From the NCBI RefSeq assembly GCF_007997155.1, contig NZ_VORT01000010.1, positions 62,001 to 126,000 of the forward strand: a stretch of DNA of 64,000 nucleotides, given 5' to 3'. Below are positions 1 to 64,000 of the stretch, in pieces. The number at the start of each line of letters is the position of its first letter. The first letter of the stretch is position 1. The position numbers were made by a program, and so were the translations under genes. The notes beneath the pieces are model-generated. The model saw nothing but the letters and a program-made list of their open reading frames with translations, searched no databases and was not told the DNA's origin. The DNA is from Aequorivita antarctica (GTDB lineage Bacteria > Bacteroidota > Bacteroidia > Flavobacteriales > Flavobacteriaceae).

Positions 1-1
1 G

Positions 2-1087
2 AAGTTGAGAATAAATTATGCGGTGAAAGCACTTTCAAATATTTCAGTGCTTAAATTGCTCATCAATATGGGCAGTGGGTTGGATACGGTTTCAATACAA
101 GAGGTGATGCTCAGTCTGGAAGCTGGCGCAAAACCCGAAGACATTATCTACACTCCCAACGGAATTTCTTTGGAAGAGATAGAAAAGGCTGCAAAACTTG
201 GTGTACAGATTAATATTGACAACCTTTCCATTTTGGAACAATTTGGAACCAAGCATCCCAAAACTCCTGTCTGCATTCGTATAAATCCGCACGTAATGGC
301 GGGCGGAAATGCAAATATTTCTGTGGGACATATTGATAGTAAGTTCGGGATTTCAATTCACCAAATGCCTTTGCTGAAAAGGATTGTTGAAAATACCGGC
401 ATGAACATCAACGGAATCCATATGCATACGGGCAGCGATATTCTTGATATTGATGTATTTCTTTATGCTTCAGAAATACTTTTCAACGCAGCGGAAAATT
501 TCGACAATCTTGAATTTATTGACTTCGGAAGCGGTTTCAAAGTACCTTATAAAGAAGGCGACATTGAAACCAATGTTGAAGAACTCGGTAAAAAACTGAG
601 CAAACGTTTTAATGATTTCTGCAAAAAATATGGTAAAAAGCTAACCTTGGCTTTTGAACCAGGTAAGTTTTTGGTAAGTGAAGCCGGCCAATTTTTAGTA
701 AAAGTGAATGTAATAAAACAAACCACTTCTACTGTTTTTGCGCAAGTGGATAGTGGTTTTAACCATTTGATTCGCCCAATGCTTTACGGTTCCCAGCATG
801 AAATTTCAAATGTTTCCCGCCCACACGGAAGGGACCGTTTTTATACCGTAACGGGCTATATCTGTGAAACCGACACTTTTGCCAACAACCGCCGTATTCC
901 CGAAATACACGAAGGTGATATTTTATCATTCCACAATGCTGGTGCATATTGCTTTACTATGGCGAGCAATTATAATTCACGTTACCGTCCTGCAGAAGTA
1001 CTTTGGTATAAGGGTAAGGCACATTTAATTCGGAAAAGAGAAACTTTTGAGGATATTCTGAAAAACCAAATTTCGGTGGAATTGTAA
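2..1087 (+). CDS. lysA: Diaminopimelate decarboxylase, 5'-truncated by the window edge
   Basis: This is a PLP-dependent fold-III decarboxylase that converts meso-diaminopimelate to L-lysine, the last step of lysine synthesis in the cytoplasm. The reading frame is open to the left edge, and the TTG at base 5 is probably an internal leucine codon, so the true start lies outside the window. The PLP-binding lysine sits in the motif YAVKA (lysine codon at bases 26-28). Other family marks are HIDSKFGI, the glycine-rich DFGSGF, an EPGK phosphate-binding segment (EPGR in many homologues), RPMLYGSQHEI, and an active-site cysteine in GYICETDTF. About 50 N-terminal residues appear to be missing compared with usual family lengths near 400. 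Diaminopimelate specificity rather than ornithine or arginine is inferred from overall resemblance. Confidence 0.9.
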   Translation, partial: KLRINYAVKALSNISVLKLLINMGSGLDTVSIQEVMLSLEAGAKPEDIIYTPNGISLEEIEKAAKLGVQINIDNLSILEQFGTKHPKTPVCIRINPHVMAGGNANISVGHIDSKFGISIHQMPLLKRIVENTGMNINGIHMHTGSDILDIDVFLYASEILFNAAENFDNLEFIDFGSGFKVPYKEGDIETNVEELGKKLSKRFNDFCKKYGKKLTLAFEPGKFLVSEAGQFLVKVNVIKQTTSTVFAQVDSGFNHLIRPMLYGSQHEISNVSRPHGRDRFYTVTGYICETDTFANNRRIPEIHEGDILSFHNAGAYCFTMASNYNSRYRPAEVLWYKGKAHLIRKRETFEDILKNQISVEL

Positions 1088-1135
1088 TTTTTCTGAAATT
1101 TTTACATTGTGATCTTACTTTTTCAATAAAAATCC

Positions 1136-1143
1136 TAGATTTG
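1136..1143 (+). promoter_or_regulatory. Bacteroidetes -7 box TAGATTTG upstream of the FAD oxidoreductase
   Basis: TAGATTTG fits the TAnnTTTG -7 consensus. A TTG at 1107-1109 lies 26 bases upstream, slightly farther than the usual 17-23. The predicted transcript would begin about 35 bases before the TTG start codon at 1183. Confidence 0.45.
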
Positions 1144-1182
1144 TTTAGATTCAATTAGAAAATTTTAAACAAAACTATAAGG

Positions 1183-2865
1183 TTGAAAAATACGTTCCCT
1201 GATTCCGTTGAACAACATTTTGATACAATTATTATTGGAAGTGGAGTGGGAGGTCTTTCCGCAGCTATTCTTTTGTCACGTGCTGGCCAAAAAGTTTTGG
1301 TTTTGGAACAGCACGATGTACCCGGCGGTTGGTGCCATAGTTTTTACTTAAACGGGCATCGTTTTACCCCGGGCGTTCATTACGTTGGGCTTATGGAAAA
1401 AGGTCAGTCTACGGCACAACTCTATGAAGCGCTTGGCATTGCAGACGATCTTGTTTTTTTCCGGATGAATCCTTCTGCTTACGAACACGCATATATTGGA
1501 GATGAATGTTTCGACTTTCCGGGCAATTTTGACGATCTGATAGCTGCGCTTGTTAAAAGATTTCCGAAGGAGGAAAAAAACATAAAAAAGTATTTAAATC
1601 TGGTCAGAAATGTGAGTTCGGAATTGCAATTGCTTCCTTATGTAGAAGGTTTTTGGCAACATCTTACCATTCCTTTTCGCACCAAACATATGGGTAAGTA
1701 TGCGCTTTTCAGTTTGAAAAGGGTTATAGATTGGCACATTAAAGATCCGCTTCTAAAAAAGATTCTCAACATTCAGTTTGGCGACCACGGACTTGCTCCT
1801 GCAAAGGCAAGTTTTCCATTGCATTGCGCTGTTATGGATCATTATTTTAACGGAGGGTTTTATCCTTGCGGTGGCGGCGCGGCTATTGTAAAAGCGATGA
1901 CAACTGCCATAAAAAAGAAGAAAGGTGTACTAAAAACACAGACGAGAGTTAAAAGAATTCTTTTAGATGGAAAAAGAAAAAAAACAGCGATTGGCGTTGA
2001 ACTTGAAAGCGGGGAGAAGGTGTTTGCTAAGCGCATAATTTCAAATGCAGACCCCAATATTACCTATCAAAATCTTGTAGGTGAAGAAAATTTAAGCAAA
2101 AGTTTAAGGAAAAAGCTCAGCAAAACCGAGTATTCCTGCACTTCCTTAATGCTCTTTCTCACGGTAGATATGGATGTGAAGGCTGCAGGAATTGATTCCG
2201 GAAATATTTGGTTGATGCCTAATGAGGATATGGATTTAGTGTATGAACGGATGATGATGCCAGATACAACCAATGATGATGCATTTGAAGGAATGTTCGT
2301 CAGTTGCACTACTTTAAAAGACCCTTCTAGTTTCGATGGAAGGCACCACAGCATAGAAGCCATAACTTATTTGGATTATAAGACATTTGAAAAATTCAAA
2401 GACGAAGCGGATCCACGCTCCACAGAATATCTGCAATTTAAAGAGCTGCTAACCGAAAAAATGATAAAAACATTGGAAAAAGTAATACCCAATGTTAGGG
2501 AACATATCGTTCACAAAGAATTGGGAACGCCAATAACCAATGAGTACTATATAAATACAACAAAAGGAAGTGTTTACGGAACAGAGAAAAAACTGACCCA
2601 AATAGGTCCATTCGCCTATAAAGCGAAAAGCGAAATAAAAAACCTCTATTTATGTGGTGCTAGTATCGTGAGTCATGGTGTTGCCGGTGCTGGTTACTCA
2701 GGACTACAGACTGCTGGTGAAATTTTAAAATTGAAGCAAAAGAATCTTTTAAAAACAGACACCCAACAAGAAGTTACAATATTAGAAGCCGAGAATAATG
2801 CTAATTATCCCAAATGGCTTAAAAATAAAATAGAAAGCAAAAAAAGAAAAAATGCAAGTAGTTGA
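1183..2865 (+). CDS. FAD-dependent phytoene desaturase / retinol saturase-like oxidoreductase
   Basis: This 560-residue flavoprotein belongs to the CrtI / carotenoid isomerase / all-trans-retinol 13,14-reductase superfamily. The dinucleotide-binding motif GSGVGG is at residues 19-24, followed by a VLVLEQHDVPGG segment, and the FAD-closing motif LCGASIVSHGVAGAGYSG is near residue 490. The start is taken as TTG at 1183: an in-frame TAG lies at 1156-1158, no ATG lies between, and the Rossmann motif begins only about 15 residues in. The substrate cannot be told from sequence. No carotenoid genes lie next to it, so an isomerase or saturase acting on a carotenoid or other polyene lipid is only a family-level inference. 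It appears to be transcribed alone from the -7 box at 1136. Confidence 0.85.
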   Translation: MKNTFPDSVEQHFDTIIIGSGVGGLSAAILLSRAGQKVLVLEQHDVPGGWCHSFYLNGHRFTPGVHYVGLMEKGQSTAQLYEALGIADDLVFFRMNPSAYEHAYIGDECFDFPGNFDDLIAALVKRFPKEEKNIKKYLNLVRNVSSELQLLPYVEGFWQHLTIPFRTKHMGKYALFSLKRVIDWHIKDPLLKKILNIQFGDHGLAPAKASFPLHCAVMDHYFNGGFYPCGGGAAIVKAMTTAIKKKKGVLKTQTRVKRILLDGKRKKTAIGVELESGEKVFAKRIISNADPNITYQNLVGEENLSKSLRKKLSKTEYSCTSLMLFLTVDMDVKAAGIDSGNIWLMPNEDMDLVYERMMMPDTTNDDAFEGMFVSCTTLKDPSSFDGRHHSIEAITYLDYKTFEKFKDEADPRSTEYLQFKELLTEKMIKTLEKVIPNVREHIVHKELGTPITNEYYINTTKGSVYGTEKKLTQIGPFAYKAKSEIKNLYLCGASIVSHGVAGAGYSGLQTAGEILKLKQKNLLKTDTQQEVTILEAENNANYPKWLKNKIESKKRKNASS

Positions 2866-2986
2866 TTAAAGAAATTAGTTGAAAATTATAAAATTTATAA
2901 TTGAATTGTTAAAATTTAAAAGAAGCTTCAGTTTTTTAGTTTTTAAAATAAATATAGCTAAAAAGCGTATTTGTCAATAATAATTC

Positions 2987-2994
2987 TATCTTTG
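2987..2994 (+). promoter_or_regulatory. -7 box TATCTTTG of the cold-shock gene
   Basis: TATCTTTG followed by C matches the Bacteroidetes -7 element and lies 31 bases before the ATG at 3026. The nearest TTTG (2970-2973) is only 13 bases upstream, closer than the usual spacing, so the -33 part is uncertain. Confidence 0.55.
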
Positions 2995-3025
2995 CAGCTT
3001 ATTATAAATTTTTTAATTAAATACA

Positions 3026-3217
3026 ATGAACAAAGGAACAGTAAAATTCTTCAACGACACCAAAGGTTTTGGCTTTATCACTGAAGAAGGAACAAACAAA
3101 GAACATTTTGTACACGTTACAGGCCTAATCGACGAAGTTCGTGAAGGTGACGAAGTAGAATTTGATCTTCAAGAAGGAAAAAAAGGATTGAATGCGGTTA
3201 ACGTAAAAGTACTTTAA
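3026..3217 (+). CDS. Cold-shock domain protein (CspA family)
   Basis: This 63-residue single OB-fold protein binds single-stranded RNA or DNA and acts as an RNA chaperone. The RNP1 motif is KGFGFI (residues 13-18) and the RNP2-like motif is HFVHV (residues 27-31). The length is typical of compact Bacteroidetes Csp proteins. It is monocistronic: a -7 box precedes it and a strong stem-loop terminator follows at 3241-3267. An AT-rich leader of about 25 bases precedes the ATG. Cold induction is known for some family members but nothing in this sequence proves it here. Confidence 0.95.
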   Translation: MNKGTVKFFNDTKGFGFITEEGTNKEHFVHVTGLIDEVREGDEVEFDLQEGKKGLNAVNVKVL

Positions 3218-3240
3218 TACACACAATTTTTTTAAGACAA

Positions 3241-3267
3241 AGCCTCCCAAACGGGAGGCTTTTTTTT
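3241..3267 (+). terminator. Rho-independent terminator after the cold-shock gene
   Basis: An 8-bp stem AGCCTCCC / GGGAGGCT with the 4-base loop AAAC is followed directly by a run of eight T, 23 bases after the stop codon. Confidence 0.92.
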
Positions 3268-3375
3268 GTGCCTATTTTTTTTTGGATAGAATTTATTTTG
3301 AAATTTATGATGACAAATAGTTGATTATTACGATTTTATTATAAATTTATATAACTAACTAAATCAAATTTCCAA

Positions 3376-6300
3376 ATGAAGAAATCAACACTACTCTTGA
3401 TGGTGTTGTGCATGCTGACTATTCAGCTTTCCGCGCAGCATAAAAACCCAGAAAAAGAAAAGGAGTCCGCTCGATTGGCTTCGGAGCCATCGACCATTTC
3501 GCTAGAAAAACTCATTACAAATAAAAGTAATTCTTATGTAATTACTAAAGAACATGTAAGCAGCATCAGTGGTATTCGCCACGTATATTTACGACAGGCC
3601 ATCAATGGACTTGAGGTTTATGGCACCGAATCAAGTGTACATTTTGACAAAACTGGAAAAGTTTTAATGGAGCACAACAAGTTCTTGGCGGATATACAAG
3701 CTACCGTTAAGAGCAGTTCCCAAGGAATTTCAGCAAGACAAGCAATCACTTCTGTGGCGGGCCAAATGGGATACCGAGTTGCAAATCTTCAGGAAATAAA
3801 AAGTATTGGAGGCAAAAATAAAGCTGCTGTATTTAATAAAGCCAGCATTTCATCCGAAGATATTCCTGCCAAGTTAATGTATTATTACAGAGAAGGTATT
3901 GGAACCTACTTGGTTTGGGAACTTTCCGTTGCTGAAAAGACTTCATCAGATTGGTGGAATTTCCGCGTTGATGCAGCCTCTGGAAAAATTATAGACAAAG
4001 ATAATTGGACGGTTTCCTGTAATATATTAGGGAATCACGAAGACCATGTACACGCCGCCAAGAGCATAACTCCTTTTGTGGGCCCAATGGAGGAGCCAAT
4101 TAATTATAATACAGCGAACGCATCAAATATGGCACCCCCCCCGGCTGCAAGCTATAGGGTATATGCTATGCCCATTGAAAATCCAAATTTTGGAACACGT
4201 ACTTTGGTAACAAATCCTGAAAATTTAACTGCTTCACCATTCGGATGGCATGATACAAACGGTGTTGATGGAGCAGAATTTACCAACACCCGAGGAAACA
4301 ATACAGATGCATATGATGACGATAATGCAAACAACAATCCGGACGGTAAATATGCTTTTAGCCCCGGCGGAAACCTAATATTTGACTTTCCTTTAAATAC
4401 CACATACAGTGGAGGTGATCAGTCTGAGAATGCAGCGATTACTAATCTTTTTTATTGGACAAATATCGTTCACGATGTTACCTATCAATATGGTTTTGAT
4501 GAAGCGAGTGGAAACTTTCAGCAAAATAATTATGGAAACGGCGGACTTGGCAATGACCCAGTAAATGCTGAAGCCCAGGATGGATCTGGAACTTGTAATG
4601 CAAATTTTGGCACTCCTGGTGACGGTAGCAGACCAAGAATGCAAATGTACGTTTGTAGTAACAGAGATGGTGACTTGGACAATATGGTAATTATTCATGA
4701 ATATGGTCATGGAATCTCCAATAGGTTGAGCACTTTAAGTGGTCAAGAACAAATGGGAGAGGGATGGAGCGATTTTTATGGATTGTTATTAACTATGGAA
4801 AGTGGAGATGCTGGGCCAGATTCAAGAGGTGTTGGAACTTGGTTGATAGGCGAAGGTCCAGGAGGTCCAGGAATCCGTGTTTATCCATATAGCACCAATT
4901 TTGGTGTCAACCCACATACCTATGACGATATTAAAACAGCCGTAGCACCTCATGGTGTAGGGGAAGTTTGGGCAACAATGGTATGGGAAATGACCTGGGA
5001 GCTTATTGCTATTCATGGTTTTGACACTGATTTTTATAACGGTATAGGAGGAAATAATATAGCCTTGGCGTTAGTGACTGAAGGTTTGAAATTACAAGCA
5101 AGCCAACCCGGTTTTGTTGATGGACGAGACGCTATCTTGGCAGCAGATATGGCAATGTATGGTGGAGCCAATCAATGCGCTATATGGGATGCTTTTGCAC
5201 GCAGAGGCTTAGGCTATAGCGCCATTCAAGGTACTTCGGCCAGCAAAACAGACGGTACGGAAGCATTTGATTTACCTCCAACATTTTCAAGTTTAAATAC
5301 TATTGATGAAGTTTGTCTTTCTGATGGAATTCAAACTGGACTTTCAGGTGGAAATCCAGCAGGAGGTATTTATAGCGGCACCGGTGTAACCGATGACGGC
5401 AACGGCACAACCTTTACTTTCGACCCAAGCGCTGGCGGTCCTGGTCTGGTAACCGTTACTTATACTGTTAACGATTTTTGTTCTGGTTTGCCAACAGCAA
5501 TAACAGATGATATTAATGTAACCAATGACCCTCCAGAAATTGTATGTATGGGAACAGGGAATATACCAATGACGGGTTCGCAATCAAGCAGTCCTGGAAC
5601 AGCAATTCCGGATAATAACCCAACAGGTGTTACGGTAACTATGAATGTTACCGAAAATGTTTCCATTACTGATTTGGATGTAAACTTAAACATCTCACAT
5701 ACTTGGGTAGGAGACCTTATTGTTACAATAAAATCACCAGCGGGTACTACAGCAGTAATTGTAGATAGACCAGGTAGAACAACTACTGGTGCGGGTTGCT
5801 CTGGAAATGATATTTTGGCAACTTTAGATGATGAGGCGGCTACACCAGTTGAAAATGAATGTGCAGGATCAGTACCAACAATTAATGGATCATTCACACC
5901 AAACAACCCATTGTCTATATTTGATGGCGAGAGCACATTGGGTATTTGGCAACTTATAGTTTCTGATAATGCAGGCGCAGATACAGGTACTATAAACAGT
6001 TGGGGAATAGATTATGATTATGAAGTAACCGCTCCGGTATTGGATGTTACCCTAGATGGTAGCGGCAACGCAACTGTAAATGCTGAAGATTTACTATACA
6101 GCGTTGCTGTTGATTGCGGAGGTTATACTGTATTAGCAGGAAATCCATTGGCTGCCACAGTAAGTTTTAGCTGTTCAGATACAGGTTTGAATACTGTTGC
6201 TGTTGAGGTAACCAATGACAGCGGCGCAACATCTACCTGCTCTGCTATTGTAAATGTTATTGGCGGCGGCGGCGGTGGCGGCGGTCCATTTACCTGTCCA

Positions 6301-9300
6301 GGTGATATTACACAAGACAATGATCCAGGTATTTGCGGCGCAGTTGTAACGTACACTGTTGATTCTCCTTCTGGATGTGGTGGTTCTGGGCCTTTGGCGA
6401 CTGGGGTTGCTACTTTGGAATTGGTTTCTTCCGCAGGGGGAAGTGATTATAGAGCAGCTGTAAGTTATAATCCTTCAGCTGACAGGTACTATAGTGTAAA
6501 TGGAGGTAATGGTACTTATCCGGTCGATTGTTTTGATGGGAGCACAGGAGCTATTATTAGCAGTATTGCCAGCGGTTTTGATTATAGAGGTGCTTGGTGG
6601 AACCCAAATTTAAATCAATCTGAAGGGAATGGTTATGGTTCAGGCGGTTTGGTAATTACAGATTTGGCGGGCGACTGTCCAGCTGGTACTATAACCCCCA
6701 TTTTTCCAGCTAATCAGCCAGATGTTCATTCAGAGGGTGATTATGATTATGATAATAATGAAGTAGTTTATTATTTCACTGGAAATATCACACAAGTACA
6801 TAGGGCAACAGGCACAACAAATGCAGTCTTGCCTCTTACCAATATACCTGCTGGATCTTCCTATATGGGACGATGTATTGGTTATACTGGCGTGCCAGGT
6901 TTTGAGTACGCACTGTATGACAATACCACATTATCTGTTCATTTATATGACCGTGCAACAGGAGCCTATGCTGCAACAACTACAGTTGGAATAACTCCTA
7001 GTATCTCTGATAGTGGCTTTAGTTATGAAAATGGCCAAGCATGGATATATGCTAACAGCAGATGGAGTGGCTTCACCATTTTTGGTGCTGCAAGTGGAAC
7101 TATCACCCAAACGACAGGTCTGCCGAGCGGAGACACTTTCCCAGTGGGTACAACCACGAATACCTTTGAGTATGATGATGGTGTGAATCCAGTACAGACT
7201 TGTTCTTTTGATGTAACTATTAATGATACGGAAGATCCAGTAATTACTTGTCCTGGAGACATTACGGTAAATAATGACCCTGGGGTTTGCGGTGCTGTTG
7301 TTAATTATACCGTAACTACATCAGATAATTGTAGTTCAGGAGTTTCTGGATCACAAACCTTTTCATATACTGGCGCAGTTGATTCATTTGTAGTTCCAGC
7401 CGGTGTTACCGATATTACAATTGAAGCTTTCGGGGCACAAGGTGGTGGAAGTAATGGAGGCGCAGGGGGCCTTGGGGCTTCCATTTCAGGAGATTTTAGC
7501 GTAACTCCGGGTGAAACTTTAACGATTGTTGTAGGTCAACAAGGCCAATTACAGATTGGTGGTAATGTACAGAATAGCTCTGGTGGCGGGGGCGGAAGCT
7601 TTGTTTACAATGCTTCAGACGTTCTCTTTGTCGCTGCTGGCGGCGGGGGTGGTAAGTGCAATTATACAGGTTCACCACCGTTACACGCAGGTGCTGCTGG
7701 TCAGGCAGGAACCTCTGGAGGAGCATCTTCAGACGGTAATGCCGGTGGAACAGCTGGAAATGCTGGAAATGAGGGAACATGGAGTGGTATTCCTGATGCT
7801 GGAGGTGGAGCAGGATGGCTTTCAGTGAGTGGAGGACCTTATGGAGGATATAATGCACCTACTTGGGCTGGAGGTGATCCGTTTTGCGGCGGCGGTGGCG
7901 GCGGTTGCGGTGGCTTTGGCGGCTTCGGCGGCGGCGGCGGCGGTGGAAACCATTATGGCGGCGGCGGCGGCGGCGGCGGCTACTCCGGTGGTGGTGGTGG
8001 AACAGACCCAACCCATGGCGGTGGTGGTGGCTCCTTTAATGGAGGAACCAATCCTGTAAATATTAGTGGTGTTCGTGCTGGGGGTGGTGAAGTTACCATT
8101 AGTTGGAACGCAATATTGGTAACTAACCAAACAGCTGGTCTTCCTTCAGGAAGCACTTTCCCTGTTGGAACCACAACAAATACTTTTGTTGTAACCGATA
8201 CATCAGGAAACACGGCAAGCTGTAGTTTTGACATTACGGTAAATGATACTGAAGCTCCTTCAGCAGTTTGCCAAAACATAAATGTTCAGCTAGATGCTAC
8301 GGGAAATGTTTCCATAGTTGCTGGGGATGTTGATGGTGGCAGCACCGATGCTTGTGGAATTGCAAGTACTTCAATTGACAATACAGATTTCACATGTGCA
8401 GATTTAGGTCCAAACAACGTAACCTTGACGGTAACCGATGTTAATGGAAATACCAGTACTTGTATAGCTGTGGTTACTGTAGTGGATGATCTTCCACCAA
8501 CAATAACTTGTCCGGCTGATATTACCGCCAATACCGATGCGGGAATGTGTAGTGCCATAGTTACCTTCCCGATGCCATTGGTATTGGATAATTGTAGTGC
8601 GACAGCAACCCAAACAGGTGGTCTTGCAAGTGGAAGTGCATTTCCGGTAGGAGTCAACACTGTTGAATTTACAGCAACTGACGGAAGCGGAAATACAGCG
8701 GTTTGTAGCTTTACCATAACCGTAGTTGATAATGAAGCGCCAATTATGGTTTGCCAAAACATAACCATTCAGTTGGATGCTTCAGGAAACGCATCTATTA
8801 CAGCAGCAGATGTTGATGGAGGCTCTACAGATAACTGTGGAATAGCAAGTATATCGGTTAGCCCAAGTTCTTTTGATTGTAGCGACGTGGGAGATAACCC
8901 TGTAGTCCTTACGGTTACTGATATTCACGGAAATTCAAATACATGTACGGCAATTGTAACCGTAGAGGATGTTACGCCTCCAGTAGCAGTTTGTCAAAAC
9001 ATTACAGTTGAATTGGATCCAGTGACTGGCACTGTTACTATTACAGGAGCAGACGTTGACGGCGGAAGCACCGATGCCTGTGGAATAGATACCTATAGTT
9101 TGGATGTTGATACTTTTGATTGTTCAAATATTGGTGACAACACTGTTGTGCTTACTGTAACAGATGTAAATGGAAATGTTAGTACTTGTACCGCCATAGT
9201 AACGGTTGAGGATAATACTTCTCCAGAGCTTGTTTGCCAAGATTTCACTATTGAAATCGGTGCAGATGGAACAGCAACCCTTGCTCCAAGTGATGTGATA

Positions 9301-9987
9301 GCTTCTAACGATGATGCCTGTGGTATCTTGACGGTGGCTGTAGATATTACGGAGTTTACTTGTGCTGATATTGGTACGCCAGTAACAGTTCAAGTTTTCA
9401 GTCAGGATAATAATGGTAATCTATCTACTTGTACTGCAGTAGTTACAGCTGTAGATCTTTTAGCGCCAGTATTAACTTGTCCTGCTGACCAAACTGTTGA
9501 TCCAGGAGCTGGCAACCTGTTCTATATAGTTCCAGATTATTTCGGAACCGGAGCGGCAACAGCAATTGATAATTGTACAGACCCAGTTACCATAACTACG
9601 CAGGATCCTGCTGCTGGCACACCGCTACCTGATGGTGTTTATACCATCACCCTAACAGCGACCGATGAGTATGGCAACACAAGTACTTGTGAGTTTGAGC
9701 TTACTGTTGAAAGTATATTGGGTGTTGGCGATAACAATGCTAATATTGGAAGTGTGCAAATGTATCCAAACCCTGCCAAGCATACGGTAATGATTGGAAA
9801 CCCAGCAAGTCTTTCTCTTGAAAATCTAATGATATTTGATATAAGAGGAAGGATGGTTAAAACCATTGACCTAAGAAATATGGGAGCTGAAAAGGCTATC
9901 GATGTTTCTGAAATGGCAGCTGCAACTTATCTTGTAATTATTCAAGGTGAAAATGGGCAGACAACCAAACGGCTTATTAAAGAATAA
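3376..9987 (+). CDS. Giant secreted M36 (fungalysin-type) metallopeptidase with P-domain, HYR repeats, Gly-rich domain and T9SS tail
   Basis: This 2203-residue modular exoprotein starts with a signal peptide (about residues 1-20, ending LSAQ) and an FTP-like propeptide (about 35-220). An M36 zinc peptidase domain follows (about 255-640), with HEYGH at 441-445 and the third ligand E462 in GEGWSDF. A proprotein-convertase P-domain lies at about 716-884. HYR-type immunoglobulin repeats run from about 972 to 2110 and are marked by TCPxDIT and CSFDxTVND. Two HYR units are split: one by a roughly 240-residue segment (1007-1245) and the other by a glycine-rich domain (1331-1577) resembling the ALK/LTK Gly-rich family. 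The C-terminal T9SS type A sorting domain begins MYPNPAKHTV near 2128. The protein should be exported by Sec, then T9SS, and be cell-attached or released. A run of eight C at 4135-4142 lies in the frame. The 3' part is duplicated in the next gene. Confidence 0.93.
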   Translation: MKKSTLLLMVLCMLTIQLSAQHKNPEKEKESARLASEPSTISLEKLITNKSNSYVITKEHVSSISGIRHVYLRQAINGLEVYGTESSVHFDKTGKVLMEHNKFLADIQATVKSSSQGISARQAITSVAGQMGYRVANLQEIKSIGGKNKAAVFNKASISSEDIPAKLMYYYREGIGTYLVWELSVAEKTSSDWWNFRVDAASGKIIDKDNWTVSCNILGNHEDHVHAAKSITPFVGPMEEPINYNTANASNMAPPPAASYRVYAMPIENPNFGTRTLVTNPENLTASPFGWHDTNGVDGAEFTNTRGNNTDAYDDDNANNNPDGKYAFSPGGNLIFDFPLNTTYSGGDQSENAAITNLFYWTNIVHDVTYQYGFDEASGNFQQNNYGNGGLGNDPVNAEAQDGSGTCNANFGTPGDGSRPRMQMYVCSNRDGDLDNMVIIHEYGHGISNRLSTLSGQEQMGEGWSDFYGLLLTMESGDAGPDSRGVGTWLIGEGPGGPGIRVYPYSTNFGVNPHTYDDIKTAVAPHGVGEVWATMVWEMTWELIAIHGFDTDFYNGIGGNNIALALVTEGLKLQASQPGFVDGRDAILAADMAMYGGANQCAIWDAFARRGLGYSAIQGTSASKTDGTEAFDLPPTFSSLNTIDEVCLSDGIQTGLSGGNPAGGIYSGTGVTDDGNGTTFTFDPSAGGPGLVTVTYTVNDFCSGLPTAITDDINVTNDPPEIVCMGTGNIPMTGSQSSSPGTAIPDNNPTGVTVTMNVTENVSITDLDVNLNISHTWVGDLIVTIKSPAGTTAVIVDRPGRTTTGAGCSGNDILATLDDEAATPVENECAGSVPTINGSFTPNNPLSIFDGESTLGIWQLIVSDNAGADTGTINSWGIDYDYEVTAPVLDVTLDGSGNATVNAEDLLYSVAVDCGGYTVLAGNPLAATVSFSCSDTGLNTVAVEVTNDSGATSTCSAIVNVIGGGGGGGGPFTCPGDITQDNDPGICGAVVTYTVDSPSGCGGSGPLATGVATLELVSSAGGSDYRAAVSYNPSADRYYSVNGGNGTYPVDCFDGSTGAIISSIASGFDYRGAWWNPNLNQSEGNGYGSGGLVITDLAGDCPAGTITPIFPANQPDVHSEGDYDYDNNEVVYYFTGNITQVHRATGTTNAVLPLTNIPAGSSYMGRCIGYTGVPGFEYALYDNTTLSVHLYDRATGAYAATTTVGITPSISDSGFSYENGQAWIYANSRWSGFTIFGAASGTITQTTGLPSGDTFPVGTTTNTFEYDDGVNPVQTCSFDVTINDTEDPVITCPGDITVNNDPGVCGAVVNYTVTTSDNCSSGVSGSQTFSYTGAVDSFVVPAGVTDITIEAFGAQGGGSNGGAGGLGASISGDFSVTPGETLTIVVGQQGQLQIGGNVQNSSGGGGGSFVYNASDVLFVAAGGGGGKCNYTGSPPLHAGAAGQAGTSGGASSDGNAGGTAGNAGNEGTWSGIPDAGGGAGWLSVSGGPYGGYNAPTWAGGDPFCGGGGGGCGGFGGFGGGGGGGNHYGGGGGGGGYSGGGGGTDPTHGGGGGSFNGGTNPVNISGVRAGGGEVTISWNAILVTNQTAGLPSGSTFPVGTTTNTFVVTDTSGNTASCSFDITVNDTEAPSAVCQNINVQLDATGNVSIVAGDVDGGSTDACGIASTSIDNTDFTCADLGPNNVTLTVTDVNGNTSTCIAVVTVVDDLPPTITCPADITANTDAGMCSAIVTFPMPLVLDNCSATATQTGGLASGSAFPVGVNTVEFTATDGSGNTAVCSFTITVVDNEAPIMVCQNITIQLDASGNASITAADVDGGSTDNCGIASISVSPSSFDCSDVGDNPVVLTVTDIHGNSNTCTAIVTVEDVTPPVAVCQNITVELDPVTGTVTITGADVDGGSTDACGIDTYSLDVDTFDCSNIGDNTVVLTVTDVNGNVSTCTAIVTVEDNTSPELVCQDFTIEIGADGTATLAPSDVIASNDDACGILTVAVDITEFTCADIGTPVTVQVFSQDNNGNLSTCTAVVTAVDLLAPVLTCPADQTVDPGAGNLFYIVPDYFGTGAATAIDNCTDPVTITTQDPAAGTPLPDGVYTITLTATDEYGNTSTCEFELTVESILGVGDNNANIGSVQMYPNPAKHTVMIGNPASLSLENLMIFDIRGRMVKTIDLRNMGAEKAIDVSEMAAATYLVIIQGENGQTTKRLIKE
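4135..4142 (+). repeat. Homopolymeric C8 tract inside the M36 peptidase gene
   Basis: Eight consecutive C occur at codons for the Ala-Pro-Pro-Pro linker between propeptide and catalytic domain. Such tracts are rare in AT-rich sequence and are prone to slippage; a one-base change would truncate the protein before its active site. Confidence 0.8.
7879..8040 (+). repeat. GGN-codon microsatellite encoding the poly-glycine core
   Basis: Near-continuous GGC/GGT codons, including runs of five to seven Gly codons, form the core of the glycine-rich domain. Changes in triplet number would alter domain length without breaking the frame. Confidence 0.8.
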
Positions 9988-10043
9988 GCATTAAATTTTA
10001 ATTTAAAAGAAAACCCTTCCGATTAAATTCGGAAGGGTTTTTT
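9211..10043 (+). repeat. Duplicated 3' module, copy 1 (last 259 codons including stop, plus terminator)
   Basis: The last 777 coding bases match 11772-12548 in length and order without indels. By eye the two encoded segments differ at about 24 of 258 residues. The untranslated tail and terminator are also near-identical, so the homology passes the stop codon. Confidence 0.9.
10011..10043 (+). terminator. Terminator after the M36 peptidase gene
   Basis: A 12-bp stem AAACCCTTCCGA / TCGGAAGGGTTT with a 6-base loop ends in a run of six T, 23 bases after the stop codon. Confidence 0.92.
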
Positions 10044-10304
10044 AATTCTAAACGTTTGCTTAAAAAAGCAGTTTTAGCTTAAAAGCCATTTTTTTCATCT
10101 ACGTAGCACTACGTAGCAAATATTATAACTAAATGGTTGTTAATATATTGACTATCAAATATTTTTATGTTCTTCCGGTTGATTAAAGACTACATTTATC
10201 AGGTTATGAAATCTCTTGTAATTAAAAAAATAGGGGCTTTCAAATGTTTTTTCTTTTTTACCAATTTCATCTTTTTTTACTACTAACGAATCAAATTTTC
10301 GATT
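10044..10304. other. Intergenic region before the propeller gene
   Basis: These 261 bases are AT-rich and contain no supported gene. The one notable structure is a perfect tandem 10-mer CTACGTAGCA at 10099-10108 and 10109-10118, each copy holding the palindrome TACGTA. I found no exact TAnnTTTG box before the ATG at 10305. Confidence 0.6.
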
Positions 10305-12548
10305 ATGAAAAAAATTATTTCTCTCTTCGCCGTGTTCTTTTTTCTTGTACAGTTTACCTTCTCCCAGACCCAGATTGGGCAGGATATTAACGGAGAAGCA
10401 GCTCTAGATCGATCTGGATATTCTGTAAGCATGAGCAGCGATGGTAGTATCGTGGCCATTGGAGCTTATGGAAATGACGGAAATGGAGCTGGGTCTGGTC
10501 ATGTACGGATATATAAAAATATAAATGAGGTGTGGACCCAAGTTGGCGCAGACATAGATGGGGAAGCGGCTGGAGATATATCTGGCTCTTCTGTAAGCAT
10601 GAGCAGCGATGGCAGCATCGTGGCTATTGGAGCTCCTTATAATGATGGCAATGGAGCTCTTTCCGGACAAGTACGGATATATAAAAATATAAATGAGGTT
10701 TGGACCCAGGTTGGTTCAGACATAAACGGGGCTTTTTTTGATAAATCTGGCAATTCTGTAAGCATAAGCAGCGATGGTAGCATCGTGGCCATTGGAGCTA
10801 TTGGAAATGACGGAAATGGAACTAATTCTGGTCACGTACGGATATATAAAAATATAAATGAGGTTTGGACCCAGGTTGGTTCAGACATAAACGGGGAAGC
10901 GGCTTATGATTACTCTGGCACTTCTGTAAGCATGAGCAGCGATGGTAGCATCGTGGCCATTGGAGCTTCTGGAAACGACGAAAATGGAGCTGATTCTGGT
11001 CACGTACGGATATATAAAAATATAAATGAGGTGTGGACCCAGATTGGGCAGGATATTAACGGGGAAGCGGCTGGAGATTTTTCCGGTAAAGTAAGCATGA
11101 GCAGCGATGGGAGTATCGTGGCTATTGGAGCTTCAAAAAACGCCGGAAATGGAACTGATTCTGGTCACGTACGTGTCTATAAAAATATAAATGATGTATG
11201 GACCCAGGTTGGCGCAGACATAGATGGGGAAGCGGTTGAAGATCGATCTGGCACTTCTGTAAGCATGAGCAGCGATGGTAACATCGTTGCTATTGGAGCT
11301 GATAGGAACGCCGGAAATGGAACTGATTCTGGTCACGTACGTGTCTATAAAAATATAAATGAGGTGTGGACCCAGATTGGAACAGACATAGATGGGGAAG
11401 CTGCTGAAGATAATTTTGGATATTCTGTAAGCATGAGCAGCGATGGTACTATCGTTGCCATTGGGGCTCCTATTGATAATGGCAATGGAACCGGTTCCGG
11501 CTATGTGCGGGTGTATAACATACCGCCTCCCAACACAGCCCCCACGGCAGTTTGCCAAAGCTTTACGGCACAGTTGGGGGCGGATGGCAGTGTTACCATA
11601 CAGGCAAGCGATTTAGATGGGGGGTCTTCGGATGCAGAAGGGCCAGTTACTTTATCAGTTAGTCCAGATACATTTGATTGTAGCCATGTAGGCGCCCTCC
11701 AAGTAGTAACATTAACAGTTACAGATTCGGAAGGTCTAACAGATACGTGTACCGCCATTGTAACGGTAGAGGACAATACCAGTCCAGTGCTTGTTTGTCA
11801 AGACTTCACAATTGAGATTGGAGCGGATGGTACTGCTACCCTTGACCCTATTGATGTGATAGCTTCCAACGATGATGCCTGTGGCATCTTTACGGTAGCT
11901 GTGGACATTACTGAGTTTAGTTGTGCAGATATTGGAACTCCAGTAACTGTGCAGGTATTCGCAAGCGATGTGAATGGTAACTTAAGCATGTGTACGGCAG
12001 TGGTAACTGTTGTGGATCTCTTGGCACCGGTACTTACTTGTCCAGCAGATCAAACGGTTGATCCAGGAGCTGGTAATTTGTTCTACATTGTTCCGGATTA
12101 TTTCGGAACTGGTGAAGCTACCGCAATTGATAACTGTCTCGATCCCGTTACTATAACTACGCAAGATCCGGCGTCTGGTATACCGCTATCTGATGGTGTT
12201 TATATCATCACCATAACAGCGACTGATGGATATGACAATACAAGTACTTGCGAGTTTGAACTTACTGTTGAAAGTAGATTGGGTGTGGGAGATAACAATG
12301 CCAATATTGGAAGCGTACAAATGTATCCAAACCCTGCCAGGCATACGGTAATGATTGGAAACCCAGCAAGTCTATCCCTTGAAAACTTGAGTATATTCGA
12401 TATAAGAGGAAGAATGGTCAAAACCATCGATCTACGAAATATGGGAGCTGAAAAAGCTATCGATGTTTCTGAAATGGCTGCAGCAACTTACCTTGTAATT
12501 ATTCAAGGTGAAAACGGTCAGGTAACCAAAAGGCTTATCAAGGAATAA
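10305..12548 (+). CDS. Secreted seven-repeat FG-GAP-like propeller protein with HYR-like domains and T9SS sorting domain
   Basis: This 747-residue extracellular protein has a signal peptide (about 1-21, ending FTFSQ). Seven tandem repeats of 55-56 residues occupy about residues 22-406, each with SVSMSSDGSIVAIGA, a GNG turn and SGHVRIYKNINEVW. Seven such units suggest a closed seven-bladed beta-propeller of the integrin-alpha/FG-GAP type. Two Ig/HYR-like segments follow (about 410-660), then a type A T9SS domain from MYPNPARHTV. The last 259 codons are a near-copy of those of the upstream peptidase gene. No catalytic motif is visible. Adhesion or matrix binding is the family-level guess. The gene has its own terminator and lies 317 bases from its neighbour, so it is probably a separate transcript. 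Confidence 0.9.
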   Translation: MKKIISLFAVFFFLVQFTFSQTQIGQDINGEAALDRSGYSVSMSSDGSIVAIGAYGNDGNGAGSGHVRIYKNINEVWTQVGADIDGEAAGDISGSSVSMSSDGSIVAIGAPYNDGNGALSGQVRIYKNINEVWTQVGSDINGAFFDKSGNSVSISSDGSIVAIGAIGNDGNGTNSGHVRIYKNINEVWTQVGSDINGEAAYDYSGTSVSMSSDGSIVAIGASGNDENGADSGHVRIYKNINEVWTQIGQDINGEAAGDFSGKVSMSSDGSIVAIGASKNAGNGTDSGHVRVYKNINDVWTQVGADIDGEAVEDRSGTSVSMSSDGNIVAIGADRNAGNGTDSGHVRVYKNINEVWTQIGTDIDGEAAEDNFGYSVSMSSDGTIVAIGAPIDNGNGTGSGYVRVYNIPPPNTAPTAVCQSFTAQLGADGSVTIQASDLDGGSSDAEGPVTLSVSPDTFDCSHVGALQVVTLTVTDSEGLTDTCTAIVTVEDNTSPVLVCQDFTIEIGADGTATLDPIDVIASNDDACGIFTVAVDITEFSCADIGTPVTVQVFASDVNGNLSMCTAVVTVVDLLAPVLTCPADQTVDPGAGNLFYIVPDYFGTGEATAIDNCLDPVTITTQDPASGIPLSDGVYIITITATDGYDNTSTCEFELTVESRLGVGDNNANIGSVQMYPNPARHTVMIGNPASLSLENLSIFDIRGRMVKTIDLRNMGAEKAIDVSEMAAATYLVIIQGENGQVTKRLIKE
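10368..11523 (+). repeat. Seven tandem 165-168 bp coding repeats
   Basis: Unit starts are at 10368, 10536, 10704, 10869, 11037, 11202 and 11370. Units 3 and 5 lack one codon and the last unit is truncated. The units are highly similar at the DNA level, especially the AGCATGAGCAGCGATGG core, which indicates recent expansion or homogenisation. Confidence 0.92.
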
Positions 12549-12605
12549 GCATTAGGCTTTAATTTAAAAAGAAAACCCTTCCGATTAAGTTCGGAAGGGT
12601 TTTTT
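11772..12605 (+). repeat. Duplicated 3' module, copy 2
   Basis: This is the counterpart of 9211-10043: equal coding length, about 91% protein identity by eye, and the same tail from TAAGCATTA to the terminator. Confidence 0.9.
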
Positions 12606-12607
12606 TA
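12573..12607 (+). terminator. Terminator after the propeller gene
   Basis: A 12-bp stem AAACCCTTCCGA / TCGGAAGGGTTT with loop TTAAGT is followed by T residues. The stem is identical to that at 10011-10040. Confidence 0.92.
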
Positions 12608-12644
12608 TGTTCAGAATATTTTAAATAAAGAAAAGAAGAAGTTC

Positions 12645-13586
12645 TTAAAGATTGGAAACCTCTTTTTTTGCAATTTCAAATTCTTCCATCATATCATTTA
12701 AAATTTGAGCAGCAGGTTTTATATCGTTGATTAACCCAGCAATCTGACCAATTTCCAGTTCTCCTTCTTCCAAATTACCTTCAAACATACCGTGCTTAGC
12801 ACGGGCACGGCCCAAATGTTTTATAAGATCTTCTTTAGTAGGATTGGTGGTATAAAGTTGCATTACGCTTTCAAAGAATTTATTTTTCAGCATTCTCACG
12901 GGGGCCAATTCCTTCAAAGTAAGCTGTGTATCGCCTTCTTTGGCATCCACAACCATTTGCTTAAAAGCACGATGCGATGAAGCCTCTTCCGAAGCCACAA
13001 ATCGGCTTCCTACTTGCACACCATCTGCACCCAAGACCATTGCTGCCAGCATACCACGACCGCTTGCAATACCGCCAGCGGCAATCAATGGAATATCCAA
13101 TTGTTCTTTTACCATTGGAATCAAGGTAAAAGTCGTAGTTTCTTCCCTACCGTTGTGTCCGCCAGCCTCAAAGCCTTCGGCAACTATTGCATCAACGCCA
13201 GCTTCTTGTGCTTTTAATGCAAATTTCACACTGCTAACTACATGAACCACAGTAATTCCGTGTTCTTTCAGTTTTGAAGTATAAGTTTTTGGATTCCCTG
13301 CTGAGGTGAAAACTATTTTCACACCTTCTTCAATAATGATATCGATGATTTTTTCAATATCGGGATAGAGCATCGGCACATTTACGCCGAAAGGCTTATC
13401 GGTTGCCTTTTTACATTTCAGGATGTGCTCACGAAGAATTTCAGGATACATAGATCCTGCACCTAAAAGACCCAAACCACCAGAATTAGAAACAGCGGTG
13501 GCAAGACGCCAACCGCTGTTCCAAATCATTCCAGCTTGAATTATAGGGTATTGAATATTAAAAAGTTCGGTAATCCGGTTTTTCAC
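12645..13586 (-). CDS. Nitronate monooxygenase family flavoprotein
   Basis: This 313-residue FMN-dependent TIM-barrel enzyme belongs to the 2-nitropropane dioxygenase / nitronate monooxygenase family, which oxidises alkyl nitronates. Related folds include enoyl-ACP reductase FabK, so the substrate is not certain. The N-terminus FNIQYPIIQAGM, the segment EGFEAGGHNGR and the phosphate-binding AAGGIASGRGM ... GADGVQVGSRFVASEE are diagnostic. The start is GTG at 13586-13584: the conserved barrel sequence begins immediately and no ATG precedes it. That GTG overlaps the TAG stop of the upstream peptidase gene by one base (TAGTG), which suggests termination-reinitiation coupling. It appears to be the last gene of an mnmA-peptidase-monooxygenase transcript. 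Confidence 0.9.
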   Translation of the reverse strand: MKNRITELFNIQYPIIQAGMIWNSGWRLATAVSNSGGLGLLGAGSMYPEILREHILKCKKATDKPFGVNVPMLYPDIEKIIDIIIEEGVKIVFTSAGNPKTYTSKLKEHGITVVHVVSSVKFALKAQEAGVDAIVAEGFEAGGHNGREETTTFTLIPMVKEQLDIPLIAAGGIASGRGMLAAMVLGADGVQVGSRFVASEEASSHRAFKQMVVDAKEGDTQLTLKELAPVRMLKNKFFESVMQLYTTNPTKEDLIKHLGRARAKHGMFEGNLEEGELEIGQIAGLINDIKPAAQILNDMMEEFEIAKKEVSNL

Positions 13587-15220
13587 TATTCTTTAATAAT
13601 TTTATAGCTCGTTGTTTTGTTGTTTGAAGTAATTGAAGCAATATACATTCCAGAGGCAAGTCTAGATACATCAATACGATTCTTCATAGTAGTAATATTT
13701 GTTTGAAGAATTCTTTCTCCTAAAATATTGAAAAGCGTAAATTCAGCATTTTCTGAATTTTTTGGGAACGAAATATTTATTTGTGTGGTTACAGGGTTTG
13801 GATATAATGCAAAATTAGTATCAAGCATTTGCTCTTCCACACCTATAACCAAAAGGGAGTTCAATGCATCGCCAAAATTTGGGATTCCATAACCATATTG
13901 ATCCGTAGGGTTGCTATATCTATCAGCAGATTCACGAATGGCCTGCATAACCACATCATTTTTTAAATTGGGAACCGCGCTCCATAAAGAAGCTACAGCT
14001 CCTGCGGTAATAGGGGAACTAAAAGATGTTCCACTTGCGGTGGTAACATTTCCGTTTTGGCTCACTATTGCGGCATCTAAACCTTTGGCCATTACGTCTG
14101 GCTTGATAACGCCTGAAGCATTGGGTCCGCGAGAACTGAAAGATACATAGTTTTCATTAGCATCTACTGCACCTATCGTAAACGAACCAGGAGCGTCTGA
14201 TGGAGTAGCTACAAATCCAAAATCATTTCCAGCATTTCCAGCAGATACTACATTTATCATTCCTTTATCAAAACCTATATTTGAGCCACGGGCAGCGATG
14301 GTAGTTAGTCCGTCCAAATCGGGGTATTCGTGGTCAAAGCTAGTATTATCAAATGTTTGGTAGCTTAATGATGTATTTGTAACATAAACACCCAAACTAT
14401 CTGCACGTTCCAGAGCTTCTACCCAAAAAGCCTCTTCTGCGGGTGACTCATTATCGTTATCTTCTGTAATATATAAATAATAAGAAGCTCCAGGAGCAGT
14501 ACCAACAAACTGACCATTCAAAAATCCTGCGGCATCACTGAAAGTTCCAGCGCCGTGGCTTCCAGTTCCATTTGGATCTTCAACACGAGCCACAAAATCA
14601 TAATAGCCTTTCAATCTACCTTCATTTCTAAGGGTTGCATAAGCAGGATTGGTCAATACTCCCGGATAACCATTATCCATAAACGCCACAACAATGTCTT
14701 GGCCTGTATAATCGTTTGCGTGAAGATAATCCACGTTAATCATTTCTGTCTGGTTGGTTGCACTTCCGTAGTTATAAACTGGTCTTGACGGAAACTGGTT
14801 TTCAACTTCAAATTTATCTTTGGTGATTTGTTTTCCTCCTGTAGGTCTGTTTAAGCTTTTATCAGCAAACTCTATATCCGTCACGAATGGAAGGTTCAAA
14901 AGATTGTTGATATTGTTTTCGGTTCCACGTACATAAACAGCATTCAGCCATTTTGATTTTGCGAGAACAGTGATTCCTGTGGCAGCATCAATAGCGGCTT
15001 TTTGGGTTTCGTTCAATGGCACATCACGATCATCGATTGCGATGCCTTGTGTATTTTTTCTATCAATGGCCGCTTGGGTCATAATGGTAATTGGGGCTGC
15101 CAAGGCTGCAGAAACCACAGCTGGATCTTTAGCTACCATAAACACAAGTGCATCTTCGGTTTGTGCAAAACTAAAGGTTGAAACAAAAACAAGAATTAAT
15201 AGGGATAATTTTTTCATCAT
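13586..15220 (-). CDS. Secreted subtilisin-like (S8) serine peptidase with T9SS sorting domain
   Basis: This 544-residue exported peptidase has a signal peptide (about 1-20, ending FSFAQ), a pro-region to about residue 165 and an S8 catalytic domain. The triad residues visible are D182 (in FMDNG), H222 (in SHGAG) and S399 (in GTSFSSP), with the oxyanion asparagine in SAGNAGND. A type A T9SS C-terminal domain follows from LYPNPVTTQI near residue 470. The start is one of two adjacent ATG codons at 15220. It lies 9 bases after mnmA and its stop overlaps the GTG of the next gene, so it sits inside an otherwise cytoplasmic transcript, an odd place for an exoenzyme. It is likely a general extracellular protease. 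Confidence 0.93.
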   Translation of the reverse strand: MMKKLSLLILVFVSTFSFAQTEDALVFMVAKDPAVVSAALAAPITIMTQAAIDRKNTQGIAIDDRDVPLNETQKAAIDAATGITVLAKSKWLNAVYVRGTENNINNLLNLPFVTDIEFADKSLNRPTGGKQITKDKFEVENQFPSRPVYNYGSATNQTEMINVDYLHANDYTGQDIVVAFMDNGYPGVLTNPAYATLRNEGRLKGYYDFVARVEDPNGTGSHGAGTFSDAAGFLNGQFVGTAPGASYYLYITEDNDNESPAEEAFWVEALERADSLGVYVTNTSLSYQTFDNTSFDHEYPDLDGLTTIAARGSNIGFDKGMINVVSAGNAGNDFGFVATPSDAPGSFTIGAVDANENYVSFSSRGPNASGVIKPDVMAKGLDAAIVSQNGNVTTASGTSFSSPITAGAVASLWSAVPNLKNDVVMQAIRESADRYSNPTDQYGYGIPNFGDALNSLLVIGVEEQMLDTNFALYPNPVTTQINISFPKNSENAEFTLFNILGERILQTNITTMKNRIDVSRLASGMYIASITSNNKTTSYKIIKE

Positions 15221-15229
15221 AGTATTTTT

Positions 15230-16420
15230 TTAAGAAATTACTCCACTTCCTAATAATTCATTACCGTTGTACCAAGCAACAAACTGGCCTTCGGTAATGG
15301 CGGATTGTGGGTTGTCAAATATAATATAAAGTCCGGAAACCGAACAATGTAAAGTTGCTTTTTCTAAAGGTTGCCTGTATCTTATGCGTGCCATGACCTC
15401 CATTGTTTGGTCTTCAGTAAGTTTTAGGTCTTCGCGAATCCAGTGTATTTCTTCATTTTTAACGAAAAGTCCACGACGATACAGGCCGGGATGATCCTTG
15501 CCTTGGCCAGTGTATATTACGTTTTCTTCTACATCGGTATCAATTACAAACAGCGGCTCTTTGGTTCCGCCTACTGCCAAACCTTTGCGTTGGCCCTTTG
15601 TGAAATAGTGCGCCCCGTGGTGGATACCCACTTGCTTGCCGTCGGTTTGTGAATATTTACGTTTTGCTGAAAGGTATTCCAGTTTTTCTTCTTCGGAAGA
15701 AAAAGTAGGGGTTTTCAATTTATATTCTGAAAAACTTGCTGGAACTTCCACAATTGCACCATCTTTTGGAGCCAATTTCTGTTGAAGAAACTCTGGCAGT
15801 CTCACTTTTCCGATAAAACACAAACCTTGTGAATCTCGTTTTTCTGCAGTAATCAGGTTTTGTTCTGAAGCAATTTTGCGAACTTCCGGTTTTAACAGTT
15901 CACCAATAGGAAAGAGCGTTTTTGAAAGTTGCTCCTGCGAAAGTTGACACAGAAAATAGGATTGATCCTTGTTTGGATCTTTTCCAGCTAATAGTTGATA
16001 AATTTCTTCGCCATCTTTTTCAAAAGTGCCTTTTCGGCAATAATGTCCTGTTGCCACAAAATCTGCACCCAAACCAAGTGCGATTTTCATAAAAACATCA
16101 AACTTTATTTCGCGGTTGCAAAGTACATCTGGGTTTGGCGTTCGCCCCATTTTATATTCGCGGAACATATAATTGACGATGCGTTCTTTATATTCTTCGC
16201 TTAAATCAACGGTTTGAAATGGAATCCCTAGCTTTTCGGCAACTAACATGGCGTCATTGCTGTCTTCCAGCCAAGGGCATTCGTCAGAAATAGTTACGGA
16301 GTCGTCGTGCCAATTCTTCATAAAAAGACCTATAACGTCGTAGCCCTGTTCTTTTAAAAGATAGGCTGCAACACTGGAATCTACGCCTCCGCTGAGTCCG
16401 ACAACTACTCGTTTTTTCAT
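15230..16420 (-). CDS. mnmA: tRNA-specific 2-thiouridylase MnmA
   Basis: This 396-residue enzyme thiolates U34 of the tRNAs for Lys, Glu and Gln, taking sulfur from a persulfide relay and using ATP. The N-terminal PP-loop SGGVDSS is at residues 10-16. The catalytic cysteine pair is visible in [11 protein letters not shown] and GLCFIGK, and the tRNA-contact segment [15 protein letters not shown] is present. The length is typical. The ATG at 16420 is 17 bases downstream of a TATCTTTG -7 box. The stop is followed after 9 bases by the peptidase gene, so this gene probably heads a three-gene transcript. Confidence 0.97.
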
Positions 16421-16436
16421 ATTAAGATTACTAATG

Positions 16437-16444
16437 CAAAGATA
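16437..16444 (-). promoter_or_regulatory. -7 box TATCTTTG upstream of mnmA
   Basis: On the minus strand TATCTTTG, followed by C, matches the Bacteroidetes -7 element 17 bases before the mnmA ATG. No TTG is seen at the usual -33 spacing. Confidence 0.55.
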
Positions 16445-16502
16445 AAATACTTTTGTAATATGGTGGTCGAAAGCTTTTAGATAGCCTTACTTGAAAGGTT
16501 GA

Positions 16503-17195
16503 TTATTTATCCGTGGGTTTGGGATACGTTTCTTCCAAAATCACTTTCCCGTCTTTATAGTATTTCCAAAGCCCATGTTTTTTGTCGTCCTTATAAAAGC
16601 CTTCAATAACCACATTGCCGTATGCATCATAATATAAGGCTGTGCCTTGTAGTTGGTCTTCCTTATAAAGCAGTTTTTTAAGCAAAACACCATCGGGCGA
16701 GTAATAATTGTCTTCGCCTTCCTTTATGCCGTTTTTATAGGTAGTTTCTTCAGTAATTTTTCCGTCAGGATAGTAAGTAATCTTTTTTCCGTCCAGTTTT
16801 CCGTTTACGTAATTTTCGTGCATCATCACGTTTTTGGACTTTTCGTGGTAGTAAACCCATTTGCCAATGCGGTCCTTGTCCTGCATTTTTCCTTCACTAA
16901 CCAGTTTCCCCTTAATGGTGAAATATTTTACTTCGGAAATGTTGTCTTTACTATTGAAGTTTTTGGTTACCGTGGGTTTGTCTTTACACTCTAAGCAATA
17001 AAATTTGAATTCGCCCACTTCTTTTCCGTGTTCAAAAGTACCCTCGTAGCGAAGCTGGCTAGTTCCGTCAAATGTTTTTTTCCAAACTCCATGGCGCTTA
17101 CCTTTGGCATCTACCTGATTGATTTCACTTTGGGAGAAAGCATTCATGGAGCAGAAGATAATTCCGAAGAAAACGATAAAAGCAATTTTTTTCAT
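16503..17195 (-). CDS. Exported MORN-repeat (YwqK-like) protein
   Basis: This 230-residue protein has a signal peptide (about 1-21, ending NAFSQ) followed by MORN-variant repeats of about 22-24 residues with the pattern Y..GK..G....Y. Examples are GKRHGVWKKTF, NGKLDGKKITYYPDGK, NGIKEGEDNYYSPDG and KDDKKHGLWKYYKDGK. Databases often call such proteins YwqK-family antitoxins, but the signal peptide argues for an envelope or periplasmic role, and no toxin gene is visible beside it. MORN sheets commonly mediate protein or lipid contacts. It lies between mnmA and yidC on the same strand with gaps of about 80 bases. Function is unknown. Confidence 0.8.
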   Translation of the reverse strand: MKKIAFIVFFGIIFCSMNAFSQSEINQVDAKGKRHGVWKKTFDGTSQLRYEGTFEHGKEVGEFKFYCLECKDKPTVTKNFNSKDNISEVKYFTIKGKLVSEGKMQDKDRIGKWVYYHEKSKNVMMHENYVNGKLDGKKITYYPDGKITEETTYKNGIKEGEDNYYSPDGVLLKKLLYKEDQLQGTALYYDAYGNVVIEGFYKDDKKHGLWKYYKDGKVILEETYPKPTDK

Positions 17196-17274
17196 TGTTT
17201 TATTTAAACTTACATAAAAGTAAACGACGAAGTTCGTGTTCTATTACTTCATTGTTATGGAAGCGGAAAAGCTA

Positions 17275-19161
17275 TTATTTTTTTCCACCCTTTTTCTGTT
17301 GCTCAGCTTGTTCCATCATTTCAGACATTTTGCGCTGAAACTTGTTTTGTTTTTTTGGAGTGGCTTTTTTCACTTGGATTTTAGCGTGAATTTTGTCCTC
17401 ATCAATAATGAAGTTCTTTATCACAAGCATAATACCTATTGTGATTAAGTTTGAAATAAAGTAATAAAGTGAAAGTCCACTCGCATAATTGTTGAAAAAC
17501 ACCAACATAAACAATGGCGACAGATACATAAGGAATTTCATATTCGGCATTCCTGGTTGTTGTTGCTGTTGCATATTTTGCCCCATGGTCATCATCATAT
17601 AAACGAAAATGGCGATGGAAGCAAGAATTGGGAATAAACTCACGTGCTCTCCATAAAATGGAATGCGGAAAGGCAATTCCGCAATGGTGTCATAACTGGA
17701 AAGGTCATCCGCCCAAAGGAAACTTTTTTGGCGTAAATCAAAAGCCGATGGGAAGAAAGTAAAGAGTGCATAAAACACCGGAATCTGCAGTAAGGCCGGC
17801 AAACAACCCTTCAGCGGACTTGCACCCGCAGAGTTTTGAAGCTTCATGGTTTCCTGTTGTATTTTAAGCTTATTGTCTTTGTATTTCTCTTTTAGTTCGT
17901 CCATTTCTGGTTTCAAAACCTTCATTTTTGCTTGCGCCAAATACTGTTTGTATTGAACTGGTGAAAGCAAAAGTTTTATCAAGATGGTCAAAACGATAAT
18001 GGCGATTCCAGCAGGTAAAAAGTCAGTTAAAAAGCCAAATACAGGAATAATGATGTACTTGTTTATAACTCCAAATATTCCCCAACCAAGTGGCATGGCT
18101 TCGTCAAGATTACGATCGTATTTTTTGAAAATTTGATAATCCGAAGGACCGTAATACATATTCATATTGTAGGCCAATGCACCACCTTTTGGCTCCAAAA
18201 GCATTTTTGCACCGTACTGTTTTGTGAAGGTTGTATCTACTTCTTCGTCTTTCACTAAATCTATAGAGGTAAGTTTCACTTCTTTAAACGGAGTGTCTGT
18301 AAGCAACATGGAACTGAAGAAATGCTGACGGAAGTTCATCCAAGTAACATCTTTTTCCAATTCATCATCTTCGCCAGTAGGGGAAAGTTTTGAATGTTTT
18401 TCACCATCATATTCATACGTCAAACGCGAATAACGGTTTTCGTACGAAATACTTTTCGCGTGGCGATACCCCTTCAATTGCCAATCCAAATACATAGGCT
18501 GCGAAGTATTGATAACCCCGTCCAAGCCTTGGCTGTTGATGTTAAAATCCATCATGTATTCACCGGGATGCAGCGTATAGCGATATTCAATAAACCCGTT
18601 TTCAGAAGTTTTCAGCTTCATCGAGAGCACATTGTCTTCGCCATTTTTGCTCAAAGTAGGCTCGAAATATAGGTCTTGTGAGTTTAAGGTTCTGTTTTCT
18701 GCTGAAAATTGAAGATTTAATGAGGCATTTCCATTCTTTATTAAATAAACTGGAACAGAATCATATTGATGAAAATCTTTTAAAAGGGCTTCCATAATAT
18801 AACCCCCTTTATTACTAATTTCCAACCTTAAAACATCGTTCTCCAGAATAGTTGAGGCATCAGTTGCCGAAGGAAGTGTTCCGGAATATGCAAAGGAACC
18901 GAGTTTGTTTTTTAACTCTTCTAAAGCCAAGGAATCTCCCGGTTTCACAGCATCCATTGTGTCAGATGTTGCCTGCGCAAGTGTGATGTCTTGTTTGCCC
19001 TTTTCGGCTTGTGCTTCTTCTTTAGCTGCGGCTTCTGTCTTGGCTTTTTCCGCTTGAAGTTCTTCTTCGGTAGGTTTGTTGAGATACAACATCCAAATAA
19101 GGATTCCTCCAATTAATAAAAAGCCTATCAGTGAGTTAAGGTCGAATTTCTTTTTTTCCAT
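17275..19161 (-). CDS. yidC: Membrane protein insertase YidC
   Basis: This 628-residue inner-membrane insertase/foldase works with or beside SecYEG. An N-terminal transmembrane segment (about residues 9-23) is followed by the large periplasmic beta-domain of Gram-negative YidC (about 70-340). The conserved five-helix core begins near residue 360 (GIFGVINKYIIIPVFGFL) and includes the cytoplasmic coiled region MKVLKPEMDELKEKYKDN and LPALLQIPVFYALF. The tail is strongly basic (KKATPKKQNKFQRK, ending GGKK), typical of ribosome contact. The length fits Bacteroidetes homologues. It lies 98 bases downstream of pyrG on the same strand. Confidence 0.97.
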   Translation of the reverse strand: MEKKKFDLNSLIGFLLIGGILIWMLYLNKPTEEELQAEKAKTEAAAKEEAQAEKGKQDITLAQATSDTMDAVKPGDSLALEELKNKLGSFAYSGTLPSATDASTILENDVLRLEISNKGGYIMEALLKDFHQYDSVPVYLIKNGNASLNLQFSAENRTLNSQDLYFEPTLSKNGEDNVLSMKLKTSENGFIEYRYTLHPGEYMMDFNINSQGLDGVINTSQPMYLDWQLKGYRHAKSISYENRYSRLTYEYDGEKHSKLSPTGEDDELEKDVTWMNFRQHFFSSMLLTDTPFKEVKLTSIDLVKDEEVDTTFTKQYGAKMLLEPKGGALAYNMNMYYGPSDYQIFKKYDRNLDEAMPLGWGIFGVINKYIIIPVFGFLTDFLPAGIAIIVLTILIKLLLSPVQYKQYLAQAKMKVLKPEMDELKEKYKDNKLKIQQETMKLQNSAGASPLKGCLPALLQIPVFYALFTFFPSAFDLRQKSFLWADDLSSYDTIAELPFRIPFYGEHVSLFPILASIAIFVYMMMTMGQNMQQQQQPGMPNMKFLMYLSPLFMLVFFNNYASGLSLYYFISNLITIGIMLVIKNFIIDEDKIHAKIQVKKATPKKQNKFQRKMSEMMEQAEQQKKGGKK

Positions 19162-19259
19162 GTTTATTTCTTCTTTTGAAATAATTCAAAAGCTTGTTAT
19201 CGTTAATTTTATGTGGCAGGGCAATAATCCCGCCTTTTTTAGTATTGCGTCAAATTGTC

Positions 19260-20924
<1,665 letters not shown>

Positions 20925-20978
20925 TTATTGTGGAAAGGAAAGATTTATATTTCAAAATATGATGAGGCAAGCATGGAC

Positions 20979-21632
20979 CTAATTAGCTATAGATTTTGCC
21001 CCAATTAATAATGTATTGGTACCATTTACTTTTTGATGCAATTGAAACTCGAAACCTTTTCCGAAATTGGATAGCAGTGTTTCGATTACGGCCGATTGTT
21101 TTTCGAGATTCACGCCTACATTAAAAATCACAAAACCTTTTTTTTGAATCATTTTTGAAATGTTTTCACAGAATTCTCTTCCATAAAAAATAGAAGGGAC
21201 CTTAGTGTCAATAAAAAGGTCAATGATTATAAGTTGAAATTTTTCTTTGGAAGTTTTTGCAAATTGAAAAGCATCAGCTTCAATAATTTGAAGCTTTTCT
21301 GAAGTTGCAATTCCAAATTCATCCTCAGCAAGTTTTATGATTGCGGGATCAATTTCAACGGCAACTATGTTATTAGTGTATTCAAAAGTATTCCGCAGGG
21401 AATGAATAATACTTCCGCCTCCCATTCCTAAAAGCAGTATGTTTTCAACAGATTTTAAATCAACTTTCGTCAATCCAAACTCCAGTATTTTTTGAAGCGA
21501 GCCATACGAATAGTTTGCATTTTCGGTATCTAAAACCTTTTTCCCATTAATATAGGTTATTTCCAAAGTGCCGTTAATTTCAGAAGAAAAGCGCCTTGTG
21601 CTTGGCCAAATATAGCTGAGAAGTTTCTTCAC
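20979..21632 (-). CDS. Spermidine synthase-like (SpeE-fold) protein
   Basis: This 217-residue class I Rossmann protein resembles the spermine/spermidine synthase family. The nucleotide-binding loop LLLGMGGGSI (near residue 66), an acidic motif AVEIDPAIIKLAEDEFGI, the EADAF segment and LIIIDLF are visible. It is shorter than true spermidine synthases (about 280 residues), lacking much of their N-terminal beta-domain, so polyamine synthesis is not assured and a methyltransferase-like role is possible. Its ATG overlaps the stop of the upstream DUF3820 gene by four bases (ATGA), implying translational coupling. Confidence 0.8.
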   Translation of the reverse strand: MKKLLSYIWPSTRRFSSEINGTLEITYINGKKVLDTENANYSYGSLQKILEFGLTKVDLKSVENILLLGMGGGSIIHSLRNTFEYTNNIVAVEIDPAIIKLAEDEFGIATSEKLQIIEADAFQFAKTSKEKFQLIIIDLFIDTKVPSIFYGREFCENISKMIQKKGFVIFNVGVNLEKQSAVIETLLSNFGKGFEFQLHQKVNGTNTLLIGAKSIAN

Positions 21633-21859
21633 TTTTTAATAAGCCTTTTGAGTAAACCTTCAAGCCCGTTCAATTTCAGTTCATACATTTCGGCCATCAT
21701 CCGGCCCAATTTTCCCTCGGGAAATCCTTTTTGCTTGAACCAAACGAAATAATATTCGGGAATGTTTGCTAGATAATAGCCTTCGTATTTTCCGAAAGGC
21801 ATTTTGTAGTTTGCCAGTTCCACCAAGTGGTTTGGGTCTGGGCTACTTCCAAGATTCAT
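21629..21859 (-). CDS. DUF3820 family small protein
   Basis: This protein of about 76 residues matches the DUF3820 pattern: MPFGKYEGYYLANIPEYYFVWF with a following KGFPEGKLGRMM. I placed the start at ATG 21859 (MNLGSSPDP), because the longer reading frame would run 71 bases into the upstream gene while this start overlaps it by only 17 bases. The 3' end overlaps the next gene by four bases. The family has no firm biochemical role; some members are called putative quorum-sensing-regulated virulence factors. It sits in a tightly overlapping group (DUF922, DUF3820, SpeE-like). Confidence 0.75.
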   Translation of the reverse strand: MNLGSSPDPNHLVELANYKMPFGKYEGYYLANIPEYYFVWFKQKGFPEGKLGRMMAEMYELKLNGLEGLLKRLIKK

Positions 21860-22373
21860 AGTCGGCGAGTTGTTGAGCGATAAATTTCTGCCAGAAAGCT
21901 TCTTTTTCCTCATTACGGGAATGGTCGGTTTCAGCGTCGAATTTGGTCTGCATTGCCCGTCTTTTTTGCTCTACCTGTTGATAGATGGCTTCTATTTCAG
22001 ACTTTATTTTTTTTGAGAATTTTTTTCCTGAAATATTTTTCCGAAGCATTCGTGCGTGCAATTCTGAAATATCAAAATGGGCCTGTTCATGTCTTAAAAT
22101 ATGCGAGGTGGCATGCTCAGGGATATACCAAGAGCTCTCTGGAGTAAAAAAACTTTCAACGGAATATTCCACATCCATAATTCCATTTTTTATGGAGTAT
22201 GAATATTGAAAACCGATACCTGAATTGGTAATCGCCGCAAAATTGGCACTGCGCATAGGTTTTCCACGAAAGTCTTCCCAACTTAGTTTTTGGTTTTCAT
22301 TCCAAATAATCTTTTCCGAATTGAGCTGCGGGAAGAGGAGTAAGGAAAATAGAAAGGCTACAAATAGTTTCAT
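21843..22373 (-). CDS. Exported DUF922 putative zinc-dependent protease
   Basis: This 176-residue protein has an N-terminal signal peptide (about 1-19). Motifs of DUF922 are visible: LSWEDFRGKP near residue 30 and the metallopeptidase-like HEQAHFDI near residue 110, in which HEQAH fits HExxH. The family is predicted to be zinc-dependent and secreted or periplasmic, but enzymatic activity is an inference from the motif. It is the first of three overlapping genes on this strand and starts 54 bases before the start-proximal end of that group meets the OsmC gene. Confidence 0.82.
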   Translation of the reverse strand: MKLFVAFLFSLLLFPQLNSEKIIWNENQKLSWEDFRGKPMRSANFAAITNSGIGFQYSYSIKNGIMDVEYSVESFFTPESSWYIPEHATSHILRHEQAHFDISELHARMLRKNISGKKFSKKIKSEIEAIYQQVEQKRRAMQTKFDAETDHSRNEEKEAFWQKFIAQQLADYESWK

Positions 22374-22427
22374 GTTTACGGATTATCAAATATTGTACCT
22401 ATTTAATTTCCCTCTCAAGAGGGGAGT

Positions 22428-22832
22428 TTAACCCCAATTAAACTCAATCACCCTTTCAATATCAGGGTGAAGGCTGTAATGAACAGGACAAGTTCTTGCT
22501 GTATTTTCGAGTATTTTTCGAGATCTTTCATCAATTCCTGCCGGAAAATTCAAAATCACTTCTATTTTTGAAATGCGCCGTGGATCTGCAGCCATGGTTT
22601 TTGTTACCATTGCCGTGGTGCCGTCTATGTTTACTTGCATATCGCGAGCCTTGATTCCCATCATGGTAATCATACAGTTTGCAAGTCCTGTGGCAACCGT
22701 ATCTGTTGGAGAAAATGCTTCACCCTTGCCATTATTGTCCGTTGGTGCGTCCGTAATAAATTTACTGCCTGATTTTAAGTGTTCGTTCTCTGTGCGGAGG
22801 TTTCCCAAATAAGTTACTTTAGAAGTGCTCAT
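22428..22832 (-). CDS. OsmC family peroxidase-like protein
   Basis: This 134-residue OsmC/Ohr-fold protein carries the two redox cysteines expected of thiol peroxidases acting on organic hydroperoxides: one in LANCMITMMG and one in TARTCPVHYSL. The length is normal for the short OsmC branch. Its ATG overlaps the stop of the upstream LysM lipoprotein gene by four bases (ATGA). A second, more distant OsmC protein is encoded at 37172-37639. The substrate is not known. Confidence 0.9.
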   Translation of the reverse strand: MSTSKVTYLGNLRTENEHLKSGSKFITDAPTDNNGKGEAFSPTDTVATGLANCMITMMGIKARDMQVNIDGTTAMVTKTMAADPRRISKIEVILNFPAGIDERSRKILENTARTCPVHYSLHPDIERVIEFNWG

Positions 22833-24763
22833 TCTACTACTTCAAATTTAAGTTCGTTGTTGTATTTTAAAATATAGGCGGCTTCATTGCAGTAGCCTTC
22901 CGTGTCTGATTTTTGATAGCGGAATTTATTTTCAATATAAACCGTTTCGCTTTCAGGCATTATAGCGTCGTAAATATTTTTTTCCGAAGCCAATCTAAGT
23001 AGCACATCGTAGGTTACATCGAACCCGCGAATGGCGTAGCGGTTTGGGAAAACGCCGTATTTGTTTTTATAGCTTATTATAAAAGGATTGCGGTCGTCTT
23101 CGGAAATATTTCGGTTTACCGATGGGAATGTAAAGTTAAGCTTCGCTAAACGGGTACTTGAAACTTCGTGCCATTCATAGGCTTCATTACGGTCCAAAGT
23201 GAATAAACGCACTTTATAATTGTTGGGCATTGAGGAAAGCACGTTTACAGCACTGCTCACCAAAATAGGATTTTGTGACTCGAGGATTACCCAGTTTTCC
23301 ATGCCTTCTGAAGCTACAGAAGTAATATCGCTTGTTTGAATGTAGCCACTACCGCGGGCTGATACCGTTTTAGCCGTAGGAATGGCGGTTTGAATCATCT
23401 CTCTTTGCTTCGCTCGCTTTGAATCTGAAACAATGATGATGTTTTTCCCTGAACTGTGCTCTTTTAAATAGCGAATCATCGTTTTCTGAAGTACTGCATC
23501 TGTTGGAAGCGTCTGGAAAAGATTGTCATTCATCGCCATCTCTCTATTGCTCAAAGGCGAAAAAACTGGAATTTTTTCATCTTTCAGCATATAGGAAGCT
23601 TTTTCAACATTTTTTTGAAGTAACGGACCAATAACGGCATCCACGTTTTTGAATTCGCTTTTTGATATTATGGAAGCAACTTTGCTTTCACTATTTTCGG
23701 TGTCATAAACGTTCAGTGTTACCGAAATTCCTTTATCCTTTGCAAATTCGGCAGCCATCAGGGCACCGCTGTAAAAATCCAAAGCCACCCGAAGTGTTGG
23801 ATCTTTTTTTAGCAAGTCGTTGTCGTTACTCGTTGAATCGCTTGCGCTTCGCATTAAACGAAAAGGAAGCATCAAGGCTACCTTTTTCATCTTTTTGTTG
23901 TCAATTCTATTTTCTAAATTGACTATTGAAATATCTTCGTTTGAAATAAAGGTCTCTTCTTTCGGGATTTTTAAAATCATCCCTTCCTTCAGCCCCTCTT
24001 TAGCATACGGATTTAAGGCGATGACCTCTTCTTCAGAAAGGCCGAATTTTACTTTCAATCTGTAAAAGCCTTCCTTGGGTTTTACTTCGTAATACTGAAA
24101 GTTTTCTTCATCAATCTCAGCATTTTCGATTACTGTTTTATCGGGAACAATAAGTGTTTCACCTATATTAAGACTTTCGCCCATAGCTGGGTTTAAATCT
24201 TCCAATTCAGCAATGGAAACACCAAATTTTCTAGCGATTCCAAACTTTGTTTCTTTTGCCGCTACCGTATATTTTTGAGTTCCCGGTAAAGGGGTTCCAG
24301 TACTTGAGCCAATTATTTCGGTGTTTTTGGAAGCCGCAGGAATCAACAATCGCTCGCCTTTATTCAGGCCACGGGAATATAAATCCTTATTCAACTTTTT
24401 AATATCGTCAACACTCACGTTGTATAATTGCGCGATTCCGTATAGTGTCTCCTTCTTTTTTACTTTGTGTTCCCGAAAGTTGTTATTATTGGTTCCCGAG
24501 CTAATGACGCTACTGGAAGGGAGAATAAGCACACTATTGACCTTTAGCCCATTTCTGGATTCAGGGTTGAGGTTGTATATGGTTTCTTCGGAAATGTTGT
24601 ATTGCTTTGCAATACTGTAAATCGTTTCGCCATTTTGAACAGCGTGGCTTTTATATTGTTGTTGCGCTGCTGAGCCGCAACTAACCATAAAAAGCAGGGT
24701 AACCGAAACGTATATTAAACACTTCAACATAGGGATAATCAATTTTTTAAGTTTGTCAAACAT
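22829..24763 (-). CDS. LysM-repeat lipoprotein with periplasmic-binding-protein-like domain
   Basis: This protein has up to 644 residues and a lipoprotein signal ending LLFMVSCGS, then four LysM modules (about 35-80, 97-143, 165-210 and 222-268) that bind peptidoglycan. A type 1 periplasmic-binding-protein-like domain of the leucine-binding family follows from about residue 290 (KKVALMLPFRL ... VDAVIGPLLQKNVEKASYML). The combination is common in flavobacteria, next to guaA, and resembles the LpoA/amino-acid-binding fold used to tune cell-wall synthesis. That role is inference. The start could be ATG 24763 or ATG 24730 (MLKCLIYVSV): a TATGTTTG box at 24757-24764 overlaps the first ATG and would favour the second. 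Confidence 0.85.
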   Translation of the reverse strand: MFDKLKKLIIPMLKCLIYVSVTLLFMVSCGSAAQQQYKSHAVQNGETIYSIAKQYNISEETIYNLNPESRNGLKVNSVLILPSSSVISSGTNNNNFREHKVKKKETLYGIAQLYNVSVDDIKKLNKDLYSRGLNKGERLLIPAASKNTEIIGSSTGTPLPGTQKYTVAAKETKFGIARKFGVSIAELEDLNPAMGESLNIGETLIVPDKTVIENAEIDEENFQYYEVKPKEGFYRLKVKFGLSEEEVIALNPYAKEGLKEGMILKIPKEETFISNEDISIVNLENRIDNKKMKKVALMLPFRLMRSASDSTSNDNDLLKKDPTLRVALDFYSGALMAAEFAKDKGISVTLNVYDTENSESKVASIISKSEFKNVDAVIGPLLQKNVEKASYMLKDEKIPVFSPLSNREMAMNDNLFQTLPTDAVLQKTMIRYLKEHSSGKNIIIVSDSKRAKQREMIQTAIPTAKTVSARGSGYIQTSDITSVASEGMENWVILESQNPILVSSAVNVLSSMPNNYKVRLFTLDRNEAYEWHEVSSTRLAKLNFTFPSVNRNISEDDRNPFIISYKNKYGVFPNRYAIRGFDVTYDVLLRLASEKNIYDAIMPESETVYIENKFRYQKSDTEGYCNEAAYILKYNNELKFEVVE

Positions 24764-24848
24764 AGTCTCGATTTCAGTTTATAAAAACACTGGACAAGGG
24801 GGTTGAGTGAATTTCAGACTGCAGCGCAATGATGAAATTACTACCACC

Positions 24849-26378
24849 TTATTCCCACTCAATGGTCGCGGGCGGTTTAGAGCTGATGTCGTAGACTACT
24901 CTATTAACGCCTTTAACGCGGTTTATTATATGGTTGCTCACTTCCTGTAAAAATTCATAGGGAAGATTCACCCAATCTGCAGTCATTCCATCGGTGGACT
25001 CTACGGCGCGTAAAGCAACTACTTTTTCATAGGTTCTTTCATCACCCATTACGCCAACGCTGTTTACTGGCAACAAAATTGCTCCTGCCTGCCATACTTT
25101 ATCATATAAATTCCACTTTTTCAATCCGTTGATAAAGATGGCGTCAACCTCTTGTAATATACGAACTTTTTCAGCGGTAATATCGCCCAATATTCTAATT
25201 GCAAGTCCAGGTCCGGGGAAAGGGTGCCTCCCCAAAAGTTCTGGGTCTATGCCCATTTCTTTTCCAACGCGTCGCACTTCATCTTTAAAAAGCATGCGCA
25301 AAGGTTCTACGATTTTAAGTTTCATAAAATCTGGTAAGCCGCCAACGTTATGGTGGCTTTTTATGGTTACTGAAGGCCCGTTAACCGAAACACTTTCAAT
25401 TACATCTGGATATATGGTTCCCTGCGCTAGCCAATCCACACCAGTTACTTGATGTGCTTCATCATCAAAAACTTCTATAAATGCGTTGCCGATGGCTTTG
25501 CGTTTTCTTTCAGGATCGCTTTCGTCTTTTAAAGCTTTCAAAAAGCGCTCCGAAGCATCAACGCCTTTTACGTTTAGCCCCATATCTTTATATTGGTGAA
25601 GTACGCTTTCAAATTCGTCTTTACGAAGTAAACCGTTGTTTACGAATATACAATACAGGTTTTTGCCAATGGCTTTATTCAAGAGAATAGCCGCCACTGT
25701 AGAATCTACACCGCCACTTAAACCGAGAACAACTTTCCCATCGCCAATCTGCTCTTTTAGTGTTGCAACAGTCGTTTCCACAAAAGCTGCCGGTGTCCAT
25801 GTTTGGGGAACTTCGGCAATGTTTACCAAGAAATTTTCAAGCAACTGCTTGCCGTGGGTTGTGTGATACACTTCTGGGTGAAACTGGATTGCGTAAGTTT
25901 CTTCGCCCTCAATTCTGTAAGCTGCATTCAAAACATCTACTGTACTAGCCAATCGTACCCCGTTTTCAGGAAGTTGTGCAATGGTATCGCTGTGGCTCAT
26001 CCACACATTTGTGTTTTCGGGAATATCTTTAAAGAATTCTTCCCCAGATTTTATCATTGAAAGTTTCGCTCTGCCATATTCACGAAGGTTAGATGGCTCT
26101 ACGCTTCCACCACTGAAATGTGCTAAATACTGCGCACCATAGCAAACCGCCAAAAGAGGTTTGTGGCCACGAATCTGCGAAAGATCTGGATGGGGCGCAT
26201 CTTCCGCGCGAACGGAGAACGGACTGCCCGAAAGTATTACGGCCTTAAAAGGCTCCAAGTTTTCTGGAATGTGATGGTAAGGGTGAATTTCGCAGTAAAT
26301 GTTCAGTTCCCGCACGCGTCTAGCGATCAATTGGGTATACTGCGAACCAAAATCTAAAATGAGGACGTTGTTTTGCAT
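24849..26378 (-). CDS. guaA: GMP synthase (glutamine-hydrolysing)
   Basis: This 509-residue enzyme converts XMP to GMP using glutamine and ATP. The N-terminal glutamine amidotransferase has the nucleophile C79 in AVCYGAQ and the HPE motif in [10 protein letters not shown]. The ATP-pyrophosphatase domain has the PP-loop [10 protein letters not shown], and the dimerisation domain ends in PPATIEWE. I chose ATG 26378 rather than an in-frame TTG two codons upstream, because [17 protein letters not shown] is the canonical N-terminus. A TATTTTTG box ends just three bases before that ATG, so the mRNA may be leaderless. Confidence 0.97.
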
Positions 26379-26381
26379 AGG

Positions 26382-26389
26382 CAAAAATA
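26382..26389 (-). promoter_or_regulatory. -7 box TATTTTTG abutting the guaA start codon
   Basis: On the minus strand TATTTTTG is separated from the guaA ATG by only CCT. If used, transcription would begin within a few bases of the A of ATG. Confidence 0.5.
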
Positions 26390-26452
26390 CTTTAAATATA
26401 TAAGTTGGTTAAATGGTTGTGTGGAATTTTTTATGATATTTATTTTGTCAGG

Positions 26453-26511
26453 TCGAGCGCAGTCGAGACCTCATTAATAGTTAGCAATCCAAAGTTCTCG
26501 ACTGCGCTCGA
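26453..26511. repeat. Perfect 16-bp inverted repeat between bshC and guaA
   Basis: TCGAGCGCAGTCGAGA (26453-26468) and its exact reverse complement (26496-26511) flank a 27-base loop. It lies between the bshC stop and the guaA promoter. It may be a REP-like interspersed element and may also end bshC transcription; it has no T-tract. Confidence 0.85.
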
Positions 26512-26531
26512 ACGGACATTGAGCATTTTAT

Positions 26532-28127
26532 TCATAACTCCAAAACAGTGAAATTTGAATCCAGCGGCTCCAAGTTTTCTTTCAAAACATCAAGCAATTC
26601 TTCCCCATGCTCCAAATAAAACTCTGAGAAATTAAGCTGACGTTCCTGTAAACTTTGCTTTGGAAATAGTTGATTTTGAATATTTTTTAAACGGTCAATT
26701 TCTTCTGAATGTTTTCGTTTTTGAGCTTTAAGCAAACGTTTTTCAAGATTCTCCAAACCGTTCAATTGCTTTTTTTCCTGAGCGCCAACGGCTCCCAAAA
26801 AGGAAACATCGGTTTTTTCGGCTAAAGTGTACAAATTTTTGAATTGCTGTTTTAGGAATTCTTTTTGTTTGGAAAAGTCTATTTCAATTTTCGAAATTTT
26901 ATAGGTATGTCGGGTAATCAGTTCGTGCTGTGGAAGAAATAAATCCTCAATTTTCACATTGAGTTTTATTAATTTATCGGAAAGCATTTTTGGAACTAAA
27001 ACCACCGAATTCCGAAGCAACAAGATAGGGAAGGGCACTTCCACTTTATTGAAATAGTCTTTCAATTGGAACCAATACGCCAGCTCGCCACCGCCGCCAA
27101 TGTAACAGAGGTTGGGTAAAATCTCTTCTTGATACAAGGGACGAAGCAACGCATTAGGAGAAAACCGCTCAGGGTTTTCGTGTAATTCCTTTAAAATTTC
27201 TTTTTTTGAAAAAGAAATATCCGTTTCATTTACATAAAACTGTCCTTCACGTTCAATGATACGCTCCCGAAGTTTTTCCTTTAAATAAAACAGGTTTATT
27301 TCACGAGGATGCACTTGTTCTGAAAACCCTAAATCAGTAATCTTCTCAGTGGTTTCCGAAACCATTTTATAGCTGAGGTTTTCTGTAAGTTCCTTTTCGG
27401 CATAAGGAATAAAGCATTTTTTTAATTCTTTGTCGTTTCCGTCAATAATCACCAAGCCGTGATGGTAGAAAAGAGAATTCGCTAAAAATCGTGTGGCGTC
27501 GGCTAGATTATCGTGTTTTGTATATGCATCGGAAAAATAAGAAATCAACTTTTTGGCGTTTTCGCTTTCGCCGAATTCTTTTTTCAGTTGCTGTTTCACT
27601 TCCTTCAAACCTTCGGTAGAAAGTTCGCCAACGGCACCAGAAGCTTTTCTGTCCCACTTCACCTTTTTACCAAACAGGTTAAAATAATTGATTTCCTCAA
27701 AATCGTGATCTTCCGTTGCCATCCAATAAACAGGGACAAAATGGTTGGTAGGATATGCCTTGTTTAGCTGTTCAGCCAGATTTATCGTTGAGAATATTTT
27801 ATATAAGAAATAAAGCGGGCCAGTAAAAAGATTGAGCTGATGTCCCGTGGTTATTGTGAAGGTTGTGTGTTCTCGCAATAAATCTATATTGCTCAGTGTA
27901 GATTGCGAAAGTGAATTGTCGCCATACTGAAACATAATCCTTTTCGACAGCAAATGCCTTTTTTCATCCGTAAAATACTGCTGCTTTTCCTGTAATTGAT
28001 GTTTAAAATTTTCCAAGTTTGGAAAACGATTGTAAAACGGCTTTAATGAAACATCTTCAGCAAGATAATCGCATATCAAATTGGAAAAATAACCTGTTTT
28101 TTTATACGGAATGGATTGGTTTGGCAT
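26532..28127 (-). CDS. bshC: Bacillithiol biosynthesis cysteine-adding enzyme BshC
   Basis: This 531-residue enzyme adds cysteine to GlcN-malate in the last step of bacillithiol synthesis. Visible family marks are TTGHQLNLFTGPLYFLYKI, PVYWMATEDHDFEEINYFNLFGK (nucleotide-binding HDFEE region) and YIGGGGELAYWFQLKDYF, with a C-terminal coiled coil rich in Lys and Glu. I took ATG 28127 (MPNQSIPYKKTGYF) as the start: the upstream alternative is a TTG that overlaps a TATTTTTG promoter box. It implies that this cell uses bacillithiol as its low-molecular-weight thiol, as in other Bacteroidetes, which suits the many redox proteins in the window. Confidence 0.95.
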   Translation of the reverse strand: MPNQSIPYKKTGYFSNLICDYLAEDVSLKPFYNRFPNLENFKHQLQEKQQYFTDEKRHLLSKRIMFQYGDNSLSQSTLSNIDLLREHTTFTITTGHQLNLFTGPLYFLYKIFSTINLAEQLNKAYPTNHFVPVYWMATEDHDFEEINYFNLFGKKVKWDRKASGAVGELSTEGLKEVKQQLKKEFGESENAKKLISYFSDAYTKHDNLADATRFLANSLFYHHGLVIIDGNDKELKKCFIPYAEKELTENLSYKMVSETTEKITDLGFSEQVHPREINLFYLKEKLRERIIEREGQFYVNETDISFSKKEILKELHENPERFSPNALLRPLYQEEILPNLCYIGGGGELAYWFQLKDYFNKVEVPFPILLLRNSVVLVPKMLSDKLIKLNVKIEDLFLPQHELITRHTYKISKIEIDFSKQKEFLKQQFKNLYTLAEKTDVSFLGAVGAQEKKQLNGLENLEKRLLKAQKRKHSEEIDRLKNIQNQLFPKQSLQERQLNFSEFYLEHGEELLDVLKENLEPLDSNFTVLEL

Positions 28128-28149
28128 AAATTCTTCAGAAAGATTCAAA

Positions 28150-28157
28150 CAAAAATA
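28150..28157 (-). promoter_or_regulatory. -7 box TATTTTTG upstream of bshC
   Basis: On the minus strand TATTTTTG lies 22 bases before the ATG at 28127 and overlaps the alternative TTG start, supporting the shorter protein. Confidence 0.5.
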
Positions 28158-28240
28158 TAGTATAATTCATAATTCAGAATTCACAATCGAGAATTTGGTA
28201 AAACTTTAGTAGTTTTAGACCACTTTTTAAAACCCACAAG

Positions 28241-30715
28241 ATGACTCGTTATTTCGTATTTTTATTTCTGGTTTTCCCTGTTTTTATTTTCGCCCAACTG
28301 AAATCACCTTCAGATTTTTTGGGCTATGAAATTGGCACTCAATTTTCCCGCCATGCCGATATTGTTGGCTATTTTGAACATGTGGCGGCAAACAGTGGGA
28401 TGGTGAAGTATTTCGACTACGGAAAAACCAACGAACGAAGAAGGTTGACTTATGCCGTAATCTCTTCGGAAGAGAATCTAGGGAGTCTTGAAAAAATACG
28501 TACCGATAATTTAAAAAACATCGGAATCCTTCCCGGTAGTGCAACGCCTGATAAGGCAATCGTTTGGCTGAGCTATAACGTACACGGCAACGAAACCAGT
28601 AGTAGTGAGGCTGCGATGAACACAATCTATAAACTGATTACGGAACATGGGGATTGGCTAAAAAATACAATTGTAATTATGGATCCCGGCGTTAACCCAG
28701 ACGGACGCGACCGTTATGTAAACTGGTACAACCAAGTGAAAGCTTTGCCTTACAATGCTTCACAAGATGCCATTGAACACAACGAACCTTGGCCTGGCGG
28801 TCGTGCCAATCATTATCTTTTCGATTTAAACCGCGACTGGATGTGGGCAAGCCAAGTGGAAACCCAACAGCGTTTAAAAATATATAACCAGTGGATGCCG
28901 CAGGTACACGTAGATTTTCACGAGCAATCCATGAATAATCCCTATTATTTTGCGCCTGCAGCGGAACCATTTCACGAAATAATAACTCCTTGGCAGCGCG
29001 AATTCCAAACAAAAATAGGAAAGAACAACGCCAAATATTTTGACAAAAACGGCTGGCTTTTCTTTACACGCGAAAGTTTTGACTTGCTGTACCCTAGTTA
29101 TGGCGACACCTATCCACTTTATATGGGCGCCATCGGGATGACCTATGAACAGGCAGGCGGCGGAAGGGCTGGTTTGGGAGTGATGAATGATGATGACATT
29201 GAAGTCACTTTGGTGGATCGCATGGCGCATCACACTGCTACGGGACTTTCCACCGTTGAAATAGCGTCGCAAAATAGTGGTGCGCTACTTTCTGAATTTG
29301 GGAAATTCTTCAAAAACGATAATCTAAAATATAAAAGCTTTGTTCTGAAAGGAAATCCCGATAATATAAAAGCGCTGACTGACCTGCTGGATATGCACGA
29401 AATAAAATACGGATATGCAACTGGCGGAAGTGCAACTGGATTCAGTTATACTGAAAACAAAAAAGGCTCGATGGATGCCAAAGGCGCGTTGGTGGTGAGC
29501 ACCAACCAACCAAAAGGGAAAATGGTGCAAGTGCTTTTTGAACCTAATGCAGCGCTTAGCACTCCAGTTACTTATGACATTACCGCTTGGAGTCTGCCGT
29601 ATGCTTATGGCTTGGAGGCAGTGGCGAGTGCCATTTTGGTTTCTACAAATGCTACCGTTCCGAGTAATACGGTTTCCAATATGCCTTCGCCCATGGCGGC
29701 AGGATATATTGCCAAATGGAACAGTTTGCAGGACGCGGAATTTCTTTCAGCATTATTACAGCGTGATATAAAAGTCCGTTTTACTGAAAATGAGCTCAGC
29801 TTTGGCGGTACTGCTTTTGGTCGTGGCAGTTTGATTATTACGAGAAGCGAAAATAAACCCATTACAGATTTTGATAAAGCCCTTATAGAAATAGCAAACA
29901 AAATGGAACGGCAATTATATGCTTCGCCAACCAGCTTTGCGGATAAACTGACCGACTTCGGCTCGCAATATGTGCATTTAATTAAAAATAAAAAAGTAGC
30001 GATGCTTCAAGGCGAAGGCACTTCTTCATTGAGCTACGGTGCACTTTGGCACTTTTTTGAAACACAGTTGAAATATCCAATCACTTCAATAAACACTGAT
30101 GATGTGGGCAGCATACAGTGGAGTGATTACGATGTGTTGATTCTTCCCGATGGAAATTACAAATCCATTTTGAAGGATGAAACTTTTAAAACCCTTGAAG
30201 AATGGATTGACAAAGGTGGAAATGTGATAGCAATTGGCAATGCCGTAAGTGGCTTTGAAGGTAAGGAAGGTTTTGACCTTAAAAAGAACGGTGATGAAAA
30301 GACTGAAAAGGAGAAGGACACCTTAGGAAATATGATCCCCTACGCCCAACGCGAACTGGAAAGCACAAAAGATTTCATTACTGGCAGTATCTATAAAGTG
30401 ACCTTAGACAATACACATCCGTTAGCGTTTGGCTACGGCGATACTTATTACAGTTTGAAACTGGGTAGCGATTCCTATAAATTTTTAAACGATGGGTTTA
30501 ATATTGGATATATAAAGGAACCCGAAAGCGTTTCTGGATTTTCTGGGGAAACAGCGAAAGCTGCTTTAAAGAACTCCATTGTCTTTGCCCAGGCGAAAAA
30601 GGGTAGGGGCAGTGTAGTCTATATGGTAGATGACGTTTCCTTTCGTTCTTTTTGGCAGAATGGGAAACTGTTTTTAGCGAATGCGATATTCTTCGTTAAT
30701 ACCGGGAATTTCTAA
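28241..30715 (+). CDS. Secreted M14 family zinc carboxypeptidase-like protein
   Basis: This 824-residue exported protein has a signal peptide (about 1-18, ending FIFAQ) and an M14 metallocarboxypeptidase domain (about 40-350). The zinc ligands H115 and E118 are in VHGNETSS, the third ligand H227 is in VDFHEQS, and the general base E303 is in MTYEQAGG. The C-terminal half (about 350-824) includes a flavodoxin/amidotransferase-like segment (VAMLQGEGTSSLSYGALWHF, DYDVLILPDGNY, GGNVIAIGNAV), as in other large flavobacterial M14 proteins. There is no T9SS sorting domain, so it is probably periplasmic or outer-membrane associated. It is transcribed divergently from bshC and converges on the FrnE-like gene. 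The peptide substrate is unknown. Confidence 0.9.
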   Translation: MTRYFVFLFLVFPVFIFAQLKSPSDFLGYEIGTQFSRHADIVGYFEHVAANSGMVKYFDYGKTNERRRLTYAVISSEENLGSLEKIRTDNLKNIGILPGSATPDKAIVWLSYNVHGNETSSSEAAMNTIYKLITEHGDWLKNTIVIMDPGVNPDGRDRYVNWYNQVKALPYNASQDAIEHNEPWPGGRANHYLFDLNRDWMWASQVETQQRLKIYNQWMPQVHVDFHEQSMNNPYYFAPAAEPFHEIITPWQREFQTKIGKNNAKYFDKNGWLFFTRESFDLLYPSYGDTYPLYMGAIGMTYEQAGGGRAGLGVMNDDDIEVTLVDRMAHHTATGLSTVEIASQNSGALLSEFGKFFKNDNLKYKSFVLKGNPDNIKALTDLLDMHEIKYGYATGGSATGFSYTENKKGSMDAKGALVVSTNQPKGKMVQVLFEPNAALSTPVTYDITAWSLPYAYGLEAVASAILVSTNATVPSNTVSNMPSPMAAGYIAKWNSLQDAEFLSALLQRDIKVRFTENELSFGGTAFGRGSLIITRSENKPITDFDKALIEIANKMERQLYASPTSFADKLTDFGSQYVHLIKNKKVAMLQGEGTSSLSYGALWHFFETQLKYPITSINTDDVGSIQWSDYDVLILPDGNYKSILKDETFKTLEEWIDKGGNVIAIGNAVSGFEGKEGFDLKKNGDEKTEKEKDTLGNMIPYAQRELESTKDFITGSIYKVTLDNTHPLAFGYGDTYYSLKLGSDSYKFLNDGFNIGYIKEPESVSGFSGETAKAALKNSIVFAQAKKGRGSVVYMVDDVSFRSFWQNGKLFLANAIFFVNTGNF

Positions 30716-30770
30716 TGAATTTGGTTTAGTTCTAAATCTCAATAGTTAATCGCACACACTATTTTTTATA

Positions 30771-30817
30771 ACAAAGAAGGCACAAAGAAAACGCTGTGTA
30801 CTTTGTGCCTTCTTTGT
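30771..30817. terminator. 17-bp perfect stem-loop between convergent genes
   Basis: ACAAAGAAGGCACAAAG (30771-30787) pairs with CTTTGTGCCTTCTTTGT (30801-30817) around a 13-base loop, midway between the convergent M14 and FrnE-like genes. It could act on both transcripts. It lacks a long T-run and also resembles a dispersed repeat. Confidence 0.65.
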
Positions 30818-30869
30818 GTTCTTTGTAAAAGTCGTTTAAACAACAATTTCACTAGCCGTTTACAATAGG

Positions 30870-31526
30870 TTATTTGCTTTGTGCCGCTTCAATCAATTCG
30901 GTTAGAACTTCTTTGAACAAAGCTATAGGTTGTGCACCTGTAACGGCACTTTCTCTATTAAAAACAATTGTAGGCACAGAGCTTACTCCTAAGCTTTGCC
31001 AATAGCTTTCTTTGCTTTTCACTTCATAACGTGCGTCATCATTATCTAGTTTCGCTAAAGCTTCTTCAGCATTTAAACCTACATCCAGTAAAGCTTGTTT
31101 TAAAACTTCTCTTTTAGAAACGTCTTTCCGTTCGCTAAAAAAGGCTGTTGTTAAACGCATATTTAATTCGGTTTGCTTTCCAAAATCTTTAGCGTAATCT
31201 AGTAATACGTGCGCATCAAAGGTGTTTACCATACGCATATCGTCAAAATAATCGAATGTAAAACCTAGTTCAGCACCAGTTGCGGTCATGAATTGCTGTG
31301 ATTCTTTTTGTTGTTCTAAGCTAGAACCATACTTTTCTGTAATATGCTCTTTTACATTTTGACCTTCAGTAGGCATGTTTGGATTTAACTCAAAAGGTTG
31401 CCATTCAATTTCTACTTGGTCTTGAATGCCCAATTCTGAAATGGCTTTTTCCAAGCGCTTGTAACCAATGGTACACCACGGGCATACTACATCTGAAACG
31501 ATATCAATTTTTATTTTTTCTTTCAT
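30870..31526 (-). CDS. DsbA-family (FrnE-like) thiol oxidoreductase
   Basis: This 218-residue cytoplasmic thioredoxin-fold protein has the redox motif CPWC at residues 15-18 (SDVVCPWCTIG), the helical insertion of the DsbA/FrnE branch, and the cis-proline region SVPTIVFNRESAVTGAQ. FrnE relatives act in disulfide chemistry and oxidative-stress resistance. No signal peptide is present. It follows the AhpD-like gene on the same strand after a 70-base gap that holds a strong hairpin, and probably belongs to the TetR-controlled group. Confidence 0.9.
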   Translation of the reverse strand: MKEKIKIDIVSDVVCPWCTIGYKRLEKAISELGIQDQVEIEWQPFELNPNMPTEGQNVKEHITEKYGSSLEQQKESQQFMTATGAELGFTFDYFDDMRMVNTFDAHVLLDYAKDFGKQTELNMRLTTAFFSERKDVSKREVLKQALLDVGLNAEEALAKLDNDDARYEVKSKESYWQSLGVSSVPTIVFNRESAVTGAQPIALFKEVLTELIEAAQSK

Positions 31527-31543
31527 TTTTTACTTTTTTTAAT

Positions 31544-31572
31544 AAACCTTCCGCAAATATAGCGGAAGGTTT
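31544..31572. promoter_or_regulatory. 11-bp stem-loop between the AhpD-like and FrnE-like genes
   Basis: AAACCTTCCGC / GCGGAAGGTTT with a 7-base loop overlaps the palindrome AGGTTTAAACCT (31567-31578). On the minus strand it is followed by A rather than T, so it looks more like an mRNA-stability or processing hairpin within an operon than a terminator. Confidence 0.55.
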
Positions 31573-31596
31573 AAACCTATTAATCATTTTTTTAGA

Positions 31597-32160
31597 TTAG
31601 GCTCCTACCTTGTCTTTAGACCAAGCAAATTTTTGAAATGGTGCATCTACAGGTGTATTTGCAATATGGTTTGTATAGTTGCTGATCACTTTTTGGGATA
31701 GACCCAAAATGATTTCTAGTACTTGTCTTTCTTCATAACCCGCTGTATAAAATGCATCTAAATCATCTTGGGTTACCTGACCGCGATTGCGAACAATAGT
31801 TAAAGTCATAGTGCGCAATACTTCTAATTTTGCGTTTTCAAGAGGCGTTTCATTGCGCAAGGCATCTGTTATGGCATCATCTACTTTCATCATTTTTGCA
31901 ATTCCTGTATGTGCTGGAACACAGTAATGACAAGCGTGTTCTACGTTTATTGTTTGCCATACAACTGTTAACTCCTCATTATTGAATGAAGACTCTGTAA
32001 ACAATTTGTGAATTGTTTGATAGGCCTCAAGTAAACCTGGAGCACCTGCTAATACACCGTGTAAACCCGGAATCATTCCGTTTGCTTTAAGTGATTGTTC
32101 TAATAATGCCTGGCTTTCTTCAGGTGCTGATTTAATGTTGTGAACTTTTAATGTTGTCAT
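31597..32160 (-). CDS. AhpD-like carboxymuconolactone decarboxylase family protein
   Basis: This 187-residue all-helical protein has the AhpD redox motif C77-x2-C80-x3-H84 in HACHYCVPAH. In AhpD this motif forms a peroxidase or disulfide-reductase active site that serves alkyl-hydroperoxide reduction. Family members without metal act on peroxides or reactive electrophiles. A perfect palindrome lies 34-57 bases upstream of the ATG and matches one before the adjacent tetR, so it is the likely repressed target. The FrnE-like gene follows on the same strand. Confidence 0.88.
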   Translation of the reverse strand: MTTLKVHNIKSAPEESQALLEQSLKANGMIPGLHGVLAGAPGLLEAYQTIHKLFTESSFNNEELTVVWQTINVEHACHYCVPAHTGIAKMMKVDDAITDALRNETPLENAKLEVLRTMTLTIVRNRGQVTQDDLDAFYTAGYEERQVLEIILGLSQKVISNYTNHIANTPVDAPFQKFAWSKDKVGA

Positions 32161-32193
32161 AGTTTCAATTTTTTAATTAATAATTATTGTTAA

Positions 32194-32217
32194 ATAGCTA
32201 AACAATCGTTTAGCTAT
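32194..32217. promoter_or_regulatory. Putative TetR operator upstream of the AhpD-like gene
   Basis: A perfect 10-bp inverted repeat ATAGCTAAAC / GTTTAGCTAT is separated by AATC. The 16-base core CTAAACAATCGTTTAG (32198-32213) differs at one position from the site before tetR. It lies between the tetR stop and the AhpD-like start. Confidence 0.82.
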
Positions 32218-32233
32218 GATTTAAAAAAAATGT

Positions 32234-32797
32234 TTAAATATTTTTAAAGGTCATTTCTATGTAATCCTCAATTTCTTTTGGCGTATTTACTCTGGTCGCA
32301 GCAACTAGACCATGTTTTGCTAATACTAAATAGTTAGCTTGTTTATTTATGGTTTCTTGGTCTTTAGAAGGATCCATTCTCAGTTTTTCAATGAATAAGT
32401 TTTTAAGATTACCCATAAAGGAAGTCATCTGTTCGTTAACCAATGCATCATTACTTTCTGAAAATTCGTTGTATGTATTAGTCAATAAACATCCCTTTTC
32501 ATTGCCTTCTTCTTCGCAAAGATCTACAGAGTCATAAAAAAACTGTTTAATGTCTTCCACACCATTCGAATTGTTTTTAAATTTCTCGAACATAGTGTTT
32601 ACCTTAGCTTTATAACATTTTAAACTTTCAAGAAAAACTCCGTGTTTATTACCAAAACTGGAATATATAGAAAACTTATTGATGCCCATTTCTTTTTCAA
32701 GTTGCTGCATAGAAGTATTCCCATAGCCATTCCGCCAGAATAAGCGCATTGCTTTTTTAATAACCTCTTCTTCTTTATATTCCTTTTGACGTGCCAT
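32234..32797 (-). CDS. TetR/AcrR family transcriptional repressor
   Basis: This 187-residue regulator has an N-terminal helix-turn-helix (about residues 8-55: KAMRLFWRNGYGNTSMQQLEKEMGI ... SIYSSFGNKHGVF is spread over this region) and an all-helical ligand domain with a cysteine in EGNEKGCLLTN. It probably represses itself and the two redox genes downstream: matching palindromes precede both tetR and the AhpD-like gene, and the one before tetR overlaps its -7 box. The inducer is not identifiable, but the AhpD-like and FrnE-like partners suggest a thiol-reactive or oxidising compound. Confidence 0.9.
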   Translation of the reverse strand: MARQKEYKEEEVIKKAMRLFWRNGYGNTSMQQLEKEMGINKFSIYSSFGNKHGVFLESLKCYKAKVNTMFEKFKNNSNGVEDIKQFFYDSVDLCEEEGNEKGCLLTNTYNEFSESNDALVNEQMTSFMGNLKNLFIEKLRMDPSKDQETINKQANYLVLAKHGLVAATRVNTPKEIEDYIEMTFKNI

Positions 32798-32813
32798 TTT
32801 TCTAATTACGGAA

Positions 32814-32821
32814 CAAAACTA
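32814..32821 (-). promoter_or_regulatory. -7 box TAGTTTTG of tetR
   Basis: On the minus strand TAGTTTTG, 17 bases before the tetR ATG, fits TAnnTTTG. Its upstream end overlaps the operator core at 32819-32834. Confidence 0.5.
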
Positions 32822-32834
32822 AACAATCGGTTAG
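32819..32834. promoter_or_regulatory. Putative TetR autoregulatory operator
   Basis: CTAAACAATCGGTTAG is identical at 15 of 16 positions to the core of the palindrome at 32198-32213. It overlaps the tetR -7 box, so binding would block transcription. Confidence 0.8.
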
Positions 32835-32953
32835 TAAAGAGAAAACAGTTTAACGTTTTAATGATATAAGTGAGATTGGAAGTGATTTTAAGATTGGTTT
32901 TAGAAGGGCAAGTTTTTAAAAGTGGAGTGATTGCTTTGCAGGTATTAATGAAT

Positions 32954-33709
32954 TTAGTTGCCTCTATTTGAATAGTTTACAGTTACATCTTCTGTTTTAA
33001 TTTCAGAAAGCAACTCAAGTTTTCCCGCTTCAAACAGCTCGTCAACAGTTTGCATGTCTACCGATTCCCAAGGTTCTACTTTGTAATTTTTATAATCTAC
33101 AAACCTTATTCCATTTACCATTCTTGGGTTATACGCTTTTCTAAAACGGATGCCTCCTTTGCCTGTATAAAATTTATAAGCCAAATAATCCACGGTAAAG
33201 TCATCCTGCGCTATCCAGTACATATAAATATCTTCATGATCCACGCCACCACCTTCTTGCCCGAAAGTCACTTTTATTTCAAAGTATTTTTTACCGTCAA
33301 TTTCAGTTTCACCCACCAATTCCTTGTTTACTGCCGGCGCGTTTAAGCCATAAGGCAACTGTACAAAATAAAGCACAGAGTTTAATGAATTGGAGTATAT
33401 GCTTGCCGTAGAATCTGCCAAGCTAAGTTTTGTTCCATTTGCGAAACGCTCAAAGTTGGAGTTGGTAAGTATATCCTGAGTTTCTCCTAAGGAATCTATA
33501 ATAGTTCGTGTAAGTTTAAAAGCACCATTTTTTCTTTGGCTGCTGTATTTAATATCGCGAAAAGTAAACTTTATTGTTGCTGCCTCATAGATTTCGCCCC
33601 CAGCATTTTCAATGGTTTTATCAATAATCTGCTGGGCGGTGAGTGGTTTGTTTTCTTGTTTGCAGGAAATGAAAAGGGGTATAAGTATAAAAAGTTGGAG
33701 GAGGCGCAT
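32954..33709 (-). CDS. DUF6503 family lipoprotein
   Basis: This 251-residue lipoprotein has a short signal with a lipobox ending IPLFISC, the cysteine at residue 16. The body is beta-rich with no catalytic motif that I recognise. It begins with AQQIIDKTIENAGGEIYEAATIKFTFRD and contains GKKYFEIKVTFGQEGGG and YMYWIAQDDFTVDYLAYKFYT, a pattern seen in flavobacterial DUF6503 proteins. The arrangement resembles LolA-like half-barrels that carry lipids, which is only an inference. It stands alone between the tetR group and the metal transporters. Confidence 0.75.
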   Translation of the reverse strand: MRLLQLFILIPLFISCKQENKPLTAQQIIDKTIENAGGEIYEAATIKFTFRDIKYSSQRKNGAFKLTRTIIDSLGETQDILTNSNFERFANGTKLSLADSTASIYSNSLNSVLYFVQLPYGLNAPAVNKELVGETEIDGKKYFEIKVTFGQEGGGVDHEDIYMYWIAQDDFTVDYLAYKFYTGKGGIRFRKAYNPRMVNGIRFVDYKNYKVEPWESVDMQTVDELFEAGKLELLSEIKTEDVTVNYSNRGN

Positions 33710-33837
33710 AGGTTTTCTTTTTTATTCGAAGATACGAAAGAAAAGGATGAATGTTTTATAGCTTCTTAGTGGACATGGCGAAAATGTCAGTGCCCGCAGA
33801 GGGCAAACAAAATTAGCATAGCGGTTTATTTTTTAAC

Positions 33838-34542
33838 TTATAAAGTTGCTCCGAATAAATATCCTACCAAAGCTGTCAAGCCCATTGCAACCGTTCCCCA
33901 AAATGTAACCCTTATAATTGCTTTTCCAATACTTGATCCCCCTGTTTTGGCGGCTACTACCCCTAAGATAATCAAGAAAACAATGGCAAAGCCATATAGA
34001 AAGTATTCCATATTATCAATTGGTAGAAATAATGCAACAATTAGCGGAAGCACTCCTCCGAACGTAAATGCTGATCCAGATGCAAGAGCTGCCTGTATTG
34101 GTTTTGCTTGACTTATTTCATTAATCCCCAACTCATCTCTCACATGAGCTGCTAGCACATCGTGTTCCGTTAATTCTTCAGCAACTAGCAAAGCGGTTTC
34201 TTTTTTCAGGCCTCTTTTTTCATAAATTTCGGCCAAGCGTTGTAATTCAAGCTCGGGTGTTTCTCTTAATTCTATAATTTCTCTTTCAATATCAGCTTTT
34301 TCCACATCAGTTTGGGAGCTTACAGAAACGTACTCGCCCGCAGCCATTGATAAAGCACCCGCAACTAATCCTGCTAGAGTTGCTAAAATAATGGGTTCTC
34401 TTAAATCACTTGCTGCAGCAACACCAATGGCAAGACTGGCAGTAGAAAGGATGCCATCATTTGCACCAAGTACAGCCGCTCTTAACCAATTACTTCTATG
34501 GATGTAATGGTTGTCTAAATAATCATCTGGCATATCGCTCAT
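33838..34542 (-). CDS. VIT1/CCC1 family iron/manganese transporter
   Basis: This 234-residue membrane protein has the VIT1 signature: HRSNWLRAAVLGANDGILSTASLAIGV in the first helix region, AGEYVSVSSQTDVEKADIE at the metal-binding amphipathic segment, and three further transmembrane stretches (about 150-180, 185-205 and 215-234). Family members export Fe2+ or Mn2+ from the cytoplasm. In bacteria they serve metal storage or detoxification. It follows the ZIP-like gene by 79 bases on the same strand, pairing an exporter with a ZIP-type transporter. Confidence 0.92.
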   Translation of the reverse strand: MSDMPDDYLDNHYIHRSNWLRAAVLGANDGILSTASLAIGVAAASDLREPIILATLAGLVAGALSMAAGEYVSVSSQTDVEKADIEREIIELRETPELELQRLAEIYEKRGLKKETALLVAEELTEHDVLAAHVRDELGINEISQAKPIQAALASGSAFTFGGVLPLIVALFLPIDNMEYFLYGFAIVFLIILGVVAAKTGGSSIGKAIIRVTFWGTVAMGLTALVGYLFGATL

Positions 34543-34621
34543 GGTTGCTGATTTAAGTATAGTATAAAGTTACTTTTTTAGGCTCATATTGAGCCCTCAA
34601 ATTGTATTTGAATTTCTGGAT

Positions 34622-35335
34622 TTATCCCAACATTTTTAAGCCAATCATTCCAACCATAAAACCAAAACATGCCCCGAGTGCCGGAATCCAATTTTTTTTC
34701 ATCTTTGACAAAGGCGCTATATCTTGAAAAATCAAGTAGATTATTCCGCCCGAGGAGAATAGCATGAGTGCTCCAATGGTCTTGGGCATACCGGATAAAA
34801 AATAATACCCTGCAAAAGCAGAGACTACTCCCGAAAAGCTCAAGAGAAAAAGGATTGCCAAACACTTCTTGGCTGAATATCTAGTCTTTAAGTCAAAGTA
34901 GGCATTGAATGCTTCTGGGAAATTTTGAATTCCAATAATGATTGCCAATAATATCCCTAATTGCGGATTCTGTGAAAACACAGCGCCCATAGCAATAGAT
35001 TCTGGGACAAAATCTGAGAGCATGCCTAACAACTGTGCCATCGTTCCGCCTTTTCGTTGAATATATCTATCTATAAAAAAGAACGTTATAGCACCTGTTA
35101 AAAAGGATATTGCCATTGGTATTATTGAAAGGGCCTGCATTCCTTCTGGGATCAATACCAAGGCTACGGCGGCCATTAGAATGCCACCACCAAAGGCTGT
35201 GGAACTATGAATGATTTCTGCCTTTATTAATCCGCTTTTTACGTGATCCCCAAAATAATAGGATAATAAACCTCCTAAAAAAACAGTTGAGCCTGAAAGC
35301 AAAGAGAACAGTATTATAATTTGAAGTTCTGCCAT
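34622..35335 (-). CDS. ZIP family metal transporter-like protein
   Basis: This 237-residue membrane protein has about seven or eight transmembrane segments. The two ZIP core motifs are in altered form: DFVPESIAMGAVF in the fourth helix and GIQNFPEAFNAYF in the fifth, where many ZIP proteins have HNxPEG and HExPHE. The lost histidines suggest changed metal preference. It sits between a VIT1 exporter and an acidic small protein. Metal and direction of transport cannot be told from sequence. Confidence 0.85.
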   Translation of the reverse strand: MAELQIIILFSLLSGSTVFLGGLLSYYFGDHVKSGLIKAEIIHSSTAFGGGILMAAVALVLIPEGMQALSIIPMAISFLTGAITFFFIDRYIQRKGGTMAQLLGMLSDFVPESIAMGAVFSQNPQLGILLAIIIGIQNFPEAFNAYFDLKTRYSAKKCLAILFLLSFSGVVSAFAGYYFLSGMPKTIGALMLFSSGGIIYLIFQDIAPLSKMKKNWIPALGACFGFMVGMIGLKMLG

Positions 35336-35392
35336 CTTAAATTATAATGGCTAATTGTTATATCTGTTCATTGTATCGTTTTTTACTTTTTT

Positions 35393-35713
35393 TTAACCCT
35401 TGTCTTCATCAAGGTCATTATGGTTATCTCCTCCCAAACTGTAGTAGTTGTTTTCTTCATCCTCACTACCCACACTTTCCTGTTGATCGTCTAGTTCTGA
35501 TCCTGGTACATCTAAATCATTTCCCGATTTATCATCCTTAAAGCCTTTTTCATTTGGCGTTCCTTCGGCTTCATTTGGGGTTTTTGATTTTGAAGGATCT
35601 TCCGGGTTTAGTTCTGTTTCTTCCTTTTCTTTGTTATAAATATCTTCTGAAGGAGGGTAGGTTGGATATCCTTCATAATTCTTTGACTCTGTGTCATTTT
35701 TTTCTTTTTTCAT
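35393..35713 (-). CDS. Conserved acidic, low-complexity hypothetical protein
   Basis: This protein of about 106 residues is rich in Glu, Asp, Asn and Pro and is predicted disordered. Recognisable blocks are GYPTYPPSEDIYNKEKEE, LNPEDPSKSK, LDVPGSELDDQQESVGSE and DEENNYYSLGGDNH. I recall similar blocks in small flavobacterial hypothetical proteins. ATG 35713 (MKKEKND) is chosen over a further upstream in-frame start because conserved-looking sequence begins there. No fold or function can be assigned; the charge suggests a stress-linked or cation-binding disordered protein. Confidence 0.7.
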   Translation of the reverse strand: MKKEKNDTESKNYEGYPTYPPSEDIYNKEKEETELNPEDPSKSKTPNEAEGTPNEKGFKDDKSGNDLDVPGSELDDQQESVGSEDEENNYYSLGGDNHNDLDEDKG

Positions 35714-35822
35714 AATGTGTGTATTTGAGTATTCTAATAATATATCCCGCAAGGAGTCATAATATTATTTAAAATCTTTATTAATTTGCTTTATTGATTA
35801 TTATAAGGAAGTTCAAAATATA

Positions 35823-36200
35823 TTATTGTTCAAAATGATTCTTGACAAAAACATTTTTTTCATTATCCGTCATCTTATCTGCTGCTTCCACGTCAATTTT
35901 TATATCCTTAAAATGTGAGTTCTGCTTTAAATAATTATGTAGTTCCGATTTTGCATTCGTTGGACCAAATAAGACCACATGGTTGTATTTCAAAATCTCC
36001 TCTGAAATTTCTTTATAAAACGCTTCTTGCATTTGCTCTTCCTTATTATGCATAGTGTATTCACTTCTATTCAATACCTCTTCTTTTGTATTGGACGTAA
36101 ATTTTGATGCTATGGAATGATTATTTTTAATGGAGTCTAAATCAATAAAATTTGCTGTTGAATGATCCATCCAAATCCCTAAATTCTTTTGTGTTCCCAT
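35823..36200 (-). CDS. Small protein resembling the bacterial eRF1-like (baeRF) fold
   Basis: This is a 125-residue cytoplasmic protein. The beginning (GIWMDHSTANFIDLD) and the later segment HVVLFGPTNAKSELHNYL resemble the beta-strand and GP-x-x-AK motif of eRF1 domain 3/baeRF relatives and of 'host attachment' proteins. The match is by eye and the protein is shorter than most baeRF proteins. It lies in the redox/metal cluster. A ribosome- or stress-related function is a guess. Confidence 0.6.
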   Translation of the reverse strand: MGTQKNLGIWMDHSTANFIDLDSIKNNHSIASKFTSNTKEEVLNRSEYTMHNKEEQMQEAFYKEISEEILKYNHVVLFGPTNAKSELHNYLKQNSHFKDIKIDVEAADKMTDNEKNVFVKNHFEQ

Positions 36201-36295
36201 ATTCTGTTTTTATAATTAATTAAATGATTTTTTCTATAAATGTTTAATCCGCTACAATCTCTCTCATTGCCATGCCCCAATGCAGTTTTCATAAT

Positions 36296-37087
36296 TCAAT
36301 TATTAATTTTAGAAAGCACAAAGTCAAAGATTACCGTTATTTCGTCTCCCACTTTTATGGTTCCAAGAAACATTACAGGTGGCTCCATGTTAAAGTCAGT
36401 CATATTTATTGTTTTGGAAACATTTAGTTGCAAATCACCATTAGGCAATAATTTTCCATATGCCGAAATAGGAACCGACTTACTTACACCGGCCATGCTG
36501 AGCTTACCAATAGTTTCCATGCTTACCACATGGGACTTATTCATTTTCACCTCTGCATTATTGAAAGAATATTTTATATACGGGTACTTATCTGATTTAA
36601 AGGTTTCATAGGTTTTTGCATCCATTTTCTTCCCTTCTCTACTTATAATACCCTTTACAGGAATTTTAATTTCCGCATCTTTAATTGATGCTAGCATATT
36701 ATCTTTTAGTTGAAATGAGCCTTGGCCTTCTATAATCGTAACATCTGACTCCCAATCGTGCAATGTAGAAGTACCTTTGATTGTTGCCTTCACCGATTTC
36801 ATGAAAAAGTCTGTAGGTAAAACTACTGACTCCTTTTCGAAAGCTGGGGTATGGAGAGTAGCAAGAACTAGAGGCTTAGGGATATCAAAAGTTATTTTTT
36901 TTGGCTCAAGAATAGCCATTGCTTCAGAAATATCCATATACTTTTTTGTTTCAGAGCTAATCTCTAAAATTGAAGTACTTCCATAAGTTTTTAAATGCGC
37001 TTCGGTATTTGTAGGGCTTTTATATTCTACAAATGCCAGAGATGTTACAATACCAAATGCAACGAGTAATAAATAATATTTCGTCAT
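36296..37087 (-). CDS. YceI family exported protein with N-terminal extension
   Basis: This 263-residue protein has an N-terminal hydrophobic signal (about 1-19) and about 70 residues without recognised motifs. A YceI lipocalin-like domain follows from about residue 90, with the typical GTSTLHDWESD, KYPYIKYSFNNAEV and INMTDFNMEPPVMFLG. YceI proteins bind polyisoprenoid or similar lipids in the periplasm. The N-terminal extension is longer than in the paralogue at 39759. It lies downstream of OsmC and peroxiredoxin genes on the same strand. Confidence 0.88.
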   Translation of the reverse strand: MTKYYLLLVAFGIVTSLAFVEYKSPTNTEAHLKTYGSTSILEISSETKKYMDISEAMAILEPKKITFDIPKPLVLATLHTPAFEKESVVLPTDFFMKSVKATIKGTSTLHDWESDVTIIEGQGSFQLKDNMLASIKDAEIKIPVKGIISREGKKMDAKTYETFKSDKYPYIKYSFNNAEVKMNKSHVVSMETIGKLSMAGVSKSVPISAYGKLLPNGDLQLNVSKTINMTDFNMEPPVMFLGTIKVGDEITVIFDFVLSKINN

Positions 37088-37171
37088 TATTTAGCTTTTT
37101 AAGCACCCGCCATACTATTCCTCATTAACCTTAAAGAGGGGTTCAGAGTTCCCTACTGCGGATACATTTTT

Positions 37172-37639
37172 TCATTTGCCTTCTATTAAAATGGGTTTTA
37201 CCTCAACAGTTATTTCCATTGTGATTTTCGACTTAATGGAACGGGATATCAAACAAGCATTTTCAGCTTTTTTTAAAATACGCGTTGCTTTGTCTATATA
37301 AACTTCATTATGGATAACCACTTTAGGTTTTAGCAAGATTTCGCTCATCATTAATTTACCATCAACCATTTCTAGCTTTCCTTCTGCCTGACAGCCGAAA
37401 CTTTCAAACTCAAGTGTTGAGTTTTCTGCTATAGCTAAAAAAGTAGTCATTAAACAACTACTAACTGAAGCTACAAATAAGTGTTCTGGAGACCAAACAC
37501 CTTCTATTCCTTTAGGAAATTCTGGGGGAGTTGCTACTTCAATACAAACGCCATTTTGTTTGTTCAATTCAGGAGAACAAATAATGCCTCTACGAGTGTT
37601 TTCCCAATTTATAATTACATTGTAATAATGTGATTCCAT
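37172..37639 (-). CDS. OsmC family protein
   Basis: This 155-residue OsmC-fold protein has conserved cysteines in VSSCLMTTFL and ENACLISRSI and the family segment GVWSPEHLFVASV. Family members reduce organic hydroperoxides or handle reactive sulfur. It lies 55 bases after the peroxiredoxin gene on the same strand, fitting a peroxide-defence operon. It is only distantly like the OsmC protein at 22428. Confidence 0.9.
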   Translation of the reverse strand: MESHYYNVIINWENTRRGIICSPELNKQNGVCIEVATPPEFPKGIEGVWSPEHLFVASVSSCLMTTFLAIAENSTLEFESFGCQAEGKLEMVDGKLMMSEILLKPKVVIHNEVYIDKATRILKKAENACLISRSIKSKITMEITVEVKPILIEGK

Positions 37640-37694
37640 GGTTCCTGATTTCTAAAAGTTAACTTTAATCTCCAGACCATTCATCTGCAGTTAT

Positions 37695-38414
37695 TTATTT
37701 TTTTAGCGGATTCATTACTTGCTCCAAAGAGAGATTTTTTGTGCAAAAAAACCAATCATAACAAGTAACGCCTTCTTCTTTACTTTCCATTCTGTCTTTG
37801 GCTACCCCACAAGATCCTGCCGTAGGCACAATAACGTCATCGCCAGGTTGCCAATCTGCAGGAGTAGCTACCCCATAAGCATCGGCTGTTTGCATGGCTA
37901 TGAGGGCTCTTTTTAATTCATCAAAGTTCCTGCCCATTGAAAGCGGGTAGTAAATTAACGCACGAACTATTCCTTTTGGGTCAATAAAAAAGACAGCTCT
38001 TACTGCTTTGGTTGTGCTTTCACCAGGTTGAATCATGCCGTATTTTTTGGCTACTTTCATACTGATGTCTTCAATTAAAGGAAAAGTAACTTCTATATTT
38101 TTCATTCCCTTAAATTCAATCTTGTCCTTTATGGTCCGCAGCCAAGCTATATGGCTGTATAAGCCATCGATGGATAAGCCGACCAATTGACAGTTTAAAG
38201 CGGCAAATTCAGACTCTCGGTTTGCAAAAGTCATAAACTCTGAGGTACACACAGGGGTGAAATCGGCAGGGTGACTGAATAAAATAATCCATTTACCTGC
38301 ATAATCCGCTGGGAAATTGATTTCCCCCTGAGTTGTTACCGCTTTAAATTCAGGAGCAACATCCCCAATTCTGGGGATGCTGATTATTTGTTGCTCTTGA
38401 GTTTGTTCTAACAT
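37695..38414 (-). CDS. Archaeal-type (Prx6 branch) peroxiredoxin
   Basis: This 239-residue thiol peroxidase has the peroxidatic C56 in HPADFTPVCTSEF and the long C-terminal arm of the Prx6/archaeal branch. That arm carries C202 (TAGSCGVAK) and the pair C218 and C224 in CYDWFFC, as in thermophilic archaeal thioredoxin peroxidases. It reduces H2O2 or organic peroxides. It lies between a porin gene (32 bases upstream) and an OsmC gene, in the redox cluster. Confidence 0.93.
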   Translation of the reverse strand: MLEQTQEQQIISIPRIGDVAPEFKAVTTQGEINFPADYAGKWIILFSHPADFTPVCTSEFMTFANRESEFAALNCQLVGLSIDGLYSHIAWLRTIKDKIEFKGMKNIEVTFPLIEDISMKVAKKYGMIQPGESTTKAVRAVFFIDPKGIVRALIYYPLSMGRNFDELKRALIAMQTADAYGVATPADWQPGDDVIVPTAGSCGVAKDRMESKEEGVTCYDWFFCTKNLSLEQVMNPLKK

Positions 38415-38446
38415 AATAGTTATAAATTGTTATTAATACTTGATCT

Positions 38447-39730
38447 CTAGAAACTAATAGCTGCTTCTAAATTAAAGCCGTCAAATTTTGCTCCTGCAAA
38501 TCTTCCGCTCCAAGCATCGCCAGCGTACTCTTGATTTACATATTCTGCTTTCACTATAATATTTTTTGAGAGAAACCAGCCACCGCCTATATTAAAACGA
38601 TTTATTTCTAAATCATTTGTAGCACTTTCTACAGTTTTTCCTTTTACGGTATTATATCTTCCACCTACGTAGAAATTCTCATCACTTCCAAAACGATAGA
38701 TTAGTTCTGCAGCTAGTTGGGTAAAAGAACCTTCTTTATCAGCTGCTGGGGTAGTAATTTCATCACTTCCTGAGGCCACTTCAAAAATACCGAAGAACTC
38801 AAGTCCTTTAAATTTTACGAAAGGGTTAACTTGTATAGCAGTAAGTTTTTTGAATCGGGCATTGTATCTGCCATCAAAATCACTACCCTGTGTATTCCCA
38901 TCAGCGTCTGGCAATGTGTGCAATACATTGTAATATCTGCTACCTCCACGGTCGCCTCCATATAACCAAGTACCAGTAGTTGTACCATGATTGGTGTAGA
39001 TAGAACCAGTTAATCGTACTCTTAAATCATCGTTCATTTGTTTATCCACCCCCAACTTTGCATAAAAAGAAGGCTTGTTGTCAGTATTATCGTTCTTAAC
39101 TACATTTTGATTAAGCTTACCATTGGTAACCCCAACCACTGCAAGTAATCCACTATTCTGAACAGTTACTTCACCAAAAGCTTCAGTTGAAAAGGAATCC
39201 ATAATATAATTTCCTACAAATGGGTTAAATATAGCTCTTGCATTATCTGTTCTGCGAAAATGGGCATCACCGTAATTGAATTCATCCAAACCAATTCTAA
39301 TAGTTGTATAATCCATGATTCCCTCTAAAAACCCAGGGCTAACGAAATCAAGTTTGTCCATTTGAATATATCCTCCTTTAACCCATGATTCTTCATGGTG
39401 TCGTGCTGAAAGGTATACTCCAAGGTGCATCCTAACCCCATCAATCAATTGTGCGTCAACGTTAAGGTTGGCTGTGGGTAGGTTAAAGTCAGAACCAAGC
39501 TCAACCAAATTGTTGGCGTCATTTTCTTGGCTTATGGTCTGGAACTGCATGGCAAAGTCTCCGCCTACGCGCACTTTTACGCCCTCAAAGGCAGTAGTGT
39601 CTGTTTTGGGGGTTTCAAAAACATTTAGACCACTCTGATCGTTTGCTCTAAAATATTGCAGTTTTTTTTGTTGTGCATTTACGCTCATTGCGAAAAGGCA
39701 AATCATCGAAAGTAATAGGATTTTTTTCAT
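38447..39730 (-). CDS. Outer-membrane porin (phosphate-selective porin O/P-like)
   Basis: This 427-residue outer-membrane beta-barrel has a signal peptide (about 1-19, ending VNAQ). Alternating strands are visible throughout (GVKVRVGGDFAMQFQ, GVRMHLGVYLSARHH, YVGGRYNTVKGKTV) and it ends in an aromatic C-terminal strand GFNLEAAISF, as expected for BAM insertion. The internal pattern resembles OprP/OprO-type porins. It sits between two YceI-type and peroxide genes. The solute is unknown. Confidence 0.85.
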   Translation of the reverse strand: MKKILLLSMICLFAMSVNAQQKKLQYFRANDQSGLNVFETPKTDTTAFEGVKVRVGGDFAMQFQTISQENDANNLVELGSDFNLPTANLNVDAQLIDGVRMHLGVYLSARHHEESWVKGGYIQMDKLDFVSPGFLEGIMDYTTIRIGLDEFNYGDAHFRRTDNARAIFNPFVGNYIMDSFSTEAFGEVTVQNSGLLAVVGVTNGKLNQNVVKNDNTDNKPSFYAKLGVDKQMNDDLRVRLTGSIYTNHGTTTGTWLYGGDRGGSRYYNVLHTLPDADGNTQGSDFDGRYNARFKKLTAIQVNPFVKFKGLEFFGIFEVASGSDEITTPAADKEGSFTQLAAELIYRFGSDENFYVGGRYNTVKGKTVESATNDLEINRFNIGGGWFLSKNIIVKAEYVNQEYAGDAWSGRFAGAKFDGFNLEAAISF

Positions 39731-39758
39731 CTTGTTTATTTTTATTGATTAGGGAAGG

Positions 39759-40364
39759 TTAACCTTCATTTTGTTTACTATATGTTACTTCAAAACTGAG
39801 TTTTGTAGCGTCGCCGGTTGTCATTGCACCAAACATAAATGATGGCGGTTCAACATTATAATCGGTCATCTTTAGCTGGTGGGAACCTTTACAGGTGATC
39901 GAGTTATTATTCACTATTAGGTGAATATCCATTGCTATATCCTTGGTAACACCTGCTATGGTTAGTTTGCCTTTGGTTTGGGCCAAATACCCACCCTTTT
40001 CTGGCGATAGTATAGCAGATGCTAATTTGTAGTTTATGTATTTATACTTGTCTGTATTTAATGCTTTGTAGGCATTATTGTTAAGTCCTTGACTGTCACT
40101 TTTTAAAGCTTTAACTTCTAAAGTGTATGTTAGCAATTTCATTGAGGTAAGCGCCCCTTCGTTTGATGCGTCAAACATAAACTGTGCTTCTCCCTTTGCA
40201 CGAGTGGCATCCATTTCCCAATCGTGCATAGTTGAGGTTCCAGTTAGTTTCATAGAGACATTATTGTTGTCTTCAATTTTGTATATAGCTTGTGTATATG
40301 CGGTGCTGCTAATTCCTATCATCATGATAAGTGCTAAAACTTTTATGTGTCTTCTCATTTTCAT
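39759..40364 (-). CDS. YceI family exported protein
   Basis: This 201-residue periplasmic protein has a signal peptide (about 1-25) and a complete YceI domain: MKLTGTSTMHDWEMDATRAKG, KYKYINYKLA, AGVTKDIAMDIHL and KMTDYNVEPPSFMFGAMTTGD. Its closest relative in the window is the longer YceI protein at 36296. It lies 28 bases upstream of the porin and 20 bases downstream of the alcohol dehydrogenase, so these are very probably co-transcribed. Confidence 0.92.
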   Translation of the reverse strand: MKMRRHIKVLALIMMIGISSTAYTQAIYKIEDNNNVSMKLTGTSTMHDWEMDATRAKGEAQFMFDASNEGALTSMKLLTYTLEVKALKSDSQGLNNNAYKALNTDKYKYINYKLASAILSPEKGGYLAQTKGKLTIAGVTKDIAMDIHLIVNNNSITCKGSHQLKMTDYNVEPPSFMFGAMTTGDATKLSFEVTYSKQNEG

Positions 40365-40384
40365 TATGTTTTAAATTGTTTCTT

Positions 40385-41485
40385 TTAGTTTGTCAGTATT
40401 ATTTTTAAAGCTTTTTCTTTGGCCGCATTGCCAAACACTTCATAGGCCTGCATAACCTCGCTCAACTTAAAGTGATGCGTGATTAACTTTTCTGGTTGTA
40501 TTTTTCCAGAGGTCACTGTTTTCAGCAACATAGGAGTGGTGTTCGTGTTTACCAGTCCCATAGTAATTGTGATGTTTTGAATCCATAGATCCTGAATTTT
40601 CAGATCTACACTTTTTCCGTGCACCCCAATGTTTGCGATATGCCCACCAGGACGTATAATATTTTGACAGATATCGAAAGTAGCAGGAGCACCTACGGCT
40701 TCAATAGCTACATCTACACCATCAGCTGTTTCAGCCATTATCTTTTTAACTGCATCTTCTACGCCTGAATTTATAGTGTCTGTAGCACCCCATTTTTTGG
40801 CTAGTTCCAGGCGGTTTTTATCCAAGTCGATCATATAGATTTTGGCAGGGGAATAGAATTGTGCAGTAAGTAGGGCAGACATACCTATAGGCCCAGCACC
40901 CACAATAGCGATAGTATCGCCTGGTTTTACACAACCATTTATTACGCCTATTTCATGACCGGTTGGCAGAATATCGCTAAGCATTACCAAGGCTTCATCA
41001 TCAACACCTTCTGGAGCAGCATAAAGACTGTTATCTGCATGCGGAATACGCACATATTCTGCTTGCGTTCCATTAATAAGGTTTCCGAGTATCCAGCCGC
41101 CATCCTTACAATGGCCATACATTTGTTTTTTGCAATATTCACAAGTTCCACATGCAGTGATGCAGGAAATGATTACACGATCACCTTTCTTAAAATGACT
41201 TACACCAGTACCTACTTCTTCTATAATCCCAATACCTTCATGCCCTAAAGTGGTTCCAGGTTTTACACTGGGGGTTTTGCCGTGCAGGATGCCTAAATCC
41301 GTTCCACATATCGTGGTCTTAACGATTTTCACAACGGCATCAGTTGGCTTTTGAATTTCGGGTTTTGGCACTTCCTTATAGGCTATTTTACCCGGGCCGT
41401 CATATACAAGTCCTTTCATTGTTGTTTTCTTTTCAGAAGCATCTTCTGAAAGGATTTTTTTAGTGGAAACAATTGTATTTGACAT
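40385..41485 (-). CDS. Zinc-dependent alcohol dehydrogenase (MDR family)
   Basis: This 366-residue NAD(P)-dependent enzyme has the catalytic zinc site C-GTD ... GHEGIGIIEEVG, the structural zinc loop CGTCEYCKKQMYGHC and the Rossmann motif VGAGPIGMSALLTAQFY. The core begins at MKGLVYDGPGKIAYKE (residue 24), and a 23-residue Ser/Thr/Lys-rich extension precedes it if ATG 41485 is used. Substrates of the family include alcohols, aldehydes and threonine. It is the first gene after the promoter at 41530-41557 and probably heads the redox/metal operon. Confidence 0.92.
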   Translation of the reverse strand: MSNTIVSTKKILSEDASEKKTTMKGLVYDGPGKIAYKEVPKPEIQKPTDAVVKIVKTTICGTDLGILHGKTPSVKPGTTLGHEGIGIIEEVGTGVSHFKKGDRVIISCITACGTCEYCKKQMYGHCKDGGWILGNLINGTQAEYVRIPHADNSLYAAPEGVDDEALVMLSDILPTGHEIGVINGCVKPGDTIAIVGAGPIGMSALLTAQFYSPAKIYMIDLDKNRLELAKKWGATDTINSGVEDAVKKIMAETADGVDVAIEAVGAPATFDICQNIIRPGGHIANIGVHGKSVDLKIQDLWIQNITITMGLVNTNTTPMLLKTVTSGKIQPEKLITHHFKLSEVMQAYEVFGNAAKEKALKIILTN

Positions 41486-41952
41486 CTTCTTAGGGGTTTA
41501 GTGGCTAATTATTAATATTTTAACTTATACAAAGGTAGAATGTGATTAAGGATCAAAAGATGATATATGTCAGCTAAGCTATTTATTTCCAAAATGAATT
41601 TTTAATAGCTATTTAAAAGCAGTGTAGTAAGGGGGGTGGAGCGTGGTTTGTGTGTGTTATCAACTAAAAAAACAAGCCAAGGAGAATATTCTAAGGGAAG
41701 AATGAAAATTGAAGGGTACGATAGTTTGGCAAATAAGAAAGCGTCTTTATATATGTTCTCGAAGTACTATGGAAAGGAAGCATCTTACTTCTTTTTGGCA
41801 ATAAGCAACACTGGTTTTAGTAAACGAAATAGGAAGAGCATTCTAAATACTTTTTAATTGAGCAGTTTTTTTAAGTATGTTCTGGTAAACAGCGTCAGCG
41901 TGTAGCATTGGGTTTCTTTGAATTCAGGTAGGAAGTTCTGGAGAATAAAGGA
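41486..41952. other. Intergenic region between the alcohol dehydrogenase and sigma factor genes
   Basis: These 467 bases hold the promoter of the dehydrogenase cluster and no supported gene. A 73-codon frame at 41636-41857 has no recognisable sequence, no good start context, and reads opposite to its neighbours. Confidence 0.6.
41530..41557 (-). promoter_or_regulatory. Promoter (TTTG and TACCTTTG) of the redox/metal cluster
   Basis: On the minus strand TACCTTTG (41530-41537) lies 45 bases before the ATG at 41485. A TTTG (41554-41557) is separated from it by 16 bases, close to the usual -33/-7 spacing. Confidence 0.65.
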
Positions 41953-42474
41953 TCACTTACATTTCGAACAATCAGGCTCCCCAATCAAATTCCCTTGTTT
42001 GTCCAATTCATATTTGCAGCATTGGCTGAATTTTTCCTTTAGAATATCTTTGGAGCGCCTTATCCGTGCCTTTACGTTTGCAAGACTTATTTCTAGGATT
42101 TTTGCTGCCTCCTCTTGTTTCTTTCCCTTTATATAAACCAATTCGACGGTTTCTCGATACAAAGTAGGTAAATCATTTATAAATCTATCAAAACAACAAT
42201 AGGCTTCATTCTTTTCTGAACCGCTCTCCTCAATTTCCTCAATGGGAGCTATATATTTTGATTCCTTTTTGAAATGATTGGCAATTTCATTCCGCGCAAT
42301 CTGAAAAAGCCATGCTTTTACTTTTTCTTCCTCCTTGACCTGATGCAGGTTTTTATGAATTTTCAAGAAGGTATTTTGAAAAATATCGCTGGTGGCGTTT
42401 TCGTTTTTTACTTTTTTTAAAATAAAAAAATAGAGTTCCTCATTGAACCTATTCCATATCTTTTCTGTTTCCAT
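41953..42474 (-). CDS. sigZ: SigZ-type ECF sigma factor with cysteine-rich tail
   Basis: This is a 173-residue sigma-70 family protein. Region 2 includes SDIFQNTFLKIHKNL and KAWLFQIARNEIANHFKK. Region 4 includes LPTLYRETVELVYIKGKKQEEAAKILEISLANVKARIRRSKDILK. The tail after residue 145 has the cysteines CCKYELDKQGN ... CSKC, as in SigZ-like proteins, and could bind metal or sense thiol state. ATG 42474 (METEKIW) is preferred to ATG 42489, which abuts a hairpin. The metallothionein-like gene lies 49 bases upstream on the same strand. Confidence 0.88.
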   Translation of the reverse strand: METEKIWNRFNEELYFFILKKVKNENATSDIFQNTFLKIHKNLHQVKEEEKVKAWLFQIARNEIANHFKKESKYIAPIEEIEESGSEKNEAYCCFDRFINDLPTLYRETVELVYIKGKKQEEAAKILEISLANVKARIRRSKDILKEKFSQCCKYELDKQGNLIGEPDCSKCK

Positions 42475-42489
42475 ATTTAAAAATAACAT

Positions 42490-42515
42490 AAAGGTTGGCT
42501 TTTATACCAACCTTT
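42490..42515. promoter_or_regulatory. Stem-loop between the metallothionein-like and sigma factor genes
   Basis: AAAGGTTGG / CCAACCTTT form a 9-bp stem with an 8-base loop between the stop at 42523 and the sigma ATG at 42474. On the minus strand it is followed after a few bases by TTATTTTT, so it could be a partial terminator that lowers sigma expression relative to the upstream gene. Confidence 0.6.
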
Positions 42516-42522
42516 ATTTAAT

Positions 42523-42636
42523 TTAACAACAACTGCATTTGTCGCATTCACATTTTACACAAGGGCAGTTATTTTGCGAACAGTCGTTGCAGTTACAATT
42601 GGTGCAATCGCAGTTGGTACATTTACAAGTATTCAT
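42523..42636 (-). CDS. Metallothionein-like cysteine-rich small protein (37 residues)
   Basis: On the minus strand ATG 42636 opens a 37-codon frame ending TAA at 42523. Fourteen of the 37 residues are cysteine, at positions 4, 6, 9, 11, 14, 16, 19, 24, 26, 29, 31, 34, 36 and 37, mostly as CxC and CxxC with Asn, Asp and Lys between, and there is one Pro. There are no aromatic residues. This composition is that of a metallothionein, a cytoplasmic protein that chelates Zn, Cu or Cd. It resembles no specific family that I can name. It lies just upstream of the Cys-tailed sigma factor, suggesting joint control by metal or thiol stress. Expression is not proven. Confidence 0.75.
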   Translation of the reverse strand: MNTCKCTNCDCTNCNCNDCSQNNCPCVKCECDKCSCC

Positions 42637-43245
42637 AATTACAGTTTTTAATATTCATAGAGTAGACTTATAAATGGGGAAAAGGATACATTTTATAGAT
42701 TAATGTTTCAGTTTACTTCGGTGGCAAGTTCTATATGACCACTAATTGCTGGATATGGACCATTCTAATAATGAGTGGAAGTGGTGGTTTTAGTCTTTAG
42801 TTAAATAGAGGGACCGTACTATTTTGCTATTGGTGGAATTTGATGGATACAACTGAAAGGTTTTTTGCTATTTTATTCGTTTAATCTATTATCGAGATGC
42901 CTCCTAAAATATATAAATACGATTATTGAATATAAAGCTACTATACTCATAAAGATAATATACCTTCGGCGGGTGTAAGGCCTTTTATTTTCATCAGAAT
43001 TTCTCAACTACACTGTTAAAACAACCAATCATTCTAATTGGTACTTGTTGATTTCTCGCCTTTATATTCCCTCAAACACATTAGTATTATTTTTTATTTA
43101 TTTGGCTTAGCAGATTACTGACCAGTCGATGTTGTATTCTATATAGTTATTTATATTGACTATTCAGATAGCATTTTCAGCCTGCTTTTCCAACTTAATT
43201 TATATTAACCTAAATACTATACAGCTTTACTTGTATAAAAAACTT
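42637..43245. other. Intergenic region without supported genes
   Basis: These 609 bases are strongly AT-rich with frequent stops in all frames. A 15-codon frame on the minus strand near 42955-43000 (MKIKGLTPAEG) could be a gene remnant but is too short to call. I see no promoter box that fits the downstream gene. Confidence 0.5.
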
Positions 43246-44490
43246 ATGAAAATTATTTTATCCTGTTTTATCCTATTGATTTCTAGTAGTCTTTACCCTC
43301 AAGTTGGTATAGGTACTTCAGTGCCTGATTCATCTGCTGCTCTAGATGTATTTTCCAACAGTAAAGGACTTTTAATGCCGCGATTATCCACTGTAGAAAG
43401 AGATGCAATTTTACTTCCAGCTAATGGCTTAATGATTTACAATCATACATTGAATGATGGTCAATTAAATATTGGAACTCCCTTAGCTCCAGTTTGGATA
43501 GGTATCAAATCGCAAGAGGGCCCTATGATTGATTCTGTAACTGAAAGTGCGGTTGCAACTATCGCATCACCAACTAAAATATTGGTGCCAGGGATGACGA
43601 TGTCGCCTGCTTTGGGCACTTACCTTGTTTTATTCAATGCCCAAATGTCTAATGAAACAGTGAGTCCTGCACAAGGTGTTATAGATTTAAACAAGATATA
43701 TAATGATTTAATGGCTATCCCGGCCACTAACACAACCCACGGGCCTGTGTTTGGTAATGGGGAGGTTTTGACGCCGGGTATTTATGACTTGGCTGCGGCA
43801 ACATCGGTTGCGGGAACACTTACTTTGGATGGGGGTAGCGACTCAAATTCCGTATTTATTATCAGAACTGGCGGTGCATTTTCTACGGGAGCTTCCTCAA
43901 CGGTAGTTTTGACCAATGGAGCAAGCTCAAATAATATATTCTGGGTGGCAGAAGGAGCTATATCTATGGGCGCTACCACAACAATGAAAGGAACCTTGCT
44001 AGCACATACTGGGGCGGTTACAATGGGTGCCGATTCAAATCTTGAGGGAAGAATGTTTTCTACTACTGGTGCTATAAGCATGGGGACGGGTACTCTTAAT
44101 GCTCCCTCGGGAGTTTCCTATATTGATTTAGGAGTCCTTTCCACATTCGTAAAATTTAGCACTAATGGCGCAATTTCAAATTCTGGTGTCTCTACGATCA
44201 ATGGTGATGTGGGCAATGCCGAAGGAGCCATTACTGGTTTTGGTGGGATTAACGGGAACGTCTATGGAAGCGGAGGAACATATAACTCGGAGGCCACTTA
44301 CGGTATATATAAAAATGGGGTGGAAGTAGTGAATTCTAGTAGAACAATTAATGTGCATCTCTCAATAGTGTCTCTACAAGCAGTAGTTACTGTAATCGCA
44401 GGGGACGAAATTGATATTCGGTGTAAAGTTGATACTGGCGAAGCAGTGCTTAACCATAGAACCCTATCGCTGATTCGTTCCGGATATTAA
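43246..44490 (+). CDS. Exported DUF3494 ice-binding-like protein with permuted domain order
   Basis: This 414-residue exported protein has a signal peptide (about 1-17, MKIILSCFILLISSSLYPQ), then the flavobacterial surface motif GIGTSVPDSSAALDVFSNSK. The DUF3494 beta-solenoid half follows (about 165-285: LTPGIYDLAAATSVAGTLTL, SVFIIRTGGAF, NNIFWVAEGAISMGA, GRMFSTTGAISMGTG). After it comes a segment that normally opens DUF3494 (LGVLSTFVKFSTNGAISNSG, INGDVGNAEGAITGFGG, about 290-340), then a C1q-like beta tail (VVNSSRTINVHLSIVSLQAVV). So the two halves appear in reversed order, or the second is a partial extra domain. DUF3494 proteins bind ice or act as adhesins. ATG 43246 is the start because the signal peptide begins there. 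No T9SS tail is present. Confidence 0.82.
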   Translation: MKIILSCFILLISSSLYPQVGIGTSVPDSSAALDVFSNSKGLLMPRLSTVERDAILLPANGLMIYNHTLNDGQLNIGTPLAPVWIGIKSQEGPMIDSVTESAVATIASPTKILVPGMTMSPALGTYLVLFNAQMSNETVSPAQGVIDLNKIYNDLMAIPATNTTHGPVFGNGEVLTPGIYDLAAATSVAGTLTLDGGSDSNSVFIIRTGGAFSTGASSTVVLTNGASSNNIFWVAEGAISMGATTTMKGTLLAHTGAVTMGADSNLEGRMFSTTGAISMGTGTLNAPSGVSYIDLGVLSTFVKFSTNGAISNSGVSTINGDVGNAEGAITGFGGINGNVYGSGGTYNSEATYGIYKNGVEVVNSSRTINVHLSIVSLQAVVTVIAGDEIDIRCKVDTGEAVLNHRTLSLIRSGY

Positions 44491-44841
44491 TTGCTTTGAA
44501 ATTATAACTCGTGAATTCCTCGCTTCTCAACAACTAGCTCATGAAAATGCACATTTTTGTAAGTGTAGAAGAAGACAATGGGCGAGAGGCCTTTGCCAGC
44601 AGGTTTTAAAACTAATAGATAACTGCTGGGTTTATAATTACCTAAGTATTAATTCTAGATTGGATGTTATAAGGTACCTTTGCAAAAGTCTTAGTTAACC
44701 GTAGCTATTAAGTATCCTTTCATACGATTTCAGTGAATTGCTGAGGTTTTCTTTTAAATCCTTTTTTCTTATTAAGCACCTAAGACATAGCGGAATCAGT
44801 AAAAAATAGTTCCTCTTTTTAAGCAAAAGCAACCTCAACCC
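44491..44841. other. Intergenic region before the methyltransferase
   Basis: These 351 bases contain a TACCTTTG box at 44675 and a 22-codon frame at 44541-44609 of uncertain meaning. No other structure is supported. Confidence 0.5.
44675..44682 (+). promoter_or_regulatory. -7 box TACCTTTG upstream of the methyltransferase gene
   Basis: TACCTTTG followed by C fits the -7 element but lies about 160 bases from the ATG at 44842, giving a long leader. A TTG at 44660-44662 is closer than usual. Confidence 0.4.
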
Positions 44842-45909
44842 ATGAGTACAGACATACAAATAAACAAGCCAGCACCTATTGCTTCCATTAAAGAAGTAGC
44901 GCTATTTGATAGCACTTCAGATATTGAGTTTACAATTAAAACCCTAGAAGCTGATAAACCTGTGTTGATAACAGAATTTTACAGCGACGGCTTGTTATTG
45001 CTCAAGGAGTTGAAAATGCATCTTAAAAGAAAGCTGTCCAACAAGACTTTTAAGGAGCAACGCGAGTATCGGGCGGAATATCACAAGCTGTCCAATCTTA
45101 TTGTAATAGAAATTGTAGCGCATCGGTTGACAGTAAAAAAAGCCCCTGCAATTGGCTGGTTAGAAAAACTATATCCTGAAACGCCCGATTTCTTTTTGTC
45201 CTTCTCACAAATACAAGGATTAAACAGTGCATGGCAGTGGTACAAAAACGGCATCTCCATTCCTGTATTGCGAAATAAAGTACATCCGTATTACGGCACC
45301 TATTTCCCTACACGTTTTGATCATTTGGAACTTTTTGAGCAATGGTTAAAACGCTATACCGGGCCTAAAAAAACAGCCATAGACGTTGGGGTGGGCAGTG
45401 GCATCCTTGCCTTTCAAATGGTTAAACACGGTTTTCAAAAAGTTTTTGGTACTGATACAAACCCCAATGCAATTGTGGGATTGACCGAGTTTATGGGAGA
45501 CACAAAGTTGTCCAGAAAGATAGAATTGGATCTAGGGCATCTTTTTGGGAATTTTGATAAACAGACCGAACTCATTGTTTTTAATCCGCCCTGGTTACCT
45601 GAATCGCGTAGCTTAGACAACATTGACCAAGCTATTTATTACAACAAAAACCTATTCCCTGATTTTTTTGCAGCCGCAAAGAAACGTCTTTTGCCAGACG
45701 GAAAACTAGTGCTTATCTTTTCTAATTTGGCACAAATAACAAAGGTGACCAAGGAGCACCCAATAGAAAAGGAACTAGCCGAAGGCGGCAGATTCCAGTT
45801 GGAAAAATGTTATAAAAAAACAGTAAAAGCGGCTTCTGATAAAACAAAGCGCGATGCGCATTGGCGGGCTTCGGAAGAAGTAGAACTTTGGGTGCTGACA
45901 AATAACTAG
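44842..45909 (+). CDS. SAM-dependent methyltransferase with NPPW motif
   Basis: This 355-residue protein has an N-terminal region of about 170 residues with no match that I recognise, followed by a class I methyltransferase domain. Motif I is AIDVGVGSGILAFQMVKHG (near residue 178), an acidic loop GTDTNPNAI follows, and the catalytic NPPW is in IVFNPPWLPE. NPP[YFW] is typical of N-methyltransferases acting on glutamine (PrmC/HemK), adenine or guanine amino groups, so a protein-glutamine or nucleic-acid target is possible. It is not prmC by architecture. It lies 137 bases upstream of an ABC exporter on the same strand with a separate promoter between. Confidence 0.82.
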   Translation: MSTDIQINKPAPIASIKEVALFDSTSDIEFTIKTLEADKPVLITEFYSDGLLLLKELKMHLKRKLSNKTFKEQREYRAEYHKLSNLIVIEIVAHRLTVKKAPAIGWLEKLYPETPDFFLSFSQIQGLNSAWQWYKNGISIPVLRNKVHPYYGTYFPTRFDHLELFEQWLKRYTGPKKTAIDVGVGSGILAFQMVKHGFQKVFGTDTNPNAIVGLTEFMGDTKLSRKIELDLGHLFGNFDKQTELIVFNPPWLPESRSLDNIDQAIYYNKNLFPDFFAAAKKRLLPDGKLVLIFSNLAQITKVTKEHPIEKELAEGGRFQLEKCYKKTVKAASDKTKRDAHWRASEEVELWVLTNN

Positions 45910-46013
45910 CTTTTTTATTTGACATAAGCAGTTCGAAATACAAGGGCTGGACGGCCTTGTCCGCAGATACATACTTTTAGTTAAGTGTATCCAATTAACC
46001 CTGCTTTAATGCC

Positions 46014-46021
46014 TATTTTTG
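46014..46021 (+). promoter_or_regulatory. -7 box TATTTTTG of the ABC exporter gene
   Basis: TATTTTTG followed by C lies 25 bases before the ATG at 46047. No TTG is seen at -33. Confidence 0.5.
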
Positions 46022-46046
46022 CAGCTTCTATTATTTATAAGAAAAT

Positions 46047-47819
46047 ATGCGGCATTTAAAAGAAACAACAAAGAACAAGGACAAATCGAAGCCAAAAGTT
46101 ACTATGGTACAGGCTTTCAAAACGATAATTTGGCCGAGGCGAAATTTAGTTTTTATAGGTTTAATCTTAATCGTAATTAAAAGTTTGTCCGGTTTGGTTT
46201 TACCGTGGCAGAGTAAAGTATTACTCGATGATGTTGTTCCCAATAAAGATTACTCCCAACTCTATACCTTAATAGCCATAGTAATTACTGCCATAACAGT
46301 TCAGGCTTTAACCTCATTTTTACTTACCAGGATACTAAGTGTACAAGCGCAATATTTAATTAGTGAATTGCGGTCTCAAGTACAGAAAAAAGTACTTTCA
46401 TTACCTATCAGTTTTTTCGATAACACCAAATCTGGGGCGCTGGTTTCAAGGATTATGACCGATGTGGAAGGCGTTAGAAACCTAATAGGCACAGGCTTAG
46501 TGCAGTTGGTAGGCGGTTCGTTTACGGCTGTAGTATCCTTAATTATTTTGATAAAACTAAATGCCTGGATGACGCTTTTTGTGTTTGTTCCCTTGTCCAT
46601 ATTCGGCTTGATAGCATTGAAGGCCTTTAAATATATTCGTCCCATTTTTAGAACACGTGGTAATATTAATGCCGAAGTTACCGGAAGGCTAACCGAAACC
46701 CTTGCGGGAGTTCGGGTTATTAAGGCATTTAATGCAGAAGAACAAGAAAACATTGTTTTTGAAAAAGGCGTTGATAAACTATATCAGAATGTAAAGAAGA
46801 GCTTAACGGCAACTGCTTTTATGACGAGCTCTGCAACGTTCTTAATTGGAGTAGCCACCACCGGAATTATGGGAATGGGTGGTTATTATATGATAATTGG
46901 TGAAATGACCACTGGGGACTTTTTATTCTTCACCCTAATCCTTGGGTTTATGATTGCGCCCATTGTTCAAATGAGCAATATAGGAAGTCAGTTAACAGAG
47001 GCATTGGCAGGTTTGGATAGAACGGAAGAACTCATGAACATGACTGCCGAAGAGGATAACCAAAACAGGAATATTCAATTGAATACCATAAAAGGCGACA
47101 TTGAATTTAAGGATGTTTCCTTTTCTTATGAAGAAGGCAAACAGATTTTGCACAACATTAGTTTTAAAGCGCCGGCGGGTTCTGTTACTGCTTTAGTGGG
47201 AAGTTCAGGTTCTGGGAAATCGACTATTGCTGGTCTTTCGGCTACATTTTTAACCCCACAATTAGGGAAAGTTACCATTGATAATCAAGATTTATCGCAA
47301 GTTAAATTAAGCAGCTACCGTAAATATTTAGGGGTGGTTTTGCAGGATGAATTTTTATTTGAGGGCACTATTCGCGAAAACATCATGTTCCCAAGACCCA
47401 ATGCCACGGAAGCAGAAGTACAATCTGCAGTAAAGGCAGCTTATGTAAACGAATTTACCGACAGGTTTGAAGCAGGTTTAGATACTTTAATTGGCGAAAG
47501 AGGGGTAAAGCTTTCTGGCGGACAAAGGCAACGTTTGGCAATTGCCCGTGCTATTTTAGCAAATCCAAAAATTATTATTTTAGACGAAGCCACTTCTAGT
47601 CTAGATACCCAAAGTGAGGCCTTAATCCAGAAGAGTTTGGCTGAATTAATTAAAGACAGAACCACGATTGTTATTGCACACCGTTTAAGCACTATTAGAA
47701 AGGCAGATCAAATTTTGGTCATAGAAGCCGGCCATATAGTAGAACGTGGCACCCATGACCAATTGATCGCTGCAGAGGGTAGGTATTTTGAGTTGTATAC
47801 TTATCAGGCGAAGATTTAG
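46047..47819 (+). CDS. ABC transporter, fused permease and ATPase (exporter type)
   Basis: This 590-residue half-transporter has an ABC type 1 membrane domain (about residues 28-320, six predicted helices) followed by the nucleotide-binding domain (about 345-585). The Walker A is GSSGSGKST, the signature LSGGQRQRLAIARA, the Walker B IIILDEATSSLD, and the switch His is in VIAHRLST. It would work as a homodimer exporting lipids or small molecules, as MsbA or LmrA do. No substrate-linked gene is adjacent apart from the methyltransferase. An N-terminal Lys-rich segment precedes the first helix. Confidence 0.93.
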   Translation: MRHLKETTKNKDKSKPKVTMVQAFKTIIWPRRNLVFIGLILIVIKSLSGLVLPWQSKVLLDDVVPNKDYSQLYTLIAIVITAITVQALTSFLLTRILSVQAQYLISELRSQVQKKVLSLPISFFDNTKSGALVSRIMTDVEGVRNLIGTGLVQLVGGSFTAVVSLIILIKLNAWMTLFVFVPLSIFGLIALKAFKYIRPIFRTRGNINAEVTGRLTETLAGVRVIKAFNAEEQENIVFEKGVDKLYQNVKKSLTATAFMTSSATFLIGVATTGIMGMGGYYMIIGEMTTGDFLFFTLILGFMIAPIVQMSNIGSQLTEALAGLDRTEELMNMTAEEDNQNRNIQLNTIKGDIEFKDVSFSYEEGKQILHNISFKAPAGSVTALVGSSGSGKSTIAGLSATFLTPQLGKVTIDNQDLSQVKLSSYRKYLGVVLQDEFLFEGTIRENIMFPRPNATEAEVQSAVKAAYVNEFTDRFEAGLDTLIGERGVKLSGGQRQRLAIARAILANPKIIILDEATSSLDTQSEALIQKSLAELIKDRTTIVIAHRLSTIRKADQILVIEAGHIVERGTHDQLIAAEGRYFELYTYQAKI

Positions 47820-47820
47820 G

Positions 47821-47875
47821 TTGGTGGCTTTAAGCTTTAAGCTGTAGGCTTTATTCTGGTTTGTGAGCTTGTGAA
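47821..47875. repeat. Low-complexity spacer of GGCTTTAAGCTTTAAGC and GTGAGCTTGTGAA type
   Basis: The spacer after the ABC gene consists of imperfect repeats of GCTTTAAGCT and TGTGA motifs. The same kinds of repeat recur at 49641-49760, 51301-51402 and 52830-52912. Confidence 0.75.
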
Positions 47876-48029
47876 CGTCATTACGAGGGAGGCACGACCG
47901 CCTGTGCTGAGCGGCGTCGAAGTGACGTAATCTGCCGTGGTTTAGTTTCAATGATGATACAAGATAAGCTCAAAAGATTAACTACGTTGAATCTTCGATT
48001 TGCCACGGCCTATCGGCCTCGCAATGACG
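47876..48029. repeat. Interspersed palindromic element with CGTCATTACGAGG / CCTCGCAATGACG ends
   Basis: The outer 13-base arms match at 12 of 13 positions, and inner arms GCCGTGG (47934-47940) and CCACGGC (48003-48009) also pair, giving an approximately 154-base imperfect palindrome between the convergent ABC and HutD genes. Elements with CGTCATTGCGAGG ends are common in flavobacterial intergenic DNA as far as I recall. Confidence 0.75.
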
Positions 48030-48041
48030 GTATAGAAAAAA

Positions 48042-48620
48042 TTAATCTAGTTCCAAAACCACAAGCCCAAAACCATTATTACTACTGATAGCAATCGAAG
48101 TAACGCTGCCGTCTTCAATGATCATTAAATTTCCGGTTTCCAGTATATAATCTACATCCAAAAGCTGCAATTGGATCGTACCGGAAGTTGCGTATAAGAA
48201 TACATTCTTGCACTCCTCCTTAGGTTGGAGGGTAAAACTGCTACCTGCCCCCATAGCTATATGATATAAATCACTTTGCTGTTGGCCTGTGCACATAACA
48301 TTAAAATCAGTGCAAGTGCCTATAGCGGTGGTTTTCCAATCGCCACTAAATTCTTCTACCTCAAAAGGTTTTAGTTGCTTGCTGTAGTGCCCCTCGTGGG
48401 TAATGGTGATTGCTCCCTCCAAAATCATAAGCTTCCGATGTACACCCGGCAAGGCCGTAAACGTAGATTCTGCAACTGCTACTTTCGCTGTACTTATTCT
48501 TACCTCAAAATTTCGCGCTGCATAGGTAGCGTTGGCAGGGAATATATAAAGTTGCGTAGTGCTGCCGCCAGACCATTGACTGGTGCTAAAATGCTGCTGG
48601 GAACGGATTGCTATTTTCAA
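48042..48620 (-). CDS. HutD/Ves family cupin-like protein
   Basis: This 192-residue protein has the HutD-family marks: an early W-x-GG-T-T-Q motif (SQWSGGSTTQLYIFP at residues 15-29), NFEVRISTAKVA, and LPGVHRKLMILEGAITITHE typical of a bicupin. In other bacteria HutD is linked to histidine use and Ves to cold or stress, with no proven biochemistry. The start is TTG at 48620, because no ATG lies between it and the family motif and a TATCTTTG box lies 25 bases upstream. It stands alone. Confidence 0.85.
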   Translation of the reverse strand: MKIAIRSQQHFSTSQWSGGSTTQLYIFPANATYAARNFEVRISTAKVAVAESTFTALPGVHRKLMILEGAITITHEGHYSKQLKPFEVEEFSGDWKTTAIGTCTDFNVMCTGQQQSDLYHIAMGAGSSFTLQPKEECKNVFLYATSGTIQLQLLDVDYILETGNLMIIEDGSVTSIAISSNNGFGLVVLELD

Positions 48621-48644
48621 AAGGTGAAAGCTTGTTTAGTGGGG

Positions 48645-48652
48645 CAAAGATA
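48645..48652 (-). promoter_or_regulatory. -7 box TATCTTTG of the hutD-like gene
   Basis: On the minus strand TATCTTTG followed by C lies 25 bases upstream of the TTG start codon and supports that start. Confidence 0.5.
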
Positions 48653-48660
48653 TGGGAAAT

Positions 48661-48712
48661 GTTAGTAGTGAGTAGTTAGTAATGAGTAATTAGTAATGAA
48701 TAATTATTAAAA
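48661..48712. repeat. TAGTAATGAGTAATTAG-type low-complexity repeat
   Basis: Imperfect repeats of the AGTAATGAGTAATT kind fill part of the divergent spacer between hutD and the sigma-like gene. Related runs occur at 49641-49700 and 51301-51330. Confidence 0.75.
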
Positions 48713-48870
48713 TAGAGCATGTTGTATGCTCTCTGATGGTGTGTTAAGCCAATATTTTATTTAGAGTTTTTAGCATTTATTCAGGGCGGGTTATTGTTTG
48801 CTGATATATATCATTTTATCCCTTGCGATATCATACTATCTTTAGTATTCACAATTTAAGCATACAGATT

Positions 48871-49641
48871 ATGAAACCCAATGCTTCCTATTACCAAAGT
48901 AAAAAAGAGTTCCGTTTATTAGTAACCACTTCATTTCCTACTCTTATTCAACTAAAAAAAGAAGGCAAGCAAGCTTCTTTTAATGAATTGGTATTAAAAA
49001 TAATGCCCCAGATAAGACAGTATGTAAATGAAAGATTGAATAGAGCCATAAAAAAAGGAAACTTTTCCAAAGGGAAGTATAAAGCAGATGATTTTATCGA
49101 TCAATTATTTATTGAAATCTACGATAATATTGAAGCGGTTGAACATGAAAAATATTTCTATCTATGGTTGTTTAAAAAAACCAATGAACTCTTGGAAGAT
49201 GCTGTAGTAGAGGAGGAGTATGATGACTTATTCTTTAAAAATATTGATGCGTATTCCAAACCTGAGTGGGATGCAATGCAGGAAAAATACAGTACGGACG
49301 GCGGTGGAGATTTACTGATGATTGAGGAACTGGACGATATGTCGTATAACCACAATGATTATACCTTGAACCATGTATTTATAGAGGATAAGGAGAAGGG
49401 TTTGATTAAAAAAATAGATAAAGATATAAGTGAGGAAGCAATTCAAAATCACATAAACCTGGTGTTACATAATTTACCCTTGGCATCGCGAAATGTTTTT
49501 GAATTGTATACAAATCAGCAGCTGGAGTTAGAAGAAATTGCACATATACGAAATACGACCGTTAGTGAAGTTGAGCAACTTTTAAAAGATGCCAGAAAAG
49601 CGTTACAGCTAAGTTTTTTCAATAGATACCCTCGGGATTGA
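48871..49641 (+). CDS. Sigma-70-like protein with acidic insert
   Basis: This 256-residue protein is like an ECF sigma factor but atypical. An N-terminal region (about 20-110) contains PQIRQYVNERLNRAI and ADDFIDQLFIEIYDNI, resembling sigma region 2. An acidic stretch of about 80 residues follows (EEEYDDLFFKN, MIEELDDMSYNHNDY). A region-4-like C-terminus carries LPLASRNVFELYTNQQLELEEIAHIRNTTVSEVEQLLKDARKALQ, spread over the last 60 residues. ATG 48871 (MKPNASYYQ) is chosen because upstream codons show no conserved pattern. No anti-sigma gene lies nearby. I cannot tell whether it still binds core RNA polymerase. Confidence 0.75.
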   Translation: MKPNASYYQSKKEFRLLVTTSFPTLIQLKKEGKQASFNELVLKIMPQIRQYVNERLNRAIKKGNFSKGKYKADDFIDQLFIEIYDNIEAVEHEKYFYLWLFKKTNELLEDAVVEEEYDDLFFKNIDAYSKPEWDAMQEKYSTDGGGDLLMIEELDDMSYNHNDYTLNHVFIEDKEKGLIKKIDKDISEEAIQNHINLVLHNLPLASRNVFELYTNQQLELEEIAHIRNTTVSEVEQLLKDARKALQLSFFNRYPRD

Positions 49642-49760
49642 GTTAGTTGTTAGTATTGAGTATTGAGTATTGAGTAATTAGTAGTGAGTAATTACCAATA
49701 CTAAGGATACTTTAGGCTGTAGGCTGGGTGAATCTGTGAATGTGTGAATCTGTGAGTACC
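49641..49760. repeat. Low-complexity spacer with GAGTATTGAGTA and GTGAATCTGTGAAT repeats
   Basis: A run of TTGAGTATTGAGTATTGAGT, a GGCTGTAGGCTG segment and GTGAATCTGTGAATGTGTGA lie one after another between convergent genes. The same three repeat types recur in nearby spacers. Confidence 0.75.
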
Positions 49761-49795
49761 CAGCAGGGGTCTGCACCAACGGGGGCTGGTTTTCC

Positions 49796-50590
49796 TCAGT
49801 TTAATTTTCCAAGTTCAATGTCAATTTCTTTATGGATCTGTTCCAATTGCGGCGCATATTTTTCCGTATTTTCTTCAATTGCTTTTCGGAATAACTCAAA
49901 AGCTTGAATTCGAAGCTTGGAATATCTTAGTAAAATTTGGTTTTGTTCATTTAGCTCAGAGGGTAAATCCTTAAAGGAATTTGTTTTGTTTATTATCTCA
50001 ACATTTTCTTTCCATTTTGGAATTGTTTTTTCATCCAACTCTTGAAGTAGAGAACTTCTCGTTTCTGTATTTAGATGGTCAAAAAAAACTAAAGTCTCGT
50101 TTTCATTTTTTGAAAACTGCTCAATTTCAGCGTCATATTTGTCATACAGCTCGTTATCTGTTGAGAGGTAAACGTACCCAAAAATTCCAATCCCAATTAT
50201 TAGCAACGAAACAATTCCAACTCCTGCAGCCCTCCAACCAGAGAAAAAAGAATTGTTATTTTCTTTATGGGCTTTTAGAATATCACCTTGTTTCCATTCT
50301 ACAAATCCCCAAATAAATGCGGTATAGATTAAAGGAATTATTTGTCTCGGAATTTTGTCAATCAGTGTTGTTGAAAGCATAAATAAACCGCCAAATAGAA
50401 GTATCGTTGTAACAATCCCGATAATTAAAGCTGTACGACCTTCATCAGGTTTGTTTAAAGCCTTATAATTTTCGCCAATTAAATAACCTGCGGCTAATGG
50501 ACCACCTAAAAATGTGGCTCCACTTATTGCTACTGAAGAATAAAGCTTACTATTTTTAGTATTATTTTCTTGTAAATTTATATCGGTCAT
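49796..50590 (-). CDS. Membrane protein of unknown function with C-terminal helical domain
   Basis: This 264-residue protein has a short polar N-terminus, a glycine-rich hydrophobic hairpin (SGATFLGGPLAAGYLIGEN, about 24-42), and three further transmembrane segments (about 53-72, 82-97 and 117-141). An extracytoplasmic or cytoplasmic helical domain of about 120 residues follows, rich in Glu, Lys and Asn (DHLNTETRSSLLQELDEK). I recognise no family. It lies on the same strand as, and 27 bases downstream of, the DUF1772-like gene, so the two are probably co-transcribed. Confidence 0.75.
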   Translation of the reverse strand: MTDINLQENNTKNSKLYSSVAISGATFLGGPLAAGYLIGENYKALNKPDEGRTALIIGIVTTILLFGGLFMLSTTLIDKIPRQIIPLIYTAFIWGFVEWKQGDILKAHKENNNSFFSGWRAAGVGIVSLLIIGIGIFGYVYLSTDNELYDKYDAEIEQFSKNENETLVFFDHLNTETRSSLLQELDEKTIPKWKENVEIINKTNSFKDLPSELNEQNQILLRYSKLRIQAFELFRKAIEENTEKYAPQLEQIHKEIDIELGKLN

Positions 50591-50617
50591 ATTTTTTTAG
50601 AGTGTTGGCAGTGGTTT

Positions 50618-51073
50618 TTAATCTCTTTTCATGCTTGTCCATACAATGAGGCAAAGACCAATAAAGGCGCTCAAGGTTCTTATTTCATGATAAAACCACC
50701 ACTTGTTTCTTAATTCCATCCAATTATTTGGAGGGCTATTCATATCCCAGGTCATTACAATACTATTAATCGGTTGATTTCCAAATTTGGTTATGAGGCC
50801 GCTTAAAATCAAAAATGCACTGGCAACTAGCAGGACTAAAAAAGCCATTTTTTCTTTTCTCCGTAGAAAAGCCGAAGCTAATGTCAATAAAATTGTAATC
50901 AGTCCCAATAATGGCATTAGAGTATTTAAGGCAATAATTACATTCTGTTGCTGTTCAATGAAGGTTGCGGCAGATAATGCATTTGGATTGTATCCAATCC
51001 ATATTCCAAAGACTGTTCCAGCTACCAAAGCTGCCATAATTATGTTGCTAAATCGAATAATTTGTATTGTCAT
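50618..51073 (-). CDS. DUF1772 (anthrone oxygenase-like) membrane protein
   Basis: This 151-residue protein has four predicted transmembrane helices (about 9-28, 45-66, 75-95 and 130-147). The DUF1772 pattern is visible: NALSAATFIEQQQNVI early, then FGNQPINSIVMTWD, PPNNWMELRNKWWFYHEIRTLSAFIG. The family includes fungal anthrone oxygenases, but bacterial members have no known substrate. It is followed after 27 bases by a membrane protein of unknown function on the same strand. Confidence 0.85.
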   Translation of the reverse strand: MTIQIIRFSNIIMAALVAGTVFGIWIGYNPNALSAATFIEQQQNVIIALNTLMPLLGLITILLTLASAFLRRKEKMAFLVLLVASAFLILSGLITKFGNQPINSIVMTWDMNSPPNNWMELRNKWWFYHEIRTLSAFIGLCLIVWTSMKRD

Positions 51074-51547
51074 ATTTTCTGATTCAACTATTTAGATTTG
51101 TTGCGTTAAGTTATTTAATTCGGGTCTGGATGTCCAAATTACTGCCAAAATGGGAATAAATGCAATATTGCATTTATTCATCCTTATACGGTTATATTGT
51201 TTATCTTCAAATGCATCAATAATTCAACATCACCATTTACGGAAAGCCTTAACGGTGAGTATTTTATGTGAGGAGAATATCAAATATAGGAATTTGCTAT
51301 TAACAATGAACAATTAGTAATGAGAAAAAGCTGTAGGCTTTAGGCTTTAGGCTGGGTGATGAGTTCTTGTTAAATTGTGTAATTGTTGAATTGTTGAGTT
51401 TATGAAAAAATACGTTTAATATGTAGCGTGTTGCAAGTGCTTTATAAGCCTGGCAAGCTTCACAACATACAGTTATTACTGTTTTACAAAGTTTTGAAAT
51501 ACTTTTACTCAACTAATTTTTTATCTTTATTCCCATTAAAAAAGATT
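51074..51547. other. Divergent intergenic region with low-complexity repeats
   Basis: These 474 bases separate DUF1772 from the leucine-rich-repeat gene. Positions 51301-51402 hold the AATTAGTAATGAG, GCTGTAGGCTTTAGGCTTTA and TTGTTGAATTGTTGAG repeat types. TATCTTTA (51521-51528), one base off the -7 consensus, lies before the ATG at 51548. No gene is supported. Confidence 0.6.
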
Positions 51548-52822
51548 ATGAAAAACTTCTACCTTATTGCTTTAATATTGGTTTCTACTTTTGCGCAAGC
51601 ACAAATTGTAACCATTCCGGATGCTAATTTTAAAAATGCTTTGGTTAATACCCTTTGTGTAGATACTGATGGAAATGGGCTAGGAGATTCTGATGCAGAC
51701 ACAAATAATGATGGTGAAATTCAACTAAGTGAAGCAGAGGCTGTAATAAGTTTACTTATAGACGCTCAAAATATTTCCTCGTTACAGGGTATAGAAAATT
51801 TTAATAATTTAGAAATGATGTCTTGCGGCGGTAATGATTTTACTAGCCTAGAATTATCGCAAAATTCTAACCTTAGGAGCTTAAGTTGTATTAATGGTCA
51901 ATTAATTAGCCTAGTTGTAACGCAAAATCCCAATCTAGACTACTTAGCTTGTTATGGTAATCAAATAACTGCTCTGGATGTAACGCAAAATCCCAATCTA
52001 TTAATACTTTATTGTTATCAAAATCAAATAACTGCTCTGGATGTAACGCAAAACCCCCTTCTATTTCAGTTACGTTGTCAAGAGAATCTGTTAACAACCC
52101 TAGATGTAACGCAGAATTCCGATTTAGAATGGTTGCTTTGCTTTGAGAATCAATTGATTAGTCTGGATTTAGGGCAACACCTTAATCTTATACATATATC
52201 TTGTTTTGATAATCAATTAACTAGCCTAGATTTAACGCAAATTCCCAATCTAGAAACATTTTTATGTTTTAATAACCAATTAACAAGTATAGATGTAACT
52301 CAAAATCCTATTCTGGATTGGCTTTATTGTGATGGTAATAACCTATCTAGTTTAGATGTATCACAAAATCCCATTATAGACCAGCTACGTTGTTATAGTA
52401 ATCAATTAACTAGTTTAAATCTTAAAAACGGCAATAATTTAAATTTGACTGGATTATTTGCCTATGATAACCCAAATCTTAATTGTATTCAAGTTGATGA
52501 TGAAAACTATGCAAATACACTTGATTGTGCGAATGATTATTGGTGTAAAGATGAATGGGCTGAATATAGCGAAGACTGCGCTTTAGGGCTGGAGAATAAT
52601 AATTATATTACCTTTTCAATGTTTCCAAACCCTACCCAAAAGGTTTTAAACATTGAGTCTAAGGAACAAATACAAAATGTGAAAATATACTCTATACAAG
52701 GACAACTTATTAATGAGGTATCTGTTTCTAAGGTAGATGTTTCTTCCTTAGCTAAAGGATTATACTTTGTACAAGTTACTATTGAAGGTAAAACACTTTC
52801 TAAGAAATTTATTAAGCAATGA
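51548..52822 (+). CDS. Secreted leucine-rich-repeat protein with T9SS sorting domain
   Basis: This 424-residue exported protein has a signal peptide (about 1-18, ending TFAQAQ) and an acidic Ca-binding-like segment with DTDGNGLGDSDADTNNDGE (about 37-55). Ten tandem 21-residue leucine-rich repeats follow (about 87-296, pattern NLxxLxCxxNQLTSLDVTQNP), with a cysteine at position 7 of all ten. A type A T9SS domain runs from MFPNPTQKVL to the C-terminus. Such proteins are usually surface or secreted binding proteins; the ligand is unknown. ATG 51548 is used because the signal peptide starts there and an earlier in-frame start would place 40 extra residues before it. Confidence 0.9.
   Translation: MKNFYLIALILVSTFAQAQIVTIPDANFKNALVNTLCVDTDGNGLGDSDADTNNDGEIQLSEAEAVISLLIDAQNISSLQGIENFNNLEMMSCGGNDFTSLELSQNSNLRSLSCINGQLISLVVTQNPNLDYLACYGNQITALDVTQNPNLLILYCYQNQITALDVTQNPLLFQLRCQENLLTTLDVTQNSDLEWLLCFENQLISLDLGQHLNLIHISCFDNQLTSLDLTQIPNLETFLCFNNQLTSIDVTQNPILDWLYCDGNNLSSLDVSQNPIIDQLRCYSNQLTSLNLKNGNNLNLTGLFAYDNPNLNCIQVDDENYANTLDCANDYWCKDEWAEYSEDCALGLENNNYITFSMFPNPTQKVLNIESKEQIQNVKIYSIQGQLINEVSVSKVDVSSLAKGLYFVQVTIEGKTLSKKFIKQ
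51806..52435 (+). repeat. Ten tandem 63-bp repeats coding the leucine-rich repeats
   Basis: Ten units of exactly 63 bases, without indels, share AATCAATTAACTAGYCTAGA-like segments. Every unit has a TGT or TGC codon at the same place. Confidence 0.9.
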
Positions 52823-52829
52823 GAAAATG

Positions 52830-52912
52830 GCTTTAAGCTTTAAGCTGTATGCTTTAGGCTTTAAGCGACTTGGTGAATTAATGAATTAGTGAATTTGTGA
52901 ATGGGTGAGTTT
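52830..52912. repeat. Low-complexity spacer of GGCTTTAAGC and GAATTAGTGAATTTGTGAA type
   Basis: GGCTTTAAGCTTTAAGCTG is followed by GCTTTAGGCTTTAAG and by imperfect TGAATTAGTGAAT repeats. It matches the repeats at 47821-47875 closely. Confidence 0.75.
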
Positions 52913-52954
52913 TAAAAAGAAATACCAATTCAACCACCATATTTCAAAGAACCC

Positions 52955-52962
52955 TACCTTTG
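52955..52962 (+). promoter_or_regulatory. -7 box TACCTTTG abutting the radical SAM start codon
   Basis: TACCTTTG is separated from the ATG at 52967 by only CAGC, so a transcript from it would be leaderless or nearly so. Confidence 0.5.
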
Positions 52963-52966
52963 CAGC

Positions 52967-54844
52967 ATGCAATCCAAAATTCTTTTTATAACGCCCCCGT
53001 TTACGCAGTTAAATACTGCCTATCCGGCTTCGGCGTATTTAAAAGGTTTTATGGAAGGTCATGATATAGCAGTGCAGCAATGCGATTTAAGCATTGAGCT
53101 TTTTACTGCCATTTTTACGGGCGATTTTCTTCGGGCTGTGTTTCAAGAAGCACAGGACTTAAAGCATTACGATTATCCGGAAGTTCGTAAAATGAAAACC
53201 CTGTACATTGCTCGGGTAGATGTAGTTATTGGCTTTCTTCAAAAGCAGGATCTAGCAACCGCACATAAAATCTTGGAGCCTAATTTTTTACCGGTAGGAC
53301 ATCGACTGTCTAAGGTAAATACCGATATTAAATGGGCCGCTGGAGACATTGGCATCATCGATAAGGCAAAACACTACGGAACCCTGTTTATTGAAGAGAT
53401 AGGCGATTTTATCCACGCCAATGTAGATGAGTTTTTTGCCTTTACTAAATATGCCGAGCAAATTGGCACCTCGGCAAGTAGCTTTAATGAGATAGATGAG
53501 TTTTTAAGCTTTCAGCCAACCCTCATTGAAGAGAAGATGCTGGATATTTTAATAGAAAAGATTAAAGAAGAGCAGCCACTTTTGGTTTGCTTTACCATTC
53601 CTTTTCCCGGAAATCTGTTTGCAGCCCTGCGCTGTGCCCAGTTTACCAAACAGTTTTTTCCAGACATACACGTTGCTTTTGGGGGTGGTTATTGCAATAC
53701 CGAACTGCGTTCGCTTACCGATTCACGGATATTTGAGTTTGTGGACTTTATTTCCCTGGACGATGGGGAAGGGCCATTATTAAAAATAGTTAACTATCTA
53801 GAAGGTAAGGTTGGAGTTGATGAATTGGAACGCACTTATGTGTTGGAAAATACACAAGTTGTGTATAAGAATAAAATTCCAAACACCATTTACCATCATA
53901 GAAACTTACCCGCACCCGATTATTCTGGTCTGCCTTTTCATAAATATGTGTCCTTTTTGGATGTGGTAAACCCCATGCACCGTATGTGGACCGATGCCCG
54001 ATGGAATAAAATGACCATCTCGCACGGCTGTTATTGGAAACAGTGTTCCTTTTGCGATGTGAGCTTGGATTATATAGGGAATTACCAAAACACTACCGCA
54101 GAAGATTTAGTAGATAAAATTGAAAAAATAGTTTCTGATACAGGCATCACCGGCTTTCATTTTGTAGATGAAGCCGCGCCGCCTAAAATGCTTCGGGCAT
54201 TATCCCTTGCCTTAATAGAGCGAAATGTAAAAATCACCTGGTGGACTAACATTCGCTTCGAAAAGACTTTCAGCTTTGAACTCTGCGAATTAATGGCGAA
54301 ATCAGGGTGTATCGCCGTAACTGGCGGCTTGGAAGTTGCTTCCGACAGATTATTGGCCAAAATGAAAAAAGGGGTTGATATAGCCCAAGTAACGCGTGTT
54401 ACCCATAATTTTTCTGAAAACAATATCATGGTCCATGCCTATCTTATGTATGGCTTTCCCACCGAAACGGAACAAGAAACCATCGATTCCCTAGAGGTGG
54501 TTCGGCAGTTGTTTGAACGGAATTGTATTCAGTCGGCATTTTGGCACCTATTTACCACTACGGTTCACAGTCCCATTGGCAAAAACCCTGAGGATTTCGG
54601 AATCATTGTAACGGGACCTGAATTTGAAGGTTTTGCCCAAAACGATTTATGGCATGAAGATCCGCAAGGTGCCGATCATCCAAAATATACCAAGGGATTA
54701 AACCTGGCATTGCACAATTATTTGAATGGAACTGGTTTCGCAGAACCATTACAAAATTGGTTCGAATTTCCGGTGACTGCTTCAGCACATCCTGCGGATT
54801 TGATCGAAAGTTTTTTATTGGAGGCAGTGGGTTCTACGCTTTAG
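52967..54844 (+). CDS. B12-binding domain radical SAM protein
   Basis: This 625-residue protein has an N-terminal cobalamin-binding-like domain (about 1-300, KILFITPPFTQLNTAYPAS and VAFGGGYCNTELRSL). A radical SAM TIM barrel follows (about 335-560) whose cluster motif is C-YWKQ-C-SF-C, spaced CX4CX2C instead of the usual CX3CX2C. Later conserved parts are GFHFVDEAAPPKML, GGLEVASDRLLAKMKKG and YLMYGFPTETEQETID. Cobalamin-dependent members methylate unactivated carbons or modify peptides and natural products. No precursor peptide or pathway genes are adjacent. A -7 box lies four bases before the ATG. Confidence 0.9.
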   Translation: MQSKILFITPPFTQLNTAYPASAYLKGFMEGHDIAVQQCDLSIELFTAIFTGDFLRAVFQEAQDLKHYDYPEVRKMKTLYIARVDVVIGFLQKQDLATAHKILEPNFLPVGHRLSKVNTDIKWAAGDIGIIDKAKHYGTLFIEEIGDFIHANVDEFFAFTKYAEQIGTSASSFNEIDEFLSFQPTLIEEKMLDILIEKIKEEQPLLVCFTIPFPGNLFAALRCAQFTKQFFPDIHVAFGGGYCNTELRSLTDSRIFEFVDFISLDDGEGPLLKIVNYLEGKVGVDELERTYVLENTQVVYKNKIPNTIYHHRNLPAPDYSGLPFHKYVSFLDVVNPMHRMWTDARWNKMTISHGCYWKQCSFCDVSLDYIGNYQNTTAEDLVDKIEKIVSDTGITGFHFVDEAAPPKMLRALSLALIERNVKITWWTNIRFEKTFSFELCELMAKSGCIAVTGGLEVASDRLLAKMKKGVDIAQVTRVTHNFSENNIMVHAYLMYGFPTETEQETIDSLEVVRQLFERNCIQSAFWHLFTTTVHSPIGKNPEDFGIIVTGPEFEGFAQNDLWHEDPQGADHPKYTKGLNLALHNYLNGTGFAEPLQNWFEFPVTASAHPADLIESFLLEAVGSTL

Positions 54845-54897
54845 ACTTAAAATTTCTTGTTTTTTGCTCTTAACTCTTAAACTACAATCCCGCTTTT

Positions 54898-55662
54898 CTA
54901 ATCACGTCCAAATTGAATTATTTCATCTGAAGTGTATTCATTCTCTGTTGCTTTTAATTTGAAGCCTTTAACGATGAGGTAGATGCCCAGAGAAAACTCA
55001 AATACCGCAACAGGAACTGCGAACAGTCCGGTTAAGGAGTCATGTTGGCCCATAAGGCCGGACAGCACAAAAATATCGCCTGTCAGGAGCACAGGGCCGC
55101 CAATCAGCCCAATCAGAGAAAGACTCCGAGGCACCAGCCGCGACTGGTATAGGAGGAATCCAAGCAGGATGTCGTTCACGGCTGGCAAAAAGCTCTGTCC
55201 AATAAGAAACATCCGGTCGTACATGGTGACTAATGTTCTGCTAATAACTAATGCATCTGCACCAGCTGCATTCTGCCGCATGGTCACAACCGTAAGAAGG
55301 AACATGACGCCAGCGAAGATGGTGCCGGCTTCAAGTACCCGGGAGCCGACCAACCCCAGCGCTACCCCTTCGTTTTGCTTCTTAAGCACAGGGTATAGTG
55401 CAACTGCAGTACCAATACATGCAAGGGCCATTATGATCTCGAGAATACCGCCAATGATTACCGAACTGTCCGGGCCAGTGCCTATGATGTAGTTCGGTTG
55501 GTGTACCGAACTGTAAAGAGCGAGCGTAGGAATGGAAACAAAGGTTAGTAAGTAGAGCACGCCAGCTGCCAGGGCGTGCTTCCGCATTGAACTCATCGGT
55601 GCCCGTTCTGTTGATACAGCAGTGACGCTTGTGTTTTTTCTATTTGAATTTATTTTTATCAT
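54898..55662 (-). CDS. DUF4386 membrane protein, probably acquired
   Basis: This 254-residue protein has six predicted transmembrane segments and the DUF4386 pattern: MRKHALAAGVLYLLTFVSI, ALYPVLKKQNEGVALGLVGSRVLEA, MYDRMFLIGQSFLPAVNDILLGFLLYQSRLVPRSLSLIGLIGG and IYLIVKGFK are distributed across it. ATG 55662 (MIKINSNRKN) is used, but ATG 55596 (MSSMRKHALA) may be the original start. Two 60-base lines counted by hand (55081 and 55141) give 62% and 53% G+C, far above neighbouring DNA, while the 5' leader and first 20 codons are AT-rich. This points to horizontal acquisition. Function is unknown. Confidence 0.85.
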   Translation of the reverse strand: MIKINSNRKNTSVTAVSTERAPMSSMRKHALAAGVLYLLTFVSIPTLALYSSVHQPNYIIGTGPDSSVIIGGILEIIMALACIGTAVALYPVLKKQNEGVALGLVGSRVLEAGTIFAGVMFLLTVVTMRQNAAGADALVISRTLVTMYDRMFLIGQSFLPAVNDILLGFLLYQSRLVPRSLSLIGLIGGPVLLTGDIFVLSGLMGQHDSLTGLFAVPVAVFEFSLGIYLIVKGFKLKATENEYTSDEIIQFGRD

Positions 55663-55752
55663 TTCCTTAGTATTGAAGAAGTATATGTTGCGGGGTGTAA
55701 AATTTGTTATGTTAGTAGTCTGTAATATCTCCATTAGACAGATGCCTATGAT

Positions 55753-56457
55753 TTATGAACTTCTTTTTTTTCCTAGTGGATTTTTTTTCCATTGCGTGGT
55801 GAAGTATAAACCTATATTTAGATACCTATTATACATTTCATTGGTATTTGAAATGTTTGTTAGCCCATAGGCATACCTAATATCTAAGGCAACTGGTTTT
55901 TGCTTTATTTTAAATCGGTAGCCTGCACCCGCCTGAATACCTGCATCCCAGCGTTTAAAGTCTTCAGTTGAGTTGTTAAATGAAAGGTTTTTTGATATGC
56001 CTTCAGTTTTATAGGTTCCGGAAACATTGTATGCAATAGAAGGCCCTGCATTTAAATAAAACCTGCCGATATTAAAACGGGCCAGCAAAGGAGATTCTAT
56101 TGTATATAAACGGAGGCTGCTTTTGGGGATACCGGCTGATATGTTTTCTTTTAACTTTCCTCCCTTCGTAATAAAATACAATTCGGAAACAAGAGAGAAA
56201 TTAGGGGTAATGCCAGCTTGAAATGTTGCCCCGATTTGTAAACCTTGCTCTGATTTCTTACTGTCCGTTAAGGTATTGTTTGACTTTCCGTAATTGAGGT
56301 CTGTGTTGACCATATTCAGCAAAGGGCTTAAATAGGTTTTAGCAGTTTCTGTGTCATTTTTACCCTTCTCTGGGCTGAATTCATTTGTTTGGCTAAATGT
56401 GTTTGTTTGTAGGAAAATCATACCTAGTATGAGTCCTATACTTACCTTTTTTTTCAT
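55753..56457 (-). CDS. Outer-membrane beta-barrel (PorT-like) protein
   Basis: This 234-residue protein has a signal peptide (about 1-22, ending NTFSQ) and beta-strands of an eight-stranded outer-membrane barrel: LQIGATFQAGITPNFSLVSELY, FNIGRFYLNAGPSIAYNVSG and WDAGIQAGAGYRFKIKQKP. It ends with LNIGLYFTTQW and a short basic tail. ATG 56457 is chosen at the signal peptide. A good promoter (TTG-N20-TACTTTTG) precedes it. It is transcribed separately from the LuxR-type gene, though that regulator lies just upstream. Function is unknown. Confidence 0.82.
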   Translation of the reverse strand: MKKKVSIGLILGMIFLQTNTFSQTNEFSPEKGKNDTETAKTYLSPLLNMVNTDLNYGKSNNTLTDSKKSEQGLQIGATFQAGITPNFSLVSELYFITKGGKLKENISAGIPKSSLRLYTIESPLLARFNIGRFYLNAGPSIAYNVSGTYKTEGISKNLSFNNSTEDFKRWDAGIQAGAGYRFKIKQKPVALDIRYAYGLTNISNTNEMYNRYLNIGLYFTTQWKKNPLGKKRSS

Positions 56458-56487
56458 GTTATTTGTTTTAGTTTTAATTAACTGGAA

Positions 56488-56518
56488 CAAAAGTATATGA
56501 GTGGAAAAGGCCTTACAA
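56488..56518 (-). promoter_or_regulatory. Promoter of the outer-membrane barrel gene
   Basis: On the minus strand TTG (56516-56518) and TACTTTTG (56488-56495) are separated by 20 bases, matching the flavobacterial -33/-7 spacing, and lie 31 bases before the ATG at 56457. Confidence 0.7.
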
Positions 56519-56537
56519 TACTGATTTATCAGTAACT

Positions 56538-57308
56538 TTATTCTAACAGTCCAAATCTTGAAGCAAACATTACTGCTTCTAATGAATTATTGGCTCCCAG
56601 TTTTTCTAGAAACCTTTGCCGGTGTGTATTTACGGTATGTAAACTTATTGAAAGCATATTAGATATTTCTTTACTTAAAAAACCATCCTTAACCAATTTC
56701 AATACTTCCCTTTCTCTTTTCGTTAATTCAATCTGGGCTGTGGGGGAGGGCTCTAAAGAAATGATTTGCCCTGTTCTGAAATTTAGTAATTGGACTTTAA
56801 TCCCATTAAACTCTTCTTGATTCGGTGAAATATCAGTTACGCCCATCAACAGCCAGGTTTGGCCTTTCTTATCCAATTCTATTATTTGATACTGCTCAAT
56901 GAGGCGTACATATTTATTTTGGGCATTTAACATTCTATATTCTTTGATCTCTTTATGATTTAGTTTTTCATCACTCGACAAAGAGTTGAGTATTTTTAAT
57001 GTGGAAATGCCTTGTAGACTTAATTTTAATTTATCCTCAGGATGAATTTTGTCAGCAAAAAATTGTTGCCCTAGCTTTTCATAATCTGATTGAATATAAC
57101 CCAATAATGTTCCGAAGTTTGAAGAGTAGAAAACGACTTGTCGTTTGTATATATCGAAAACATTTATTCCTGAATTAGAAATAGTGGATAATGCTTGTAA
57201 TGCAACTTTATGTTTATCTAGTATAGAATAATCTAAATCTTTTTCATTAAAATTATATTGCAATAAAAATTTGAAAAAGATTTCATTGATACTGTCTTGC
57301 TCTGTCAT
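56538..57308 (-). CDS. PAS-like LuxR-family transcriptional regulator
   Basis: This 256-residue regulator has a PAS-like sensor domain (about 30-165, NVFDIYKRQVVFYSSNFGTLLGY) and a LuxR/GerE helix-turn-helix at the C-terminus (about 190-250: LTKREREVLKLVKDGFLSKEI, LSISLHTVNTHRQRFLEKLG). It binds DNA as a dimer and probably responds to an internal ligand or redox signal through the PAS fold. It is followed by the barrel gene on the same strand, which has its own promoter. The target genes are unknown. Confidence 0.9.
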   Translation of the reverse strand: MTEQDSINEIFFKFLLQYNFNEKDLDYSILDKHKVALQALSTISNSGINVFDIYKRQVVFYSSNFGTLLGYIQSDYEKLGQQFFADKIHPEDKLKLSLQGISTLKILNSLSSDEKLNHKEIKEYRMLNAQNKYVRLIEQYQIIELDKKGQTWLLMGVTDISPNQEEFNGIKVQLLNFRTGQIISLEPSPTAQIELTKREREVLKLVKDGFLSKEISNMLSISLHTVNTHRQRFLEKLGANNSLEAVMFASRFGLLE

Positions 57309-57487
57309 TGGACTGAATATTTATTCGTTAAAAGATCATCATTTCAAAGTTTGTAATACACAAAATGTCTTGTAGGTAAAGGGCTCGCCTATGAGTAGTT
57401 GCGTGGTTTGAACTATTAATTTAACAAATACAAACCGAATAGAATATTCTTGTAAATTCCGAATTTAACAATCCAACAACCAGAATT

Positions 57488-59881
57488 CTATTCTCCCTCA
57501 GCTACTGCAATATTTTCAATTCCTTTTATTAAGGCATCAGGATTAAAGGAAATGCTATTAATTCCATTCTTAACCAAAAACTGAGCATATTCAGGATAGT
57601 CGCTCGGTGCCTGCCCGCAAAGACCGGTATGTGTTTTTGTTTTCTGCGCTTTTTTCAAGGTCATTTCTATTAACTGCATTACAGCGGGATCAAATGGATT
57701 GAATATTTCACTCAATAATTCAGAATCTCTGTCTGCCCCAAGTGTAAGTTGGGTAAGGTCGTTGGAGCCTATAGAGAAGCCATCAAAGTGTTTTGCGAAT
57801 TCTTCGGCAAGCAACGCATTGCTTGGTATTTCTATCATTACATACAATTCCAAGCCGTTTTCATGGCGTTTTAATCCACATGCGCGCATTACTTCAATTA
57901 CCTTTTCGGCTTCAGAAATTGTTCTGCAAAAAGGGATCATCAGTTTTACATTGGTCAGGCCCATTTCATCACGTACCATTTTCATCGCTTTGCATTCCAT
58001 CTCAAAGGCGTCTTTGTATAAAGGATGATAATAACGGGAAGCACCTCTAAAACCAATCATGGGGTTTTCTTCACTAGGCTCAAATTGCTTTCCTCCAATG
58101 AGATTTGCATATTCATTCGATTTGAAATCACTCATCCGCACAATTACATCTTTGGGATAAAAAGCGGCTGCCATTTTTGCTGTTGCCTCAGCCAGTGTCT
58201 GAATAAAATATGCTTCCTTGCTTTTATACAGGCGCGTAGTTGCTTCAATTTTTTCTTTTGCAACCAAATCCTTCACTTTATCAAAATGCTTTAATGCCAT
58301 AGGGTGAATGCCAATGGTATTGCTAATAATAAACTCCATACGCATTAAACCCACGCCATCGTTTGGCAAAAGAGAAAAGCCAAAAGCCTCATCGGGATGC
58401 GCCAGTATAAGCATCGCTTTTGTCTTTATTTTTGGCACATTGGAAATATCTATTACTTTTTCGTCCCATTTTAATACCCCATCGTACACAACCCCCATAT
58501 TTCCGTTTGCCGTAGAAACGGTTATTTGTTGTCCATCCGCTATATTCTTTGTTCCATCCCCTGTTCCAACTACGGCACTGGCTCCTAATTCACGGGCAAC
58601 AATGGCGGCGTGTGATGTTCTTCCGCCTTGGTCTGTAATGATAGCGGCTACTTTTTTTAAAACAGGATCCCAATCTGGGTCTGTGCGCTCCGTCACCAAA
58701 ATATCTCCCTTATTTAATTTTGATATTTCAGATGGAGAACTTAGTATTCTTGCTTTTCCTGAAACAATCTTATTTCCTAAGCCTGCACCACTACAGAGCG
58801 TCTTTCCTTTTTCAAGTAGGGTGTATTGCTTGAATAGATTTTGTTTTTTATTGCTGTGAACAGTTTCTGGACGTGCTTGTACTATGTACATTTTTCCGTC
58901 TTCTCCATCTTTTGCCCATTCTATATCCATATGGCATTTGTAGTGCTGCTGAATAATACAAGCCCATTTTGCAAGCTGAACCACCTCTTTATCAGACAAT
59001 ACATATTGGTCTCTTTTTTCAGCCGTTGTATCCAGATTTACAATGGCCTCTTCTGGCTTTAAAATTTCATTTGCATGAACAGAAGAATACACCATTGTTT
59101 TTATTTTACTTCCCAACTTACGGGCAATGATAGGCTGTGAAACCTTTTCCAGCAAGGGCTTAAAAACCAGAAACTCATCTGTATTCACAGATCCTTGTAC
59201 CACATTCTCACCCAATCCCCAGGCGCCAGAAACGAGTACTACATTTTCAAAACCTGAATCAGGGTCCATCGTAAACATGACACCCGAACTGGCAATATCT
59301 GACCGGATCATCGCTTGAACTCCAATAGATAGTGCCACCTTCATATGGTCAAAGCCGTTGTCGAGCCTGTATTTTATTGCTCTATCGGTAAACAAGGAGG
59401 CGTAACAACGTTGACAGGCCTTTATAAGGTTTTCTGGTCCTTTAACATTCAAATAGGTTTCCTGCTGCCCTGCAAAGCTTGCATTTGGAAGATCTTCGGC
59501 AGTAGCGCTGCTTCGAACGGCAAATGTTTTTTCTGAGCCAACAGCTAATTGCAATTTGGAATACGCTTCAATGATATTTTCTTTAAGTATTTCAGGGAAG
59601 TGACCTGAGAGTATCAAGCTTCTAACTTGGAGTCCGATTTCAGACAGATTATTGAAGGTGGTGGTATCTAACTTTGAAAGCAATTCGGTTAATTGAGGAA
59701 CAAAATTATTTTCATTTAAAAACAGCCAATAGGCTTCCGCGGTAACTGCAAAACCTTCAGGCACCGCCACCCCTTTTGATAAAAGTGCTCGATACATTTC
59801 CCCAAGAGAGGCGTTTTTGCCACCTACAGTTGGAATATCCTTTATACTTACCTCCGAAAAATGTTTTATTAGTTCCTTCAT
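57488..59881 (-). CDS. ppsA: Phosphoenolpyruvate synthase
   Basis: This 797-residue enzyme converts pyruvate and ATP to PEP, AMP and phosphate for gluconeogenesis. The N-terminal ATP-grasp domain (about 1-340) starts IKDIPTVGGKNASLGEM and has AVRSSATAEDLPNASFAGQQET. The phosphohistidine motif is GGRTSHAAIVARELG. The C-terminal PEP-binding domain contains MIGFRGASRYYHP and IGSNDLTQLTLGADRDS, and the catalytic cysteine lies in GLCGQAPSDYPE. ATG 59881 (MKELIKHF) is chosen over a further upstream in-frame codon because the family begins there. It suggests growth on peptides or organic acids, in line with the secreted peptidases. Confidence 0.96.
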   Translation of the reverse strand: MKELIKHFSEVSIKDIPTVGGKNASLGEMYRALLSKGVAVPEGFAVTAEAYWLFLNENNFVPQLTELLSKLDTTTFNNLSEIGLQVRSLILSGHFPEILKENIIEAYSKLQLAVGSEKTFAVRSSATAEDLPNASFAGQQETYLNVKGPENLIKACQRCYASLFTDRAIKYRLDNGFDHMKVALSIGVQAMIRSDIASSGVMFTMDPDSGFENVVLVSGAWGLGENVVQGSVNTDEFLVFKPLLEKVSQPIIARKLGSKIKTMVYSSVHANEILKPEEAIVNLDTTAEKRDQYVLSDKEVVQLAKWACIIQQHYKCHMDIEWAKDGEDGKMYIVQARPETVHSNKKQNLFKQYTLLEKGKTLCSGAGLGNKIVSGKARILSSPSEISKLNKGDILVTERTDPDWDPVLKKVAAIITDQGGRTSHAAIVARELGASAVVGTGDGTKNIADGQQITVSTANGNMGVVYDGVLKWDEKVIDISNVPKIKTKAMLILAHPDEAFGFSLLPNDGVGLMRMEFIISNTIGIHPMALKHFDKVKDLVAKEKIEATTRLYKSKEAYFIQTLAEATAKMAAAFYPKDVIVRMSDFKSNEYANLIGGKQFEPSEENPMIGFRGASRYYHPLYKDAFEMECKAMKMVRDEMGLTNVKLMIPFCRTISEAEKVIEVMRACGLKRHENGLELYVMIEIPSNALLAEEFAKHFDGFSIGSNDLTQLTLGADRDSELLSEIFNPFDPAVMQLIEMTLKKAQKTKTHTGLCGQAPSDYPEYAQFLVKNGINSISFNPDALIKGIENIAVAEGE

Positions 59882-59896
59882 TATTTCTGTTTTTTT

Positions 59897-59921
59897 AATC
59901 AACAATCAACAATCAACAATC
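59897..59921. repeat. AATCAAC tandem repeat (3.6 copies)
   Basis: Three full copies of the 7-base unit AATCAAC and a partial one lie between the ppsA start and the ABC ATPase stop, and may affect the ppsA leader. Confidence 0.85.
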
Positions 59922-59923
59922 TT

Positions 59924-60607
59924 TCAATCGCCTACAATCCTCCCATCATCCAGTTCTATAATTCGCTCCGTTTTATGGGCAAAATCTAGATCGTGGGTTA
60001 CTACCAATAGTGTTTTGTTAAAAGTCTCAGTGAGTTCTTTAAAAATATTGAAGACAATATCGGCATTCTTGCTATCCAGGTTTCCAGTTGGTTCATCACA
60101 CATTATTATTAGCGGATCGTTAATCATGGCCCGTGCAATAGCGACCCGCTGCTTTTCGCCACCTGATAATTGATACGCCATTTTGTGCGCCAATTTTTCG
60201 ATGCCTAGATCTTTTAAGAATTCATAGGCATTGTGTTCTAATTCGGCTTCGCTTAACTTATTCAGTTTAAACCCGGGGAGCATTACATTCTTTAATGCCG
60301 TAAATTCATTTAACAAATAATGAAATTGAAAAACAAACCCAATCTTTTCATTGCGAATGGCAGCTAGTTCCTTTTCTGATTTGTTGCGAATACTAACGTT
60401 ATCTATAAAGAGCTCTCCCGTGTAGTCTGTATCCATCGTTGAAAGGATATAGAGCAAGGTAGATTTTCCACTTCCAGATCTGCCAATTATAGAAGCATAT
60501 TCCCCCCGTGAAAGTTTAAAAGAGACATCTTTTAGAACATCAATCTTAACTGGGTCATGGAATGATTTGCAAATTGAACGCGCCTCTAATACTATATTAT
60601 TTTCCAT
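59924..60607 (-). CDS. ABC transporter ATP-binding protein (MacB/LolD type)
   Basis: This 227-residue ATPase has Walker A GRSGSGKST, the Q-loop region VFQFHYLLNEFTALKNVMLP typical of the MacB/LolD group, the signature LSGGEKQRVAIARAM and Walker B LIIMCDEPTGNLDS. It powers the FtsX-type permease whose gene directly precedes it (its start codon adjoins the permease stop). With the HlyD-type adaptor it would form a tripartite export or mechanotransmission system of the MacAB kind. Confidence 0.94.
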   Translation of the reverse strand: MENNIVLEARSICKSFHDPVKIDVLKDVSFKLSRGEYASIIGRSGSGKSTLLYILSTMDTDYTGELFIDNVSIRNKSEKELAAIRNEKIGFVFQFHYLLNEFTALKNVMLPGFKLNKLSEAELEHNAYEFLKDLGIEKLAHKMAYQLSGGEKQRVAIARAMINDPLIIMCDEPTGNLDSKNADIVFNIFKELTETFNKTLLVVTHDLDFAHKTERIIELDDGRIVGD

Positions 60608-61867
60608 CTACTTACCTCTAATTATGAGTACGGGATCAACCTTACTAGCCTTTCTTGCCGGTAGCCATCCTGCCAAGTAGGTTGTTGCCAAGGCAAATAT
60701 TGCTGCAATTGAATAATATTGAATTCCATAATTTATGGGGTAGGTGGTTACCGTTGGCAAGGAAGACGTATGGAAAGGAATGGCGTCAATGATTAATGAA
60801 AGTAAAAATCCGAAAAGTAAACCCGCCAAAGCTCCTGCAATACCAATACTCATTGAAATGGTGATAAATATTTTCTTTACATCGGCACCCGCAAAGCCTG
60901 TAGCTTTTAAAATGGCAATGGTATCCATTTTTTCATAAATCAGCATATTGAGGATGTTATAGATTCCGAACCCCGATACTATCAATAAAGTAATACCCAC
61001 AGCATATGAAATTATAGAACGCACACTGCTTCCTGTTTCAAACTGTGCATTGGCAGTTTGTATATCTTCTGCATCAATCTTAAAAAAGTTTCCGTATTCA
61101 CGGGCTAGGGCAGGAGCTTGGTCTATGTCTTTTAATTTTATTTGAATATCGCTTATATAATTGCTGTTCTCGCCAAGAATTTTCTGTGTGGTTGATAAGC
61201 TGGCATAGCTTTGCACCTTATCTATATCAGCAATGCCCGACTGAAAAAAACCGATAACTTTTAAGGAAAACTGCTCCCCCTCGGTGGAAGTCACGGTTAT
61301 TATGTCGCCAATTTTGGCCATCATTATGTCAGCTGCCCCTTTTCCAAGAATTATGCTATTTGGAATGATTTTGAGTTCTTTGTAATCCCCATCAATTACA
61401 TAATCACTAAAGGAAAAAAGCTTAGCCTCTTTTTCCGTATCTACACCATTTATAATTCCGTTGAGGTCAATATTTCCAAGGTTATAAAAAACTTGGGCGG
61501 TAATTTTAGGAGCTACACCTATAACACGTTCGTCTTTGTTTAGTTGGTTGATAATCTGTTGTGCATTGTAAATTTCTTTTCGGGTATTGGTCGGCTTTAC
61601 AGAGCTAATAAAATTATGGTGATTCTTGTATTCTTTGCTCAAATCAATAGGCTGCAACTTGGAGGGTAGAATATCGTTGTACAGTCTTACGTGCGGGGTT
61701 CGGTTTAAAACCATGCCATCTAGCAACTCATTTAAACCTTCCATAAAACCGAGCAGGGATATAAAAAAGGCAATGCTAAACGTTACACCAATGGCAGCAA
61801 CAAGGGTTTGTTTCCAACGAGCAAGCATAAGGGCAATAGCAATTTCTGTAATATGTTTTACCTTCAT
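60608..61867 (-). CDS. ABC transporter permease (FtsX/MacB family)
   Basis: This 419-residue membrane protein has one N-terminal transmembrane helix (about 18-40), a large MacB-type periplasmic domain (about 45-275) and three C-terminal helices (about 282-305, 335-362 and 385-405). The FtsX core is seen in ILNMLIYEKMDTIAILKATGF and GWLPARKASKVDPVLIIRGK. It has the topology of mechanotransmitting ABC systems that drive export without passing substrate through the membrane. Its start overlaps the adaptor stop by four bases (ATGA) and it abuts the ATPase gene. Confidence 0.93.
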   Translation of the reverse strand: MKVKHITEIAIALMLARWKQTLVAAIGVTFSIAFFISLLGFMEGLNELLDGMVLNRTPHVRLYNDILPSKLQPIDLSKEYKNHHNFISSVKPTNTRKEIYNAQQIINQLNKDERVIGVAPKITAQVFYNLGNIDLNGIINGVDTEKEAKLFSFSDYVIDGDYKELKIIPNSIILGKGAADIMMAKIGDIITVTSTEGEQFSLKVIGFFQSGIADIDKVQSYASLSTTQKILGENSNYISDIQIKLKDIDQAPALAREYGNFFKIDAEDIQTANAQFETGSSVRSIISYAVGITLLIVSGFGIYNILNMLIYEKMDTIAILKATGFAGADVKKIFITISMSIGIAGALAGLLFGFLLSLIIDAIPFHTSSLPTVTTYPINYGIQYYSIAAIFALATTYLAGWLPARKASKVDPVLIIRGK

Positions 61868-62949
61868 TCTTCCGGCAGTTCTATTATAGTGGTCTTATTT
61901 ATCCCACTTTTTATTTCAACTAGATCATAATCCATTAAGCCTGTCTCTACTTTTTGGAGCGTACCTCCTTCTAGCATAACATAGGTATCGTTGATTAAAT
62001 AATTTCTCGGAATGGTTAGGGCATCTTCTTTTGTGTTGATCAAAATATTAGCCTCTGCCGTAAGATTTGGAAAAAGAGCGCCAGGTTTTTTAGTAAAGAT
62101 TGCTTCAGCCTGAAAGGAACGCGTTCTTATGTTCATCATTGGATCAATAGTGATAATTTCAGCTTCAAACACCTGATTTTTATAACTGTCCATCCTAATA
62201 AGTACTTGCTGGCCTTTCTTTACTTTTACGATATCAAGCTCGTCAATGCTCAATTCTATAATAAACTCATCTGTACCAATTACAGCTTCGGGTTCTAGGC
62301 CATTTGTTAACTCGCCTTCCTCTTTGTTAATTTTGTAAACCACACCATCTACCTCGCTTCTTATAATGAAATCATCTTCCATTAGCTTTGCGATTTCTAA
62401 ATTGTTCTTACTTTGGTCTGACAGCAGTTTTAACTGACGTTTTAAGTCCTGATAATTAGTACTGGCACTAGCTAAATCTACTTTAGCGTTTTCAAAACTT
62501 AATTCCCTTTGTTCAAGTTCTACCTTGCTTCCTATGTTATTGCTCCATAGATTTTTTTGCCTATAGTATAACAGGGAATCATTTATGCGTTTTTTAGTTG
62601 CCATATCAATGGCTTTTCCTGCATCCTGTAATTTGTCGGCATTTAATTTATAGTCGGCAGTAGCTGAGGCAAGCCGCGCATTTTCAGTAGCTATTTTTAA
62701 ATCTTTATTATCCAATTGAAAAATCGGGTCGCCCTTTTTTACCTGCATCCCTTCTGTGACAAATATTGTTTTGATTATGCCACTAAACCTACTGTACACT
62801 TCGTACTGCTTATTGCTTTTTATAAACCCCGAGGCGTAAACGCTTTCAGTAATGCTTTTAACTTCAGGTGTAATGGACTCTCTTTTGTTAGTGCAGGATA
62901 GCGTTAAGTAAATAAATACTGAAAGTAGAAAAAGCAGTTTGTAATTCAT
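61864..62949 (-). CDS. HlyD/MacA-type periplasmic adaptor lipoprotein
   Basis: This 361-residue membrane-fusion protein has a signal with a lipobox ending LTLSC (cysteine 19). A split biotinyl-lipoyl domain (YSRFSGIIKTIFVTEGMQVKKGDPIFQLDN and SEVDGVVYKINKEEGEL) flanks a coiled-coil hairpin (about 85-190), and beta-barrel segments follow (AEIITIDPMMNIRTRSFQAEAIF). It bridges the permease to an outer-membrane channel. No TolC-like gene is present nearby. It heads an adaptor-permease-ATPase operon with overlapping or abutting reading frames. Confidence 0.93.
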   Translation of the reverse strand: MNYKLLFLLSVFIYLTLSCTNKRESITPEVKSITESVYASGFIKSNKQYEVYSRFSGIIKTIFVTEGMQVKKGDPIFQLDNKDLKIATENARLASATADYKLNADKLQDAGKAIDMATKKRINDSLLYYRQKNLWSNNIGSKVELEQRELSFENAKVDLASASTNYQDLKRQLKLLSDQSKNNLEIAKLMEDDFIIRSEVDGVVYKINKEEGELTNGLEPEAVIGTDEFIIELSIDELDIVKVKKGQQVLIRMDSYKNQVFEAEIITIDPMMNIRTRSFQAEAIFTKKPGALFPNLTAEANILINTKEDALTIPRNYLINDTYVMLEGGTLQKVETGLMDYDLVEIKSGINKTTIIELPEE

Positions 62950-63014
62950 TAGGCTAGGGTTTGTTTTTTAAAGGGTTTATTCTTGGGAGCAATTCGTTTT
63001 TAATTGTTGGAGTT

Positions 63015-63545
63015 TTATCTTAATTCTATTTTACCTATCAAAAGTTTGAACTTCTCATTTTTTTTGTTTCCTATTAAAAAGGCGATCTCTTCAATATAAT
63101 CTTCAGAAAAATTTGGTTGATCAAGCCTTCTTCCCCTAAAAGAAGGATACATATCTTTTAAATCAATTTCTATTTCTTGCCATTCTCCCGAGCTTTTAAA
63201 GGGTGCTATGTATGAATAATAATCTCCTGAACTGGATTTTATCCTAAATTGATATTCCTTACCATCACCTCTAAGTCTTAAAACAACCTTAGTGCATTCC
63301 TTTACTTGTATTCTTTGAAATCGATAACGCACAGAAGAAAAACCTCCATTGTTTTCCATGGATACATTGCCTTGGAAAACACCAAAACCATCGGGATTTA
63401 ATTCAAATGTGCTTGATGACCTTCCACCCATCACAACATCATCTAAAATTACCCAGTCTTGAATGTCTGATTCTTTGTTAAAATCAAAAATTACTTTTGA
63501 GGCCATAGAAGAAAATAAAATTATCATACAAATAAAGAATTTCAT
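63015..63545 (-). CDS. CIA30 family protein (exported)
   Basis: This 176-residue protein has a short hydrophobic N-terminus (about 1-16) and a CIA30 domain: KVIFDFNKESDIQDWVILDD, VVMGGRSSSTFELN, FQGNVSMENNGGFSSVRY, RGDGKEYQFRIKSS, GEWQEIEIDLKDMYPSFRG and IEEIAFLIGNKKNEKFKLLI. In eukaryotes the family assists complex I assembly, but bacterial members are of unknown role and have a jelly-roll, carbohydrate-binding-like fold. It lies 65 bases upstream of the adaptor gene on the same strand and may be co-transcribed with the ABC system. Confidence 0.88.
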   Translation of the reverse strand: MKFFICMIILFSSMASKVIFDFNKESDIQDWVILDDVVMGGRSSSTFELNPDGFGVFQGNVSMENNGGFSSVRYRFQRIQVKECTKVVLRLRGDGKEYQFRIKSSSGDYYSYIAPFKSSGEWQEIEIDLKDMYPSFRGRRLDQPNFSEDYIEEIAFLIGNKKNEKFKLLIGKIELR

Positions 63546-64000
63546 TATAACTCGTTTTTAAATCATTTACAATAATCTTAGCTAATTCAGAAGCCCGCTA
63601 TTTTAGAACTAAACCTTTTCAGTTTATGAGGTCTTGATCTCATTTTCAAGCGATGTACTGGGCCTTTTGAAGTGTAATTACATGAACAGTAACTTGTTCT
63701 TTCTAAATCAAGTTCCTATCTATAAATATAAGGAAATTTTTGGAGTTAACAGCAATAACAAGGGCTTTGATTTAATGCTCAATGCCAGTGTTTACAATCA
63801 ATTAAAAATTATATAAACGTTTTGTCTTGTCCTAAAAACAATTCGTGGATACTCCATAGCAAAGTCATTAAAATGTAAGAAAAAAGTCATTTTTTCCTAC
63901 AAAATAAAATACTTCTTTTTGTAGCGATTAACGAAGAGCTGTGAGTGACCAGAGAATGAGATTTGGCCTGGGCTCGATCAGACAATTAATAAAAAACGAC
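63546..64000. other. Terminal region without a supported complete gene
   Basis: These 455 bases are AT-rich. A frame at 63634-63816 has no recognisable product. ATG at 63956 opens a 15-codon frame (MRFGLGSIRQL) that runs off the window edge and may be the start of a gene to the right. Confidence 0.5.

Follow-up and report, generated by a model that had tools for sequence, protein, structure and literature searches.

Comparison of a 64,000-nucleotide stretch of Aequorivita antarctica DNA (hereafter the window) with related genomes revealed that many Bacteroidota share a conserved unit of two genes, a short Cys-rich gene followed by a SigZ-like ECF sigma gene. We think it probable that this unit is a self-contained metal homeostasis operon, which combines a metal-sensing SigZ-like sigma factor, a metallothionein-like peptide, an attenuating hairpin and a feedback loop (Table 1). 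The gene and the module were established by comparison, and their anatomy strongly suggests the function proposed here. The hairpin, the promoter and the wide conservation were all absent from an earlier note on this DNA, and no published description of a peptide–SigZ-like module was found in the open-licence literature.

Table 1. Features of the peptide–sigma operon in the window
Feature	Position	Strand	Basis or detail
ECF-type promoter	42662-42689	(-)	-35 GTATC 42685-42689, 17 nt, -10 GTCTAC 42662-42667
Cys-rich metallothionein-like peptide gene	42523-42636	(-)	37 codons, 14 Cys, ATG to TAA
Hairpin with T-rich tail, terminator-/attenuator-like, between peptide and sigma genes	42488-42517	(-)	folding and covariation
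SigZ-like ECF sigma factor, 173 aa	41953-42474	(-)	Pfam Sigma70_r2 and Sigma70_r4_2 above cut-off
Linker Cys93-Cys94, between sigma regions 2 and 4	42193-42198	(-)	sigma alignments
Sigma Cys tail Cys152, Cys153, Cys169, Cys172 (CC...G.L.G...C..C)	41956-42021	(-)	sigma alignments

Cys-rich peptide gene

Translation confirmed the earlier note's description of a minus-strand frame running from ATG to TAA with 14 Cys in 37 codons, and no other ATG-started frame in the window with a length of 25-60 aa reached 25% Cys; no comparable Cys-rich frame appeared in 60 dinucleotide shuffles. When 299 genomes of the family were searched, matches to the 14-Cys peptide were found in 16 genomes from 14 genera, that of the window included, and all 14 Cys were retained in all 16 matches, with the other residues variable. 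Since the Cys are kept in this manner, we conclude from the comparison that the frame is a real gene. An additional 14-Cys peptide in genome G217 (L052) was missed by the peptide search and revealed by the context of its sigma gene. Either this type or a sister type with 11 Cys was present in 57 of the 299 genomes (17 and 40 genomes, respectively).

In a pattern-based scan for sigma relatives, which used the sigma alignment, covered one genome per species in 84,980 species and from which the best 80 of 89 loci were kept, a Cys-rich frame of 35-40 aa was located within 700 nt upstream of the sigma gene in 78 of the 80 loci. These frames contain 14 Cys in 74 cases, 13 in three and 12 in one, and the exact spacing recurs in 71 of the 78, so that the lack of conservation of the frame and its Cys positions, which the earlier note had named as grounds for rejecting it, was not observed. 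In the 71 exact-pattern genes (69 distinct peptides), all 14 Cys columns contained both TGT and TGC, indicating that the amino acid is kept and the base sequence is not.

The Cys form a CxCxxC lattice of fixed spacing, in which the spacer residues are mostly polar, and the non-Cys residues of the 71 peptides include no Trp, no Tyr, one Phe and two His. The peptide has the sequence features of the broad metallothionein class, being small and Cys-rich, with CxC and CxxC motifs and few or no aromatic residues. MymT is a bacterial metallothionein, and SmtA and the metallothioneins (MTs) of Pseudomonas share with the window peptide the small size, the richness in Cys and the CxC and CxxC motifs. 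According to PMC7387436, Pseudomonas MT holds metal in a Cys9His cluster within an SmtA-like fold, whereas the window peptide lacks His and sets its 14 Cys in a regular CxCxxC lattice. The window peptide matched no Pfam or NCBIfam family at E ≤ 1, and none of the 16 homologues matched a Pfam family at E ≤ 10, in searches whose HMMER filters may discard short biased peptides. No credible relative of the peptide was found in the PDB, and the peptide was not found on plasmids or in viruses, the latter being scanned with short patterns.

Linkage of the peptide and sigma genes

A sigma gene lies directly downstream of 15 of the 16 peptides of this type, which we assign together with their sigma factors to clade A; the exception is L007, a 14-Cys peptide with no adjoining sigma gene. 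Clade-A sigma factors (E < 1e-60) were found in 17 of the 299 family genomes and had the peptide beside them in 16, the exception being G226 (L051), and none of 19 other SigZ-like loci in these genomes had a Cys-rich peptide upstream. The gap between the two genes was shorter than 70 nt in 71 of the 78 loci of the wider scan and 160-260 nt in five; these stretched gaps occur at L071, L088, L116, L120 and L125. Among the best 80 of 89 sigma relatives, carriers are mostly Flavobacteriaceae. The carriers beyond this family presumably include Roseivirga, Echinicola, Portibacter, Brumimicrobium, Pedobacter and Kaistella, an assignment that we take from record titles and largely from general knowledge of the taxonomy.

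Sigma factor and its conserved Cys

The sigma gene is located directly 3' of the peptide gene on the same strand, as the earlier note had stated, and the gap is 48 nt from the peptide stop rather than the 49 bases given there. Alignment of relatives places the sigma start at 42474 (METEK), and the longer start in the list of open reading frames, 42489, falls inside the hairpin. Matches to PF04542 and PF08281 above cut-off, together with a structural model that resembles ECF sigma factors in the PDB, place the protein among the ECF sigma factors. Its best NCBIfam models were those of SigZ, TIGR02959 and NF007215, both aligned over nearly the whole length; because the scores fell under the curated cut-offs (138.3 vs 168.65 and 152.6 vs 212, respectively), we call the protein SigZ-like, not SigZ. 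SigZ of a Priestia plasmid is 33% identical to it, and its closest relatives belong to Aequorivita, with 84% identity for both A. soesokkakensis and an Aequorivita MAG. Compared with SigZ as defined by the two NCBIfam models, the clade-A group and its sister group (clade B, below) are marked by the upstream peptide partner and a G.L.G...CxxC tail.

The Cys-rich tail attributed to the sigma factor in the earlier note was borne out, with both CC and CxxC, and a further CC was found in the linker. An alignment of 61 sequences, built with 60 of the 80 loci and without L142 because of a stop codon, contained 17 invariant residues, six of which are Cys (93, 94, 152, 153, 169 and 172); the invariance of the linker CC was partly selected, since one of the two scan patterns contains CC. 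Of these Cys, all but Cys172 were invariant (15/15) in the sigma factors found via the peptide, and Cys172 was present in 14; one clade-A sigma factor, L008, lacks Cys172. The structural model shows an ordinary ECF fold, in which the linker is disordered and the short tail is modelled poorly (pLDDT about 56-76). The sigma gene has no conserved neighbour able to encode its anti-sigma factor.

These properties recall CorE and CorE2 of Myxococcus xanthus, which PMC8999054 and PMC3107203 describe as ECF sigma factors without a linked anti-sigma factor, the activity of CorE-like factors requiring a C-terminal Cys-rich domain and the CXC motif of the linker. Like them, the window sigma factor has no linked anti-sigma factor and carries a Cys motif in its linker and a short Cys-rich extension at its C terminus, and the four tail Cys, the counterpart of the CorE-like Cys-rich domain, are present in 61 of 61 aligned rows. 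CorE has six Cys in a 38-residue tail, whereas the window sigma factor has CC...CxxC in about 24 residues, and the linker motif is CXC in CorE-like factors and CC (C93, C94) in the window sigma factor, which for this reason was not filed as CorE. CorE controls copper-handling genes, whereas the one standout target of the window sigma factor is its own operon with the metallothionein-like peptide. The CorE group corresponds to ECF44, with CorE2 now placed in ECF238, and PMC3107203 counts 21 CRD sigma factors, which come from Proteobacteria, Acidobacteria, Verrucomicrobia and Nitrospira, not Bacteroidetes. By analogy, the window sigma factor may work like CorE.

Promoter element

The promoter of the window operon ends 25 nt before the peptide ATG and matches the family pattern exactly. 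This pattern, GTATCYTT...RTC, was found upstream of 77 of the 78 peptide genes, with its end located 24-27 nt from the ATG in 75 of the 77. A strict version scanned over 16 genomes matched 14 of 15 operons, missing that of G293, and five positions elsewhere, compared with six matches for the reversed control. When a position weight matrix (PWM) built from the 78 operon sites was applied to 565 kb, 82 sites exceeded 14 bits, namely the 78, the window operon and three others, and none did so in one mononucleotide shuffle; the window site, which lay outside the training set, scored 39.7. The three extra sites (L134:5761 (-), L137:2183 (+) and L137:5757 (-)) are located in the two loci that lack the peptide. 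The element precedes a TonB receptor gene in both of these loci and, in L137, also a cation-efflux gene (PF01545) directly before the sigma gene; TonB receptors are not metal-specific, and these sites are candidates for a wider regulon. In the window's own genome, a search allowing up to two mismatches found the operon as the exact match, no second site with zero or one mismatch, and 18 others, all with two mismatches, against 28 in the control; a wider regulon in this genome was rejected, as no candidate rose above noise.

The clade-B pattern matched 11 of 13 operons and one position elsewhere, with no match in the control. The -35 word was GTATC in 77 of 78 clade-A operons and GCATC in 32 of 34 clade-B operons, and the clade-B promoter shares the 17-nt spacer and GTCT with clade A, in a scan limited to GNNTC words. 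This group-dependent shift of the -35 word is an argument for each sigma factor recognising the promoter of its own operon. The proposal of the earlier note that the sigma factor drives the module is supported by this shift as well as by the occurrence of the promoter, which in the 16 genomes was common to the operons and elsewhere not above control. The sequence TAnnTTTG, which we take to be the housekeeping -7 element, was found in the T-rich tract before the sigma gene in 23 of 78 loci, compared with 1 of 78 before the peptide gene; an extra basal promoter before the sigma gene is therefore possible, but not general.

Intergenic hairpin

The regions between the two genes folded better than mononucleotide shuffles (p ≤ 0.05) in 70 of 78 loci. 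Covariation was analyzed in all 61 regions of 38-52 nt plus that of the window (62 aligned, 60 distinct); two-sided changes were present in 11 of 11 pairs, 93.2% of the cells were paired, and 0 of 500 shuffles reached any of five measures. Sliding the hairpin partners abolished the signal, in a control that favours the structure because it was read off the same sequences. Downstream of the stem, most regions have a T-rich tract that leads to the sigma ATG, an arrangement that fits an intrinsic terminator with partial read-through. The hairpin is not essential, because it was non-significant in 8 of the 78 regions (one of which, L125, still has a clear stem) and because L016, L249 and L250 have no space for it. 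The clade-B gaps also fold into hairpins, as judged by folding alone. No known RNA family was matched at the hairpin, the sole match in the window being a sub-threshold microRNA elsewhere.

Sister system and other SigZ-like groups

The sister system, named clade B after a joint look at the sigma tail and the peptide, consists of a peptide of about 33 aa with 11 Cys upstream of a related sigma gene; the sigma factors of the two clades were 34% identical in the one pair measured. The peptide was located upstream of 13 of 13 sigma genes in a first set and 21 of 40 in a second; all 34 of these loci were inspected, and one pair, L209, was broken. The damage at this locus (G188) affects the peptide frame as well as the sigma gene, as if the two had been lost together. 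In total, 71 of the 94 sigma matches from the 299 family genomes were inspected, G047 included. In a tree of 72 sigma factors, including 20 of the 80 clade-A loci, the 33 usable clade-B rows fell on one side of a weakly supported branch (79). Peptide presence required three changes on this tree, and a four-group labelling likewise required three, compared with a mean of 32.9 for shuffled labels.

A search of the 299 genomes with one 11-Cys query gave 40 matches, 35 beside a sigma gene and five without. Four of the latter (L265, L267, L268 and L269, from three genera) have the 11-Cys pattern intact with no adjoining sigma gene, and the fifth, L266, has lost three Cys. The five genomes concerned are 66-89% complete; the sequence that follows each peptide was read through, and no sigma factor of this kind was found in these genomes by a scan scoring some candidates per genome.

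The other 19 of the 40 second-set sigma genes have no upstream Cys-rich frame, and four of them (L210, L212, L213 and L224) encode Cys tails of another type. Before these four genes an autoregulatory-looking TGCGTC...CGTC was seen by eye, and a scripted scan matched two of the four. In three loci of one family (L256, L258 and L259), an 8-Cys peptide of 26-27 aa is encoded after the sigma gene, not before it, about 630-715 nt from the sigma start. TGCATC or TGCGTC ... CGTCTT was seen by eye just before the sigma gene in these loci, unmatched by the scripted scan.

Metal-linked neighbours

Arsenic-type genes adjoin 3 of the 80 clade-A loci, with ArsR matched, ACR3 above cut-off and an ArsC-like gene below cut-off, and across the 80 loci no metal gene is found consistently beside the operon. 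A phylum-level search for SigZ-like factors gave matches in 21 of 395 genomes, and 19 contexts were read. The arsenite methyltransferase ArsM is encoded downstream of two of these 19 SigZ-like genes, in one case with an intervening gene, and ArsI/CadI downstream of two, all above the NCBIfam cut-offs; the loci concerned are L254, L264, L260 and L262. The presence of arsenic genes near SigZ-like relatives points to soft metal(loid)s as the putative signal of these sigma factors, with arsenite, Cd, Zn and Cu as candidates for the metal. Responsiveness to arsenic may extend more widely across the SigZ family.

Proposed mechanism and alternatives

In the mechanism that we favour, a thiophilic metal(loid) ion would bind the six sigma Cys (linker CC, tail CC and CxxC) and switch the sigma factor on, an activation modelled on CorE and CorE2. 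The active sigma factor would recognise GTATC-17-GTCTAC before its own operon, in the window's genome the one target above noise. The two genes would be co-transcribed, the transcript yielding first the 37-aa, 14-Cys peptide, which would bind metal in the cytosol. The hairpin and the U-rich tract would terminate most transcripts after the peptide gene, and read-through would yield less sigma factor, so that the positive feedback stays weak; uptake of the metal by the peptide would then deprive the sigma factor of its ligand and close the loop. The suggestion of the earlier note that the small protein buffers the metal is favoured only indirectly, by the CxCxxC lattice, the near absence of aromatic residues, retention of peptides without an adjoining sigma gene in four genomes and the metal and arsenic neighbours of some relatives.

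A short ORF rich in Cys, with a covarying terminator-like hairpin between it and the regulated gene, could also be a Cys-responsive attenuator, in which a leader peptide with no job of its own stalls ribosomes when Cys-tRNA is scarce, the hairpin refolds and the sigma factor is made. Polycysteine leader ORFs, likewise placed before the regulated gene, are reported to work in this way in mycobacteria (Canestrari 2020, as mentioned in PMC13236596). The Cys of the window peptide have fixed spacing in a lattice with mostly polar residues between them and no Cys runs; Cys-rich peptides are retained without the downstream gene, the 11-Cys pattern in four genomes of three genera and the 14-Cys type in L007 alone, and the order is swapped in three loci. 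The peptide is also kept in several operons in which the hairpin is not significant or has no room. Fixed spacing, retention and swapped order argue for a working protein, and the sister peptide, intact in four genomes with no sigma gene, appears to have a role apart from the downstream gene; we regard an attenuator of this kind as quite unlikely.

ECF sigma factors are usually paired in operons with anti-sigma factors, and such pairing would suit a small anti-sigma factor or co-regulator, with the peptide holding the sigma factor inactive through shared metal or disulfides until a metal or oxidant strips it. Tight co-inheritance of the peptide with certain sigma lineages, and peptide types that differ in step with sigma groups, agree with this possibility. 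We nevertheless consider it unlikely, since the composition of the peptide offers few hydrophobic residues for binding sigma regions 2 or 4, the peptide is kept with no adjoining sigma gene in four genomes, and L134 and L137 retain the sigma gene and the promoter element with no peptide. That most of the striking conserved residues are Cys, that oxidants release metal from thiolate clusters, and that a DsbA/thioredoxin-like gene is located upstream of one locus, L071, would fit a sigma factor sensing disulfide stress and a peptide acting as a thiol store or ROS scavenger, not as a metal buffer. However, CxCxxC lattices are typical of metal clusters, and metal and arsenic genes are repeatedly found close to some relatives, making a thiol or redox buffer highly improbable.

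The anatomy argues strongly for a metallothionein-like effector joined to an ECF sigma factor, probably metal-sensing, in one autoregulated, attenuated operon. With about even confidence, we read the operon further as a minimal homeostat, in which the ECF sigma factor would be the sensor, with a regulon that in many genomes is one operon, the peptide would be both the effector and the negative feedback that replaces an anti-sigma factor, and the RNA attenuator would set the ratio of buffer to activator. The same joint reading, held at the same even odds, has the homeostat recurring in two sigma groups, each with its matching peptide type, and a third lineage with a Cys-rich peptide after the sigma gene. 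The module would supply SigZ-like factors with a candidate signal and a candidate target, the two-gene device would make metal sensing without an anti-sigma factor testable, and the defined ECF promoter could act as a biosensor in Bacteroidota.

Genomic surroundings

No constant third gene of the operon was found across the 80 loci, and most of the recurring neighbours stem from close relatives (Arenibacter and Aequorivita). The alcohol dehydrogenase gene downstream of the window operon was rejected as a member, being 467 nt away and having a related gene near 3 of the 80 loci. An ice-binding-like protein (PF11999) is encoded at window positions 43156-44490 (+), divergent from the operon. The same genome contains a second SigZ-like sigma gene (G000:C32:324479-324970, L231), which has neither a Cys-rich peptide nor a CC...CxxC tail. 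Mobilisation-type genes were seen by eye near the operon or sigma gene at L116 and L137, suggesting transfer by mobile elements, and in Aequorivita sp. CIP111184 the operon is duplicated on one contig, with the two copies (L072 and L073) about 16 kb apart.
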